In this document: positions 1 to 45,746 of the stretch, piece after piece
Position numbering within the stretch: the first letter of the stretch is position 1
Layout: every line of letters begins with the position of its first letter
DNA from: Bacillota bacterium
GTDB taxonomy: Bacteria; Bacillota; Sulfobacillia; Sulfobacillales; Sulfobacillaceae
Direction of reading: 5' to 3'
Assembly (NCBI GenBank): GCA_021795465.1
Contig: JAJYPK010000008.1
Coordinates: forward strand, 1-45,746
Length of the DNA stretch: 45,746 nucleotides
Translations under genes and position numbers: made by a program
The notes under the pieces: model-generated
What the model saw: only the letters and a program-made list of their open reading frames with translations
Told to the model about the DNA's origin: nothing
Database searches by the model: none

Positions 1-173
1 AAAAAGAAGATAATCACGACACTGTAGGGGAAGTGATGAAAGAATTCCGAGAGCAGGAAGGCGCCACATGAAAAGACTCCGAATACAACACCCATAGACC
101 ATGCGGTAGCACCCCAGGCTGTGATGCGGTTTTCTCTGGGATTATCGATTGGGACTTCTTGCGGCGATTGCAT
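1..173 (-). CDS. N-terminus of a membrane protein, partial (runs off left edge)
   Basis: An open frame on the minus strand begins at an ATG at 171-173 and stays open to the edge, giving 57 residues. About 20 hydrophilic residues (including IDNPRENR) are followed by a hydrophobic stretch rich in W, G, V and F (AWSMGVVFGVFSCGAFLL), a short FHHFPYS segment, and what looks like the start of a second membrane span (VVIIFF). The G-rich run GAGGGGG about 9 bases before the ATG can serve as ribosome binding site. The pattern fits the first helices of a transporter, possibly of the major facilitator type, but the family cannot be settled from 57 residues. Whether the protein is intact depends on sequence outside the window. 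Confidence 0.5.
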   Translation of the reverse strand, partial: MQSPQEVPIDNPRENRITAWGATAWSMGVVFGVFSCGAFLLSEFFHHFPYSVVIIFF

Positions 174-455
174 GTAGGAGATCCCCCTCGTGCATGTCCT
201 TTTATAGGATATGCCCGATCCACGGTGGACAGACCTATTCTTCGCTATTTTGGGGATCGGATTGTGAAATTGGGTACCACCGCCAAATGGAATGCGGAAA
301 TCCGAGCTCTGGAGATCCAATGGTGTGTATTTGGGGCCCGCTGCGGGTCCGACTATGGAACACCCCTCACGCAAGCTGTCTTGGTGTCGCGGAATCGCAA
401 ACGAGAGGTGTAAGTCGAATACTATCAGGTTAAGGATTTGTTGGAGGCTTGAAGG
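174..455. other. Intergenic region without a recognisable gene
   Basis: This stretch lies between the start of the left-edge membrane protein and the end of the EamA gene, both on the minus strand. Open frames here are short, lack ribosome binding sites and resemble no family I know. A GC-rich inverted repeat around 335-352 (GGGCCCGC then GCGGGTCC) could form a hairpin, but no T-run follows it on either strand. The region should hold the promoter of the left-edge gene. I see no convincing -35/-10 pair. Confidence 0.4.
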
Positions 456-1388
456 TCATTGCTCACCCTCACTGACCTGGCTTATCCATCCCAGGCTTAA
501 GAGTACGATAAGCGCTCCTGCAATCCCCAGCGAGGTGAGAGTTTGGTTAATCGCTAACCAGGCAAAGAGGGCGGTCCAAGCCGGCTCGATATTAAACGCC
601 AGCGCCGCTTGGGTGGGACTGATGCGTGCCTGACCCCAGACCTGCAACCAGAAGGCGATCACGGCACCCGCTATCGCTAGAAACAGAAGGTGTCCCCACA
701 GAAAAAAGCCCCCTTTAAGTAACGCGCCAACTTCCTCGGTGGGATGCATCAAGATGAAGGGAGTCAAGATTAACGCGGCCCCAAGCGACTGGAGGCCAGC
801 CAAGCTCATCGCGGGCATCTTGCGCGATAGCATCGCGGTCCCAATGATTTGCCCGGTAAAACCTATGGCGGCGCCTAAAGATAGCCAGGACCCGAGCGCG
901 AGATGAAAACCCATGCCCCCTTGCAGCATCCAGAGGCCGAAGAGGCTTAGTGTGGCCGCGGGCCAGATCGGCCAAGCCGGAGCCTGTCTGCGTAGGATTC
1001 CGATGCTAAGGGGCGTGAAGATGACGTAAAGGGCCGTGATAAAAGCCACTTGGTCTACACTGACAGATTGCATCCCCCACGCCTGGAGTAAGACCCCAAA
1101 TCCGATGGCGGCCCCAATCCCTAACGCGGCCCCAATGTTCTTTGCGGTTAATCCACGACCTATCGAGACCGGCAATAATATCACGGCCGCGAGCGCAAAG
1201 CGAATCCAGAGAATGAGCGATGGGGGAATGGTGAACTCGGATTGCCGGATGACCACGTTGCTGTATCCCCAAATTGCGGTAGCGAGAATAACCGCACCCA
1301 AAGCCGCCCCAGAGATCTTTGGGGCGGCTTTGGCCGCTCTTGTTGGGATCGGCGGCTGCATTACTTGGCGGTCGATGGATGAAACCAT
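456..1388 (-). CDS. EamA/DMT-family permease
   Basis: This is an integral membrane protein of about 300 residues with two EamA repeats and about ten predicted membrane spans. The first repeat opens with GAVILATAIWGYSNVVIR and the second follows about residue 165. Members of this drug/metabolite transporter superfamily export or import small metabolites; the substrate here cannot be predicted. An alternative ATG at 1361 overlaps the stop of the upstream ABC gene as TAATG. I prefer that start by translational coupling because neither start has a good Shine-Dalgarno sequence. It is the last gene of a three-gene minus-strand operon after two ABC half-transporters. Confidence 0.85.
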   Translation of the reverse strand: MVSSIDRQVMQPPIPTRAAKAAPKISGAALGAVILATAIWGYSNVVIRQSEFTIPPSLILWIRFALAAVILLPVSIGRGLTAKNIGAALGIGAAIGFGVLLQAWGMQSVSVDQVAFITALYVIFTPLSIGILRRQAPAWPIWPAATLSLFGLWMLQGGMGFHLALGSWLSLGAAIGFTGQIIGTAMLSRKMPAMSLAGLQSLGAALILTPFILMHPTEEVGALLKGGFFLWGHLLFLAIAGAVIAFWLQVWGQARISPTQAALAFNIEPAWTALFAWLAINQTLTSLGIAGALIVLLSLGWISQVSEGEQ

Positions 1389-3172
1389 CCCCCACTTTGT
1401 TCTAGTTTGAATTGAGCGGCTAAGAGGCGCCAGTAGGCGCCTTTAACATCCAGGAGTTCTTGATGCGTTCCGCTTTCAATAATTTGGCCCCGATCAATGA
1501 CCAGAATCTTGTCTGCTTCTCGAATTGTGGATAGACGATGCGCGGCGACGAATGCGGTCCGGTTTTTAAGGAGCGTCTTGAGCCCATGTTGCACGATGAG
1601 TTCTGTGCGGGTATCGATGCTCGCGGTCGCTTCGTCCAAAATCAGGATAGCGGGGTCGGCCAAGATGGCCCGGGCAAATGCCAACAACTGGCGCTGACCC
1701 AAAGAGAGTCGCGAACCACGCTCGCGCACCAGGGTGTTGTAGCCCTCGGCAAGTTCATCGATAAACCCGGCGGCACCCACCGCTTCGGCCGCGCGGATAA
1801 CGTCTTGGTCCGTGGCGTCAGGATTGCTATAGCGGATGTTATCTTTGATGGTGCCATCAAAGATGAAGGTTTCTTGGAGCACCAAGGCTACGTGGCGCCG
1901 AAGAGACTCCACCTTGATGTCGCGTAAATCGATACCGTCGACTAAGATTCTTCCTCCCGTGACATCGTAAAACCGTGGAACCAGACTGAGGATGCTACTC
2001 TTACCGGCACCGGTGGCACCCACTAAGGCGATGGTGGCACCAGGCTTGGCTTCAAACGCGATATCGTTCAGCACAGGCCTTTGGGGGTCATAGGCAAAGG
2101 TGACATGGTCAAACACCACATGTCCCTCGGGGGTTTGCCAGGCAATGGCTTTGGGCCGATTGGTGACTTGAGGGACTTGGTCGAGATATTCGAAGACGCG
2201 CTCGGCGGAGGCCATCGCTACCAACAGCTGGTTATAAAATTGTCCGAGTTGACTGATGGGTTCCCAAAATCCCGCCAAGTAGGCGACAAAGGCGACCACG
2301 AGACCAAGACTAATCTCATGGTGTAAATAAAGGGTAGTTCCGTACCAAAATACGAGTCCGGTCCCGATGGTTCCGGCCAAGTCGACGGCGGGACCAAAAA
2401 GTGCCGAGAGGGACATCGCCCGTATCCAGACCCTAAAGTTATTCGCGGCTAATCCGCCAAAATGTTGGCGGTTTTGTTCTTCGCGACCATAGGCAATGAC
2501 GACACGCGCTCCATTTAAACTTTCCGCCCAGGTGGCATTAATGACGGAGGTTCTTCGGCGTACGACCCGCCATCGTTCGACAATGCTCCGACGAAGACGG
2601 GTGGATAGGATGATCAAGAGGGGAAGCACTACGAATGAGACCAGAGCAAGCTTAGGCGCTAGGGCCAACATCATCACGATGGTGCCGCCCAACGTTAAAA
2701 AATTCCCTAACGTATTTACTAATCCGGACGACAAGAGTTGGTTAAGGTTTGAGACGTCCGACAGGACGCGCGTGAAGATCTTACCCGCTGGAATCCGATC
2801 AAAGAACGTGAAATTCAAGGCATGGATATGATGAAAGAGCTGGCTTCTTAAATCCCGCAGGACTTCTTGACCGAGTACGGAAATCATGTAGGTCTGGGTG
2901 CGATAACTTACGTAGCGAATGCCGTAGACAAAGATTAACGCGATGCCCAAGGGAATTAAGCCGCCAAAGTGTTTGGGTAGGATGTCGCGATCAATGGCTA
3001 TCTTCGTGAAAAGGGGGATGACCAATTGCATGCTAGTGCCGACCACCAGAGAAATCAGGGACCACATCATCAGTCGCTTATACGGCACGATATACCGCAA
3101 GAGGCGTTGGAACATGTGGCGGTCAAATGGTCGCTCAACGGCCTCTTCGTCTTGGTCAATTCGGTTAATCAT
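1361..3172 (-). CDS. ABC exporter half-transporter, active-site subunit of a heterodimer
   Basis: The protein has 603 residues: an N-terminal six-helix exporter domain (about residues 25-320) and a C-terminal ATPase domain. Visible motifs are Walker A (GATGAGKSS), a signature with a non-consensus second glycine (LSLGQRQ), Walker B with the catalytic glutamate (ILILDEATASID) and the H-loop (AAHRLSTI). It overlaps the upstream ABC gene by four bases (ATGA), so the two are very likely translated together and pair as a heterodimer. The upstream partner has Asp in place of the catalytic Glu, while this subunit has LSLGQ. Both changes fall in the same composite ATP site, as in BmrCD/TM287-288-type exporters. 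Likely role: export of hydrophobic compounds or lipids. The substrate is unknown. Confidence 0.92.
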   Translation of the reverse strand: MINRIDQDEEAVERPFDRHMFQRLLRYIVPYKRLMMWSLISLVVGTSMQLVIPLFTKIAIDRDILPKHFGGLIPLGIALIFVYGIRYVSYRTQTYMISVLGQEVLRDLRSQLFHHIHALNFTFFDRIPAGKIFTRVLSDVSNLNQLLSSGLVNTLGNFLTLGGTIVMMLALAPKLALVSFVVLPLLIILSTRLRRSIVERWRVVRRRTSVINATWAESLNGARVVIAYGREEQNRQHFGGLAANNFRVWIRAMSLSALFGPAVDLAGTIGTGLVFWYGTTLYLHHEISLGLVVAFVAYLAGFWEPISQLGQFYNQLLVAMASAERVFEYLDQVPQVTNRPKAIAWQTPEGHVVFDHVTFAYDPQRPVLNDIAFEAKPGATIALVGATGAGKSSILSLVPRFYDVTGGRILVDGIDLRDIKVESLRRHVALVLQETFIFDGTIKDNIRYSNPDATDQDVIRAAEAVGAAGFIDELAEGYNTLVRERGSRLSLGQRQLLAFARAILADPAILILDEATASIDTRTELIVQHGLKTLLKNRTAFVAAHRLSTIREADKILVIDRGQIIESGTHQELLDVKGAYWRLLAAQFKLEQSGGWFHPSTAK

Positions 3173-4932
3173 GCGAGCTCTCCCTTCTGGCTCATCACTT
3201 CTTGGTCCCGATATTGCACGTTATAAATACTGCGGTAGGTTCCGTTACGGGAAAGCAGTTCTTGATGGGGTCCGCGTTCCACGATTCGCCCGTGATCCAG
3301 AACGATAATTTCGTCAGCAGCTTTAAGCGAAGAGAGCCGGTGAGCAATAACGACAGCGGTTCGGCCCTGTAATAGATGAGCCATAGCGCTTTGGATGATG
3401 GCTTCGGTTTCTTGATCCACACTGGCCGTGGCGTCATCCATGATGATAATCGGGGGGTCAATGACGAGAGCTCGGGCAATCGCAATGCGTTGGCGTTGCC
3501 CACCGGAAAGACCGATCCCACGTTCCCCGATTACGGTGTCATATCCGTAGGGTAAGGCTTGAATGAATTCATCGGCATGTGCGGCGCGGGCGGCTCGCAA
3601 CACCTCGTCTCGAGAGACCTCCGACCGGCCAAATGCAATGTTGTCAAAGACCGTCGCCGAGAACAGAAAGCTTTCTTGGAGCACTAACCCTACATGCCGT
3701 CGTAAAAAGACCGGATCCCATTCTCGCACGTCGTGGTTGTCTATGGACACCTCTCCGTGGGTTACATCATAGAGTCTCGGGATGAGCGCACAAAGACTCG
3801 TTTTTCCGCTGCCGGTAGCACCCAATATGGCGAGCGAATGCCCAGGCGCGACGTCTAGATTAATGTGATGCAGGGAAGGATTATCGCTTCCGGGGTAGGC
3901 GAAGCTGACGTCAGTAAAGCGAATTCTTCCTTGAACCGCCCCAGGTTGATAGCGATCTCTACTCTCGGGCGGTTCAATATCGGGCACCACTTCGACCAGT
4001 TCAAAAAGGCGCTGACCGGCGGCGGTGGACTGCGCATAGAGATTGAGGACTTGCCCAATTTGACGGAGGGGTCCCACTAGCATTAGGGCGTACGCCGCAA
4101 TCGCCACCAAACTGCCGACCGAAATGATGCCATGAATCGCCTGCCAACCCCCGAAGAGGAACACGATGACTCCGTAGACTCCTCCAATGAGGTCGAATAA
4201 GGGAAAATAGGTGGCCCAGAGCCGCGTTGCGGTGAGATTCTGATCAAAGAGGTCATCGAGTGTCTTGTCGAACGCCTGACCCTCGCGGTCTTCTTGGGCA
4301 AAGGCTTTTACCACACGGACACCGGACACGGATTCGTTAAGCCGTGTCGTCATGACGGCGAATTGCGAACGAATTGCCCGAAACGCGGGTCGAACCCGTG
4401 CGTCAAATTGGCGGATTAACCACGCTAAGGGAGGCATGAGTATGAGTAACACGAGGCCAAGTTGCCAATCCAAGATGACGATCGCCCCAATCACGAACAC
4501 CAATTGGAAGAGGACATTGGCTCCATCCGTATAGAAGTTGGAGTAGTACATGCGGACCCACTCGACGTCCGAAGTGAGCCGACTAATGAGTTGCCCGGTT
4601 TGGACCTGATCATAGTAGCTAAAGGAGAGTCGCGTTAGGTGTCTATAGAGGGTTTCCCGTACCTGTTGCAAGACGCCTTGGCCCATGCGTTCGGATAAAT
4701 AGGCCCGGGCATACATGAAAATTCCTCTGAGAATCGAGAAACCCACCGCGGCGAAGATTAAGGGCCATAGCCATTGGACTTGGCGTCCAATGAGAACCCG
4801 GTTCACGAGGATCCGGGTCAACGCTGGCGGGATGAGAATGAGGCCCGCAAACAACATGGAGGCGAGCGTCGCTGCGATTCCGTCTTTTCGATAAGGGCGA
4901 GCGAACCCGGATAGCCATTGACGAGCGTTCAT
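3169..4932 (-). CDS. ABC exporter half-transporter, degenerate-site subunit of a heterodimer
   Basis: The 587-residue protein has a six-helix ABC exporter domain followed by an ATPase domain. Motifs are Walker A (GATGSGKTS), a canonical signature (LSGGQRQRIAIARA), Walker B ending in Asp rather than Glu (IIIMDDATASVD) and the H-loop (IAHRLSSL). The Glu-to-Asp change is the hallmark of the degenerate nucleotide site in heterodimeric exporters. The start is well supported by AAGGAGG six bases upstream of the ATG. It is the first gene of the operon and overlaps the next ABC gene by four bases. It is transcribed divergently from rlmH, so the 126-base gap holds both promoters. Confidence 0.92.
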   Translation of the reverse strand: MNARQWLSGFARPYRKDGIAATLASMLFAGLILIPPALTRILVNRVLIGRQVQWLWPLIFAAVGFSILRGIFMYARAYLSERMGQGVLQQVRETLYRHLTRLSFSYYDQVQTGQLISRLTSDVEWVRMYYSNFYTDGANVLFQLVFVIGAIVILDWQLGLVLLILMPPLAWLIRQFDARVRPAFRAIRSQFAVMTTRLNESVSGVRVVKAFAQEDREGQAFDKTLDDLFDQNLTATRLWATYFPLFDLIGGVYGVIVFLFGGWQAIHGIISVGSLVAIAAYALMLVGPLRQIGQVLNLYAQSTAAGQRLFELVEVVPDIEPPESRDRYQPGAVQGRIRFTDVSFAYPGSDNPSLHHINLDVAPGHSLAILGATGSGKTSLCALIPRLYDVTHGEVSIDNHDVREWDPVFLRRHVGLVLQESFLFSATVFDNIAFGRSEVSRDEVLRAARAAHADEFIQALPYGYDTVIGERGIGLSGGQRQRIAIARALVIDPPIIIMDDATASVDQETEAIIQSAMAHLLQGRTAVVIAHRLSSLKAADEIIVLDHGRIVERGPHQELLSRNGTYRSIYNVQYRDQEVMSQKGELA

Positions 4933-4972
4933 AAAAGTCCTCCTTCAACGGTACAGCAAAAAACAGTAACCT

Positions 4973-5000
4973 TTAACACTTAGACATTCGGTAGTAAAAT
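4973..5000 (+). promoter_or_regulatory. Candidate sigma-A promoter of rlmH
   Basis: TTAACA at 4973-4978 and TAAAAT at 4995-5000 are separated by 16 bases and lie 58 bases before the rlmH start. This is a reasonable match to the housekeeping -35/-10 pattern inside the divergent gap to the ABC operon. It is based on sequence pattern only. Confidence 0.45.
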
Positions 5001-5058
5001 TCCTCTTAATGACGACAAGAAAGTCAAGAAAAATTTTAGCGGTCGAGGAGGGTCCGTA

Positions 5059-5517
5059 TTGCGGATGGTCACTGTAGGCAAGCCCAAAGATAAGACCGTG
5101 GTGTCGCTCATTGAAGACTATCGGACTCGACTTTCGATGTGGAGCTCATTGGTTTGGGATATGGTACCCGAAGTGGCCTATCGCGCTAGCCAGGAAACTT
5201 ATGCCCGTCGCACTGAATCTGATGCCCTGATGTCTAAAATTTCCCCCAAGGAATTTGTGGTATTATTGGATATTGATGGAGAAATGGTGGATTCTAAGGA
5301 ACTTAGTCGGCGCATCGTACGATGGCGGGATCAAGGGCAGAATCTTGTGTTCGTGATTGGGGGAAGTTTAGGCGTAGAGGATGCCGTGGTCCAGCGCGCA
5401 TCGTGGCGCTGGTCCTTGTCGCGCCTAACGCTACCTCATGCCTTGGCCCAATTGGTGACAGTCGAGCAGCTTTACCGAGCGCTAGCTATTGCTCATCACC
5501 ATCCGTATCATAAGTAA
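5059..5517 (+). CDS. rlmH: 23S rRNA (pseudouridine1915-N3)-methyltransferase RlmH
   Basis: RlmH is a small SPOUT methyltransferase that methylates pseudouridine 1915 in helix 69 of 23S rRNA on assembled ribosomes, using S-adenosylmethionine. The 152-residue length is normal for the family. The knotted SAM-binding region shows as VFVIGGSLG (about residues 97-105), and the C-terminal family signature is complete: LSRLTLPHALAQ, then EQLYRALAI and the terminal PYHK. The start is TTG at 5059, chosen because GAGGAGGG lies six bases upstream and the N-terminus RMVTVGKPK matches the family. It is followed after 23 bases by an old yellow enzyme gene. Confidence 0.95.
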   Translation: MRMVTVGKPKDKTVVSLIEDYRTRLSMWSSLVWDMVPEVAYRASQETYARRTESDALMSKISPKEFVVLLDIDGEMVDSKELSRRIVRWRDQGQNLVFVIGGSLGVEDAVVQRASWRWSLSRLTLPHALAQLVTVEQLYRALAIAHHHPYHK

Positions 5518-5540
5518 AAAACATCCAGGAGGAATCGATC

Positions 5541-6572
5541 TTGGCCTTACTCTTTGAACCCTACGAGCTTAAAGGATTGCAATTGAAAAACCGCATTATG
5601 ATGGCTCCGATGTGTCAATATTCGGTGTGGGATGAGGACGGGGCTCCAAGCCTTTGGCATGATGTTCATTATATATCTCGTGCCGTGGGTGGGGTTGGGC
5701 TTATCATGATAGAAATGACCGATGTGGTGCCTGACGGTCGAATTACCGTCAACGACTTGGGCATTTGGAGTGATGACCAAATTCCCGCCTTTCAGCGGAT
5801 TATCGACCAAGTGCACCTCCATGGAGCTAAAATTGGGATCCAACTGGCGCATGCTGGCCGTAAAGCCGAATCTCCGAGTCTTTCCCCGGAGGCACCATCC
5901 GCGATCAGGTTTTCCGAGCGATATCGGGTACCTCGGGCCCTAAGCAGCGATGAGGTCAAAGGCTTGGTGGATGCCTTTAAGGCGGGAGCCCGGCGTGCGG
6001 TCACCGCAGGAGTGGATACGCTCGAGCTCCATGGCGCGCATGGCTACTTGATTCATCAGTTTATGTCACCCTTATCCAATCAACGTGACGACGAGTGGGG
6101 AGATCCTACCCGTTTTGGCAAGGCGGTGATCCAGGCCGTCAAGAGTGTGATCCCATCGACCATGCCGCTCTTGATGCGTCTTTCAGCGACCGAGTACGAT
6201 CCCCACGGCTATTCGTTCGACCAACTTCTTGAGATGGTGCGGGTTTTTCGTGACGCCGGCGTCGATATGTTCGATATTTCTTCCGGGGGAAATGCGCCGG
6301 TGGTGCCGGATCGGATTTATCCCGGTTATCACGTACCTTATGGTGCGACGGTAAGAGAGCGCCTCGGAGTGCCTGTCATAGCGGTGGGGATTTTAGAAGA
6401 TCCTAGTCTGGCCGAATCCGTACTGCAACAGGGACAGGCAGACATTATCGCGTTAGCCCGCGGACTTTTGCGCGACCCGTACTGGCCGAATACCGCGGCA
6501 ATGGCCTTGGATGGCACGGTACAGGTCCCCAAACAGTACCACCGGGCGTTTAAAAAGAGCTTTTTAGGATAA
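5541..6572 (+). CDS. namA: NADPH-dependent flavin oxidoreductase, YqjM-type old yellow enzyme
   Basis: This FMN-containing ene-reductase of 343 residues forms a TIM barrel and reduces activated C=C bonds of enals, enones and maleimides with NADPH. It belongs to the YqjM (class III, thermophilic-like) group: the N-terminal motif MAPMCQYS places Cys25 and Tyr27 at the positions that tune the flavin in YqjM. The substrate and FMN contacts QLAHAGRK, HGAHGYLIHQF and the late IALARGLLRDPYW are present. The start is TTG, preceded by AGGAGG eight bases upstream. It probably shares the rlmH transcript. A compact hairpin-rich RNA element begins at the base after its stop codon. Physiological substrates are usually unknown; stress-related detoxification is the common proposal. 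Confidence 0.93.
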   Translation: MALLFEPYELKGLQLKNRIMMAPMCQYSVWDEDGAPSLWHDVHYISRAVGGVGLIMIEMTDVVPDGRITVNDLGIWSDDQIPAFQRIIDQVHLHGAKIGIQLAHAGRKAESPSLSPEAPSAIRFSERYRVPRALSSDEVKGLVDAFKAGARRAVTAGVDTLELHGAHGYLIHQFMSPLSNQRDDEWGDPTRFGKAVIQAVKSVIPSTMPLLMRLSATEYDPHGYSFDQLLEMVRVFRDAGVDMFDISSGGNAPVVPDRIYPGYHVPYGATVRERLGVPVIAVGILEDPSLAESVLQQGQADIIALARGLLRDPYWPNTAAMALDGTVQVPKQYHRAFKKSFLG

Positions 6573-6681
6573 ACCCACAGGCCCAAAATGCTTCACCAGG
6601 GGCGATACGTGGCCTTGGTGGAGCCCGTGGCCTGAAAGGCCCCCGACACCTCGTCGGGAAGCAGGTCATTGGGTGTTTTTT
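6573..6681 (+). ncRNA. Candidate structured RNA: closed stem with three hairpins and a U-run
   Basis: The 109 bases between the oxidoreductase stop and a T6 run can fold into one closed multi-branch structure. Stem P1 pairs ACCCA (6573-6577) with TGGGT (6670-6674) and GGCC (6580-6583) with GGTC (6664-6667). Inside are P2 (GCTTCACCAGG at 6590-6600 with CCTTGGTGGAGC at 6613-6624), P3 (GGCCT/AGGCC, 6629-6641) and P4 (CCCGAC/GTCGGG, 6642-6658). T6 at 6676-6681 directly follows P1. It matches no riboswitch or RNA class I can recall; SRP, SAM, TPP, cobalamin, FMN and ZTP signatures were considered. It could be a small RNA, a leader element for the MazG gene downstream, or an elaborate terminator. 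Confidence 0.4.
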
Positions 6682-6718
6682 AGACGCACGTGGGTGATCA
6701 CCGGGAAAGGTCTGGGTC

Positions 6719-7048
6719 GTGAACATGGAACTTCGTGATGTGCAAAGGCGCGTCGATGCATGGATTAGCCAATTTGAAGAGGGATATTTTTCGCCGCAAG
6801 GAATGATTTTGCGTTTGACAGAAGAACTGGGTGAGTTAGCACGAGAGGTGAATCATCAATTCGGGGAAAAGCCCAAAAAGCCAAACGAAGTGCCCCGTTC
6901 ACTGGCGATGGAATTAGGGGACTTGCTGTTTGTTTTAGTCTCTATGGCTAATGCGCTTGACATCGACTTGGAGTCGACGTTCGTGGCTGTCATGGATAAG
7001 TTTGAGCATCGGGACGCCAATCGTTGGACAAAAAAGATGCCGGAGTAA
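6719..7048 (+). CDS. MazG-like nucleotide pyrophosphohydrolase (YpjD type)
   Basis: This is a small all-alpha NTP pyrophosphohydrolase of 109 residues that hydrolyses (d)NTPs to the monophosphate and pyrophosphate and is thought to clean up aberrant nucleotides. The magnesium-binding signature is visible as EELGELAREV around residues 39-48 and ELGDLLFVLVSMAN around residues 68-81. The length fits the single-domain YpjD type rather than full MazG. The start may be GTG at 6719 or ATG at 6725. In B. subtilis, ypjD lies in the same neighbourhood as the bacillithiol gene bshB1, and a BshB1-like gene follows here too. Confidence 0.85.
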   Translation: MNMELRDVQRRVDAWISQFEEGYFSPQGMILRLTEELGELAREVNHQFGEKPKKPNEVPRSLAMELGDLLFVLVSMANALDIDLESTFVAVMDKFEHRDANRWTKKMPE

Positions 7049-7244
7049 TTGTGGATGATTCAGCTTCGGAACAGCTACGGTCCCTGGGGCAATTTCTCGT
7101 CTTAGTGGAGCCACCTCGGTTAGGTGGTGGTCGCGGACTTTCCAGTTCCTGAACCATCGGAATGCCCATGTACGGTAATGCGTGATGATCCAATGTAGGG
7201 AGCCCACGTCCCCGATGAAGGCAAAATGGGGCTCTTAAGAAAGG
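7049..7244. other. Intergenic region with hairpins and a possible 33-codon ORF
   Basis: This gap separates the MazG and BshB1-like genes. A GTG at 7051 with CGGAG eight bases upstream opens a 33-codon frame ending at 7152; its protein (rich in L, G and S) resembles nothing I know and may be chance. CCACCT/AGGTGG (around 7107-7124) forms a perfect six-base-pair hairpin. GAGCCC (about 7199-7204) and GGGCTC (about 7228-7233) could form a second stem just before the BshB1 ribosome binding site. No clear promoter is visible. Confidence 0.3.
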
Positions 7245-8003
7245 ATGGTTTTCTTCGTGGACCTAAGTGAAATTCTCCCGATTCCAAATTTGCTGGAGGC
7301 CCGGCGTGTCCTGGCGTTTTCTCCGCACCCCGATGACAACGAGGTGGGGGCTGGAGCGACATTAGCCAAACTGGCTGGGGTAGGAGCTGACCTCATCTGG
7401 GTGGTGGCCAGTGACGGGGGCGTCGGCACGGAATCGATCGAGAGCACGCCGAACGGGTTGGTGGCTATCCGACGCCAGGAGCAAGAACGGGCTGCAACCA
7501 CTCTGGGTGCGCGTGAGGTGCGGTGGCTGGGGTTTAAAGATACCCGATTGCGCGACGATCCCCGTCTCTTAGAGGCGAGAGTGGTTGCTACCATTCGCGA
7601 CCTTCACCCGGATCTGGTCATGTGTCCGGATCCCTGGCTTCCCTATGAAGCCCACCCCGACCATCGCGCGCTCGGTCATGCGGTGTCTACTGCGCTATTG
7701 ATGACCAACTTTGGCCTGGCCTATCCAGAGTTTGGAGCGCCGGTGAAGGCGCCCTCTATTGCCTATTACGGAAGCGCCTGGCCCAACACCACCATCGACG
7801 TGACTGAGACGTTCGATCTAAAATTGAAGGCACTCATGATGCACGAAAGTCAGTGGCCAGCCCCGATGGATCAACAGATCCAAATGTACCTGACGCTGAA
7901 GGCCGTCTCCCTCGGAGAAAAAATTGGGGTGGCCCGAGCGGAGGCTTTTAAGGTCCTAACCCAGCACCATTTGCACTTTAATGTGGATACCTGGCATGCC
8001 TGA
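7245..8003 (+). CDS. bshB1: LmbE/PIG-L family deacetylase, BshB1-like
   Basis: This zinc-dependent de-N-acetylase of 252 residues is related to BshB1, which removes the acetyl group from N-acetylglucosaminyl-malate in bacillithiol synthesis. The PIG-L signature AFSPHPDDNEVGAGAT lies near residue 25 and supplies the zinc ligands His and Asp plus the catalytic Asp. The second metal motif, HPDHRALGHAV, lies near residue 140. The ATG at 7245 directly abuts its AGAAAGG, so a GTG at 7257 could be the true start. The position after a YpjD-like gene matches the Bacillus order. No bshA or bshC is in the window, so bacillithiol synthesis is inferred and other sugar-amide deacetylases remain possible. 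Confidence 0.8.
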   Translation: MVFFVDLSEILPIPNLLEARRVLAFSPHPDDNEVGAGATLAKLAGVGADLIWVVASDGGVGTESIESTPNGLVAIRRQEQERAATTLGAREVRWLGFKDTRLRDDPRLLEARVVATIRDLHPDLVMCPDPWLPYEAHPDHRALGHAVSTALLMTNFGLAYPEFGAPVKAPSIAYYGSAWPNTTIDVTETFDLKLKALMMHESQWPAPMDQQIQMYLTLKAVSLGEKIGVARAEAFKVLTQHHLHFNVDTWHA

Positions 8004-8113
8004 TGCCCGCGATGACTTGCTAGAATGTTCGCGCACGTCTATGAATGAGCCGTTCTCTTGTCAGTGTCTTTGCAAAGCGGTAGGCTGAGGGTAGTCTGGA
8101 AGGGTGGGAGAGC

Positions 8114-9715
8114 ATGAACTCCGCAACGTGTGCACCGTCCTATAGTGTATGGGCCCGCCACGGCATGGTGGCGAGTGGGCATCCCATGGCGAGTCAAGCT
8201 GGATTATCCATCTTGAAAGACGGAGGGACCGCTGCCGATGCCGCGGTGGCCATGGCGTTGGCGACCGCGGTGGTGATGCCAGATATGTGCGGTTTAGGCG
8301 GCGAGTCGTTTGCCCTCTATCGTTCTTCCAAAGGGTCCTTGGTCTCCTACCAAGGGAGTGGGAAATTGCCACGAGAATTCGATCCCACCTTACTCGAAGC
8401 GACGCGGTTCACACTGCCACTTCACGGCGGTCCATCCATTTCGGTTCCGGGTTCTGTGGACTTGTATCTTACGTTACATCAAACCTATGGGCGCCTGCCG
8501 CTTAGCCAAGTCGCCGAACCGGCCATCATGCTGGCTCAAGAGGGATTTTTGGTCGATGCGGAGTTGGCCGAAAGCCTTATTGAGGCCCGGTCCCTGATTG
8601 GACACGATGCCAGCGTGGGTAAAAGATTCTACCCCGAAGGAAAGGCTCTTGAGCAAGGATGCTGGTTGGTGCAACCAGAGATGGCCGAGGTATTCCAGGC
8701 GATTGTTAAGCATGGGCGAGGAGGCTTTTATCAGGGGCCGTGGGCTCAAGCGATGGTCCATGCCACCCATAGAGCGGGTGGATTCTTGTCGGAAGCAGAT
8801 TTGATGGATCACCGTACCGAGACCGGTAGTCCGCTGTCCTTGGGGATTGGGCCATATACCATTCACCAAACCCCACCGCCATCCCAAGGCATAGTCATGC
8901 TAGAAGCTTTAGCCCTGGTACAAGACCTCCCGATTGACGCGAGTTGGCGTGATAACCCCGCGATTGTGCATCGAATCATTGAGGCCTTGCGATGGGCGTT
9001 TTATGATCGGCGGCTCTACTTGGGGGACCCTTTCTCCGTGGACGTTGATCCGCGCATGCTGATTTCTTTGGACTGGATCCGAAAACGTCGGACGCAGCTA
9101 GAAGAACATCATGAGATTCCCACGCGACTTGAGGCGGGCGACACCACATCGTTTGTGGCCGTCGATAGAGATGGCAACGCCGTGTCGTTCATCCATAGCC
9201 TGGGAATGCCGTTCGGGTCGGGTGTGTTTGTGCCCGAAGCAGGATTCTTCCTTAATAACCGGTCCGGTCGCTCATTCAACACCATCCCGGGGAATCCTAA
9301 CCAGGCGGCTCCCGGCAAACGACCCATGCATACGTTAAATGCTTACATGGTCACCCGGGACGGGGAACTCGACATCGTCGGCAACACGCCAGGTGGCGAT
9401 GGCCAGCCGCAATGGAATCTGACCGTCTTATTGGATCTCTTATACGGCAACCTTTTGCCTCACGAGGCGGTCGCGCGGCCTCGGTTTACCTTGACACCGG
9501 CTACGGATGTGCACACGCTACCCGAGCCGTATGTATTACAAATGGAATCCCGGTTCTCCCCTTCGATCATCGCGAGCTTGGAAACGAAGGGGCATTTTGT
9601 TGAAGTCATTGGACCCTATGCGGGTGGAGGATCTGCTCAAGTGATTCGCCGTCAACCCGAGGGCTATGTGGGAGCGTCAGATCCGCGTGGGATTGGGCAG
9701 ACTTTGGGATATTAA
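8114..9715 (+). CDS. ggt: Gamma-glutamyltransferase family protein (Ntn hydrolase)
   Basis: The 533-residue proenzyme belongs to a family that cleaves itself to expose an N-terminal threonine and then hydrolyses or transfers gamma-glutamyl groups of glutathione-like compounds. The predicted cleavage is in GDTTSFVAVDRDG, leaving Thr344 at the head of the small subunit. Other family landmarks are KDGGTAADAAVAMALA, GLGGESFALYR, the FGSGVFVPEAGFFLNNRS segment and NTPGGDGQPQWN near the C-terminus. No signal peptide is visible, so it is probably cytosolic, like YwrD-type paralogues and unlike secreted Ggt. The neighbouring BshB1-like gene suggests a link to low-molecular-weight thiol metabolism, but this is inference. 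The E3 gene starts 29 bases downstream. Confidence 0.88.
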   Translation: MNSATCAPSYSVWARHGMVASGHPMASQAGLSILKDGGTAADAAVAMALATAVVMPDMCGLGGESFALYRSSKGSLVSYQGSGKLPREFDPTLLEATRFTLPLHGGPSISVPGSVDLYLTLHQTYGRLPLSQVAEPAIMLAQEGFLVDAELAESLIEARSLIGHDASVGKRFYPEGKALEQGCWLVQPEMAEVFQAIVKHGRGGFYQGPWAQAMVHATHRAGGFLSEADLMDHRTETGSPLSLGIGPYTIHQTPPPSQGIVMLEALALVQDLPIDASWRDNPAIVHRIIEALRWAFYDRRLYLGDPFSVDVDPRMLISLDWIRKRRTQLEEHHEIPTRLEAGDTTSFVAVDRDGNAVSFIHSLGMPFGSGVFVPEAGFFLNNRSGRSFNTIPGNPNQAAPGKRPMHTLNAYMVTRDGELDIVGNTPGGDGQPQWNLTVLLDLLYGNLLPHEAVARPRFTLTPATDVHTLPEPYVLQMESRFSPSIIASLETKGHFVEVIGPYAGGGSAQVIRRQPEGYVGASDPRGIGQTLGY

Positions 9716-9744
9716 GCATCAAGTATTGTGAGGAGGCCGAACAT

Positions 9745-11151
9745 ATGGCAGATCATACGTATGATGTGGTGGTACTAGGCGGTGGCACGGGAGGTTATGT
9801 CGCCGCCATTAAAGCCTCGCAACTAGGGCTGAAGACCGCGTTGGTGGATGCGGGGAAAGTTGGCGGCACGTGCTTGCACCGGGGTTGCATTCCCACCAAG
9901 GCGCTGTTGCAGACTGCAGAGTTGCTCCATACTTTTGGCCACAAGGCGGATTATGGCCTCGTGGGTGGGGATGTGAAGCTAGATTACCCTAAAACCATGG
10001 CGCGCAAGGATAAAGTGGTCACCCAGTTGTGGAAGGGTGTACAATTCTTACTGAAAAAACATCAGGTTACCGTTTACGAAGGTTGGGGTCGCCTGATGGA
10101 CGCACAACACCTTAGCGTCGACATCCCTGGCAAAGAAGCGATAACCTTAACCACTAGGGACATCGTGATCGCGACCGGGTCGGTACCGCGTGAATTACCG
10201 GGTCTCGCCTTCGATGGTAAGGGCATTATCAGCTCGGATCATGTCCTCGAACGCCAAGATATTCCGAAGTCGCTACTGATTCTCGGCGGAGGGGCAATCG
10301 GGGTGGAGTTTGCTTCGATGTATAACGACTTTGGATCCGAGGTCACTTTGGTTGAGATGCTTCCCCATATTTTGCCTCAGGACGACGAAGAAGTGGCGGC
10401 AGAACTGGACAAGATGCTGGGAAAACGTGGCGTCAAAGTGTTGGCGGGTACCAAGTTTGATATCCAGAGCGTGAAAAGTTCCGACAAAGGGATCGAAGCC
10501 TCGGTGGAAACGAGCGATGGTGGTCGGCAAACCCTTTCGGCAGAAGTGCTATTGGTGGCCGTGGGTCGCCAAGCCGTCACCCGGGATATTGGGCTCGAGG
10601 CCGTGGGAGTTAAAGTCGAACGAGGATTTATTGTGGTGGACGATCACTATCGGACCAATGTGCCCCATGTCTACGCGATCGGCGATGTGAACGGGGGATA
10701 TCTTCTTGCCCATGTGGCGGCCCACGAAGGCATGATTGCCATGGAGACCATCGCGGGCAAGGAGCCAGAGACGCTGGATCCCCATCGTGTGCCGCGTGTC
10801 ACGTACTCTCGGCCGGAAGTGGCCTCGGTAGGCCTCACCCAAAAAGAAGCGGAAACCCAGGGATATACCGTAAAGGTTGGTCTCTTCCCCTTTAGAGCCA
10901 ACGGTAAATCCTTAATTTTGGGAGAACCCGAAGGCGTGGTAAAATTGGTGGCGGACAAGAAGACCGACGCGTTGTTGGGAGCGCATATTGTAGGACCCCA
11001 TGCATCCGATCTGATCAATGAGATGGCCCTAGCCAAATTCTTGGAAGCTACCGCGTGGGAAGTGGCGGAGAGCGTTCATGCACACCCCACGGTCTCCGAG
11101 GTTTTACATGAAGCAGCGCTCGCGGTGGATGGGCTCGCGATTCACATTTAA
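9745..11151 (+). CDS. lpdA: Dihydrolipoyl dehydrogenase (E3)
   Basis: E3 is the flavoprotein that reoxidises dihydrolipoyl groups of 2-oxoacid dehydrogenase complexes with NAD. The 468-residue length is typical. An FAD-binding GGGTGG lies near residue 12, and the redox-active disulfide is Cys43/Cys48 in GGTCLHRGCIPTK. The NAD-binding site is GGGAIGVEFA, and the catalytic His447-Glu452 pair lies in HAHPTVSE. Upstream spacing of GGAGG to the ATG is good. It heads the cluster E3-E1alpha-E1alpha-E1beta-E2, the same order as lpdV-bkdAA-bkdAB-bkdB of B. subtilis apart from the second E1alpha. Confidence 0.96.
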   Translation: MADHTYDVVVLGGGTGGYVAAIKASQLGLKTALVDAGKVGGTCLHRGCIPTKALLQTAELLHTFGHKADYGLVGGDVKLDYPKTMARKDKVVTQLWKGVQFLLKKHQVTVYEGWGRLMDAQHLSVDIPGKEAITLTTRDIVIATGSVPRELPGLAFDGKGIISSDHVLERQDIPKSLLILGGGAIGVEFASMYNDFGSEVTLVEMLPHILPQDDEEVAAELDKMLGKRGVKVLAGTKFDIQSVKSSDKGIEASVETSDGGRQTLSAEVLLVAVGRQAVTRDIGLEAVGVKVERGFIVVDDHYRTNVPHVYAIGDVNGGYLLAHVAAHEGMIAMETIAGKEPETLDPHRVPRVTYSRPEVASVGLTQKEAETQGYTVKVGLFPFRANGKSLILGEPEGVVKLVADKKTDALLGAHIVGPHASDLINEMALAKFLEATAWEVAESVHAHPTVSEVLHEAALAVDGLAIHI

Positions 11152-11173
11152 CTCAAAAGGGGGATTCCCGTTA

Positions 11174-12169
11174 ATGGCAGGGAGCGATGCGCTCTACGGC
11201 CTCGGACTCGACACCACGAAGATTGAGACAATGTACTATTACATGGTCCTAAGTCGTGCGCTGGACGAAAGAATGTGGATTTTGAATCGTCAGGGAAAGT
11301 CGGCTTTTGTCATTTCGTGTCAAGGTCAAGAAGGGGCGCAAGTCGGCGTAGCTAGTGCGCTGGATCCCACCGTAGATTGGGTGGCGCCGTATTACCGGGA
11401 TCTTGGGGTTGTATTGTATTTTGGGATGACGCCCCGCGAAATTATGTTGGGGCAGATGGCGAAAGCAGAAGATCCCAGTTCGGGTGGCCGTCAGATGCCA
11501 GCACACTATGGGCATAAAAAGCGCCACGTTCTGACCGGGTCCTCCCCGGTGGCAACGCAAGTCGCCCATGCCGCAGGCATGGCGTTGGCCTTTAAGATTC
11601 GAAGCGAAGCCGCCGTGGTGATGACGTCTTTGGGTGAAGGTTCGACGAATCAAGGCGAGTTTCACGAGGCATTGAACTTTGCGGCCGTGCACCGACTCCC
11701 CTTGATTGTGGTGGTGGAAAACAACGGATTTGCCATCTCGGTGCCGCAAAGTAAAGAGATGGTGGTAGCGGATGTCGCAGCTAAGGCCTCGGGATACGGG
11801 ATGCCGGGCATTGTGGTTCGCGGGTCGGATCCGCTCGGGGTGCATCAAGCCACGTCGGAGGCTCGGAACCGGGCCTTGAAAGGCGAAGGCCCGACGCTCA
11901 TTGAAATCAAAACCTATCGTTATACCCCGCATTCGAGTGATGACGACGACCGCTCGTATAAGACGCGGGAGCAACTACAGGCAGAAAAAGATGATGATGC
12001 CATTGTCTTGTTTCGACAATGGATGCTGGATCAGAAAATGTGGGACGACGAACGCGAAAAGGCACTCAATCAGCGTGTGCGCAATGAAGTGGACGATGCC
12101 ACGGATTATGCGGAAGCCGCCCCATACCCGGATCCCGCGACGCTTTGGGAGCATGTGTATCATTCCTAA
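11174..12169 (+). CDS. bkdAA: 2-oxoacid dehydrogenase E1 alpha subunit, first paralogue
   Basis: This is the thiamine-diphosphate-binding alpha subunit of a branched-chain-type 2-oxoacid dehydrogenase, which pairs with the E1beta encoded at 13297. It has 331 residues from the ATG at 11174, which has GGGGG ten bases upstream. An upstream in-frame ATG at 11078 would overlap the E3 gene by 74 bases and adds no conserved sequence. The ThDP motif runs from GEGSTNQGEFHEALNFA to ENNGFAIS. The conserved active-site loop is RYTPHSSDDDDRSY. A second E1alpha gene follows 37 bases downstream and keeps the same motifs, so this is a tandem duplication. Which one pairs with E1beta cannot be told from sequence. 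Confidence 0.93.
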   Translation: MAGSDALYGLGLDTTKIETMYYYMVLSRALDERMWILNRQGKSAFVISCQGQEGAQVGVASALDPTVDWVAPYYRDLGVVLYFGMTPREIMLGQMAKAEDPSSGGRQMPAHYGHKKRHVLTGSSPVATQVAHAAGMALAFKIRSEAAVVMTSLGEGSTNQGEFHEALNFAAVHRLPLIVVVENNGFAISVPQSKEMVVADVAAKASGYGMPGIVVRGSDPLGVHQATSEARNRALKGEGPTLIEIKTYRYTPHSSDDDDRSYKTREQLQAEKDDDAIVLFRQWMLDQKMWDDEREKALNQRVRNEVDDATDYAEAAPYPDPATLWEHVYHS

Positions 12170-12206
12170 GTTTTAGGGTCGGGTATACGAGAAAGGGGAT
12201 AACAAC

Positions 12207-13184
12207 GTGTCAAAGAACAGCATCACGAAAGACCTTCAAAAGGACATGTATTACCATATGGCGCTTGCCCGTGCATTAGACGACCGGATGTGGATTCTCA
12301 ACCGACAAGGGCGCGCTCCTGTTGTGTATTCCTCCAACGGCCATGAAGCGGCTCAAGTTGGCTCGGCCTTCGCCTTAAATCGTGGAGAAGATTGGATCGT
12401 ACCCTATTATCGGGACTTGGCCCTAGTGTTGGCCTACGGGATGACCCCGCGTCAAGTCATGTTGCACTTATTAGGGAAAGCGGAAGATCCAAACTCTGGC
12501 GGGCGCCAAATGCCGGCGCACTGGGGAATGAAAGAACGCCACATTTTGACCACCGGGTCCGTTGTCGCTACCCAAGATATTCACGCGGCCGGACTTGCCT
12601 TGGCATCGAAAGTGTTGAAAGATGGGCGCGTCTCTGTGGCGTACTTTGGTGAAGGATCCACCAGTCAGGGAGAGTTTCATGAGGCGTTGAACTTTGCTGC
12701 GGTACATAAATTGCCCGTTATTTTCTTTAATGAAAACAATGGGTATGCCATCTCAGTGCCGGCACGCAAGCAAATGGCGGTCATGGATATTGCCGCCCGA
12801 GCGGAAGGCTATGGCATGCCGGGGGTCATTGTAGACGGCAACGATCCGCTAAAAGTCTACGAGGTGACGCGAGAGGCCCGGGAGCGGGCATTAGCGGGAG
12901 AAGGACCGACCCTAATCGAAGCCAAAACCTATCGATTTGTGCCGCACTCCAGTGATGACGACGACCGTGCTTATCGAAGCCGAGAAGAAGTGGCCGAGTG
13001 GAAGAAACGGGACCCCTTAATCACGTTCGAAAAACATGTGCTAGACAACAAAATTTTAAGCCAAGCCGAGCACCAAGAGATGCAGAAAAAGATCAAGGAT
13101 GTGGTCAACGACGCCACAGATTACGCAGAACAGGCGGCGTTGCCGGATCCCAAGACATTGGGAGATTTCGTTTATCATCAATAA
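12207..13184 (+). CDS. bkdAA: 2-oxoacid dehydrogenase E1 alpha subunit, second paralogue
   Basis: A second E1alpha of 325 residues lies directly after the first. By eye it shares most of the conserved core, for example YYRDLALVLAYGMTPR against YYRDLGVVLYFGMTPR, and PNSGGRQMPAH. The ThDP motif GEGSTSQGEFHEALNFAA...NENNGYAIS and the loop RFVPHSSDDDDRAY are intact, so it should bind cofactor. Differences concentrate in the N-terminal 60 residues, in the segment after MPAH and in the C-terminal third. The start is GTG at 12207 with AAAGGGG about ten bases upstream. Two functional-looking copies in one operon suggest alternative E1 heterotetramers with different substrate preference. Confidence 0.93.
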   Translation: MSKNSITKDLQKDMYYHMALARALDDRMWILNRQGRAPVVYSSNGHEAAQVGSAFALNRGEDWIVPYYRDLALVLAYGMTPRQVMLHLLGKAEDPNSGGRQMPAHWGMKERHILTTGSVVATQDIHAAGLALASKVLKDGRVSVAYFGEGSTSQGEFHEALNFAAVHKLPVIFFNENNGYAISVPARKQMAVMDIAARAEGYGMPGVIVDGNDPLKVYEVTREARERALAGEGPTLIEAKTYRFVPHSSDDDDRAYRSREEVAEWKKRDPLITFEKHVLDNKILSQAEHQEMQKKIKDVVNDATDYAEQAALPDPKTLGDFVYHQ

Positions 13185-13296
13185 GTCCATCGTCATTCCC
13201 ATGCCAGGAAGCTCCCAGAGGGGGCAATCTATTGAAGGAGGGCAGTCCCGGCGGGCGGGAATGAACGGGTTCATGGAGTAAAGCCGGGAGACATCA

Positions 13297-14280
13297 ATGG
13301 CAGTTATGACTTATTTGGAAGCAATACGCGAAACGCTCCGGCAAGAGCTACGGCGCGACGACCGCATCATCGTGTATGGGGAAGATGTCGGTGTGCGTGG
13401 TGGAGTGTTTCGGGTGACCGAGGGGCTTCAGGCTGAATTCGGGGAACAGCGTGTCATCGACTCACCGTTGGCTGAAGCAGCGATTATTGGAACCGCGATT
13501 GGGGCGGCGGTCAATGGCTTGCGACCGGTGCCAGAAATTCAGTTTTCCGACTTCATTTTTCCTGCTATTAACCAAATCGTGCAGGAAGCCGCACGCATTC
13601 GTTATCGATCTAATGGAACTTTTGGCGTACCGATGGTGATTAGAGCCCCGTTTGGTGGAGGCGTTCACGGAGCCCTGTATCACTCGCAGAGCGTGGAAGC
13701 GTTCTTTGCCCATGTGCCAGGACTAAAAGTCGTCATTCCGTCTACCCCTTACGATGCTAAAGGTCTTTTAGCAGCCGCCATCCAAGACGAGGACCCGGTG
13801 TTATATTTTGAGCACAAAGCCGCTTATCGTTCGCTTAAGGGAGACGTTCCGGACGAACGCTACTTAATCCCCATTGGAAAAGCCGACCTCAAGCGTCCCG
13901 GTAAACATGTGTCGATTATTACCTATGGGCTGATGGTCTCCTATGCGCTAAAAGCAGCCGAAACTTTGGATAAAGAAGGCATTTCGGTCGAGATTTTAGA
14001 CTTGCGCTCCATCCGTCCCTTGGACGTTGAGGCGATTTTAGATACCGCCAAAAAGACCGGGAAAGTTCTCATGGTCCATGAAGACAATCTGACCGGAGGC
14101 ATTGGGGGAGAGGTCAGCGCTTTGATTGCGGAACATGCGCTCTTCTACTTGGACGCGCCAATCGTACGCTTGGCGGGTCCGGATGTACCGGCGATGCCCT
14201 ATAGCCCGCCGCTTGAACACGCGTTTATGGTTACCCCGGAAAAAATTACCGAGGCGGCTCGCAAGCTCGCTAAGTTTTAA
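13297..14280 (+). CDS. bkdAB: 2-oxoacid dehydrogenase E1 beta subunit
   Basis: The beta subunit of the decarboxylating E1 component has 327 residues, normal for the family. The N-terminal YGEDVGVRGGVFRVTEGL and DSPLAEAAIIGTAIGAA are classic E1beta sequences, followed by FGGGVHGALYHSQSVEAFF and, near the end, VHEDNLTGGIGGEV and RLAGPDVPAMPYSPPLE. It completes the alpha2beta2 enzyme with one or both upstream E1alpha proteins. The 112-base gap before it holds an AAGGAGGG (13235-13242) too far from any good start. The local ribosome binding site is GGGAG eight bases before the ATG. Confidence 0.95.
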   Translation: MAVMTYLEAIRETLRQELRRDDRIIVYGEDVGVRGGVFRVTEGLQAEFGEQRVIDSPLAEAAIIGTAIGAAVNGLRPVPEIQFSDFIFPAINQIVQEAARIRYRSNGTFGVPMVIRAPFGGGVHGALYHSQSVEAFFAHVPGLKVVIPSTPYDAKGLLAAAIQDEDPVLYFEHKAAYRSLKGDVPDERYLIPIGKADLKRPGKHVSIITYGLMVSYALKAAETLDKEGISVEILDLRSIRPLDVEAILDTAKKTGKVLMVHEDNLTGGIGGEVSALIAEHALFYLDAPIVRLAGPDVPAMPYSPPLEHAFMVTPEKITEAARKLAKF

Positions 14281-14305
14281 GCGTCGGAACAGAGGAGGAA
14301 AGCTT

Positions 14306-15586
14306 GTGGCACAAACAGTTTTAATGCCCCAATTAGGGGAATCGGTGACCGAAGGTACTATCGGTCAGTGGTTGAAAAAAGTTGGCGATGCCGTCGATAA
14401 ATACGAGTCGCTGTTGGAAGTGTTAACCGATAAGGTAAATGCGGAAGTGCCAGCTCCAGTCGCTGGTACCATTGCCAAGATCTTAGTAGAAAACGGGCAG
14501 ACCGTCCCCATCGGGACTCCCATTTGTGAAATCGAGGTGCAAGGGGGTCAGACCGAAACGGCGCCTGTCGCGGATGCCGAACCGGTTCAAGCCGACGAAC
14601 CACAGTCACAGCCCTCTAAGTCACCAACCGTGGCGGCCGAGACCGATGATGGTCAACGCGGTCGTTACTCGCCAGCCGTCCGCCGTCTGGCTCATGAGCG
14701 GGGAATCGATCCGGCTCTTCTCACCGGGACTGGCGCTGGGGGTCGTGTCACCCGTGATGACGTGTTATCGGCCAGCGATGCGCATGAGAAGCCGACTGCC
14801 ACCGTAGCGGCTCCTACCCCGAAGCCCGCCGCGCATGAATCGACTGCCGTCGCGGCGATGGTGCCGGGCGCTCCAGCCGTGATTGACGAGGAGGATACCC
14901 TGCAGCCCCTAAATAACGTGCGGAAGGTTATCGCCGAACGGATGGTTCGATCTAAGCAAACGGTGCCCCATGCGTGGCTGATGGTCGAAGTGGATGTCAC
15001 CGGTTTGGTTGCATTGCGCACCAAACTCAAAGAGGAGTTCAAGGCACGGGAGGGTGTGAGCCTCACCTTTATGCCGTTTATGATTCGTGCGGTGGTGTCG
15101 GCCCTGCGCACGGTGCCCAGCATGAATGCGCAATGGAATGGCGACTCTATCGTGATGAAAAAGCGCATTAACGTAGGCATGGCAGCCGCGACAGACCGGG
15201 GCCTTATTGTTCCGGTGATTAAAGATGCGGATCAAAAAAATATTGTGGGTTTGGCTAAAGCTAGCCAAGACCTCGTGAAGCGGGCTCGCAATGGGCGCCT
15301 CACGATGGACGATTTAAGCGGCGGTACGTTCACGGTGGATAATACGGGAGCGGTTGGTACGGTGCTGACTTATCCCGTCATCAACGCACCTGAAGTGGGG
15401 ATCGTGACGATGGAGTCGATCGTAAAACGGCCCGTCGTGGTGGGGGATATGATCGCCATCCGTTCGATGGTCAACGTGTGTCTATCCTTTGACCATCGCG
15501 TCGTGGATGGGGCAGAAGCGGGGCAATTTGTCACCACGATTAAGACCGAACTCGAGGCCATTACCCAAGAAACCTCGATTTATTAG
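14306..15586 (+). CDS. bkdB: 2-oxoacid dehydrogenase E2 (dihydrolipoamide acyltransferase)
   Basis: The acyltransferase core of the complex has 426 residues from GTG 14306, which is preceded by AGAGGAGGAA. Extending the frame upstream to 14126 would run through the E1beta gene and is unlikely. One lipoyl domain carries the lipoylation Lys43 in EVLTDKVNAEVPAP. A flexible Ala/Pro-rich linker leads to the peripheral-subunit-binding domain (YSPAVRRLAHERGIDPALL, about residue 122). A second linker leads to the catalytic domain ending in SFDHRVVDGAEAGQF with His397 and Asp401. The lipoylation enzymes LipA and LipB follow, so the cofactor for this protein and the protein itself are made from neighbouring genes. 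Confidence 0.95.
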   Translation: MAQTVLMPQLGESVTEGTIGQWLKKVGDAVDKYESLLEVLTDKVNAEVPAPVAGTIAKILVENGQTVPIGTPICEIEVQGGQTETAPVADAEPVQADEPQSQPSKSPTVAAETDDGQRGRYSPAVRRLAHERGIDPALLTGTGAGGRVTRDDVLSASDAHEKPTATVAAPTPKPAAHESTAVAAMVPGAPAVIDEEDTLQPLNNVRKVIAERMVRSKQTVPHAWLMVEVDVTGLVALRTKLKEEFKAREGVSLTFMPFMIRAVVSALRTVPSMNAQWNGDSIVMKKRINVGMAAATDRGLIVPVIKDADQKNIVGLAKASQDLVKRARNGRLTMDDLSGGTFTVDNTGAVGTVLTYPVINAPEVGIVTMESIVKRPVVVGDMIAIRSMVNVCLSFDHRVVDGAEAGQFVTTIKTELEAITQETSIY

Positions 15587-15596
15587 ACAGGGGGAA

Positions 15597-15637
15597 GCGC
15601 GTGCCTAAAGCCTAGTAAGAAGGTTTTACGCACGCGC
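15597..15637 (+). repeat. Long intercistronic hairpin between E2 and lipA
   Basis: GCGCGTGC (15597-15604) pairs perfectly with GCACGCGC (15630-15637). The stem continues inward through TAAA/TTTA and CC/GG, leaving a loop of about nine bases. There is no T-run after it, so it is not a standard terminator. It may stabilise the end of the dehydrogenase mRNA or separate expression of the complex from lipA-lipB. Confidence 0.6.
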
Positions 15638-15680
15638 ATTCATAAGTCCCAAAAGTCATTGCGAAAGGAGTTCTTTTACG

Positions 15681-16586
15681 ATGGAACCGTTGCCTATCCT
15701 TCATACCGAGCGAAGTAAGCCGCGCTCCAAGAACCTGCCGCCATGGCTTAGAATTCGTTTGACTCAAGGCAAAAACTTTCTGGAGTTAAAAGACCTGATG
15801 CGTTCCCAAACCTTGCATACGGTCTGTGAGGAGGCGTTGTGCCCAAACATTTATGAGTGCTGGGAATCCCGTACCGCAACCTTTCTAATTTTGGGAGACA
15901 TTTGTACCCGTAACTGCGGATTTTGTGCCATTACGACGGGCCGCCCTACCCCACTCGACCTAGAAGAACCGTTTCGGGTGGCGGAATCGGTGAAGACTCT
16001 GGGGCTCAATCACGTGGTGCTTACTTCGGTGACGCGAGATGACGTGCCGGATGGCGGCGCTGAAATATTTGCTCGGACCATAAAAGCGATTCGACACGCA
16101 ATGCCGGATTGTGGCATCGAAGTGCTGACACCGGACTTTCTCGGTAATTGGGACGCGGTGGCGACCGTAACCGAAGCACGACCGGATATCTTTAACCACA
16201 ACACAGAATCGGTGCCGCGGCTCTATCGTCGGGTTCGACCCAAGGCGCGATACGAACGTACGTTGGAGTTGTTACAGCGTGTCAAGCGGCAAGACCCGAC
16301 GATTATCACAAAGTCCGGCATTATGTTGGGACTGGGTGAAACCCGTGATGAGATTCATCAGGTGTTTGTCGACATGCGCGATCATGATATTGATGTACTA
16401 ACCGTGGGGCAGTACTTGCGTCCCGATCAGAAACATTTGCCCGTGGTGCGTTTCTATCCGCCCGAAGAATTTCAGGAGATTAAAGAAGAGGCCTTGGCGC
16501 TAGGGTTTCGCCACGTGGAATCAGGACCCCTGGTCCGTAGTTCGTATCATGCGGCATCGCAGGTGCCCCAACCGATTGGAGGCTAA
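15681..16586 (+). CDS. lipA: Lipoyl synthase
   Basis: LipA is a radical-SAM enzyme with two 4Fe-4S clusters that inserts two sulfur atoms into the octanoyl chain carried on lipoyl domains. The 301-residue protein has the auxiliary-cluster motif Cys49-x4-Cys54-x5-Cys60 (CEEALCPNIYEC) and the radical-SAM motif Cys75-x3-Cys79-x2-Cys82 (CTRNCGFC). It ends with the family RSSYHA sequence that supplies the serine ligand. AAAGGAG upstream supports the ATG. It sits between E2 and lipB, four bases before the lipB start, so it serves the dehydrogenase complex encoded just upstream. Confidence 0.97.
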   Translation: MEPLPILHTERSKPRSKNLPPWLRIRLTQGKNFLELKDLMRSQTLHTVCEEALCPNIYECWESRTATFLILGDICTRNCGFCAITTGRPTPLDLEEPFRVAESVKTLGLNHVVLTSVTRDDVPDGGAEIFARTIKAIRHAMPDCGIEVLTPDFLGNWDAVATVTEARPDIFNHNTESVPRLYRRVRPKARYERTLELLQRVKRQDPTIITKSGIMLGLGETRDEIHQVFVDMRDHDIDVLTVGQYLRPDQKHLPVVRFYPPEEFQEIKEEALALGFRHVESGPLVRSSYHAASQVPQPIGG

Positions 16587-16590
16587 AGGC

Positions 16591-17295
16591 ATGCGTGAAG
16601 GACGCGTAGTAGATTTGGGCCAGATGCCATATCGACCCGCATGGGATTTGCAACGGCGGGTGGGCCAGGCGGTTCTGGACGAACGGATTCCGGACACCCT
16701 ACTGGTGGTCGAGCATACCCCCGTGTATACATTGGGACGGGCTGCTCATGGGCAGTTCACCAATTTGGTATGGGATGATGCAGCCCTTCTCGCAGAAGGT
16801 ATCGAACTGGTTGAAGTGGACCGTGGGGGAGATATCACCTACCACGGTCCAGGGCAATTGGTAGGGTACCCGATCGTGCATCTTGAGGCCTATGATAACG
16901 ACCTGCATCGCTACCTACGTTTATTGGAGGAAGCGTTAATTGCGGGCTTAGCGCCGTTGGGAATTGTCGGTACTCGAATTCCTCCGCACACCGGGGTGTG
17001 GGTGGGAGAAGAGAAAATCGCCGCCATCGGCGTCAAAGCCAGTCGGGGCATCACCCAGCATGGATTTGCGCTTAACGTCCACCCCAATTTAGAACACTTT
17101 AGAGGAATCATTCCCTGTGGGATTCGTGATAAAGGGGTCACCTCGATAGAGGCCCTGATTTCCCCTCCTCCTCGGCTTGAAACCGTCAAACCGTCGGTTA
17201 TTCGATGTTTAGGAGACGTGTTGAATTTAACCTTCGAGACCCAGTCTTTGACCCAACTGGACGAAAGCCTCAAAGGGACGGCGGCCACACTGTGA
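16591..17295 (+). CDS. lipB: Octanoyl-[acyl carrier protein]:protein N-octanoyltransferase
   Basis: LipB moves octanoate from acyl carrier protein to the lipoyl-domain lysine, the step before LipA. It has 234 residues from the ATG at 16591, with GGAGG eight bases upstream inside the lipA end. An upstream in-frame ATG at 16549 lies within lipA and adds no conserved residues. The acyl-enzyme nucleophile is Cys176 in IIPCGIRDKG with its partner Lys149 in AAIGVKASRG. RGGDITYHGPGQLVGYP is the other family signature. A strong terminator hairpin overlaps its last codons. Confidence 0.96.
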   Translation: MREGRVVDLGQMPYRPAWDLQRRVGQAVLDERIPDTLLVVEHTPVYTLGRAAHGQFTNLVWDDAALLAEGIELVEVDRGGDITYHGPGQLVGYPIVHLEAYDNDLHRYLRLLEEALIAGLAPLGIVGTRIPPHTGVWVGEEKIAAIGVKASRGITQHGFALNVHPNLEHFRGIIPCGIRDKGVTSIEALISPPPRLETVKPSVIRCLGDVLNLTFETQSLTQLDESLKGTAATL

Positions 17296-17320
17296 CCGGT
17301 GTCGCCGCCGTCCTGTTCTC
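17276..17320 (+). terminator. Hairpin terminator between lipB and the convergent permease
   Basis: GGACGGCGGC (17276-17285) pairs with GCCGCCGTCC (17304-17313), and the stem is extended by ACAC/GTGT around a short loop. TGTTCTC follows. The stem overlaps the last codons of lipB. The T-run is weak, but the two genes converge here, so it probably acts in both directions. Confidence 0.65.
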
Positions 17321-17347
17321 CTGGAATCGATCGGGATTCTAAACCTC

Positions 17348-18412
17348 TTAGAGCCAGAAATGTGCCAGACCCCCGGTGAGGATGCCGAACAACGCCACCG
17401 TTATCGCCACGAAGACTAATACCTTGGGCGGAATAGCTTGGCTGACCATGGCCATTGAGGGCAAGCTTACGGCGGGTAAGGTAAGCATGAGGGCACCGGC
17501 TCCACCAAATCCCAGTCCGTAGTGCATCAATACCGCGATAATGGGGATTTCCCCGGCCGTTGGTATGACAAAAAGGGTTCCGACGACCGCCAGCAAGATC
17601 ACAAGCCCTAGACTATGGCCGAGGATCGGGCCCATGGCTGGGAAGAGCCAAGCGCGCGCCACTCCGAGGACCATCACTAGGATGATGTACTCGGGTAGCA
17701 GCCGGATGATGAGTCGTGCCAAGGTCATGAAAAAATTCCTCAAGATGGGCAGAGCCTTTTGGTTTTCGGGGGCAACAACCGTCGCGGCGTCTTGCGAGTC
17801 AATCCCCGAGGGGAGCCATCGGTCTCCGAGACTTCCGATGATGAACACCAGCACCAATCCGACGCCAATCCGTAGTAGGGCCCAATTCCAGCCCAGCACA
17901 AATCCCATAAAGATGATGGTTGCGGGATTTAAAATCGGGTTTGCCACCCAATACGAAAGGACGGCTCCCGACGACACTTTTTGCCGTCTGAGGTTTACGA
18001 CAATGGGAGACGAACAACACGTACACATCATGGATGGAATGGCAGCGAGCGTGGCCCAGGCACGACTTTTTAATCCGGTCCGACCCATGGTGCGTGCGAG
18101 CCATCCGGGCGGTAAGAGGGCCTCGACGCCCGCACCCACGACAAGGCCTGCCAAGAGCGCGGACCAAATATCTTTGAAATAGGTCCATGCATATCCCCAC
18201 ATAGCATGCCATGAAGGAGCTGGGGCTCGGCTGCCAGAGCCTGTGACAATGGAGGCGCCCAGCGTATGGCTTATCGCAACACTAAATACTTTGTGGGAAT
18301 AGGGATTCCATTTTGCATAGTAAACTAGACTGACTGTCAGCACGATAAAAAGAGTCAAGGCCCATCTTGGCCAAGCGCGTGCTGTGGGTGCGAATCCTGG
18401 GTCTTTGAGCAT
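17348..18412 (-). CDS. ArsP/DUF318 (UPF0718) family permease
   Basis: The 354-residue membrane protein has about eight to ten hydrophobic segments. The family signature is a cysteine cluster at the end of a helix, here MCTCCSSPIVVNLRRQ, followed by YWVANPILNPATIIFMGFVLGW and a second repeat with FVIPTAGEIPIIAVLMHYGLG. Proteins of this family include ArsP, which exports trivalent organoarsenicals, and others linked to copper or zinc efflux, with the cysteines implicated in metal handling. A toxic-metal(loid) efflux role is inferred. It is divergent from a LysR-type gene, and the 105-base gap contains an ATAC-N7-GTAT operator-like repeat. Confidence 0.8.
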   Translation of the reverse strand: MLKDPGFAPTARAWPRWALTLFIVLTVSLVYYAKWNPYSHKVFSVAISHTLGASIVTGSGSRAPAPSWHAMWGYAWTYFKDIWSALLAGLVVGAGVEALLPPGWLARTMGRTGLKSRAWATLAAIPSMMCTCCSSPIVVNLRRQKVSSGAVLSYWVANPILNPATIIFMGFVLGWNWALLRIGVGLVLVFIIGSLGDRWLPSGIDSQDAATVVAPENQKALPILRNFFMTLARLIIRLLPEYIILVMVLGVARAWLFPAMGPILGHSLGLVILLAVVGTLFVIPTAGEIPIIAVLMHYGLGFGGAGALMLTLPAVSLPSMAMVSQAIPPKVLVFVAITVALFGILTGGLAHFWL

Positions 18413-18453
18413 GGCGATGTTCCTCTCTAGATGATCCTCACATCGCAGGTAGC

Positions 18454-18468
18454 ATACGAATTCTGTAT
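18454..18468. promoter_or_regulatory. LysR-type operator (ATAC-N7-GTAT) with overlapping divergent promoters
   Basis: ATAC (18454-18457) and GTAT (18465-18468) form a perfect inverted repeat with a seven-base centre, fitting the T-N11-A rule for LysR-family binding sites. TATACT at 18466-18471 can be the -10 box of the LysR gene, and TATGCT on the other strand (complement of 18451-18456) the -10 box of the permease. Binding here would therefore touch both promoters. Confidence 0.6.
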
Positions 18469-18517
18469 ACTGGATGTAACAACATATTTAATTCACGCAT
18501 AAGAGTGGGGATAAGGG

Positions 18518-19417
18518 ATGCAATTTGAAGACCTCGAAGTGTTTCGGGCGATTGCGTATAAGGGCAGTTTGTCGCGTGCTGCGGCGGCCTTGAATATGAG
18601 TCAGCCGACGGTGTCGAGACGCCTCAAAAATTTGGAATCCCATATAGGGGCAGAGCTCGTCGATCGCAGTGCCATTCCGATCCATCTCACGCCAGAGGGA
18701 ATTCTCTTGCTCGAATTTGCGGAAACCCTATTGGATCGATGGCAGCAACTGGGGCATGCCGTCCAGAGTACCCACGATGTCGGTGGCATCGTCTCAATTG
18801 CGAGCAGCACCGCGCCCGCAAGAAGCCTGGTGATGCCGGTCTTGGCGGAGTTTTTACGCGCCTATGGGGATGTGCGTGCTCGCGTGTCGGTGATGGACTC
18901 TTCACGTGTCTTGGCTGAGGTCAGTAGCGAAGAGGCCGACTTGGGGTTTACCGGGCGGCGTCCGCCCGCGGACTTATTTGTGGCCGAACCGGTCGCCCAA
19001 GACGAGATTATGTTGGTGGTGCCGAACACGGGTCCATTTAAACATTTGACGTCGCCGGTAGGGTGGACGAACTTATCGGAACTGCCCTTTGTCGAAAGGC
19101 TCGCCGGTTCGGGGACTCGCGCTACGGTGCAAGAGGCCTTAGATCGCGCGGGAATCACGGCGGAATTTCATGTCGTCTGTGAGGTGGATTCCAATGAAGC
19201 CGTGGTAGAAACCGTAGCGACCGGTATTGGGGTCGGATTTGCGTCGCGCCAGATCGTAAATTTACTCGGAATGCGGACCGTGCGGATGCTTACCGTACAA
19301 GGTCTTGAAATGTCCCGTCAACTCTACCTGGTCAAAAAACGCGGACTCGCTTTAGCCGAAGCCCCCAACATCTTTTTACAGTTTCTGAGTCAGAAAAATC
19401 CACACATGCCGGTTTAG
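18518..19417 (+). CDS. LysR-family transcriptional regulator
   Basis: The protein has 299 residues with an N-terminal winged helix-turn-helix (FRAIAYKGSLSRAAAALNMSQPTVSRRLKNLE, about residues 9-40) and a C-terminal periplasmic-binding-like effector domain (from about residue 90). The AVETVATGIGVGFASRQ segment is typical of the second subdomain. It is divergent from the ArsP-type permease and the gap contains a good LysR operator, so it most likely controls that permease and itself. The effector cannot be predicted. GGGGATAAGGG lies just before the ATG. Confidence 0.92.
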   Translation: MQFEDLEVFRAIAYKGSLSRAAAALNMSQPTVSRRLKNLESHIGAELVDRSAIPIHLTPEGILLLEFAETLLDRWQQLGHAVQSTHDVGGIVSIASSTAPARSLVMPVLAEFLRAYGDVRARVSVMDSSRVLAEVSSEEADLGFTGRRPPADLFVAEPVAQDEIMLVVPNTGPFKHLTSPVGWTNLSELPFVERLAGSGTRATVQEALDRAGITAEFHVVCEVDSNEAVVETVATGIGVGFASRQIVNLLGMRTVRMLTVQGLEMSRQLYLVKKRGLALAEAPNIFLQFLSQKNPHMPV

Positions 19418-19451
19418 ACATTCGATCGCGAGGCATCGCGTAGTGCGGTTA

Positions 19452-19503
19452 GAATGATTCTCATTCCCTTAAATGGTTGCTTAACGAGGCGACCTTTTAT
19501 AAT
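19452..19503 (+). promoter_or_regulatory. Fur-like operator and -10 box upstream of the metal transporter
   Basis: GAATGA-TTC-TCATTC at 19452-19466 is a perfect inverted repeat. It matches the core AATGATAATCATT of Fur boxes at 11 of 13 positions by eye. TATAAT at 19498-19503, with TTGCTT at 19477-19482, is a candidate promoter that would start the mRNA almost at the ribosome binding site. A role in iron- or manganese-responsive control of the downstream VIT1/CCC1 gene is inferred. Confidence 0.5.
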
Positions 19504-19524
19504 GGGTTTTGGAGGTGTTTCTCG

Positions 19525-20241
19525 GTGATTAGTTTGTCGAATGCACATTCGGAAAAGACGATTCACACGCCCGGAGCACGATCCATCCGCGAAGTGGTGT
19601 TTGGCGTTAACGACGGATTGGTTTCGATTACCGGGCTTGTTGTGGGTGTAACGGCTTCACGAATGAGCCCCCATCACATTTTACTCGCGGGCTTGGCTGC
19701 CGCTATGGCGGCCACAGTAGCTATGGCCCTGGGACAATATTTGTCGACGACGGCCCAAAACGAATATTTCGTATCCGAACGCAATCGTGAAGTGCGTGAG
19801 GTTCAAGAAATTCCGGAAGAAGAGCGCCAAGAAGTAGAGGCTATCTATAAACACCAAGGATTTAGTACCGAACAAGTTAAGTGGCTCACCGACCATGTCA
19901 CATCTGACAAAGATCGCTGGGTAGACTTCATGATGAAAGAGGAACTGGGCATCATGATGGACAGTCTCGATAGTCCTTGGATGTCTGCCGGCGTGATGGC
20001 TTTGGCTGTGATCGTTGGGTCCATTCCCCCGATTCTTCCCTACGTGCTGACCAATAATACTCATCTTGCGTTAACGTGGGCGATTGTATTGGCGATTGTG
20101 ATGTCCTTTGCCTTAGGTGTCACCAAGGCTAAAGTGGCTAAGGGCAATTGGTGGAAGAGCGGCGTTCAATTTGTGGCCGTTGCGGGGATCGCCGTCGTGG
20201 TGGGCATCGTCGCCGGTCATATGTTGAGTTTGATTATATGA
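19525..20241 (+). CDS. VIT1/CCC1-family iron/manganese transporter
   Basis: The 238-residue membrane protein starts from GTG at 19525, supported by GGAGGTG nine bases upstream. The frame is open further upstream to 19477, but that part overlaps the promoter. The family signature REVVFGVNDGLVSITGLVVG lies near residue 20. A charged cytosolic segment of about 70 residues (NREVREVQEIPEEERQEVE onward) follows the second helix and corresponds to the metal-binding domain of VIT1. Three further helices close the protein. These carriers move Fe2+ or Mn2+ out of the cytosol. The Fur-like box upstream fits iron regulation. A small ORF overlaps its stop codon by four bases. Confidence 0.88.
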   Translation: MISLSNAHSEKTIHTPGARSIREVVFGVNDGLVSITGLVVGVTASRMSPHHILLAGLAAAMAATVAMALGQYLSTTAQNEYFVSERNREVREVQEIPEEERQEVEAIYKHQGFSTEQVKWLTDHVTSDKDRWVDFMMKEELGIMMDSLDSPWMSAGVMALAVIVGSIPPILPYVLTNNTHLALTWAIVLAIVMSFALGVTKAKVAKGNWWKSGVQFVAVAGIAVVVGIVAGHMLSLII

Positions 20242-20450
20242 TCGACCGCGTCTTCCTGAACGCTCTCTATGATTTGGCGATTGAAGAGGCGGCTTCAGGG
20301 GACGCGTGGTTCTTGCCTGAGGCGTACGCCGTGTTTTACATTATCTTAAACTTGGCGCAGTGTAAGGACCCCTACTGGCGCTTTGCCATGTGGGAGGTTC
20401 GTGGTATCCCAACATCCCGCCATGACGACGGGCAGAGTGTGCTGGGGTAG
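20238..20450 (+). CDS. Small hypothetical protein coupled to the metal transporter
   Basis: This 70-residue open frame has an ATG that overlaps the stop of the VIT1/CCC1 gene (ATGA). The product has an amphipathic first half (FLNALYDLAIEEAASG), an aromatic-rich middle (AVFYIILNLAQCKDPYWRFAMW) and a polar tail. I do not recognise it. The overlap and sensible composition support a real gene, but no separate ribosome binding site is visible. An in-frame extension upstream would lie inside the transporter gene in another frame and be Arg-rich, so it is rejected. Confidence 0.5.
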   Translation: MIDRVFLNALYDLAIEEAASGDAWFLPEAYAVFYIILNLAQCKDPYWRFAMWEVRGIPTSRHDDGQSVLG

Positions 20451-20575
20451 CGACCTGGGTGTTTTGGCGTGCATTTCACCTACCGTACTCTGGCACGAAA
20501 TACCGGCCTAGGCACTCGTAGGTTTGCCTATCAGATAGATGGCAAGCCGGTGCCGAAGGCTATCCGCTTTCGTCT

Positions 20576-20605
20576 TTGGTACCGCGATAACTCGATAAAT
20601 ATAAA
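20576..20605 (+). promoter_or_regulatory. Candidate promoter of the PhzF gene
   Basis: TTGGTA (20576-20581) and TATAAA (20600-20605) are separated by 18 bases in an AT-rich part of the 243-base gap before the PhzF gene. The rest of the gap shows no gene: the upstream extension of the PhzF frame (20469-20693) has no homology-like features, and a clear ribosome binding site precedes the internal ATG. Confidence 0.35.
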
Positions 20606-20693
20606 TTCGCTAAAATGCATTCCTGAGGATCCGATAGCGAAATCTATAGGTGATGAGGTCGAAGAATGGAGTTCGTATTTGGAAGGAGATTTT

Positions 20694-21587
20694 ATGAATT
20701 TACCTTTTGAGCAGGTGAATGTGTTTACGGACCAGCTTTTTCAGGGGAATCCACTGTCCGTGTTTTGGAAACTCCCGCCGCACTTCCCCGATTCATTAAT
20801 GCAACAACTGGCCCGTGAGATGAATTTGTCGAAAACGATTTTTATTACGGTTTTGCCGAATGAAGAAAGCCACTACACCGCGAGGATTTTTACCCCAGAG
20901 GTTGAATTGCCATTTGCGGGACACCCCTCGATGGGAGGGTTTTTCGTGCTAACCCAGCAAGGTCTCGTGAAACAGAGGGCTGTTCAACATGGTTTAGCGG
21001 GGTCTACCGCATTGACGATGGATGACCACGGTCTCATTTGGCTGACGCCACCTCCAGGGCAAGTCGACGATTCACCGATCCCCATCCACGAAGTGGCTGA
21101 GGCCTTAGGTGCCGAGGTTTCGTGGATCAGTGGAAATATGCCTCCAATATTGGCGGGCACAGGGTTGTTTCATCTCATCGTGCCTTTGGTGATCGACCAG
21201 GTAAGCGTCTTGAGACCGGATCGCACCAAGATGCGGGCACTCGGGGATAAGCTTGGTGTCACGGGGATCTATGTGTTGGCACTGAGTGGTCCTAGTGCCA
21301 TCCATGCCCGATTCTTCAGCCTGGGAATGGTCATTGAGGAAGATTCTGCTACCGGCTCCGCCGCTTCGGCATTTGGCACCTATTTGCTGAAAACGACGGG
21401 CACCACGGCGATTCAACGCTATACCATCTATCAGGGAGTGGAAATCGGACGGCCATCCGTGCTTTTAGTGCGCCTCAACGCTCATGGTCTAGGAACGCTC
21501 GAGGTGGGCGGGAGCGTGGTGCGCGTTCTGGAGGGAACCGTCCAAATTCCCGATGCCAAATTAGACGATGTCGCCGAAATGGCCTAA
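20694..21587 (+). CDS. PhzF-family isomerase-like protein lacking the usual catalytic Glu
   Basis: This 297-residue protein has the two-lobed PhzF/diaminopimelate-epimerase fold. The start at 20694 is chosen for GGAAGGAG seven bases upstream. Family landmarks are NVFTDQLFQGNPLSVF near the N-terminus, RIFTPEVELPFAGHPSMGG around residue 70 and EEDSATGSAASAFGTYLL late in the protein. In PhzF the catalytic glutamate lies in an SET motif; here the corresponding sequence is EMNLSKTIFI, so Glu is replaced by Lys. Either the alignment is shifted or the protein uses different chemistry. The substrate is unknown. It stands alone and converges on the penicillin-binding protein gene. Confidence 0.82.
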   Translation: MNLPFEQVNVFTDQLFQGNPLSVFWKLPPHFPDSLMQQLAREMNLSKTIFITVLPNEESHYTARIFTPEVELPFAGHPSMGGFFVLTQQGLVKQRAVQHGLAGSTALTMDDHGLIWLTPPPGQVDDSPIPIHEVAEALGAEVSWISGNMPPILAGTGLFHLIVPLVIDQVSVLRPDRTKMRALGDKLGVTGIYVLALSGPSAIHARFFSLGMVIEEDSATGSAASAFGTYLLKTTGTTAIQRYTIYQGVEIGRPSVLLVRLNAHGLGTLEVGGSVVRVLEGTVQIPDAKLDDVAEMA

Positions 21588-21617
21588 AGCCCGGACATCA
21601 CCAAGACTCTAGGTGTC

Positions 21618-23720
21618 TTAGGGCGTGAGCGATTTCAATATAGAATTCAAGAGACTCGTCCCCGAGTGGGGTCCTTTGGCTTTGGATTTATGTTTTGCCT
21701 TATGCTGGGATGGGCTAGTGGAACCACAGGCTGGGCTCATTGTAGTGGGTTGGTGGCCGCGGATGTACACTTCGTGATACGTGGTGCAACAGCCGTTGTT
21801 TAAAAGGCCGGTCTTCACACAGACGGTTCGGGTTACGATACCAGGCGGTTTTTTGAAGTTAAGAACCGGTTGATTGACCAGCGCCCACTTCATAAAATGA
21901 GCCCAGATGGGACCTGCCCCGGCGTCACCGGTAAGACCTAAGGGGGTGTCGTTGTCGTTGCCGACCCACACCGCTGCACTCAATTGAGGCGTGAAACCGA
22001 CCAACCAGGCATCGCGTTGACCCGATGAGGTCCCGGTCTTGGCGTCTGCGGGACGGCTAAAGATGGGATGGAGGTCGTGGGCGGTACCTCTCGGATTAAG
22101 GAGCGGTGCGGTAAATAGGTTACTGACCACATAGGCTACCTGGGGCGTAATCACGCGGGTCAGGTGCGGAGCCTGACTATAAATGGTATGCCCACTTTGA
22201 TCCACCACCTTCAGAATGCAAATCGGGTGCACCCGATTGCCTCCATTGGCAATGGTGGCCACAGCACGCGACATTTCATAGGGTGTGACCGACGATGAAC
22301 CCAGGGCGGTTGTTAAGTTATTGGCCAGCGGGCTCGTGATGCCCATCGAGTGCGCCATGGCAATCATCGCCGGTGGTCCCACGGCGTTCATCCACTTGAC
22401 AGCGCAGATATTGTCGGACAGGGCAATGGCGTATCGAATCGGCAATGGGCCGTTATACACGTGACCATAGTTATGCGGCACATACCATTTTCCATTGCCC
22501 GCCGGGAACCGGACCGGTGCGGAATCTTGAATCGCCGAGGTCGAGTAGCCTTTGTTGATGACGGTGGTATAGAGGAAATATTTCATGGTGGATCCAGGCT
22601 GACGAGCGGCTTGGGTTGCCCTATCTAACTGCGTGTTGGCGTAGTTGACGCCCCCTACGATAGCTTCGACATACCCGTTAGTCGGGTTAATGGCGCTTAA
22701 GCCCACTTCCGGCTCGTAGACCCCATGGACTAAGGATGTGGTCGGCATATAATCCTTAATGGCGGTTTGCGCGGCATTTTGCATCGTCCAATTCATGGTC
22801 GTCGTAATCGAATACCCGCCGTTGTAAAGATTCTTGGCGACCTGAGGGTCTAATGTGGCGAGCTGACCCGCCAGAAATTTGGTGTAATAGGGGGCTTTGT
22901 CGCCCGCCAACGATGCCCCGGAAAGTTTTAAGGGGGCACTTATGGCGCTCGCTTCCTGGCTTGGGGAGATGTAGTGTAAAATTTTCATTTGCTGCAGGAC
23001 CACATTGCGCCGGGCTACCGCGCCGCGAGGATTGACATAGGGATCATAATAGCTTGGCGCATTGACTAAACCCGCTAATAACGCGGATTCCGGGAGGGTC
23101 AGGGTACGGGCACCATGGCCAAAATAGACTTCGCTCGCCGCTTGGATGCCATATGCACCTTCCCCAAAATAGACGTCGTTGAGATACATCGAAATGATCT
23201 GTCTCTTGTCATACATGGTGGACATCTTGAGCGTAATCAGGAGTTCTTTGAATTTCCGCGAAAAGGTTCGAGCATCGGACAGGTAGAGATTTTTGGCGAG
23301 TTGTTGGGTGATCGTGCTGCCGCCTTGAACGATTTTGCCGGACGTGATGTCGATCACGGCAGCACGCAAGATGCCAACGGGATCGATGGCCGGTTCAATC
23401 CAGTAAGTATCGTCTTCAATCGCCACGAGAGCGTTTTGTGCACTGGTGGGAATTTGGCTATAGGGGATGGGCATGCGATTTTCCGACCCGTAGAGGACAC
23501 TAACGAGCCGCCCTTTTTGGTCATAAATGGTGGTGTCAGCCGGTAAGTTTGGGGCTGGCAGCGCTAACCAAGCCGTGGGTAACAAGACCGTGGTGGCTCC
23601 GACAACCAGCGCGGGGAGGCTAATCATCGCACCGGTATTGCCCAGCTTATCGCGTAACCGTCGCCAATACGATCCAACACGGTTTTGGGAATGGCCATGT
23701 CGTGACTTCCGGGATTCCAT
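21618..23720 (-). CDS. Class A penicillin-binding protein (transglycosylase/transpeptidase)
   Basis: This 700-residue bifunctional peptidoglycan synthase is anchored by one N-terminal membrane helix (ISLPALVVGATTVLLPTAWLAL). The glycosyltransferase 51 domain shows AIEDDTYWIEPAID with the catalytic Glu, GGSTITQQLAKNLY, RKFKELLITLKM and KRQIISMYLN. The transpeptidase domain has the serine in PGSTMKYF (SxxK), SDN in LSDNICAVKW and KTG in DAKTGTSSGQRDAW. A basic tail rich in K, S and H ends the protein. The start is the ATG at 23718-23720, with AGGAGGGG five bases upstream; the frame also allows a GTG two codons earlier. Confidence 0.95.
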   Translation of the reverse strand: MESRKSRHGHSQNRVGSYWRRLRDKLGNTGAMISLPALVVGATTVLLPTAWLALPAPNLPADTTIYDQKGRLVSVLYGSENRMPIPYSQIPTSAQNALVAIEDDTYWIEPAIDPVGILRAAVIDITSGKIVQGGSTITQQLAKNLYLSDARTFSRKFKELLITLKMSTMYDKRQIISMYLNDVYFGEGAYGIQAASEVYFGHGARTLTLPESALLAGLVNAPSYYDPYVNPRGAVARRNVVLQQMKILHYISPSQEASAISAPLKLSGASLAGDKAPYYTKFLAGQLATLDPQVAKNLYNGGYSITTTMNWTMQNAAQTAIKDYMPTTSLVHGVYEPEVGLSAINPTNGYVEAIVGGVNYANTQLDRATQAARQPGSTMKYFLYTTVINKGYSTSAIQDSAPVRFPAGNGKWYVPHNYGHVYNGPLPIRYAIALSDNICAVKWMNAVGPPAMIAMAHSMGITSPLANNLTTALGSSSVTPYEMSRAVATIANGGNRVHPICILKVVDQSGHTIYSQAPHLTRVITPQVAYVVSNLFTAPLLNPRGTAHDLHPIFSRPADAKTGTSSGQRDAWLVGFTPQLSAAVWVGNDNDTPLGLTGDAGAGPIWAHFMKWALVNQPVLNFKKPPGIVTRTVCVKTGLLNNGCCTTYHEVYIRGHQPTTMSPACGSTSPSQHKAKHKSKAKGPHSGTSLLNSILKSLTP

Positions 23721-23829
23721 CAACACCCCTCCTGTTCCGAGCTAGTATTGCCCGTTTCGACCGATTTTTTTGGGGTGGGACGAATTTCGCTAAAAAATTC
23801 CGGGACGGGTATGCTATCTTGGAAAAACG

Positions 23830-23858
23830 TTGTATTCTAAGGAACGTCTCGCTATAAT
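23830..23858 (+). promoter_or_regulatory. Sigma-A promoter of the polyamine gene cluster
   Basis: TTGTAT (23830-23835) and a perfect TATAAT (23853-23858) have the ideal 17-base spacer and lie 42 bases before the arginine decarboxylase start. This is the clearest housekeeping promoter in the window. Confidence 0.7.
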
Positions 23859-23899
23859 GTGCGGAGAATTTTCTGGAACCTCAGGAAGGACGTGGCGTC

Positions 23900-24361
23900 G
23901 TGTTAGAGACTCCAAAGAAATTTACTTTACTGGCCGGATCGGCCGAGGGACCGACTCGCCTGAATGCGTTTGACCATGCCTTGTTGGCGGCGGGAATTGG
24001 CAATGTTAATCTTTTACGGGTGAGTTCGATCTTGCCGCCCAATGCGACCGAGGCGAGCGAACTGACGATTGTTCCGGGCCAACTGATGCCGACCGCCTAT
24101 GGCACCATCACTTCAGAAACTGAGGGGGAATGGATCGCGGCCGGCGTGGCTATTGGTGTGGGTGCGTGGGATGAGTATGGTGTCATCATGGAGTTCTCTG
24201 GACGTTGCCGCAAGGAGCAAGCGGAGGAACACGTTGCCGAAATGGCTCGGGTCGCCTTTGAACACCGAGGCCGCGAGATTAAGCGAATCCTTGTGAAGGC
24301 GAGCGAGCATCGCGTAGAAAAAATAGGCTGCGCGTTTGCGGCCGTGGCGCTCTGGTATTGA
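23900..24361 (+). CDS. pdaD: Pyruvoyl-dependent arginine decarboxylase
   Basis: This enzyme decarboxylates arginine to agmatine. The 153-residue proenzyme cleaves itself between two serines, here Ser42-Ser43 in LLRVSSILPPNA, turning the second serine into the pyruvoyl cofactor. GQLMPTAYGTITSE and the C-terminal GCAFAAVALWY match the family. The start is GTG at 23900 with AGGAAGGA upstream. Together with speE and speB downstream it forms the arginine-agmatine-putrescine-spermidine route. The pyruvoyl type is common in archaea and chlamydiae and occurs in some Firmicutes, where PLP-dependent SpeA is otherwise typical. Confidence 0.93.
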   Translation: MLETPKKFTLLAGSAEGPTRLNAFDHALLAAGIGNVNLLRVSSILPPNATEASELTIVPGQLMPTAYGTITSETEGEWIAAGVAIGVGAWDEYGVIMEFSGRCRKEQAEEHVAEMARVAFEHRGREIKRILVKASEHRVEKIGCAFAAVALWY

Positions 24362-24424
24362 TTCGAGCAAGCATCTATTAATCTGAAAGAGGTAGCAGGA
24401 GAGAAAGGAGAAGCGGGACTTGGG

Positions 24425-24470
24425 GCGGTGGCTTACCGCTGTGCTATCCCTCCTCGGTATGAAACCGAGG
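24425..24470 (+). repeat. Two tandem hairpins just upstream of speE
   Basis: GCGGT/ACCGC (24425-24439, loop of five) and CCTCGGT/ACCGAGG (24452-24470, loop of five) are perfect stems directly ahead of speE. No T-run follows, so they are not ordinary terminators. speE has no Shine-Dalgarno sequence of its own, and these hairpins lie inside a possible 20-codon leader frame. Confidence 0.5.
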
Positions 24471-24490
24471 CCTCCCGCGTAATGCGATGA
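24428..24490 (+). CDS. Possible 20-residue leader peptide overlapping the speE start
   Basis: A GTG at 24428 opens a 20-codon frame (starts MAYRCAIPPR, four Arg in total) whose TGA stop overlaps the speE ATG as ATGA. speE lacks a ribosome binding site, so translation of this leader could feed ribosomes into speE. Against it, the nearest AAAGGAG (24404-24410) is 17 bases before the GTG, farther than usual. It contains both hairpins of the gap, which is the layout of translation-dependent control. Chance is not excluded. Confidence 0.3.
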   Translation: MAYRCAIPPRYETEASRVMR

Positions 24491-25311
24491 ACATTTGGTT
24501 TACCGAAGATCAGACCGACACCGTACGTCTCGGTCTTAAGGTCGAGTCCGTTTTATGGAAAGAGACCACCGCCTATCAAGAATTGGTGGTAGCGAATACT
24601 GATGCCTACGGACGTCTCTTAGTGTTAGACGGTGCCGTGCAAACCACCATTGGGGACGAATTTGTGTATCATGAGATGATTACCCATGTGCCCTTGGCGC
24701 TCCATCCCCATCCCCGGAAAGTCGCCGTTATTGGTGGTGGCGACGGCGGAGCGATTCGGGAGATTTTGAAGCATCCCTCGGTCGAAGAGGCGCATTTGAT
24801 TGAGATTGACGAAAAGGTGGTCGAGGCTTCGCGCCGTTTCTTCCCGGAAATTTCTGCGGGCTTAGACGATGAACGGGCATTTTTGCACTACACGGACGGG
24901 ATTCAATGGGTACGAGAAGCCAAAGATTTTGATGTCATCATTGTTGATTCCACGGACCCCGTGGGGCCTGCCGAAGGCTTATTTGCCCCCGAGTTTTATG
25001 CAAGTATTAAAGAGGCACTGGGGGATCATGGGATAATGGTGGCCCAATCCGAATCCCCGTTCTTGCAGCCCCATCTCATCCAACGGGTGATGACCGGCAT
25101 CGCACAATCCTTTCCCGTGACACGGCTCTATTTAGCGGCGGTGCCGACCTATCCGAGTGGGCTTTGGAGCTTTAGTCTAGGGGCGAACGGCGATCTTCAG
25201 GATGCAGCCCTACGACCTGAACTCAGGGATATGCCGACCCGCTATTGGACGCCTCAAATCCAGCGCAGTTGTTTTGACCTCCCAAAGTTTGTGCAAGAGT
25301 TGGTGCGCTAG
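24487..25311 (+). CDS. speE: Spermidine synthase
   Basis: SpeE transfers an aminopropyl group from decarboxylated S-adenosylmethionine to putrescine. The 274-residue protein matches the bacterial family throughout: LWKETTAYQELVV, DEFVYHEMITHVPL, the nucleotide-binding VIGGGDGGAIREILKH (about residues 81-96), catalytic VDSTDPVGPAEGL near residue 157, and PTYPSGLWSFSLG near the C-terminus. The AUG has no Shine-Dalgarno sequence and overlaps the stop of a possible leader ORF. speB begins at the base after its stop. No SAM decarboxylase gene is in the window. Confidence 0.95.
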   Translation: MNIWFTEDQTDTVRLGLKVESVLWKETTAYQELVVANTDAYGRLLVLDGAVQTTIGDEFVYHEMITHVPLALHPHPRKVAVIGGGDGGAIREILKHPSVEEAHLIEIDEKVVEASRRFFPEISAGLDDERAFLHYTDGIQWVREAKDFDVIIVDSTDPVGPAEGLFAPEFYASIKEALGDHGIMVAQSESPFLQPHLIQRVMTGIAQSFPVTRLYLAAVPTYPSGLWSFSLGANGDLQDAALRPELRDMPTRYWTPQIQRSCFDLPKFVQELVR

Positions 25312-26172
25312 ATGAATGACTGGTTTTATCGGACCGATCGGTTCTTAGGGATGAATAGCGATTGGCACCATGCCGACTGGGTCTATTTTGGGATTCCGAT
25401 GGATTTTACGGCATCGTTTCAGCCAGGATCGCGTTTCGGACCCGCTAGGGTTCGGGAGAGTTCCTATGGGATCGAGACCTATTCATGGGCCCAAGACCAG
25501 GACCTAGAAGATTTGAAGATTCACGACGCCGGAGACATCGAACTACCGTACGGCAATGTCCCGGCCAGTTTGTCAAGAATTCATGAAGCGGCCAACCAGG
25601 TGCTGGCCGAAGGCAAACGATTTTTCGGTTTGGGTGGGGAGCATCTGGTGACGTTGCCTTTAATCCAAGCCGTCGTGTCGCGATATCCGGATCTGGTCGT
25701 GGTGCATTGGGATGCGCACGCCGATCTGCGTGAGGAATACCTAGGGGAAAGACTTTCCCACGCGACCGTATTGCGCCGCGTGGCCGAGATCTTAAAACCG
25801 CAACACCTCTTCCAATTTGGAATTCGGTCCGGTACCAAAGAGGAAGCCGAGTTTGCCCGCCGGCATACCCGACTCTACTCGCATCAGGTATTGGAACCAC
25901 TCACCCGGGTACTCGATGAGTTGCAGGGGCGTCCTGTCTATGTCACCATAGATATTGACGTGGTGGATCCCGCCTATATGCCCGGTACAGGCACCCCTGA
26001 ACCGGGAGGAATTTCTTCCCAAGAAGCGTTGTCGGCCCTAAGACAACTAGCCGGACTGAACGTGGTCAGTATGGACTTAGTGGAAGCTATGCCTGCCCAT
26101 GATGTGTCGCAACGGTCGGGGGTGCTGGCCGCTAAGATGGTCCGGGAGGCTTTCTTGGCGATCGGGCGATAA
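25312..26172 (+). CDS. speB: Agmatinase
   Basis: This binuclear manganese ureohydrolase of 286 residues splits agmatine into putrescine and urea. All metal-binding motifs are present: GGEHLVTLP, VHWDAHADLR with SHATVLRRV following, and TIDIDVVDPAYMPGTGTPEPGG (split across about residues 203-224). The gene abuts speE with no gap, so the two are translated together. Coupling with the arginine decarboxylase upstream makes agmatine the expected substrate rather than arginine or guanidinobutyrate. Confidence 0.93.
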   Translation: MNDWFYRTDRFLGMNSDWHHADWVYFGIPMDFTASFQPGSRFGPARVRESSYGIETYSWAQDQDLEDLKIHDAGDIELPYGNVPASLSRIHEAANQVLAEGKRFFGLGGEHLVTLPLIQAVVSRYPDLVVVHWDAHADLREEYLGERLSHATVLRRVAEILKPQHLFQFGIRSGTKEEAEFARRHTRLYSHQVLEPLTRVLDELQGRPVYVTIDIDVVDPAYMPGTGTPEPGGISSQEALSALRQLAGLNVVSMDLVEAMPAHDVSQRSGVLAAKMVREAFLAIGR

Positions 26173-26212
26173 GGGGTGTTCACCCAAGATTAGAGAAGCG
26201 TGAGGGATAAAG

Positions 26213-27883
26213 ATGGTGTCGTATTCACGGTTTGGGGAAGCCCAAGCTCATATCGTGCGATCTCTGGACCGAGCATTACGGGATCGGGGATTTGACGGTT
26301 TAGAGAGCTACATCGAAGTGGACCGCCCCACCGAAGAAGGGCATGGGGACCTGGTGTCCAATGTCGCCTTAAAAGTGGCCCGCGTTACCAAAATGCCTCC
26401 GTTGGCACTGGCTTCGACCATAGCGGCCGAATGGCAGTCCGATGAGGTGGTAGCGCACGTCGCGGCCGCCGGGCCGGGGTTTTTAAACTTCACTCTGCAT
26501 ACCCGCTGGATGGCTGACGTCATCCGACAGATTCAGGTGGCCGGTAGCGGCTATGGCACCAGTTCAGCGGGAAACGGCGCAAGGGTTCTCATTGAGTTTG
26601 TCTCGGCTAATCCCGTAGGGCCCATGGTTGTGGTCAATGGTCGGGCCGCTGCCATCGGGGATAGCCTGGCACGCATCTTAAATGCGGCGGGGTTTGTTGC
26701 CCATCGAGAATTCTATGTCAACGATGGTGGGAATCAGGTGTTGACGTTAGGTCACGCCATCTCCTTGCGACTTCGGGAGCTCCAGGGCCAAGAAGTGATG
26801 AGCACCTGGCCTGATGATGTGTATCCTGGCGACTATGTCATTGCCGTCGCCAGGGAGTGGCGGAATCTGCATCCGGATGTTGTGATAGAGGATCTCGATG
26901 AATCGAGCTACGCGATGTTGGGAGACTTCGGTGCCGCCAGGTTTCAAGCCCAGCACGAGTCCGTCCTGCGGGGTTTTGGGGTGGAATTTGAGCGATGGTA
27001 CCATGAAAAAGATCTGCGTGAGGCCAAGGCCCCCGAGGCCATCATTGAACGCCTGGATCAGTTGGGTTTTATGGAAGCCAAAGATGGTGCCCGCTGGTTT
27101 TTGTCCGAGAAATTTGGTGACGATAAAAATCGAGTGATGGTGAAGTCCGATGGCACCATGACGTACTTTGTGCCTGATGCTGCGTATCATGCGGATAAAT
27201 TTGCCCGTGGCTACGATTACGTCATCGATCTCTTAGGCCCTGACCATCACGGATATGTGGGACGGATGCGGGCGCTGGTCGAGGCTCTAGGCTACCCACC
27301 GGATCGTCTCGAAATTCTCATTGTCGGGCTGGTGCGTCTCATGCGTGGCGAGGAATTGGTCCGCATGTCCAAACGCAAGGGGAGTTATGTCCCTCTCGAA
27401 GACCTGATTGCGGAAGCTGGCGTCGATCCGGCACGCTACTTCTTTTTAGAGCGTTCTCCAGAAACTCCGATGGATTTTGACTTGGACTTGGCAAAATTGA
27501 GAGATTCCAAGAATCCCGTCTATTACATTCAGTACGCCGGGGCTCGAATCCATGGGATCTTGCGGCAATGGCGAGAACAGGGAGAATCCGATGTGGACCT
27601 CAACTTAGCACACCTCCAATCTCCCCACGAACGTCAACTATTGTGGTTGTTGGCCAGATATCCCGACGTGGTAGTGCGGGCAGCCGTGGAACGGGCACCC
27701 CAACATGTGCCCAAATACCTCACGGAACTGGCCAGCGCGTTTCATGGATTTTACCGGGAGGAACGCATCTTAGAAGGAGCCAGCGGGATACGTCAAGCCC
27801 GTTTAGCGCTCATTGAATCGGTACTGATGGTGTTAGCTTCGGGTCTCGACTTACTGGGGATTTCCCTTCCGGAACGGATGTAA
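26213..27883 (+). CDS. argS: Arginyl-tRNA synthetase with a degenerate HIGH motif
   Basis: This class I aminoacyl-tRNA synthetase charges tRNA-Arg. It has 556 residues: an N-terminal additional domain (residues 1-110), the catalytic domain, and a C-terminal anticodon-binding domain (from about residue 430, beginning near YYIQYAGARIHGIL). EFVSANPVGPMVVVNGRAAA is the region where the family has NPTGPLHVGH or HVGN. Here the four HIGH-type residues read VVVN (139-142), so the first His is lost. The second class I motif is RMSKRKG (residues 384-390). It follows the agmatinase gene by 40 bases, joining arginine use for translation and polyamines. Confidence 0.92.
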   Translation: MVSYSRFGEAQAHIVRSLDRALRDRGFDGLESYIEVDRPTEEGHGDLVSNVALKVARVTKMPPLALASTIAAEWQSDEVVAHVAAAGPGFLNFTLHTRWMADVIRQIQVAGSGYGTSSAGNGARVLIEFVSANPVGPMVVVNGRAAAIGDSLARILNAAGFVAHREFYVNDGGNQVLTLGHAISLRLRELQGQEVMSTWPDDVYPGDYVIAVAREWRNLHPDVVIEDLDESSYAMLGDFGAARFQAQHESVLRGFGVEFERWYHEKDLREAKAPEAIIERLDQLGFMEAKDGARWFLSEKFGDDKNRVMVKSDGTMTYFVPDAAYHADKFARGYDYVIDLLGPDHHGYVGRMRALVEALGYPPDRLEILIVGLVRLMRGEELVRMSKRKGSYVPLEDLIAEAGVDPARYFFLERSPETPMDFDLDLAKLRDSKNPVYYIQYAGARIHGILRQWREQGESDVDLNLAHLQSPHERQLLWLLARYPDVVVRAAVERAPQHVPKYLTELASAFHGFYREERILEGASGIRQARLALIESVLMVLASGLDLLGISLPERM

Positions 27884-27918
27884 TCAAAATGCAAAAAACG
27901 GAACGGAGGAGGATGGGG

Positions 27919-28953
27919 ATGCGACTGACAAATCGTGATGCGATTGTGGAGCATATTCAAGGGTTGATAGAAACGGGGGCTTTGCCGGGCGCTGTCTTTG
28001 GGGTGGCCACGGCTACCGAAGTCATCGCCGTGCATGCTCTGGGGTATCGCCAACTGAAGCCCGAGGCACTCCCAATGACCCAGGACACGACCTTCGACTG
28101 GGCGTCGCTGACCAAAGTGGTGGCCACGACGGCCATTACGATGCGTCTTCTGGAGCGCGGCTTTTTCCGGTTGGACGATCTGGTCGAACGCTTTGTTGCA
28201 GGAAACTTTGGTAGTCTCGGGCTCAGCCACCTTCTCACCCACACCTCGGGATTGCCCGCATGGCTCGACCTTGCCCCCTACCCTAAAGCTGCGGAGAGAA
28301 TCGGCGCGATATCCCGAGCCTCGCGGCTCTATTCCCCCGGTCATCAGGTGCTCTATTCGGACCTCAATTACATACTCCTCGGATACATCTTAGAACACGT
28401 ATCAGGGCAGGCCCTGGATCGTCTGTTTGTATCGGAAGTAGCCAATCCGTTAGGGATGACACAGACCGGATTTGGCCCGTCCGATCATCGGGATATAGCC
28501 GCCACTGAGTGGGATGCCGAGACAAATCAATATGTGGTTGGCGTGGTTCATGACGAAAATGCCCGTGCCGCGGGCGGGGTCTCGGGACATGCCGGTCTCT
28601 TTGGTACGGTGGCAGACTTGCTACGTTTTGGGCAAGCGATCTTAAACGCTTCGAGCTGGTTAGCTCCTCCCACGATGGCCAGTTGGTTACGCGCTCGTAC
28701 TCAGGGGATTCCGGGGGAATTGCGCGCATACGGGTTTCAAAAGCCACACCCCTTATCATCGGCGGGAGATTTCATGTCGCCCGACGCGGTGGGCCATACC
28801 GGATTTACGGGAACCTCGCTTTGGGTGGACCCGCACTTTGGGGTGGCTATGGTGCTCTTAACCAATCGGGTGCATCTGGGCCGAAAGTCCAATGCGCCAA
28901 TCCGATTGCGACCCATCTTTCACAATATGGTGCTTGCCGGTCTTCGACCGTGA
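27919..28953 (+). CDS. Serine beta-lactamase-like hydrolase (class C fold)
   Basis: The 344-residue protein belongs to the beta-lactamase/esterase family (DUF-type relatives of AmpC and EstB). The catalytic SxxK is Ser63-Leu-Thr-Lys66 in FDWASLTKVVATT, the tyrosine motif is YSDLNY and the third motif is HTG in VGHTGFTGTSLW. SHLLTHTSGLPAW is also typical. The start at 27919 is chosen because GGAGGAGG lies seven bases upstream; an ATG at 27889 lacks one. No signal peptide is seen, so it acts in the cytosol, perhaps as an esterase, peptidase or amidase. Its stop overlaps the GTG of the AAA gene (GTGA), which suggests coupled translation. Confidence 0.88.
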   Translation: MRLTNRDAIVEHIQGLIETGALPGAVFGVATATEVIAVHALGYRQLKPEALPMTQDTTFDWASLTKVVATTAITMRLLERGFFRLDDLVERFVAGNFGSLGLSHLLTHTSGLPAWLDLAPYPKAAERIGAISRASRLYSPGHQVLYSDLNYILLGYILEHVSGQALDRLFVSEVANPLGMTQTGFGPSDHRDIAATEWDAETNQYVVGVVHDENARAAGGVSGHAGLFGTVADLLRFGQAILNASSWLAPPTMASWLRARTQGIPGELRAYGFQKPHPLSSAGDFMSPDAVGHTGFTGTSLWVDPHFGVAMVLLTNRVHLGRKSNAPIRLRPIFHNMVLAGLRP

Positions 28954-30287
28954 CCGCCCAAGAACTCGTATCGCACTTAGCCGAATGGCGTCGGTGCGGC
29001 CTTCATCTGCTTATCGTGCACACGGAGGACGAGCCCGCGCTCCGCCAAGCGCTGGGGTCATCCCAAGACGATTCGTGGTGGAGTTGGAGCGTGGTACAGG
29101 GTTTAGAACGACAAGGCGACCACTTGGGGGCGCATTTGACCCAAGATCCAACCACGATGTTAGAAAAAGTGCACAGTCTCCCCGAAGGCCTTGTCGTCGC
29201 GTATGATCTTAGTGCCTATTGGACCGATCCCATTGTGGTTCGCCTATTACGGGAAATTGCGGAGTCCTCAGAACCGCGCCTGATGATGTTGGTGACGCCC
29301 ATGGATGCGGTGGTGCCCGTATCGTTAGAACGGGCTGGCCTAGAGCTTTCGCTTGACCTTACCCCAGGCGCCATCGGATGGCCGACGACTCAGGCGGAAG
29401 AAAAATGGCTAGCATTGGCGCCGGAACTGGCGACTCTCATTCAGACTCGCTTTACAACCCGCACGGCAGGTTTGGAATGGATCCCAGAAGGACCGGGATT
29501 TGAAGAGCTTGGAGGCCTACCTCATTTCAAGGCGTGGGCGGCTCAAAGAAAACTGGCGTGGGATTCGTCCTATGGTCTTCCGGCACCGCGCGGTGTCCTA
29601 TTGTTCGGCATGTCCGGCACAGGTAAGAGCCTTTCCGCCAAAGTCTTAGCGCGATTCTGGGGACTCCCTTTGGTACGGCTTAACGTGGGCCAACTATTTG
29701 GACGCTTCATCGGACAATCCGAGGCCCGTTGGCAGCAGGCCCTGGCGAAGGCGGAGGATTTCGCACCCTGTGTCTTGTGGGTGGATGAAGTGGAAAAGGT
29801 GCTAGCGGGACGCGAAGGCTCGGGGGTGACCGACGCCGGGACTACGGCCCGCGCACTCGGCCATTTTTTGACTTGGTTGGAAGAACACCAAAGCCCTGTG
29901 GTGGTGGTGGCAACGGCCAACGATGTCGAGCAACTTCCGATGGAATTCTTACGTCGCGGTCGGTTCGATGAGTTGTTTTTTGTCGACTTGCCTGACGAGA
30001 AGGCCCGGCGTCAAATCCTCGAAATCCACATGAAAAGCGCCGCGATACCCGTAGAACGGGACGCTTGGGGATGGTCACCCCTGATGGCGGCCACCGAGGA
30101 TTTTTCCGGTGCCGAACTTAAGGCCATTGTCACGGACGCGAGATTTCTCGCTGCCGAACGGGGACGAGCGATCGGTCTAGACGACTTCATGGACGCGGCT
30201 CATGCCATCATCCCGCTGGCAACAACGATGGCCGAAGTTGTGGCGGGACGCCGCAATTGGGCTAAGGGACGCGCACGCCTCGCGTAA
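28950..30287 (+). CDS. Ycf46-like AAA+ ATPase
   Basis: The 445-residue protein has a poorly conserved N-terminal half and a C-terminal AAA domain. Walker A is GMSGTGKS (220-227), Walker B lies in CVLWVDEVEK (about 274-283), sensor 1 in VVVVATANDVEQLP and the arginine finger region in LRRGRFDELFFVDLP. The segment FEELGGLPHFKAWA before Walker A and APCVLWVDE match the cyanobacterial/plastid Ycf46 group better than FtsH or proteasomal ATPases; no protease domain is present. The start at GTG 28950 overlaps the hydrolase stop. The frame is open back to 28683, but that part lies within the hydrolase gene and is rejected. Function unknown; Ycf46 has been linked to inorganic carbon use in cyanobacteria. 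Confidence 0.85.
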   Translation: MTAQELVSHLAEWRRCGLHLLIVHTEDEPALRQALGSSQDDSWWSWSVVQGLERQGDHLGAHLTQDPTTMLEKVHSLPEGLVVAYDLSAYWTDPIVVRLLREIAESSEPRLMMLVTPMDAVVPVSLERAGLELSLDLTPGAIGWPTTQAEEKWLALAPELATLIQTRFTTRTAGLEWIPEGPGFEELGGLPHFKAWAAQRKLAWDSSYGLPAPRGVLLFGMSGTGKSLSAKVLARFWGLPLVRLNVGQLFGRFIGQSEARWQQALAKAEDFAPCVLWVDEVEKVLAGREGSGVTDAGTTARALGHFLTWLEEHQSPVVVVATANDVEQLPMEFLRRGRFDELFFVDLPDEKARRQILEIHMKSAAIPVERDAWGWSPLMAATEDFSGAELKAIVTDARFLAAERGRAIGLDDFMDAAHAIIPLATTMAEVVAGRRNWAKGRARLA

Positions 30288-30304
30288 GTGGCCAACGACA
30301 GGAA

Positions 30305-30910
30305 TCAGGGTAGGAAGATATCGAAAAACGGTTTGGCATCGGGCTTGAACCGCGATTGGGGAAGGCTTGGGGGGGCCGGGCGCACGCGGTCGAGTTGACT
30401 CGATTGAAATGCGACCCACACTTGAGCCTCTTCCTTGCTGGTGCAGGCCGTGATGGATTTCCGTGCTAGGGCATCTTGGGCTTGTTGCAAGGCTTTGTCC
30501 TGGTCTTTTAAAATCCGCAGGATGACGGGGTGGGTGGGACGAAACCCCGTCCACGCAAGAAATTGGTCAGGAAGAGCATTGTTACGACTGTGGTTACACG
30601 CACGACACGCGATCACACAATTGGATAAGGTCGTGAGGCCGCCCCAACAGACCGGGATCACGTGTTCTAGAGTGGAACCGACACCATGGCACCAGGCACA
30701 CCGTAAACCGTCGCGTTTCCTTACAGCCCGGTAGACGGCGCGATAAGCCATGGGTCGATAATTCAGGTGAAGCACGCCATCTTGAAGGTGAGCCAGTCCA
30801 TCGCGCAGATTTTGCTCAACTTTTTCCTGAGTACAGGGAGACAAGGGCCGACCTCTCAGATCAACCACGGGGACCAAATCCACTGACGCATCTGTTTCCA
30901 CTTCTATCAA
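30305..30910 (-). CDS. HNH endonuclease family protein
   Basis: About 201 residues from a proposed TTG at 30910, preceded by AAGGTAGGG. The frame is open to 31063, but a TATAAT (complement of 30941-30946) lies in that extension and the added residues look non-coding. The HNH core is complete: CAWC, then TLEHVIPVCWGGLTTLSNCV, then ACRACNHSRNN, giving two CxxC pairs for structural zinc plus His and Asn for the beta-beta-alpha-metal site. Such stand-alone HNH proteins cut DNA in restriction, repair or mobile contexts; the role here is unknown. It is the last gene of the minus-strand cluster and converges on the AAA gene. Confidence 0.75.
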   Translation of the reverse strand: MIEVETDASVDLVPVVDLRGRPLSPCTQEKVEQNLRDGLAHLQDGVLHLNYRPMAYRAVYRAVRKRDGLRCAWCHGVGSTLEHVIPVCWGGLTTLSNCVIACRACNHSRNNALPDQFLAWTGFRPTHPVILRILKDQDKALQQAQDALARKSITACTSKEEAQVWVAFQSSQLDRVRPAPPSLPQSRFKPDAKPFFDIFLP

Positions 30911-31023
30911 GACTGACCCTACCTTATCCGACTTTTCTTTATTATAGCCGTTTTGTTGATGAGAGCATACCCAGGTTTTCGACAGCGGGAATCGGGGCAT
31001 GAGAGGGCACGGCGGCCGGAATT

Positions 31024-32460
31024 TTAGTGGGAAGTAAATAAGCTGAACAGGGTGTGGACCCAAAACTCGGGCAGTTCATGGGGGGTTTTGGTCTCTAGGT
31101 TGCTAAGCGTTTGGCTATGGGGAATCCCACGGTAGATAACATCCCAAGCATAGGCGTGGGCCACACTAAAAACTTGGGCCAAGGGAGAGATTTGGGACGC
31201 GGTCTTAGCTACTGGGAATCCACCCCCGTCGGGTTGTTCATGGTGGTCACCAATGGCCTCCGTGATCGAATGGGGGAGATCCAAAGGGGCCAGGAGCTGA
31301 AGCGACAACGCGGGATGAGCGCGATACCGGTTCCACGTCGCAAGGCTCTTATGGGGATCATGCACCACGTCGTAGTCAATGGCGGCCAGTCCTAAGTCCG
31401 CTAAGCGTGACACCAAGGTGAGATCCCGGCGAAGGTCGGCATCCCACCCGTGGGCCGACGCCATGGCTTCTGCCACTTGCGTACGCACATCAGCGACGAC
31501 GGGAAGCTTCTCATGGAGGATATCCTGGGCCAACATCATCTGTAGCATTTGCAAGAAACGGTGGATATCCGCTAAAAACGGCGCGGCGGTGTTGTCATGA
31601 GGTCCCTCGGATGCTTCCGAATAGTCTTGAAGGCGACGCCAATGCCTCCACACCCCACTTTGACCATAAAGCGTTTGCGCGGTGTCAATCAGTTGCCGGC
31701 AAAGAGCCGCATCCCCGGCACTGGCGGCAAATTGCGCCAGAATTTCAGAGAGGTTGGCCAACTCACGTTTTTCGAAGGTCATTAAAGAGCTCCACATGCG
31801 TTCAATGGCTTGTTGGCCATAAACTTTTGCCTGGTTCTCGTCATTCGAGAGAATGGCCAGTCGGGTCAGTTCATTTAAGGCATGAAGCCCGGTATCCGGG
31901 GACCACTCAAGGGCGTCTAATAGCTCTTGGCGAGCGGCGGCATAATCGCCGAGCGCGGTAAGAACCACCCCAAGATTGGTGTGAAGGGGATAGCCCATCT
32001 GTGGCATATCTTCGGCCGTTAATAAGGTCTGAGCCTTTCTAAGCCGCTCGAGCGCTTGGCGATATAATTGAGCGTTGGTGTATGCGACCCCATGGTTCAG
32101 GTGATAAATGGCTTGTTGCCGTCGAGGCTGAGAAGACACTTGGAGTTCCAGGCGCTGTAGACCTCTTAATGCGCGGTCTTCATCAGCGCCGAGAGAAAGC
32201 GCCATATTTAAGTGCAGGGTGATGACGAACTGGAGCTCCGGGTAATCACCCAGGACGGATAGTGCCTGGCGGAACCAATGAATGCCGTCCTGATGCCGAT
32301 TCCGCTGCATCGCAATGCGACCCATCGCATCCATGATCTGGGCCTCGGCCACAAAGTCGGTCGCAACAAAATCCAATGCTATCGTAAACTGTTCGTGGGC
32401 AGCATCTAACCATCCGCCTCGATAGAGCCGTTGCCCCTGACGCCAGGGTTCATGCCACAT
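31024..32460 (-). CDS. TPR-repeat protein with a degenerate HD-GYP domain
   Basis: The 478-residue cytosolic protein has N-terminal tetratricopeptide-like helices (about residues 1-270), for example QFTIALDFVATDFVAEAQ and LERLRKAQTLL. The C-terminal part (about 330-470) resembles HD-GYP c-di-GMP phosphodiesterases: YRAHPALSLQLL, then DHHEQPDGGGFP, which matches HHExxDGxGYP. The upstream HD dyad (normally LHDIGK) reads LADLGL and the downstream VADxxDA reads VAHAYA, so at least two metal ligands are missing. It may bind c-di-GMP or a protein partner without hydrolysis. Its start overlaps the histidine kinase end by 11 bases, implying a two-gene unit. Confidence 0.75.
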   Translation of the reverse strand: MWHEPWRQGQRLYRGGWLDAAHEQFTIALDFVATDFVAEAQIMDAMGRIAMQRNRHQDGIHWFRQALSVLGDYPELQFVITLHLNMALSLGADEDRALRGLQRLELQVSSQPRRQQAIYHLNHGVAYTNAQLYRQALERLRKAQTLLTAEDMPQMGYPLHTNLGVVLTALGDYAAARQELLDALEWSPDTGLHALNELTRLAILSNDENQAKVYGQQAIERMWSSLMTFEKRELANLSEILAQFAASAGDAALCRQLIDTAQTLYGQSGVWRHWRRLQDYSEASEGPHDNTAAPFLADIHRFLQMLQMMLAQDILHEKLPVVADVRTQVAEAMASAHGWDADLRRDLTLVSRLADLGLAAIDYDVVHDPHKSLATWNRYRAHPALSLQLLAPLDLPHSITEAIGDHHEQPDGGGFPVAKTASQISPLAQVFSVAHAYAWDVIYRGIPHSQTLSNLETKTPHELPEFWVHTLFSLFTSH

Positions 32461-33142
32461 GATTGTCTAAAGGCACGAAAAAGATGAGGCGCGTCCCTTG
32501 GCCAGCCGTGGAGTGTATCTCACCGGAGCCGCCCATATATTCTGCGCGCTCTATCATCGTGGCTAAGCCAAAATGACCGGAAAGCCGGGTGGCGGGGTCA
32601 AACCCGATGCCATCATCGTGAATTGTGAGCTTGAGCGAAGAATCTCGGGTAGAGAGTGCTATGGTCACGCTCTCTGCCTGAGCATGTTTTCGAATATTGC
32701 TGAGCGCTTCTTGAATCAGTCGGTAGGTACCAATGGTGCGGGCTGGGCTCAAGGCCAAAGGTTTTTCTTTTAAAGCCTCGTCTATCGTGAGGTGGCAGGT
32801 CAGTCCCGTGTCTTGTGTTATTCGGTTGAATAATGATGTCACGGCGGCGATTAGCCCTATTTCATCAATGGCCACCGGTTGTAGATCATAAATCAACTGA
32901 CGGATTTCGTTGATCGATCCGGTGAGGCGTTGTTGAATACGTTGGAGTTCCTCATCGGCGAGTTTACTATCGGTGAGCATCATACGCTGGACAATTTGCA
33001 GACGCATGCTGAGGTTGATGAGCACCTGAATCGGCCCGTCATGCAAATCACGGGCAATGCGCCGGCGCTCCTCTTCTAAGAGTCGGATGCCACGATCTTG
33101 GGGGTCTCGTATGGAAAAATCTTCGTCAAACGTGTGTCCCAC
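32450..33142 (-). CDS. Cytosolic sensor histidine kinase (HisKA_3, NarL/DegS type)
   Basis: About 230 residues without membrane helices or a recognisable sensor domain. The dimerisation/phosphoacceptor helix is EEERRRIARDLHDGPIQVL with His34 as phosphorylation site. The ATPase domain shows EALSNIRKHAQA (N box), HDDGIGFDP and GHFGLATMIERAE. I chose GTG at 33142 because GAGGT precedes it at proper spacing; an ATG at 33166 is also in frame but follows the terminator by six bases and lacks a ribosome binding site. Like DegS, it would take its input from a partner protein, possibly the TPR/HD-GYP protein translated with it. The nearby CheY-like receiver is a possible target, but NarL-type kinases usually use receivers with a DNA-binding domain. 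Confidence 0.88.
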   Translation of the reverse strand: MGHTFDEDFSIRDPQDRGIRLLEEERRRIARDLHDGPIQVLINLSMRLQIVQRMMLTDSKLADEELQRIQQRLTGSINEIRQLIYDLQPVAIDEIGLIAAVTSLFNRITQDTGLTCHLTIDEALKEKPLALSPARTIGTYRLIQEALSNIRKHAQAESVTIALSTRDSSLKLTIHDDGIGFDPATRLSGHFGLATMIERAEYMGGSGEIHSTAGQGTRLIFFVPLDNHVA

Positions 33143-33172
33143 TGTACTGACCTCATTTATTGTCATTGGGAG

Positions 33173-33198
33173 AAAAAGGCAGGAGAAGATCCTGCCTT
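33173..33198 (-). terminator. Rho-independent terminator after the c-di-GMP-controlled peptide gene
   Basis: On the minus strand, AAGGCAGGA (33198-33190) and TCCTGCCTT (33184-33176) form a perfect nine-base-pair stem with a five-base loop, running into TTTTT. It starts four bases after the stop codon of the small peptide gene and ends just before the histidine kinase gene. Kinase and TPR gene expression from upstream would need read-through. Confidence 0.85.
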
Positions 33199-33201
33199 CG
33201 G

Positions 33202-33336
33202 CTAGTCGTCCCAATAGAATATGGTACCATTGGTGTGAACGCCGTGACTAGGGGTGGCGGTGACCGCAAATGCGGGAAGGGAGCCAACCAGCAGCACCCC
33301 TAGCGCCAGTCCAATCAGAGCGAGTCGTTTTAGCAA
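33202..33336 (-). CDS. Small secreted peptide, 44 residues, under a c-di-GMP riboswitch
   Basis: This gene is too short for usual ORF callers. TTG at 33336 is preceded by AAAGGAG (33351-33345) with eight bases of spacing. The product starts with a classic signal peptide: MLKR, then a hydrophobic core LALIGLALGVLLVG, then SLPAFA as signal peptidase I site after Ala24. The predicted mature peptide has 20 residues, starts VTATPSHG and ends FYWDD; it has no cysteine. A GTG three codons earlier is a poorer start because it overlaps the ribosome binding site. A c-di-GMP-I riboswitch lies directly upstream and a strong terminator directly downstream, so this is a complete one-gene transcription unit. 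I know no homologue. Role as signal, adhesion modulator or surface peptide is open. Confidence 0.8.
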   Translation of the reverse strand: MLKRLALIGLALGVLLVGSLPAFAVTATPSHGVHTNGTIFYWDD

Positions 33337-33365
33337 TACGTCCACTCCTTTCGAAGCCGGAACCA

Positions 33366-33466
33366 GCTCCGGCAACCCGGCTATCCTGACTCTATCGCGT
33401 GAGAGCGTTAGACCCGTGGTTTTGCGTCCTCGGCTTTCACCGAGTTTGCAGGTGATACAGGTTCAT
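33366..33466 (-). ncRNA. Cyclic di-GMP-I (GEMM-I) riboswitch aptamer
   Basis: Read on the minus strand, the leader has the hallmark order of the GEMM-I aptamer: GCAAAC, a stem CUCGGU capped by a GAAA tetraloop and closed by GCCGAG, then GACGCAAA, then GGGUCUAA and a second hairpin, and finally AGGAUAGCCGGGUUGCC. The tetraloop and its CUAA/AGGAUAG receptor are the docking partners of the known structure. After the aptamer, GCCGGA/TCCGGC (33373-33356) forms a hairpin that shares bases with the aptamer's 3' edge and ends five bases before the AAAGGAG of the peptide gene. This is a plausible expression platform. No U-run follows it, so control of translation or of RNA folding around the ribosome binding site is more likely than simple termination. 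On/off direction is not clear from sequence. Confidence 0.9.
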
Positions 33467-33494
33467 TGTAGGCACTACGGACTCTAAGACCAAA

Positions 33495-33523
33495 GGATTA
33501 AGCCCTTATAATCTTTCTGACAA
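33495..33523 (-). promoter_or_regulatory. Candidate promoter of the riboswitch transcript
   Basis: TTGTCA (33523-33518) and TAATCC (33500-33495) have a 17-base spacer on the minus strand, placing the start of transcription about 20 bases before the aptamer. The -10 box is weak. TATAAG (33510-33505) is an alternative -10, but lacks a good -35. The site follows the FapA stop codon by about 20 bases, so the peptide unit can be transcribed separately. Confidence 0.45.
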
Positions 33524-33541
33524 GGAAACCATGCCGGCATC

Positions 33542-35362
33542 TTAAAGGCTGTCGACCACCGCATTTTTAGTGACCCGGTTTACGCGGTGCCGTTGTTGCC
33601 CAATTTGCACGACCGTGTTGGGGAAGAGAATATCTGCAGTAACTTTACCCGATGCCGTAAAGACTTGGATGCTCGTTTCGGTACGATCTTCGGATCCGAT
33701 AAATTGGGCCGTAATGGCTTGGTGAGCCTGATAGAATCCCCCTACCAGGGTTCGAGCTTGAATCTGAGTTCCGGCTTCCATGTCCGAGGTTACCGCATCT
33801 CTAACTACAATGGCACCGTGGGACCGAATCAGGGAACGGTAGGTATTGTGAAGAAAGGCGGTTTGGGAAGCATCAGTCAAAGGGGTAACGGGTGCCTCCC
33901 GCGATAGCCACTCTTCGATCGCGGTATGGAGATTTTCCAAAGCGTTCATGTCCTGCATCTCCTGCCAGGCTTGAGGTTCGAATCCCTGGAGAATCTTTTC
34001 AATGAGCACACCGACACCCGAGAGAGCGCGAGGAGGGCTTTCGTCGATGCCTTTTCTCTGGCTCAGCCATAGGACGGTGGCAGGCACAAAACTACATTTT
34101 TGTCGGAATAACTTTTCTAGTACGTTGGAAAATTGGTGGCGATAGGCGTCGGGTGCCTCCAAGCGGACCTGTTCCATCATTTGCGTGAGAGTCTCGACGG
34201 CGTCGCCGATCTCAGAGATTTTCCTACGGAGCTCGATGGCAAACGGATCGGCGACACCGCATTCGAGAGTCGCATAATCCGTGGTCCCTTCGACGAATAT
34301 ACTTCCACCAGCCAGGATGCGCGAATGGCTGACGTCTTTGGTGATGATCACGTTCCCCTCGACAGTCAATACGGTGTGGGTCAAGGAACCTTCAACCAGG
34401 AGATCCCCGTCTTCGTGGAGAATCTCATTATCACGGGAAAGACTATGGTCTATCACTTTTAAGGGCCTCAAACGAACCCCTTTATCGTCCCAGATGACGC
34501 GACCCGGGACATGGGCGACCAAGTGCTGCCCCTTATTCATGGGAACGATTCCGGGGCCCATATGTAAGGAGGGCATGGCAGAATGGGGGGGAGCAATCGG
34601 TGTCGCAAAAACGGTCATGCCCACGCGAGAGGGATTACCGGTCACTCGGGTGGCTACGACGGTGCCCGCGGAAACCAAATCCGGATGCGAAATCTCGGTA
34701 CCGGGATAGTTTTCGGTGGCGCGTCGCGGCACCGGAAGGTAGGTGTCGGCTACAGCAGGTTCTGCTGCGGACCCATACGCGATGGGTATCGACCCGGATT
34801 GGCGTTGTTGCAGGAAATCTTCAATGAGCGTAGGCGACACGCGCCCGTAACGAATTTGTTTATGGTCCATTTCAGCCAGAACATGCTCCATCAAAATGGG
34901 CACGGGGGCGCGCAAAAAATCGTAGCTGGCGATCTCCAAAAAAGATGCTGGAGCACTGTCTTTCAGTTGGCGCACCACCCCTCTTTCAAAGGTTGCGGTG
35001 AGAGTGGCCACCATCCCGGGTCCGTCGACATCGACGGTGACTCGGGATCTAGAAGCCGGTGATTGGGGTCGCGCCACAATATGGTCGCTTGCTTGGACCA
35101 CGATAGACCCGACACGCGGTTTTCCGTTTACGATTAACTCGATATCAGATCTTCCAGGATCCATGTAAATGACGGCATAGGGTTCCCCGGGGTCGGGATC
35201 TTTCACATGAATGTGGCCATTGCCCTCCACCCAAACTGCGCCTGGTTGCGGGGATTTTGGGACAGATTCTTCAACGATCGGTAGCGTGGGGATTTCCGCT
35301 GGTACCGGTACCCCATCAAGATTGCGTTTTGCACGTTGTATGAACCACTGCTTAATACTCAT
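33542..35362 (-). CDS. fapA: FapA/DUF342-family protein
   Basis: This 606-residue protein belongs to the FapA (DUF342) family, named for a polar flagellar assembly factor in Vibrio and widespread in Clostridia and Bacilli. After a variable N-terminal region (about 200 residues) comes the family core with short beta-helix-type repeats: EDGDLLVEGSLTHTVLTVEG, then NVIITKDVSHSRILAGGSIFV. A helical, charged segment (IGDAVETLTQMMEQ) and a C-terminal beta-rich part follow. The start ATG lies one base after the stop of the receiver gene, so the two are co-translated. No flagellar genes are in the window, so a role in cell-surface or polar organisation is inferred only from the family. Confidence 0.85.
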   Translation of the reverse strand: MSIKQWFIQRAKRNLDGVPVPAEIPTLPIVEESVPKSPQPGAVWVEGNGHIHVKDPDPGEPYAVIYMDPGRSDIELIVNGKPRVGSIVVQASDHIVARPQSPASRSRVTVDVDGPGMVATLTATFERGVVRQLKDSAPASFLEIASYDFLRAPVPILMEHVLAEMDHKQIRYGRVSPTLIEDFLQQRQSGSIPIAYGSAAEPAVADTYLPVPRRATENYPGTEISHPDLVSAGTVVATRVTGNPSRVGMTVFATPIAPPHSAMPSLHMGPGIVPMNKGQHLVAHVPGRVIWDDKGVRLRPLKVIDHSLSRDNEILHEDGDLLVEGSLTHTVLTVEGNVIITKDVSHSRILAGGSIFVEGTTDYATLECGVADPFAIELRRKISEIGDAVETLTQMMEQVRLEAPDAYRHQFSNVLEKLFRQKCSFVPATVLWLSQRKGIDESPPRALSGVGVLIEKILQGFEPQAWQEMQDMNALENLHTAIEEWLSREAPVTPLTDASQTAFLHNTYRSLIRSHGAIVVRDAVTSDMEAGTQIQARTLVGGFYQAHQAITAQFIGSEDRTETSIQVFTASGKVTADILFPNTVVQIGQQRHRVNRVTKNAVVDSL

Positions 35363-35363
35363 C

Positions 35364-35792
35364 TTATACTTCTTGGCGAGGGCTCACCCATTGCGCTAAC
35401 CATTGATTCCAGTCCTCCACATCGTGAGGAATTCGCTCTAATGAGGCGATTAAGGTATCCAACGTGGTTAAGGTGATAGGTTTAGGCAAGAACATGTCTA
35501 CACCTGCGAGCAAAGCCCGATGCCTTAGTTCAGGATCATCCAACACCGTAATCATTACCAACGTCATTCGTGGGTATCGGATGCGTAATTCACGTGACAA
35601 CGCAATCCCATCCATTCCAGGCATTTGGTAGTCCGTGAACACAAGGTCTACGGGTTCCTTTTCTAGAAGTGCCAATGCCGTAGGACCGTCGGGCACGGTT
35701 TTGATACTTTGGGCCCCAGCTTGGGACACTAACATTGACAGCACGTCACGCGTTTCTGCGGTGTCGTCCACAATGAGCGTAGTGATGGGCAT
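35364..35792 (-). CDS. CheY-like single-domain response regulator
   Basis: The 142-residue protein is a receiver domain with no output domain. The acidic pair Asp9-Asp10 (IVDDT), phosphoacceptor Asp54 (VFTDYQMPG), Thr82 (MITV) and Lys104 (FLPKPIT) are all present. About 20 extra residues ending in a Trp-rich helix (DVEDWNQWLAQWV) follow the usual receiver. The start at 35792 is chosen for GGAGGG seven bases upstream; codons further up lack one. It heads a unit with FapA (one-base gap). It may act on a protein partner, as CheY or Spo0F do, and the histidine kinase in the same cluster is a possible donor. Confidence 0.92.
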   Translation of the reverse strand: MPITTLIVDDTAETRDVLSMLVSQAGAQSIKTVPDGPTALALLEKEPVDLVFTDYQMPGMDGIALSRELRIRYPRMTLVMITVLDDPELRHRALLAGVDMFLPKPITLTTLDTLIASLERIPHDVEDWNQWLAQWVSPRQEV

Positions 35793-35953
35793 GTGATCCC
35801 TCCTCATCGCGGTATCCATTTCGACGTGTACATTGAGAAATCTGGACCGCTATACGGAAAAAATTCGCGAATGGGGGCCAAATTCCTGTTTTTACTGCAG
35901 GATTTTTTTCTGCGAGGACCGCCTTCTTCGGGAAGTCCATGTCGTCGCACGCT

Positions 35954-35983
35954 GAAAAGCCTGGCAATCAATGGCGTGCCAGG
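35954..35983 (-). terminator. Likely terminator of the nitrilase-amidohydrolase gene
   Basis: On the minus strand, CCTGGCA and TGCCAGG form a perfect seven-base-pair stem with a ten-base loop, followed by CTTTTC. It lies about 80 bases after the fusion gene's stop and before the receiver gene. The rest of this 269-base gap shows no gene. A second repeat with T7 on the plus strand (around 35886-35914) has no gene to serve. Confidence 0.5.
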
Positions 35984-36061
35984 TGAATGTCTGGGGATGA
36001 AAGGAGTTTGAAGGGAACCCGTTGTTGGACCTGCCTCGAGTGTGAGCCCCGGGGCGGATCT

Positions 36062-37552
36062 CTAGCTGGGGCGTCGTACGATGCGTAAGGTCTCTCGGCT
36101 TGTGAAACTTGAATCGCTAAAGAAGAGACTGAGGGCGTTATTATGGAGCAGGTTTTGATACACGTCTGGAGGGACGCTTGGTTCGATTTGGGATATTTTG
36201 TCCCACTCTACCGCAAAGTCGCGTGCTAACCCACCGCTTCCAAATAATAGACGATCGGGAATGGCGGCCAGGGCTTCTTTAATAGCCAAGAGAGGTGCCT
36301 GGCTGGTTTCCAGCCACACTTGGGCGTGCCGTTCGGCCAGCAATAGGGCTTCTTCCAAATATGGTGAGCGTCCACCCATGTGGAGCAACACGACAGGTAC
36401 GGTAGGAAATTCGAGAAGGAAGTCGTCCCAAAGAATTGGTCTATCGTAACGTAAGGAGGTGACGCCTGGCCCAGTGTGGACGATCAAAGGGCGACGATGG
36501 AGCGACAGGACTTTGCCGAGGTCACGGATTGGCTCGGAGTACGGGGCAATGCCATCGAGTCCGGGATAGGTAAAGGCGCCCGCGGCCCCGTCTTCCAAAA
36601 GAATACCCAACTCCCTTGACGCCATCGGGCGTGCCGGGGCCAATGCGACCCAACGAGGATTGCCGCGGGCCTGCGATAGGATCTCGCGCCCAGCACCCAA
36701 CATATCGGACGCTCGTAAGGCTCCCCAGTCCAACAGCACCCGTTTTTCCGCTTCGGGTCCCAGCGTTTTTTTGGGATCCAGATTAAATCCCTTGGGTGCG
36801 GGACAAAGTGGCATGTAAGAGGACACATCCACCACCCCTAATTGTACCAAAGGCGCCTTGGGATCCTGAGCCATTACCAAGGTTTCATCGTCTTCAGCCG
36901 AAGAAATAATGCGGCCTTGGTGGGCAATGACGGCTCCGCCAACATGCTGCGCACCGCCGAACCGACCGAGAAGTGGGCTCAAGATTACGGTGCCGTCTAA
37001 TTCTAAACTGCGGGTGACGGCAAGTTCTTGCAGGTGGTGGCGTTCTTGGGTTGTGTTAGCGCTGGTCGCAAGTACCACAAGACGAGGCCTGGTTGCTAAG
37101 GTGGCATTCCAATGGATCGGATCGATGGCATCGAGGCCCAATAGAATGACAAATTTGCCCCAACTGGTTGTGATGGGGCTAATTCCCAGTCCGGGTTCAA
37201 ACCAAGGGCGCTCGGTTGGGACGAATCCCATTTTGGCTTGACTCCCAATGAGTGTGCCATCCCGCTCGATGATCATGCCGCGTTGCTGCTTTTTTCCCGT
37301 GTCATTGTCTAGCACACGTAAACTCCCGGTAATCACCAGGAGGTTCAGTTCTTTGGCCAACGTTCCGATTCGCTGCGTGAGACGGTTTGGGATTACCTCC
37401 ACGGGATTCAATCCCATGAACCATTCGGGGAACACAATAATATCCATGCCATGGCCAGCAGCCTGGCGCATATGCGCCAGGACACGATTTAGTGCCACCT
37501 CCACGTCTCGCACATATGGTGCTTGGCTAACCGCGATCCGAGGCAACGACAC
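36062..37552 (-). CDS. Nitrilase-like/amidohydrolase-2-like fusion with lost catalytic residues
   Basis: About 496 residues from GTG 37552, chosen for AGAGGGGG nine bases upstream. Residues 5-270 resemble the carbon-nitrogen hydrolase (nitrilase) family: Glu43 in VFPEWF and Lys107 in GSQAKMGF are kept, but the catalytic Cys position (family ICxD) reads LGLD, with Gly139. Residues 300-480 resemble the TIM-barrel amidohydrolase-2 family: LIVHTGPG, VVLLHMGG, VWLETSQA, RLLFGSGG. Its usual HxH is absent, and the final Asp of FGSD is Gly. Both halves thus appear catalytically dead or strongly altered. The fusion is in one frame with no visible disruption, so it seems maintained. A binding or regulatory role is inferred. 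Confidence 0.7.
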   Translation of the reverse strand: MSLPRIAVSQAPYVRDVEVALNRVLAHMRQAAGHGMDIIVFPEWFMGLNPVEVIPNRLTQRIGTLAKELNLLVITGSLRVLDNDTGKKQQRGMIIERDGTLIGSQAKMGFVPTERPWFEPGLGISPITTSWGKFVILLGLDAIDPIHWNATLATRPRLVVLATSANTTQERHHLQELAVTRSLELDGTVILSPLLGRFGGAQHVGGAVIAHQGRIISSAEDDETLVMAQDPKAPLVQLGVVDVSSYMPLCPAPKGFNLDPKKTLGPEAEKRVLLDWGALRASDMLGAGREILSQARGNPRWVALAPARPMASRELGILLEDGAAGAFTYPGLDGIAPYSEPIRDLGKVLSLHRRPLIVHTGPGVTSLRYDRPILWDDFLLEFPTVPVVLLHMGGRSPYLEEALLLAERHAQVWLETSQAPLLAIKEALAAIPDRLLFGSGGLARDFAVEWDKISQIEPSVPPDVYQNLLHNNALSLFFSDSSFTSRETLRIVRRPS

Positions 37553-38253
37553 CGGATATATCCCCCTCTTTTGGCTCTGTGGTGGGTATAGTGTAATCCA
37601 ATGTGGGATTATTTGGCAACTAGTAGATTGTATCATTCGCATCGTGAAGCAATCCGTAAGTGCATGGATTCATCTCCGGTGTTTGAAGCGCCTGGGCTAC
37701 CAAGTGACTGTCGTGCCGTCCAACCCTGCCCCCCTTGCCGAGACGGGCTAATCGGAAATCGGCTCGTCATACTACTCGGTGGGGCAGACGGTGACCGACG
37801 GTCTCGCCGACTGCGAACGGCTGCCGGGATTGGCGCATGGTTGGCATGTTCTTTGACGGCTTTTGGCACTTTGCACGCCGTACACAATCATGCCAATCTT
37901 GATTCACAAAATTTATGAAGGGCATCTGCATGTTGCTTAATATAGTTTTTGGAGCCCCGGCCCACTTGCCTTGCCATCCGCTTTTGTGCAGATTTTGTGC
38001 GCAGGGTCTCTGACCTCCGTTTTTGGGACCTGCATGGCAGAATGCTCCGGCGCTGACCAAGACGCATAGGAGGCAAAACGCAAAAATGTACCGATGCTTC
38101 GCAAGTGATCCAAGCCGTATTCACAACAATCGAAGAACTGGAGACTTGCGGAAACAGAAAAAATAAATTTTAGAGCAAGGCTGACGATGCAGGAATTCAC
38201 TGAATACTTGCCGAATATGTTTATGTGTCCATAATACGGAGAAGGTGTCCACA
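37553..38253. other. Long intergenic region upstream of the catabolic operon
   Basis: About 700 bases between divergent genes. Plus-strand frames around 37601-37751 (ending RLGYQVTVVPSNPAPLAETG) vaguely recall transposase C-termini but are too short to assign. No other frame has a ribosome binding site plus protein-like composition. Base composition turns AT-rich around 38150-38240, as expected for the promoter of the IclR gene. The region may mark the left boundary of an acquired segment. Confidence 0.35.
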
Positions 38254-38255
38254 AT
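38225..38255. promoter_or_regulatory. 20-base-period direct repeat over the iclR start
   Basis: GTGTCCATAAT (38225-38235) and GTGTCCACAAT (38245-38255) match at 10 of 11 positions and are spaced exactly 20 bases apart, about two helical turns. The second copy overlaps the IclR start codon. This is the layout of an autoregulatory operator bound on one face of the DNA. Confidence 0.4.
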
Positions 38256-39018
38256 GCAGACAGAAGACAATTCCAGCATTCTTGTGCTGACGAAAATTGG
38301 GCAGGTCCTCGATTATTTGTCGGTGAACCGTGAGGCTGTTTCGGTTGCCGAAATGAGCCGTCAGCTCAAGATTGTGCGTCCCACACTGCACCGTATTTTG
38401 GATTCTCTGGTGGCGGAAGGAATTCTCACCCGCCATCAGGGGCAGTACACTCCGGGATGGAGATTGGCGCAGTGGGGGGCAAGGGCCTTAAAGGCCCAGT
38501 CGTTGACCGACGTGGCCCAGACGGTACTGGAAGACCTCGTCGAGCGTACTGGGGAGACAGCATCCATCTACGTCCGGGTGCGCGCCATTCGAATTTGCGC
38601 GGCGCGGGTCGAAGGGCCTGGACTGCTGCGACACAGCATCGCTGTAGGCGAACCGCTGCCTCTCTATGCGGGTTCGTCGGGTCATGTCCTGCTGGCTTGG
38701 CTGGAGGAATTGGAGCGGAAGAGATTGTGGGACGAATCTGTCCAGTTTTTCGGAGCCAGTGAACCGATGCCTTGGCCACCGGATGGTGCGTGGCACCAAA
38801 TTCAGCATGATGGATTCGCTGTGAGCTTAGGACAGCGCGATAGTGCATTGGCTTCGGTCAGCGCTCCGGTATGGGACCGAGATCACCAGGTGAAAGCTTC
38901 CCTGGCGCTGTCCGGCCCTATCAGCCGATTTGCCCCGGAGACGCTGCCCGTGATGGTCCAGGAATTGCTTAAGGCAGCTCACGCTATTGAAAGCCAGTGG
39001 GATGAATCTTTGACATGA
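38254..39018 (+). CDS. IclR-family transcriptional regulator
   Basis: 254 residues from ATG 38254 with GGAGAAGG upstream. The N-terminal winged helix (about residues 10-70) includes SVAEMSRQLKIVRPTLHRIL, and the C-terminal GAF-like effector domain includes GEPLPLYAGSSGHVLLAWL and SLGQRDSALASVSAPVWDRD. IclR proteins typically control catabolic operons next to them and bind a pathway carboxylate. It is the first gene of a five-gene plus-strand operon, so it is the likely pathway-specific regulator. Confidence 0.92.
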   Translation: MQTEDNSSILVLTKIGQVLDYLSVNREAVSVAEMSRQLKIVRPTLHRILDSLVAEGILTRHQGQYTPGWRLAQWGARALKAQSLTDVAQTVLEDLVERTGETASIYVRVRAIRICAARVEGPGLLRHSIAVGEPLPLYAGSSGHVLLAWLEELERKRLWDESVQFFGASEPMPWPPDGAWHQIQHDGFAVSLGQRDSALASVSAPVWDRDHQVKASLALSGPISRFAPETLPVMVQELLKAAHAIESQWDESLT

Positions 39019-39031
39019 AGAAGGCGAGAGA

Positions 39032-40234
39032 ATGACGGAGCAGAACACGGCTTTGCAGGGATTGCGGGTACTGGAAATTGGATCGCTGGTGGCGGCCTCT
39101 TCGGCGACACGGATTCTGGGGGACTTTGGCGCGGACGTCATCAAGATTGAGCCACCGTCCGGAGATAATCTGCGCACGTGGGGTTCTGCGTCACCCACTG
39201 GCTCATCGTGGTGGTGGCAGATGCAGTCCCGCAATAAGCAACTGGTGTCGGTGGACCTTAAAACGCCAGAGGGTCAGACCATAGTCGGGGATCTGGCTAT
39301 GCGCTCAGACGTCGTGGTTGCCAACTTGCGGCCGGCGACGCTTCAGAACTGGGGACTGGACTATGGCCGGCTAAAAGAGAATCACCCGTCATTGGTGTAT
39401 GTGCAGATTACCGGCCACGGGCTGACAGGACCCTACCGCGACCGCCCGGGATTTGGAAACATCGCGGAAGCAATGGGCGGCATCCGCTATGTCACAGGCT
39501 ATGCAGACCACCCACCGGTCCGCACAGGTGTCTCCCTTGGAGACGAACTGGCTGCTTTATATGCTGTCATTGGAGCTCTTACCGCTGTGCGGCACCGCGA
39601 TGACACGGGGGAAGGGCAGCTGGTGGATGTGGCCCTGACGGAATCGGTGCTGAGTTTAACCGAAGCCATGATGCCCGAATTTCTGAATCAGGGGATTGTC
39701 CAGGAGAGGTCGGGAAATCAGCTGCTCAGGGCAGCTCCCTCTGGCACTTATCCTACAGTGGACGGTTCGTGGGTGGCCATTGGAGCTAATACCGAGGGGA
39801 CGTTTGCGGCCTTGGCGTCAGCGATGAACAGGGATGACCTGTTGCGAGATCCGCGATTTGCGGATAATCCGCAGCGTGTGAAGCATGCCGACGCACTGGA
39901 TGAAATTATCACCGCATGGACTGCAACATTGCCCGCCGCCCTCTTGATGGAACAACTGACCGCAGCGGGGGTGCCCGCTGGGCTGGTTATGAGCGCCAAG
40001 GAAATTGCCGAGGATCCTCAGTTTGCGGCAAGAAACATGATGGTCCGGGTTCCCAGCGAGCAAGGAGGCACTGTCGGCATGCTTGGCGTGGTTCCACGCC
40101 TGAGTGCGACGCCTGGCCGAATTCTCTGTGTAGGTGGCGCGGTGGGGCGGGACACGTCCACCATCCTTCAGCACGTGCTGGGCAGGAGTTTGTCTGAGAT
40201 TGACCGTCTGAAAGCGGAAGGAGTGATCCGGTGA
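39032..40234 (+). CDS. Class III CoA-transferase (CaiB/BaiF family)
   Basis: This 400-residue enzyme moves CoA between carboxylic acids. The N-terminal GLRVLEIGSLVAAS and GDFGADVIKIEPPSGDNLR are family signatures. RPGFGNIAEAMGGIRYVTG lies in the middle, and the catalytic aspartate equivalent to Asp169 of formyl-CoA transferase is in GVSLGDELAALYAVIG. The gene starts 13 bases after iclR. Together with the HMG-CoA-lyase-like enzyme downstream it suggests activation of an organic acid to a CoA ester followed by C-C cleavage. The acid is not identifiable; citramalate, itaconate-derived and HMG-like acids use this enzyme pairing in known pathways. Confidence 0.9.
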   Translation: MTEQNTALQGLRVLEIGSLVAASSATRILGDFGADVIKIEPPSGDNLRTWGSASPTGSSWWWQMQSRNKQLVSVDLKTPEGQTIVGDLAMRSDVVVANLRPATLQNWGLDYGRLKENHPSLVYVQITGHGLTGPYRDRPGFGNIAEAMGGIRYVTGYADHPPVRTGVSLGDELAALYAVIGALTAVRHRDDTGEGQLVDVALTESVLSLTEAMMPEFLNQGIVQERSGNQLLRAAPSGTYPTVDGSWVAIGANTEGTFAALASAMNRDDLLRDPRFADNPQRVKHADALDEIITAWTATLPAALLMEQLTAAGVPAGLVMSAKEIAEDPQFAARNMMVRVPSEQGGTVGMLGVVPRLSATPGRILCVGGAVGRDTSTILQHVLGRSLSEIDRLKAEGVIR

Positions 40235-41080
40235 ATGGGTGGGTCAGCCAAAATTATTGACGTGACACCTCGCGACGGTTTGCAGGACTTGAAGTGGTTT
40301 GTGGATACGGCTGTCAAGGTTGAATTGGTCAACCGGTTGGTGGAGGCTCGCGTGCAGTGGATTGAAGTGACGTCGTTCGTGTCTCCCAAGATGGTGCCCC
40401 AGATGGCTGATGCGGAAGTGCTCTTGTCCCAATTGCCCGCAGGGGCCGCACAGTGGATTGCGCTGATTCCCAATCGGTGCGGTTATGACCGCGCGAAATT
40501 GACCCAGGCAGGGTATTTGACCTATGTGATCTCCGCCAGTCCGCGCCACCAGCAAGACAATGTGGGGCGTCCCCTAGAAGACTCCCTGCGGGAGTTTGAA
40601 TCTCTTGCCAGGCAGCCGCAGAAGGTGCTGCGCGGTGCCATTTCTTGCGCGTTTGGCTCCCTGTACCCGGAAGAGACGGATACCGGAGAGGTGGCGGCTG
40701 AAATCGCCCGGCGCTACATGCTGGCGGGCACTTGTGAAATTGTGCTGGCGGACACCGTCGGGGTGGCAACCCCCGAGGACGTGGACAGGGTGGTGCGGGG
40801 GGTGCAGACGGCGGTGGGGGACATGCCGCTGGCTGTGCATTTTCACGACCGCTCGGGCTTGGGGAAAGAAAACGTTAAAGCGTCTCTAAATCAGGGGATC
40901 CGCCGATTTGAGTCGGCTTTGGCGGGGTTGGGCGGCTGTCCTTTTGCACCGAATGCGCCTGGTAATTTGAATTCGGTAAAACTTGCGACGTGGCTCGAGG
41001 GCTGGGGATATGACACGGGAGTGGATATTCCGGGTCTCGCGGGTACAGAAGAGTGGCTGAAGCAGGTCGTCAGCCGGTAG
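40235..41080 (+). CDS. HMG-CoA-lyase-like C-C lyase
   Basis: 281 residues with a TIM-barrel fold of the HMGL family. Motifs are DVTPRDGLQ (catalytic Arg, Asp), IEVTSFVSPKMVPQMADAE, ISCAFGSLYPEE, ADTVGVATPEDV, VHFHDRSGLG (metal-binding His pair) and GLGGCPFAPNAPGN with the active-site-loop Cys. This matches true HMG-CoA lyases and hydroxyacyl-CoA lyases rather than isopropylmalate synthases. The ATG directly follows the CoA-transferase stop. It would cleave a 3-hydroxy-3-methyl-acyl-CoA or a similar CoA ester to acetyl-CoA plus a ketone or keto acid. Confidence 0.9.
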   Translation: MGGSAKIIDVTPRDGLQDLKWFVDTAVKVELVNRLVEARVQWIEVTSFVSPKMVPQMADAEVLLSQLPAGAAQWIALIPNRCGYDRAKLTQAGYLTYVISASPRHQQDNVGRPLEDSLREFESLARQPQKVLRGAISCAFGSLYPEETDTGEVAAEIARRYMLAGTCEIVLADTVGVATPEDVDRVVRGVQTAVGDMPLAVHFHDRSGLGKENVKASLNQGIRRFESALAGLGGCPFAPNAPGNLNSVKLATWLEGWGYDTGVDIPGLAGTEEWLKQVVSR

Positions 41081-41178
41081 CGTGCTGACCAATAGTGTTG
41101 CAGGGGATTGTCCTTTCCCTGGTGTTTTCTGCCTGTAATTATCCCGCAATTACAATTCTTCGAAAGAGGGGAATTATT

Positions 41179-42543
41179 ATGAGCGATTTTGCTGAGACGG
41201 CGCCCGCAACCATTGCGGCCCGGTTGGACCGCTTGCCGCCCACCCACTACTTCCGTCGCTTTGTCACCTTGATTTCCATGGGCGGATGGTTTGAGTTTTA
41301 TGACCTCTTCATGGCAGGGTACGTGGGGGCAGCCCTGTTGTCGGCTAAAATCTTCACTCTGGCCGATCTCACCTTGTTTATTTCTCTCGGTTTCGCCGGT
41401 ATGTTCGTCGGCACGATTGGCTTTGGCCTCATCAGCGACCTTTGGGGCCGGAAAACTGTCTTCACGTTTTCTCTGATTCTGTATTCGGTATTTGTGGCAC
41501 TGATGGCGCTGTCGCCCTCGGTGGGGTGGATTTTAGCCTTTCGCACGCTGTCGGGGATTGGCATTGGAGCCCAACTGGTCGTGATCGACACCTATATCAC
41601 GGAAGTGGTGCCGCATAACACCCGGGGCAAGTATATCGCCTTCAGTCAGGTTATTACCTATACTGCCGTACCCGTGGTTGCATTCGTGTCCTACCTGCTG
41701 GTGCCGACCCATTTCTTAGTGTCAGGCTGGCGCTGGGTGGTGTTGATTGGCGCGTTGGGGGCCCTCATCGTCTGGTTTATCCGCTTGCGGATTCCCGAGT
41801 CTCCCCGCTGGTATTCGCTGCATGGGCGGGTGGCCGACGCCGACGAGGCTATGAACAATATTGAGAAGAGCGTAATAGAAGAGACCCATGCTGCTTTGCC
41901 GGCTCCTCTGCCAGCTTTGCCAGAGATGACGTCGAAGAATCCTTTCCGCGAAATCTGGAAACCCGCATACCGGGGTCGTACCATCATGATGATGGTGTTT
42001 CAGTTCTTCCAGACGATTGGATTCTACGGGTTTGCGGCATGGGTGCCGACGTTGCTGCTTAAAGAAGGGTTTACTCTGCTGCACAGTTTGTTCTATACCT
42101 TCCTTATTGCCCTCATCAATCCGGTGGGCCCGTGGTTTGCCATGCTGGTGATTGAGCGGGTGCAGCGGAAGTGGTTGATTGTGATTGAAAGCTTGTCTAT
42201 CGGGGTCTTGGGCTTGCTGTTTGCCCATGTGAGAAGTCCGTTCCTGATTGTTTTAGTGGGAGTGGCAATTACCTTGTTCAACAATGCGTTTTCCGCAACG
42301 TTTCATGCCTACCAGTCAGAGCTGTTTCCCACCCGGGCCCGTTCTACCGGCATCGGCTTTACCTATAGCTGGAGCCGGTTAAGCGCGATGCTGACGGCGT
42401 TTTTGATTGCGGTGGTGCTCAAGCATTACGGCGTCAATGGTGTGTTTGTGACGATAGGGCTGGCGATGGCCATCGTGGCGATTACAATTGGATTTTTTGG
42501 CCCCCGGACCAATAACGTGCAGCTCGAAGCCATTTCGCAATAA
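41179..42543 (+). CDS. MFS transporter, organic-acid/sugar-porter type
   Basis: The 454-residue protein has 12 predicted membrane helices and starts at the ATG 41179 with AAAGAGGGGA upstream. The frame is open back to 41095, but that part is in the gap. GGWFEFYDLFMAGYVGAALL in helix 1, SDLWGRKTVFTFSL after helix 2 and RIPESPRWYSLHGR in the central loop are typical of the metabolite:H+ symporter and aromatic-acid:H+ symporter groups. In this operon it most likely imports the substrate degraded by the neighbouring enzymes. Confidence 0.9.
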   Translation: MSDFAETAPATIAARLDRLPPTHYFRRFVTLISMGGWFEFYDLFMAGYVGAALLSAKIFTLADLTLFISLGFAGMFVGTIGFGLISDLWGRKTVFTFSLILYSVFVALMALSPSVGWILAFRTLSGIGIGAQLVVIDTYITEVVPHNTRGKYIAFSQVITYTAVPVVAFVSYLLVPTHFLVSGWRWVVLIGALGALIVWFIRLRIPESPRWYSLHGRVADADEAMNNIEKSVIEETHAALPAPLPALPEMTSKNPFREIWKPAYRGRTIMMMVFQFFQTIGFYGFAAWVPTLLLKEGFTLLHSLFYTFLIALINPVGPWFAMLVIERVQRKWLIVIESLSIGVLGLLFAHVRSPFLIVLVGVAITLFNNAFSATFHAYQSELFPTRARSTGIGFTYSWSRLSAMLTAFLIAVVLKHYGVNGVFVTIGLAMAIVAITIGFFGPRTNNVQLEAISQ

Positions 42544-42564
42544 AGCGGGGGGAAGGTGACCCAG

Positions 42565-43653
42565 ATGGGACAGTGGACATTTACGGGAGGGCGGCAGTTG
42601 ACTGAAGCGGGGATTCGGCCCTTGACAGAGCTGAATGTCAGCATGGATGGGGCTGGTGACCAGCGTATTCGGCTTGGCGAACACATTATCGCCGTACCGG
42701 GTCTGGTCGACCTGCACGCCCATATTGACCGGGGAAGTGAAGACTCGGTGGGGATTCCCTGGGAATGGCTGAGGAAGTCGGGCGTTCACCATGCGGCCGA
42801 TGGCGGAACTTATGGCTGGGGCTCGTGGGATTCGGAACCGCTCCACTCTTCTGAGTCCATACGGTGGTGGGTGTCACTCTTGCCCGAAGGACTGAAGACT
42901 TTTCCCCAGGCGCCGAGGCTGCGGAAGGTGGTGCCTGACATGGCCGACCCCGCAGCTCACGCGTTCCACATGCCCCGGCACTTTGTGGGATTCAAGATCC
43001 GTCTGGGTCAGAATGACCGCGAGGATGACGAGGATCTCCTGCAGATTGGCCTGTTATGGTCGCACCATTTTCATGTTCCCCTGATGGTGCATTGGACTGG
43101 AACATTCTTGTCGACAGAGCTGGTGGCATCCAGTCTCCGGTCTGGTGATGTGCTGACGCACATCTATGCGCCTTTAACAGACGGTGAAACACTGGAAACA
43201 AGGGTCCGCGCTTTGGGTCGCGCCAGAGCTCAGCAGGTTGTACTGGACCTTGGCCATGGTCGCCATCATTTTTCCTGGAAAGTGTTTGCAGCGGCTCACG
43301 CAGCCGGTCTGGACCCTGACACCATTAGCACCGATGTGACGCGGTCCACGTGGCAGCAAGACCCGGTTGTAGATTTGCCGCACGTGCTGGGCCGGTGCCT
43401 CGCCGGGGGTATGCCGGTGGAAGCAGCCGTGAAAGCAGCGTCACTGACGCCAGCTGCCTATCTGCGTTTAGCGAAAGAGCACGCAAGTTGGGTCTTTTTG
43501 GGAATGCAGACTGCGCCCCGGGCATTGCCGGATGCGCTGGGGGAAGTGCTGACAGTGCCCGTTTTCTGGTCACCCGTGTTGATTATCATGAAAGAGGTGA
43601 TGCGCCTAATCGACCATCCCGATCTGAAATGGCAAGGGGCGCCAGGGGTGTAA
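42565..43653 (+). CDS. Metal-dependent amidohydrolase (dihydroorotase/adenine-deaminase-like)
   Basis: 362 residues from ATG 42565, spaced eight bases from GGGGGAAGG; a GTG at 42556 is too close to it. The amidohydrolase-superfamily metal sites are visible as PGLVDLHAHIDRG (HxH), a candidate bridging Lys in VGFKIRLG, MVHWTG, DVLTHIYAP, LDLGHGRHHFSW and the final Asp in DTISTDVTRS. The order resembles the EF_0837/dihydroorotase-like group with alpha-acetoxyamide hydrolase or ureidoacid activity. It is the last gene before a terminator and may release the acid that the CoA-transferase activates. Confidence 0.82.
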   Translation: MGQWTFTGGRQLTEAGIRPLTELNVSMDGAGDQRIRLGEHIIAVPGLVDLHAHIDRGSEDSVGIPWEWLRKSGVHHAADGGTYGWGSWDSEPLHSSESIRWWVSLLPEGLKTFPQAPRLRKVVPDMADPAAHAFHMPRHFVGFKIRLGQNDREDDEDLLQIGLLWSHHFHVPLMVHWTGTFLSTELVASSLRSGDVLTHIYAPLTDGETLETRVRALGRARAQQVVLDLGHGRHHFSWKVFAAAHAAGLDPDTISTDVTRSTWQQDPVVDLPHVLGRCLAGGMPVEAAVKAASLTPAAYLRLAKEHASWVFLGMQTAPRALPDALGEVLTVPVFWSPVLIIMKEVMRLIDHPDLKWQGAPGV

Positions 43654-43708
43654 TTTTACATCGGCCGCGTCAACCATTGCTGAACTTTTACCAGGCAAAA
43701 GCATCTTC

Positions 43709-43734
43709 AAGGCCCGCAGTGCCTGCGGGCCTTT
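43709..43734 (+). terminator. Terminator of the catabolic operon
   Basis: AAGGCCCGCAG (43709-43719) pairs perfectly with CTGCGGGCCTT (43723-43733) around a three-base loop and is followed by TTTG. It lies 56 bases after the amidohydrolase stop. The stem is symmetrical and could also work on the opposite strand. Confidence 0.8.
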
Positions 43735-44059
43735 GCAATTACACTCGTTCGGATGGAGATTTACCTTGGAGCGGATGTCAAAGGTCTCGTGTATAGCTTG
43801 ATAGAGGACCTCCAATGCCAGCGTCCAAACTGCAAGGCACATTGGCACAGAATCTCGCCATAGCCCGGGACTATTGATTCCCGGGTGGGATTGGGATGCA
43901 CGTGGCCAGCCCCGGCATCTTGATCAGATCTGATCATTAGGGAAGGAGCCTCGGTTTTTGGTGACTTTTGGCAAGGGTTGCCCGGGTATACAATTGAGTG
44001 AAGTTAGGTCTTGGCAACTTATTGGTATGCCCATGAGTGAACGAATATACCCTTCGCGT
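43735..44059. other. Intergenic region with two inverted repeats
   Basis: No gene is supported. CCCGGGA/TCCCGGG (43864-43885, eight-base loop) is a perfect hairpin. TGATCAGATCTGATCA at 43921-43936 is a 16-base perfect palindrome that could be an operator or part of a mobile-element end. A minus-strand frame across 43606-43848 has protein-like passages (WTLALEVLYQAIHETFDI) but no known relatives and overlaps the terminator. Confidence 0.4.
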
Positions 44060-44530
44060 CTAACCGTTGATGATTCGTGCCACCGACTTGAAGACTTGAA
44101 AATTGAGTGTCAACAGGGTGCGGAGCTTGGCGTGATGGCGACCACTGGGGTCGGCCAAGCCATCGACGAGGGCCTGTTTGAACGGCGCAAACTTCGGATA
44201 GTACCGTCCATGCAGACACCACCAGTACTCGCTGCATAGCTCGTCAGCCTTCGCAAACTTCGCGAGCCGTTCGATAAGGTTGAGATTAGGGGATTACGTC
44301 GGCAGCCAGAGCAACGTAATCTTGAGGCGTTCCGCCTCGGCCATTACGTAGGCATTGCGTGGATAACGGGCGTTGTCTAGAACCCAGGGTGATGGGCCGG
44401 CGGGTGAACTGCGCGGCAAGTTTATGGAGGAGTGTCACTACGCTCTCGCTATGATTTAGCGGTGGATCCCCGGTCGTCCTGCGCGGAAACCAATCGGTGA
44501 CGTAGGGATATGTTATACCCTATTTGGGCC
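44060..44530 (-). pseudogene. IS630-family transposase remnant
   Basis: Translated on the minus strand, this stretch gives the C-terminal half of a DDE transposase: VVTLLHKLAAQFTRRPIT, then after a one-base frameshift WVLDNARYPRNAYVMAEAER, then LKITLLWLPT, a TAA stop where the family has Tyr, and SPNLNLIERLAKFAKADEL continuing to a final stop at 44060. The second catalytic Asp (LDNARYP) and the Glu (NLIERL) of the IS630/Tc1 type are recognisable. The N-terminal half is missing; the frameshifted AraC gene begins there instead. The element is dead. Confidence 0.8.
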
Positions 44531-45339
44531 ATGCGAGACTTCTTACTTGGGAAGGGGAAACTCCATAATGAGATCTCATAGCCATCTCGAATCCCCGCAG
44601 GCTTCGAAATCCGCTCTCTTGAGCTACCAAATCAATGGACTTTGCTGTTCGGGATAGCTCGTCGATTGCGAATTCGAGTCGTAGGCGGACTAAATATCTA
44701 TGCGGCGATATCTCTTTTGCACGAAGAAAACAACGGAGCAATTGTGCAGGACTGCGATTCACCTCTCGAGCCATTTCATCTATAGTCCAAGCGTGAACAA
44801 GGTATTGTCGCAATCGCACACAGAGTTTTTCAATGGCCTCTTCATGTTGAAACCGAGGCTCCGCAGAGTTTGTGTCTTGCAACCACGAGATCCCTAGCTG
44901 CATGGACAACGATGCTAACAGCACAGACGATCCTGGAGCAGAAGCCAGTTTTGCCGCCTGATAGAGTCTATGTATCAGACTCCCTATGTTGCTCGATATC
45001 GCAGTGTACGCCCCCGACAAGCCCGGACCCATCGTCCTGCCAGGAAGCAACTAATTCGTTCCATACTTCCCGATCCATCGAAACGAGAACGACAACAGGT
45101 GCTTGTTTCATTACGTGGCGATGTTCCGTTCCCGGGGGGATAATTGTGATCGAGGAGACGGGGAGATCGCTCAATGTATTGCTACACGCTAAAGAATAAC
45201 CGTCGGTTATCGGCATAACCCACTGGATTCGATCATTATGGGAATGGCATTGACCCATTAGGCTTAAAGCCGTGTGCTCGAAAATCCCGGCAGATGTACT
45301 GCGGCCCTGGTCGATTCGGATCCAGATGTTCATGTGCAT
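44520..45339 (-). pseudogene. AraC-family regulator split by a frameshift
   Basis: Two overlapping minus-strand frames together make one AraC-type protein. The upstream frame (45339 to 44968) holds a cupin-like sensor part (HSHNDRIQWVMP, IIPPGTEHRHVM), and the downstream frame (from about 45050 to 44520) holds the DNA-binding part with two helix-turn-helix motifs (WTIDEMAREVNRSPAQLLRC, then IDLVAQESGFRSLRGFEMAM). A one-base shift between about 44990 and 45050 joins them. It is either an inactivated gene or a sequencing error. It stands next to an IS630 remnant, which favours decay. Confidence 0.75.
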
Positions 45340-45467
45340 TCTACCTCGACACTGGATGATAACTTTCGCATCGACGATGTTTTTCTTCGTCTCGTGATCA
45401 GAATATCATATATCCTTATAAAGGGACTCAATGACGTTCTGACGCAGAATGAAAGGGCGTATGAAGA

Positions 45468-45632
45468 ATGGAGATTGCTCCAGTAGAACTTGTCGGCGAA
45501 CGCGTCAAGTTGATTTCCATGCATGAGTCCCACGTTGAACTTCTCTATGAGGCGGGTACAGACCCCATAGGCGCTAACTTTAAACAAAATTGTTTGTACG
45601 TAAAGGATTTTTACCCAAGAGTCGCGAAGTAG
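45468..45632 (+). pseudogene. Truncated GNAT acetyltransferase N-terminus
   Basis: A 54-codon frame starts at the ATG 45468 with AAAGGG about ten bases upstream. MEIAPVELVGERVKLISMHE followed by SHVELLYEAGTDPI matches the beginning of RimJ/RimL-type GNAT acetyltransferases, which carry a hydrophobic strand, a basic residue and a helix in this order. The similarity then stops, and the frame ends after an AT-rich stretch containing the inverted repeat AAACAA/TTGTTT (45585-45598). The acetyl-CoA-binding part is absent. It is probably the stub of a gene cut by a rearrangement. Confidence 0.55.
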
Positions 45633-45685
45633 GACGGGAAGAAAATCCCATCCTATGGAGATGAATCGAGATGATGTCAGGGGAA

Positions 45686-45746
45686 ATGACAACAACCGAA
45701 ACAACGCCGTCGGAATTGGACAGCCAATGGGACATGCTGTTGCATT
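45686..45746 (+). CDS. Start of a gene leaving the right edge
   Basis: An ATG at 45686 preceded by AGGGGAA opens a frame to the edge (20 residues, MTTTETTPSELDSQWDMLLH). An ATG at 45671 is in the same frame. Composition is hydrophilic and protein-like, but there is too little to assign a family. Confidence 0.3.
   Translation, partial: MTTTETTPSELDSQWDMLLH

Follow-up and report, generated by a model that had tools for sequence, protein, structure and literature searches.

A c-di-GMP-I (GEMM-I) riboswitch precedes a 44-codon gene for a predicted exported peptide in the window, the whole 45,746-nucleotide stretch of a Sulfobacillaceae bacterium analyzed here, and the peptide gene stands in a conserved operon that also encodes a histidine kinase and a protein with TPR and degenerate HD-GYP domains (TPR-HD). 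At a probability of roughly 60%, we read the operon as encoding a pheromone system that is Rap/Phr-like (RRNPP-like), with the propeptide under riboswitch control and the TPR-HD protein as its predicted receptor. Directly established are the riboswitch, the coding frame, the export-type signal sequence, the conserved linkage and the variable tails of the peptides. That riboswitch, peptide and predicted receptor recur together in dozens of related bacteria suggests that a messenger inside the cell determines how much of an intercellular signal is put out. The features of the window are as follows.

35364..35819 (−), receiver-only response regulator (Pfam Response_reg only), first gene of the conserved operon
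33542..35362 (−), FapA-like protein (Pfam FapA_N and partial FapA), similarly placed in the operons of relatives
33465..33470 (−), possible −10 box TACAAT just 5′ of the aptamer, tentative
33368..33460 (−), c-di-GMP-I (GEMM-I) riboswitch aptamer, RF01051 match, with U at position 20 preceding the G21-C46 pair
33337..33367 (−), leader or expression platform from the aptamer to the start codon, including the SD GGAG at 33348-33345
33202..33336 (−), 44-codon gene for an exported pheromone-like propeptide, with six orthologues and with longer homologues that occupy its place in the operon elsewhere
33265..33336 (−), signal-peptide codons, read from sequence
33205..33225 (−), predicted mature tail TIFYWDD, following a conserved NG
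33175..33199 (−), 10-bp hairpin after the stop codon, with a U-run behind it in the window species only
32450..33166 (−), cytosolic histidine kinase (Pfam HisKA_3 and HATPase_c), whose orthologue adjoins the peptide in nearly all loci
31024..32460 (−), TPR and degenerate HD-GYP protein (Pfam TPR/HD_5), proposed peptide receptor

The minus-strand riboswitch, which a first-pass annotation had read from the letters alone, was recovered by the covariance model. RF01051 matches 33460-33368 (−) at full length with 70.4 bits (E 6.4e-12; gathering threshold, 35 bits), and is the sole Rfam match at or above the gathering threshold within the window. The orthologous aptamers in five sister species score 65.5-78.1 bits. 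The 3′ end of the aptamer is 31 nt from the TTG start of the peptide gene, and from the aptamer 3′ strand through to the SD no base differs among the six species. In predicted folds, the SD pairs with signal-peptide codons in each of the six species when the aptamer is forced to form, and in most free folds as well, and a recoding control of this pairing gave marginal support only. Upstream of the aptamer, the orthologues have TACAAT, or TAAAAT in one species, and the promoter scan gave no match for the candidate −10 box of the window.

The annotation had also credited the aptamer with all GEMM-I hallmarks. It missed that the ligand-contacting base 20 is off the c-di-GMP consensus. Position 20 is U in the window and U, C, A, A and A in its orthologues, with G in none of the six, so the window clade differs here from c-di-GMP-I riboswitches (RF01051) with G at that base. 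Among 66 GEMM-I aptamers of the order, G occurs in 45 and A in 17, one being unscored, and U or C occurs in the window's clade only. Most Alicyclobacillus aptamers preceding the peptides have G20. Because natural c-di-GMP-I members with A20 exist, the departure lowers the certainty of the ligand, not that of the aptamer identity. Base 20 of GEMM-I contacts the ligand (PMC9049102), and the G20A change is associated with cGAMP binding (PMC6274999). With U at position 20, the c-di-GMP affinity of the window aptamer is uncertain, and it could bind c-di-GMP more weakly or have a different dinucleotide as its ligand. cGAMP as a ligand is compatible with the A20 of three species, which would leave U20 and C20 unexplained, and A20 is common enough in the order to ask whether cGAMP is used.

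Incidentally, the window's own genome contains two more GEMM-I aptamers beside that of the window. The strongest aptamer of this genome (C58) precedes an exported protein containing ..SRSDYGINVFSYDNQLNAPST.., and a GEMM-I aptamer plus hairpin before an exported protein of this type is found in many Sulfobacillus-order genomes, the protein being ~660-860 aa in L033, L038, L045, L056, L060 and L084. GEMM-I variants in which GCACAC replaces GCAAAC (L035, L037, L047 and L087; own genome, C66:22173-22266) precede a ~104-117 aa protein resembling a DNA-binding regulator. Other variants with GCAC instead of GCAAAC, some of them with A20 (L039, L043, L048, L053, L061, L069 and L074), are located at the start of a ~240-aa membrane-like protein or extend across it, with a possible start codon within the aptamer 3′ strand.

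The peptide gene and its ribosome binding site stand as first annotated, with AAAGGAG just upstream of a TTG start at 33336 and a stop codon ending at 33202. The product is MLKRLALIGLALGVLLVGSLPAFAVTATPSHGVHTNGTIFYWDD, whose signal region MLKRLALIGLALGVLLVGSLPAFA opens with a short positively charged stretch and continues with a hydrophobic core and a small-x-small site. These signal-peptide features, also claimed earlier, are clear by sequence and by a rule-based filter, and export is predicted. About 20 residues follow the signal site, ending with FYWDD. No family of Pfam or NCBIfam is matched by the peptide, in keeping with the annotator's knowing of no described family. The frame is conserved in relatives that keep the riboswitch; dN/dS is ~0.2-0.35 in most pairs of the six orthologous species, and the variable columns are distributed 11/4/19 by codon position. 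Judged from these substitutions, the 44-codon frame is under purifying selection. A chance ORF is ruled out because there are six orthologues and homologues in other genera. Codons are identical more often in the peptide gene than in the neighboring kinase gene (32/38 v 106/190, p 0.0006; 25/35 v 60/137 in a second comparison, p 0.003).

The hairpin 3′ of the stop codon is kept in all six species, with 100% of the cells paired and two pairs changed on both sides. The first-pass annotation called it a perfect terminator. The hairpin is indeed real and covarying and has a U-run in the window, but the U-tract is absent from five of the six orthologues, where the kinase gene is close behind. A perfect terminator was thus rejected as a family feature, and the earlier view that the whole transcript serves the peptide is not supported as a general claim. 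In an Alicyclobacillus locus (L215), a terminator-like hairpin with a U-run separates the peptide from the kinase, and a terminator-like end after the peptide is seen in the window and this locus only.

GEMM-I aptamers were searched for in 61 genomes, and the regions around the matches were then taken. The pair of aptamer and peptide, which the annotation proposed to look for in related genomes, occupies the corresponding site in six species, which belong to two Sulfobacillus-like genera. Among 42 genomes of the order, a profile built from these six peptides found no further short-form peptides. The operon runs from the response regulator through the FapA-like protein, the exported peptide and the HisKA_3 kinase to the TPR-HD protein, and this gene order recurs in further genera as well as in a second family. 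There, the gap between the FapA and kinase genes holds an exported peptide of 66-71 aa, mostly ending with a W-D motif (e.g., VYIWDD), and a GEMM-I aptamer heads the operon in L175, L176/L212, L177, L185 and L188. The peptide is a member of an old signaling operon. Its membership in a kinase/TPR-HD operon, absent from the first-pass annotation, gives the peptide a probable role.

A TPR-HD profile scan put names to some of the carriers, namely Sulfobacillus sp., S. benefaciens, S. harzensis and Alicyclobacillus. In Alicyclobacillus loci L213 and L215, a GEMM-I aptamer is directly 5′ of an exported peptide gene. In the order of Alicyclobacillus, TPR-HD is present in 24 of 59 genomes, and in 24 of 28 further TPR-HD loci (one of them, L346, read by eye) a GEMM-I aptamer ends 21-32 nt before an exported peptide gene. 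These aptamers match RF01051 in 22 loci and the variant RF03167 in two. With two more, the riboswitch-peptide loci of this order amount to 26, counted irrespective of kinship, and the kinase and TPR-HD are normally next. L342 and L344 keep the kinase and TPR-HD without a riboswitch or recognizable peptide; neither riboswitch nor peptide was seen in L330, and L337 ends at a contig edge. In L288 and L289, the aptamer is 5′ of a TPR-like gene with the peptide gene immediately after. The peptide gene directly adjoins a TPR or TPR-HD gene in L213, L288, L289, L347 and L348. When ~166 kb of related loci were put through a rule-based scan, small ORFs of the exported type turned up at five target sites and at one other site; over-extended neighboring ORFs masked further true peptides.

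FapA-like proteins, that of the window at 33542-35362 among them, are a frequent partner of the peptide-kinase-TPR-HD set. In three loci (L213:11486-11581, L336:1208-1296 and L339:1242-1330), a second GEMM-I aptamer is 5′ of the pair of FapA-like protein and response regulator, so both halves of the system appear to be under the same signal there.

The propeptide has 44 aa in the window and 44-75 aa in relatives. The export signal is kept across the family, and most members have a (D/N)G site near the end. The tails after this site are variable, have 5-8 residues, and differ between species and between paralogues. They include TIFYWDD in the window, PVWYWDD in the second genus, MVLIW, MIWIWD, WRDFPGD, TRPIVV, YRMFW, FRLVVE, WRTAL and TVPIWPD, among others. 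One genome (G196) has two copies with distinct tails, WRTAL in L332 and WREIW in L347. Such differences between paralogues are what one would expect of several peptide codes, each with its own receptor, although they are no proof of it. The long peptides have a conserved middle, SN.GS..GQ..RS, so the active part may exceed the tail; the window peptide does not have this middle block.

No sensor domain was recognized by Pfam in the kinase, so a peptide outside the cell would need a cytosolic reader. The TPR-HD protein of the window has 478 aa, and its predicted model has a mean pLDDT of 90. Foldseek with this model returned TPR superhelices including RapI, with designed and eukaryotic TPRs scoring above Rap, and the HD-GYP protein Bd1817. 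In the TPR part, Asn122 is invariant in 45 of 45 aligned TPR-HD proteins and Asn162 in 44 of 45; in other TPRs, such asparagines hold peptide backbones. None of the 45 retains the HD-pair histidine (the site reads R-[FLMI]-x-D), while the HHExxDGxG[FY]P motif is mostly kept. For this reason the HD domain is probably no phosphodiesterase, and a feedback loop by a catalytic HD-GYP was ruled out. Bd1817 (PDB 3TM8) and similar HD-GYP proteins share the fold and the HHExxDGxG[FY]P motif, but here the domain is fused to TPRs and the HD-pair histidine is gone in all members.

The course of signaling can be pictured as follows. The GEMM-I riboswitch would act on the expression of the propeptide, probably at translation, and the propeptide would leave the cell by Sec; the sign of the switch belongs to what we infer. 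Once outside, the propeptide is probably processed to free its C-terminal tail, about TIFYWDD here, and an oligopeptide permease probably returns this tail to the cytosol, where the TPR domain of the TPR-HD protein from the same operon would bind it. The TPR-HD protein would in turn modulate both the cytosolic HisKA_3 kinase and the receiver-only regulator, by analogy with Rap-Phr acting on Spo0F. In favor of this picture, 11 GGDEF stretches and 17 stretches for oligopeptide-binding proteins occur in the window's own genome.

Some points speak against this pheromone system, namely U20 of the aptamer, the kinase gene between the peptide and TPR-HD genes, the designed and eukaryotic TPRs ranked above Rap, the conserved middle of the peptides, and the two loci that lack riboswitch and peptide (L342 and L344). 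The peptide could instead be structural or inhibitory, acting outside the cell or in the wall, with the TPR-HD protein and kinase answering another signal. A conserved middle suits such a role, as a discarded pro-region need not be conserved. On the other hand, the window peptide does without that block, and a structural role fits poorly with tight linkage to TPR-HD over two orders and with tails that differ between paralogues, making it unlikely.

That the riboswitch serves chiefly the kinase and TPR-HD, with the peptide gene as an upstream ORF coupling or attenuating the downstream genes, is less probable again. The missing U-tract in five orthologues and the operon-head aptamers of other genera, which would govern all genes, agree with it, but the long homologous peptides keep conserved residues and signal sequences, and U-runs close the peptide unit in the window and at the peptide/kinase boundary of L215. 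Finally, leader, coding sequence and hairpin could form a dual-function RNA, regulatory RNA as well as message, as the conserved codon choice and the covarying hairpin would have it. Pairing between leader and codons can account for the codon constraint, however, no target is known, and other genera keep the peptide without RNA of the window type, so we regard a dual function as very improbable.

The pheromone system resembles RRNPP(A) systems (Rap-Phr, NprR-NprX, PlcR-PapR and AimR-AimP; PMC10075063, PMC9765709) in having a small propeptide predicted to be exported, a ~480 aa TPR protein in the locus, a variable C-terminal tail and a Bacillota host. It differs in that the output is a C-terminal degenerate HD-GYP domain rather than an HTH or the Rap helix bundle, the kinase gene usually splits the pair, and the propeptide is under a riboswitch. 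RRNPP systems have been defined by a propeptide of 10-100 aa, a TPR receptor of 250-500 aa and direct adjacency of their genes (PMC10075063). The lengths here, 44 and 478 aa, are within these ranges, whereas the kinase gene breaks the adjacency in the window and most loci, so we do not file the system as a plain RRNPP member.

In Bacillus subtilis, the Rap-Phr-Spo0F phosphorelay likewise unites a receiver-only regulator, a kinase, a TPR protein and an exported peptide in one pathway. Here they form one operon, the Rap N-terminal bundle is missing, and a FapA-like protein and an HD domain are extra. The riboswitch resembles c-di-GMP-I riboswitches (RF01051; variant RF03167) in its covariance-model match, GAAA-capped stem, receptor motif and short distance to the SD, but precedes a gene for a pheromone-like peptide. 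In the open-licence literature, we found neither a TPR-HD pheromone receptor nor a c-di-GMP riboswitch preceding a pheromone gene. We tentatively raise, though we think it doubtful, a new class of peptide signaling with a two-way link, in which a cyclic-dinucleotide riboswitch sets pheromone output and the degenerate HD-GYP of the TPR reader senses cyclic dinucleotides.

The tails are concrete peptides to synthesize, and the link is directly testable. Inside the cell, c-di-GMP decides whether a motile or a sessile way of life is adopted, and pheromones coordinate cells. In acidophilic and thermophilic Bacillota, one RNA switch seemingly wires c-di-GMP to pheromone signaling, and if the two-way reading is true, one operon would join an internal second messenger to cell-to-cell signaling.
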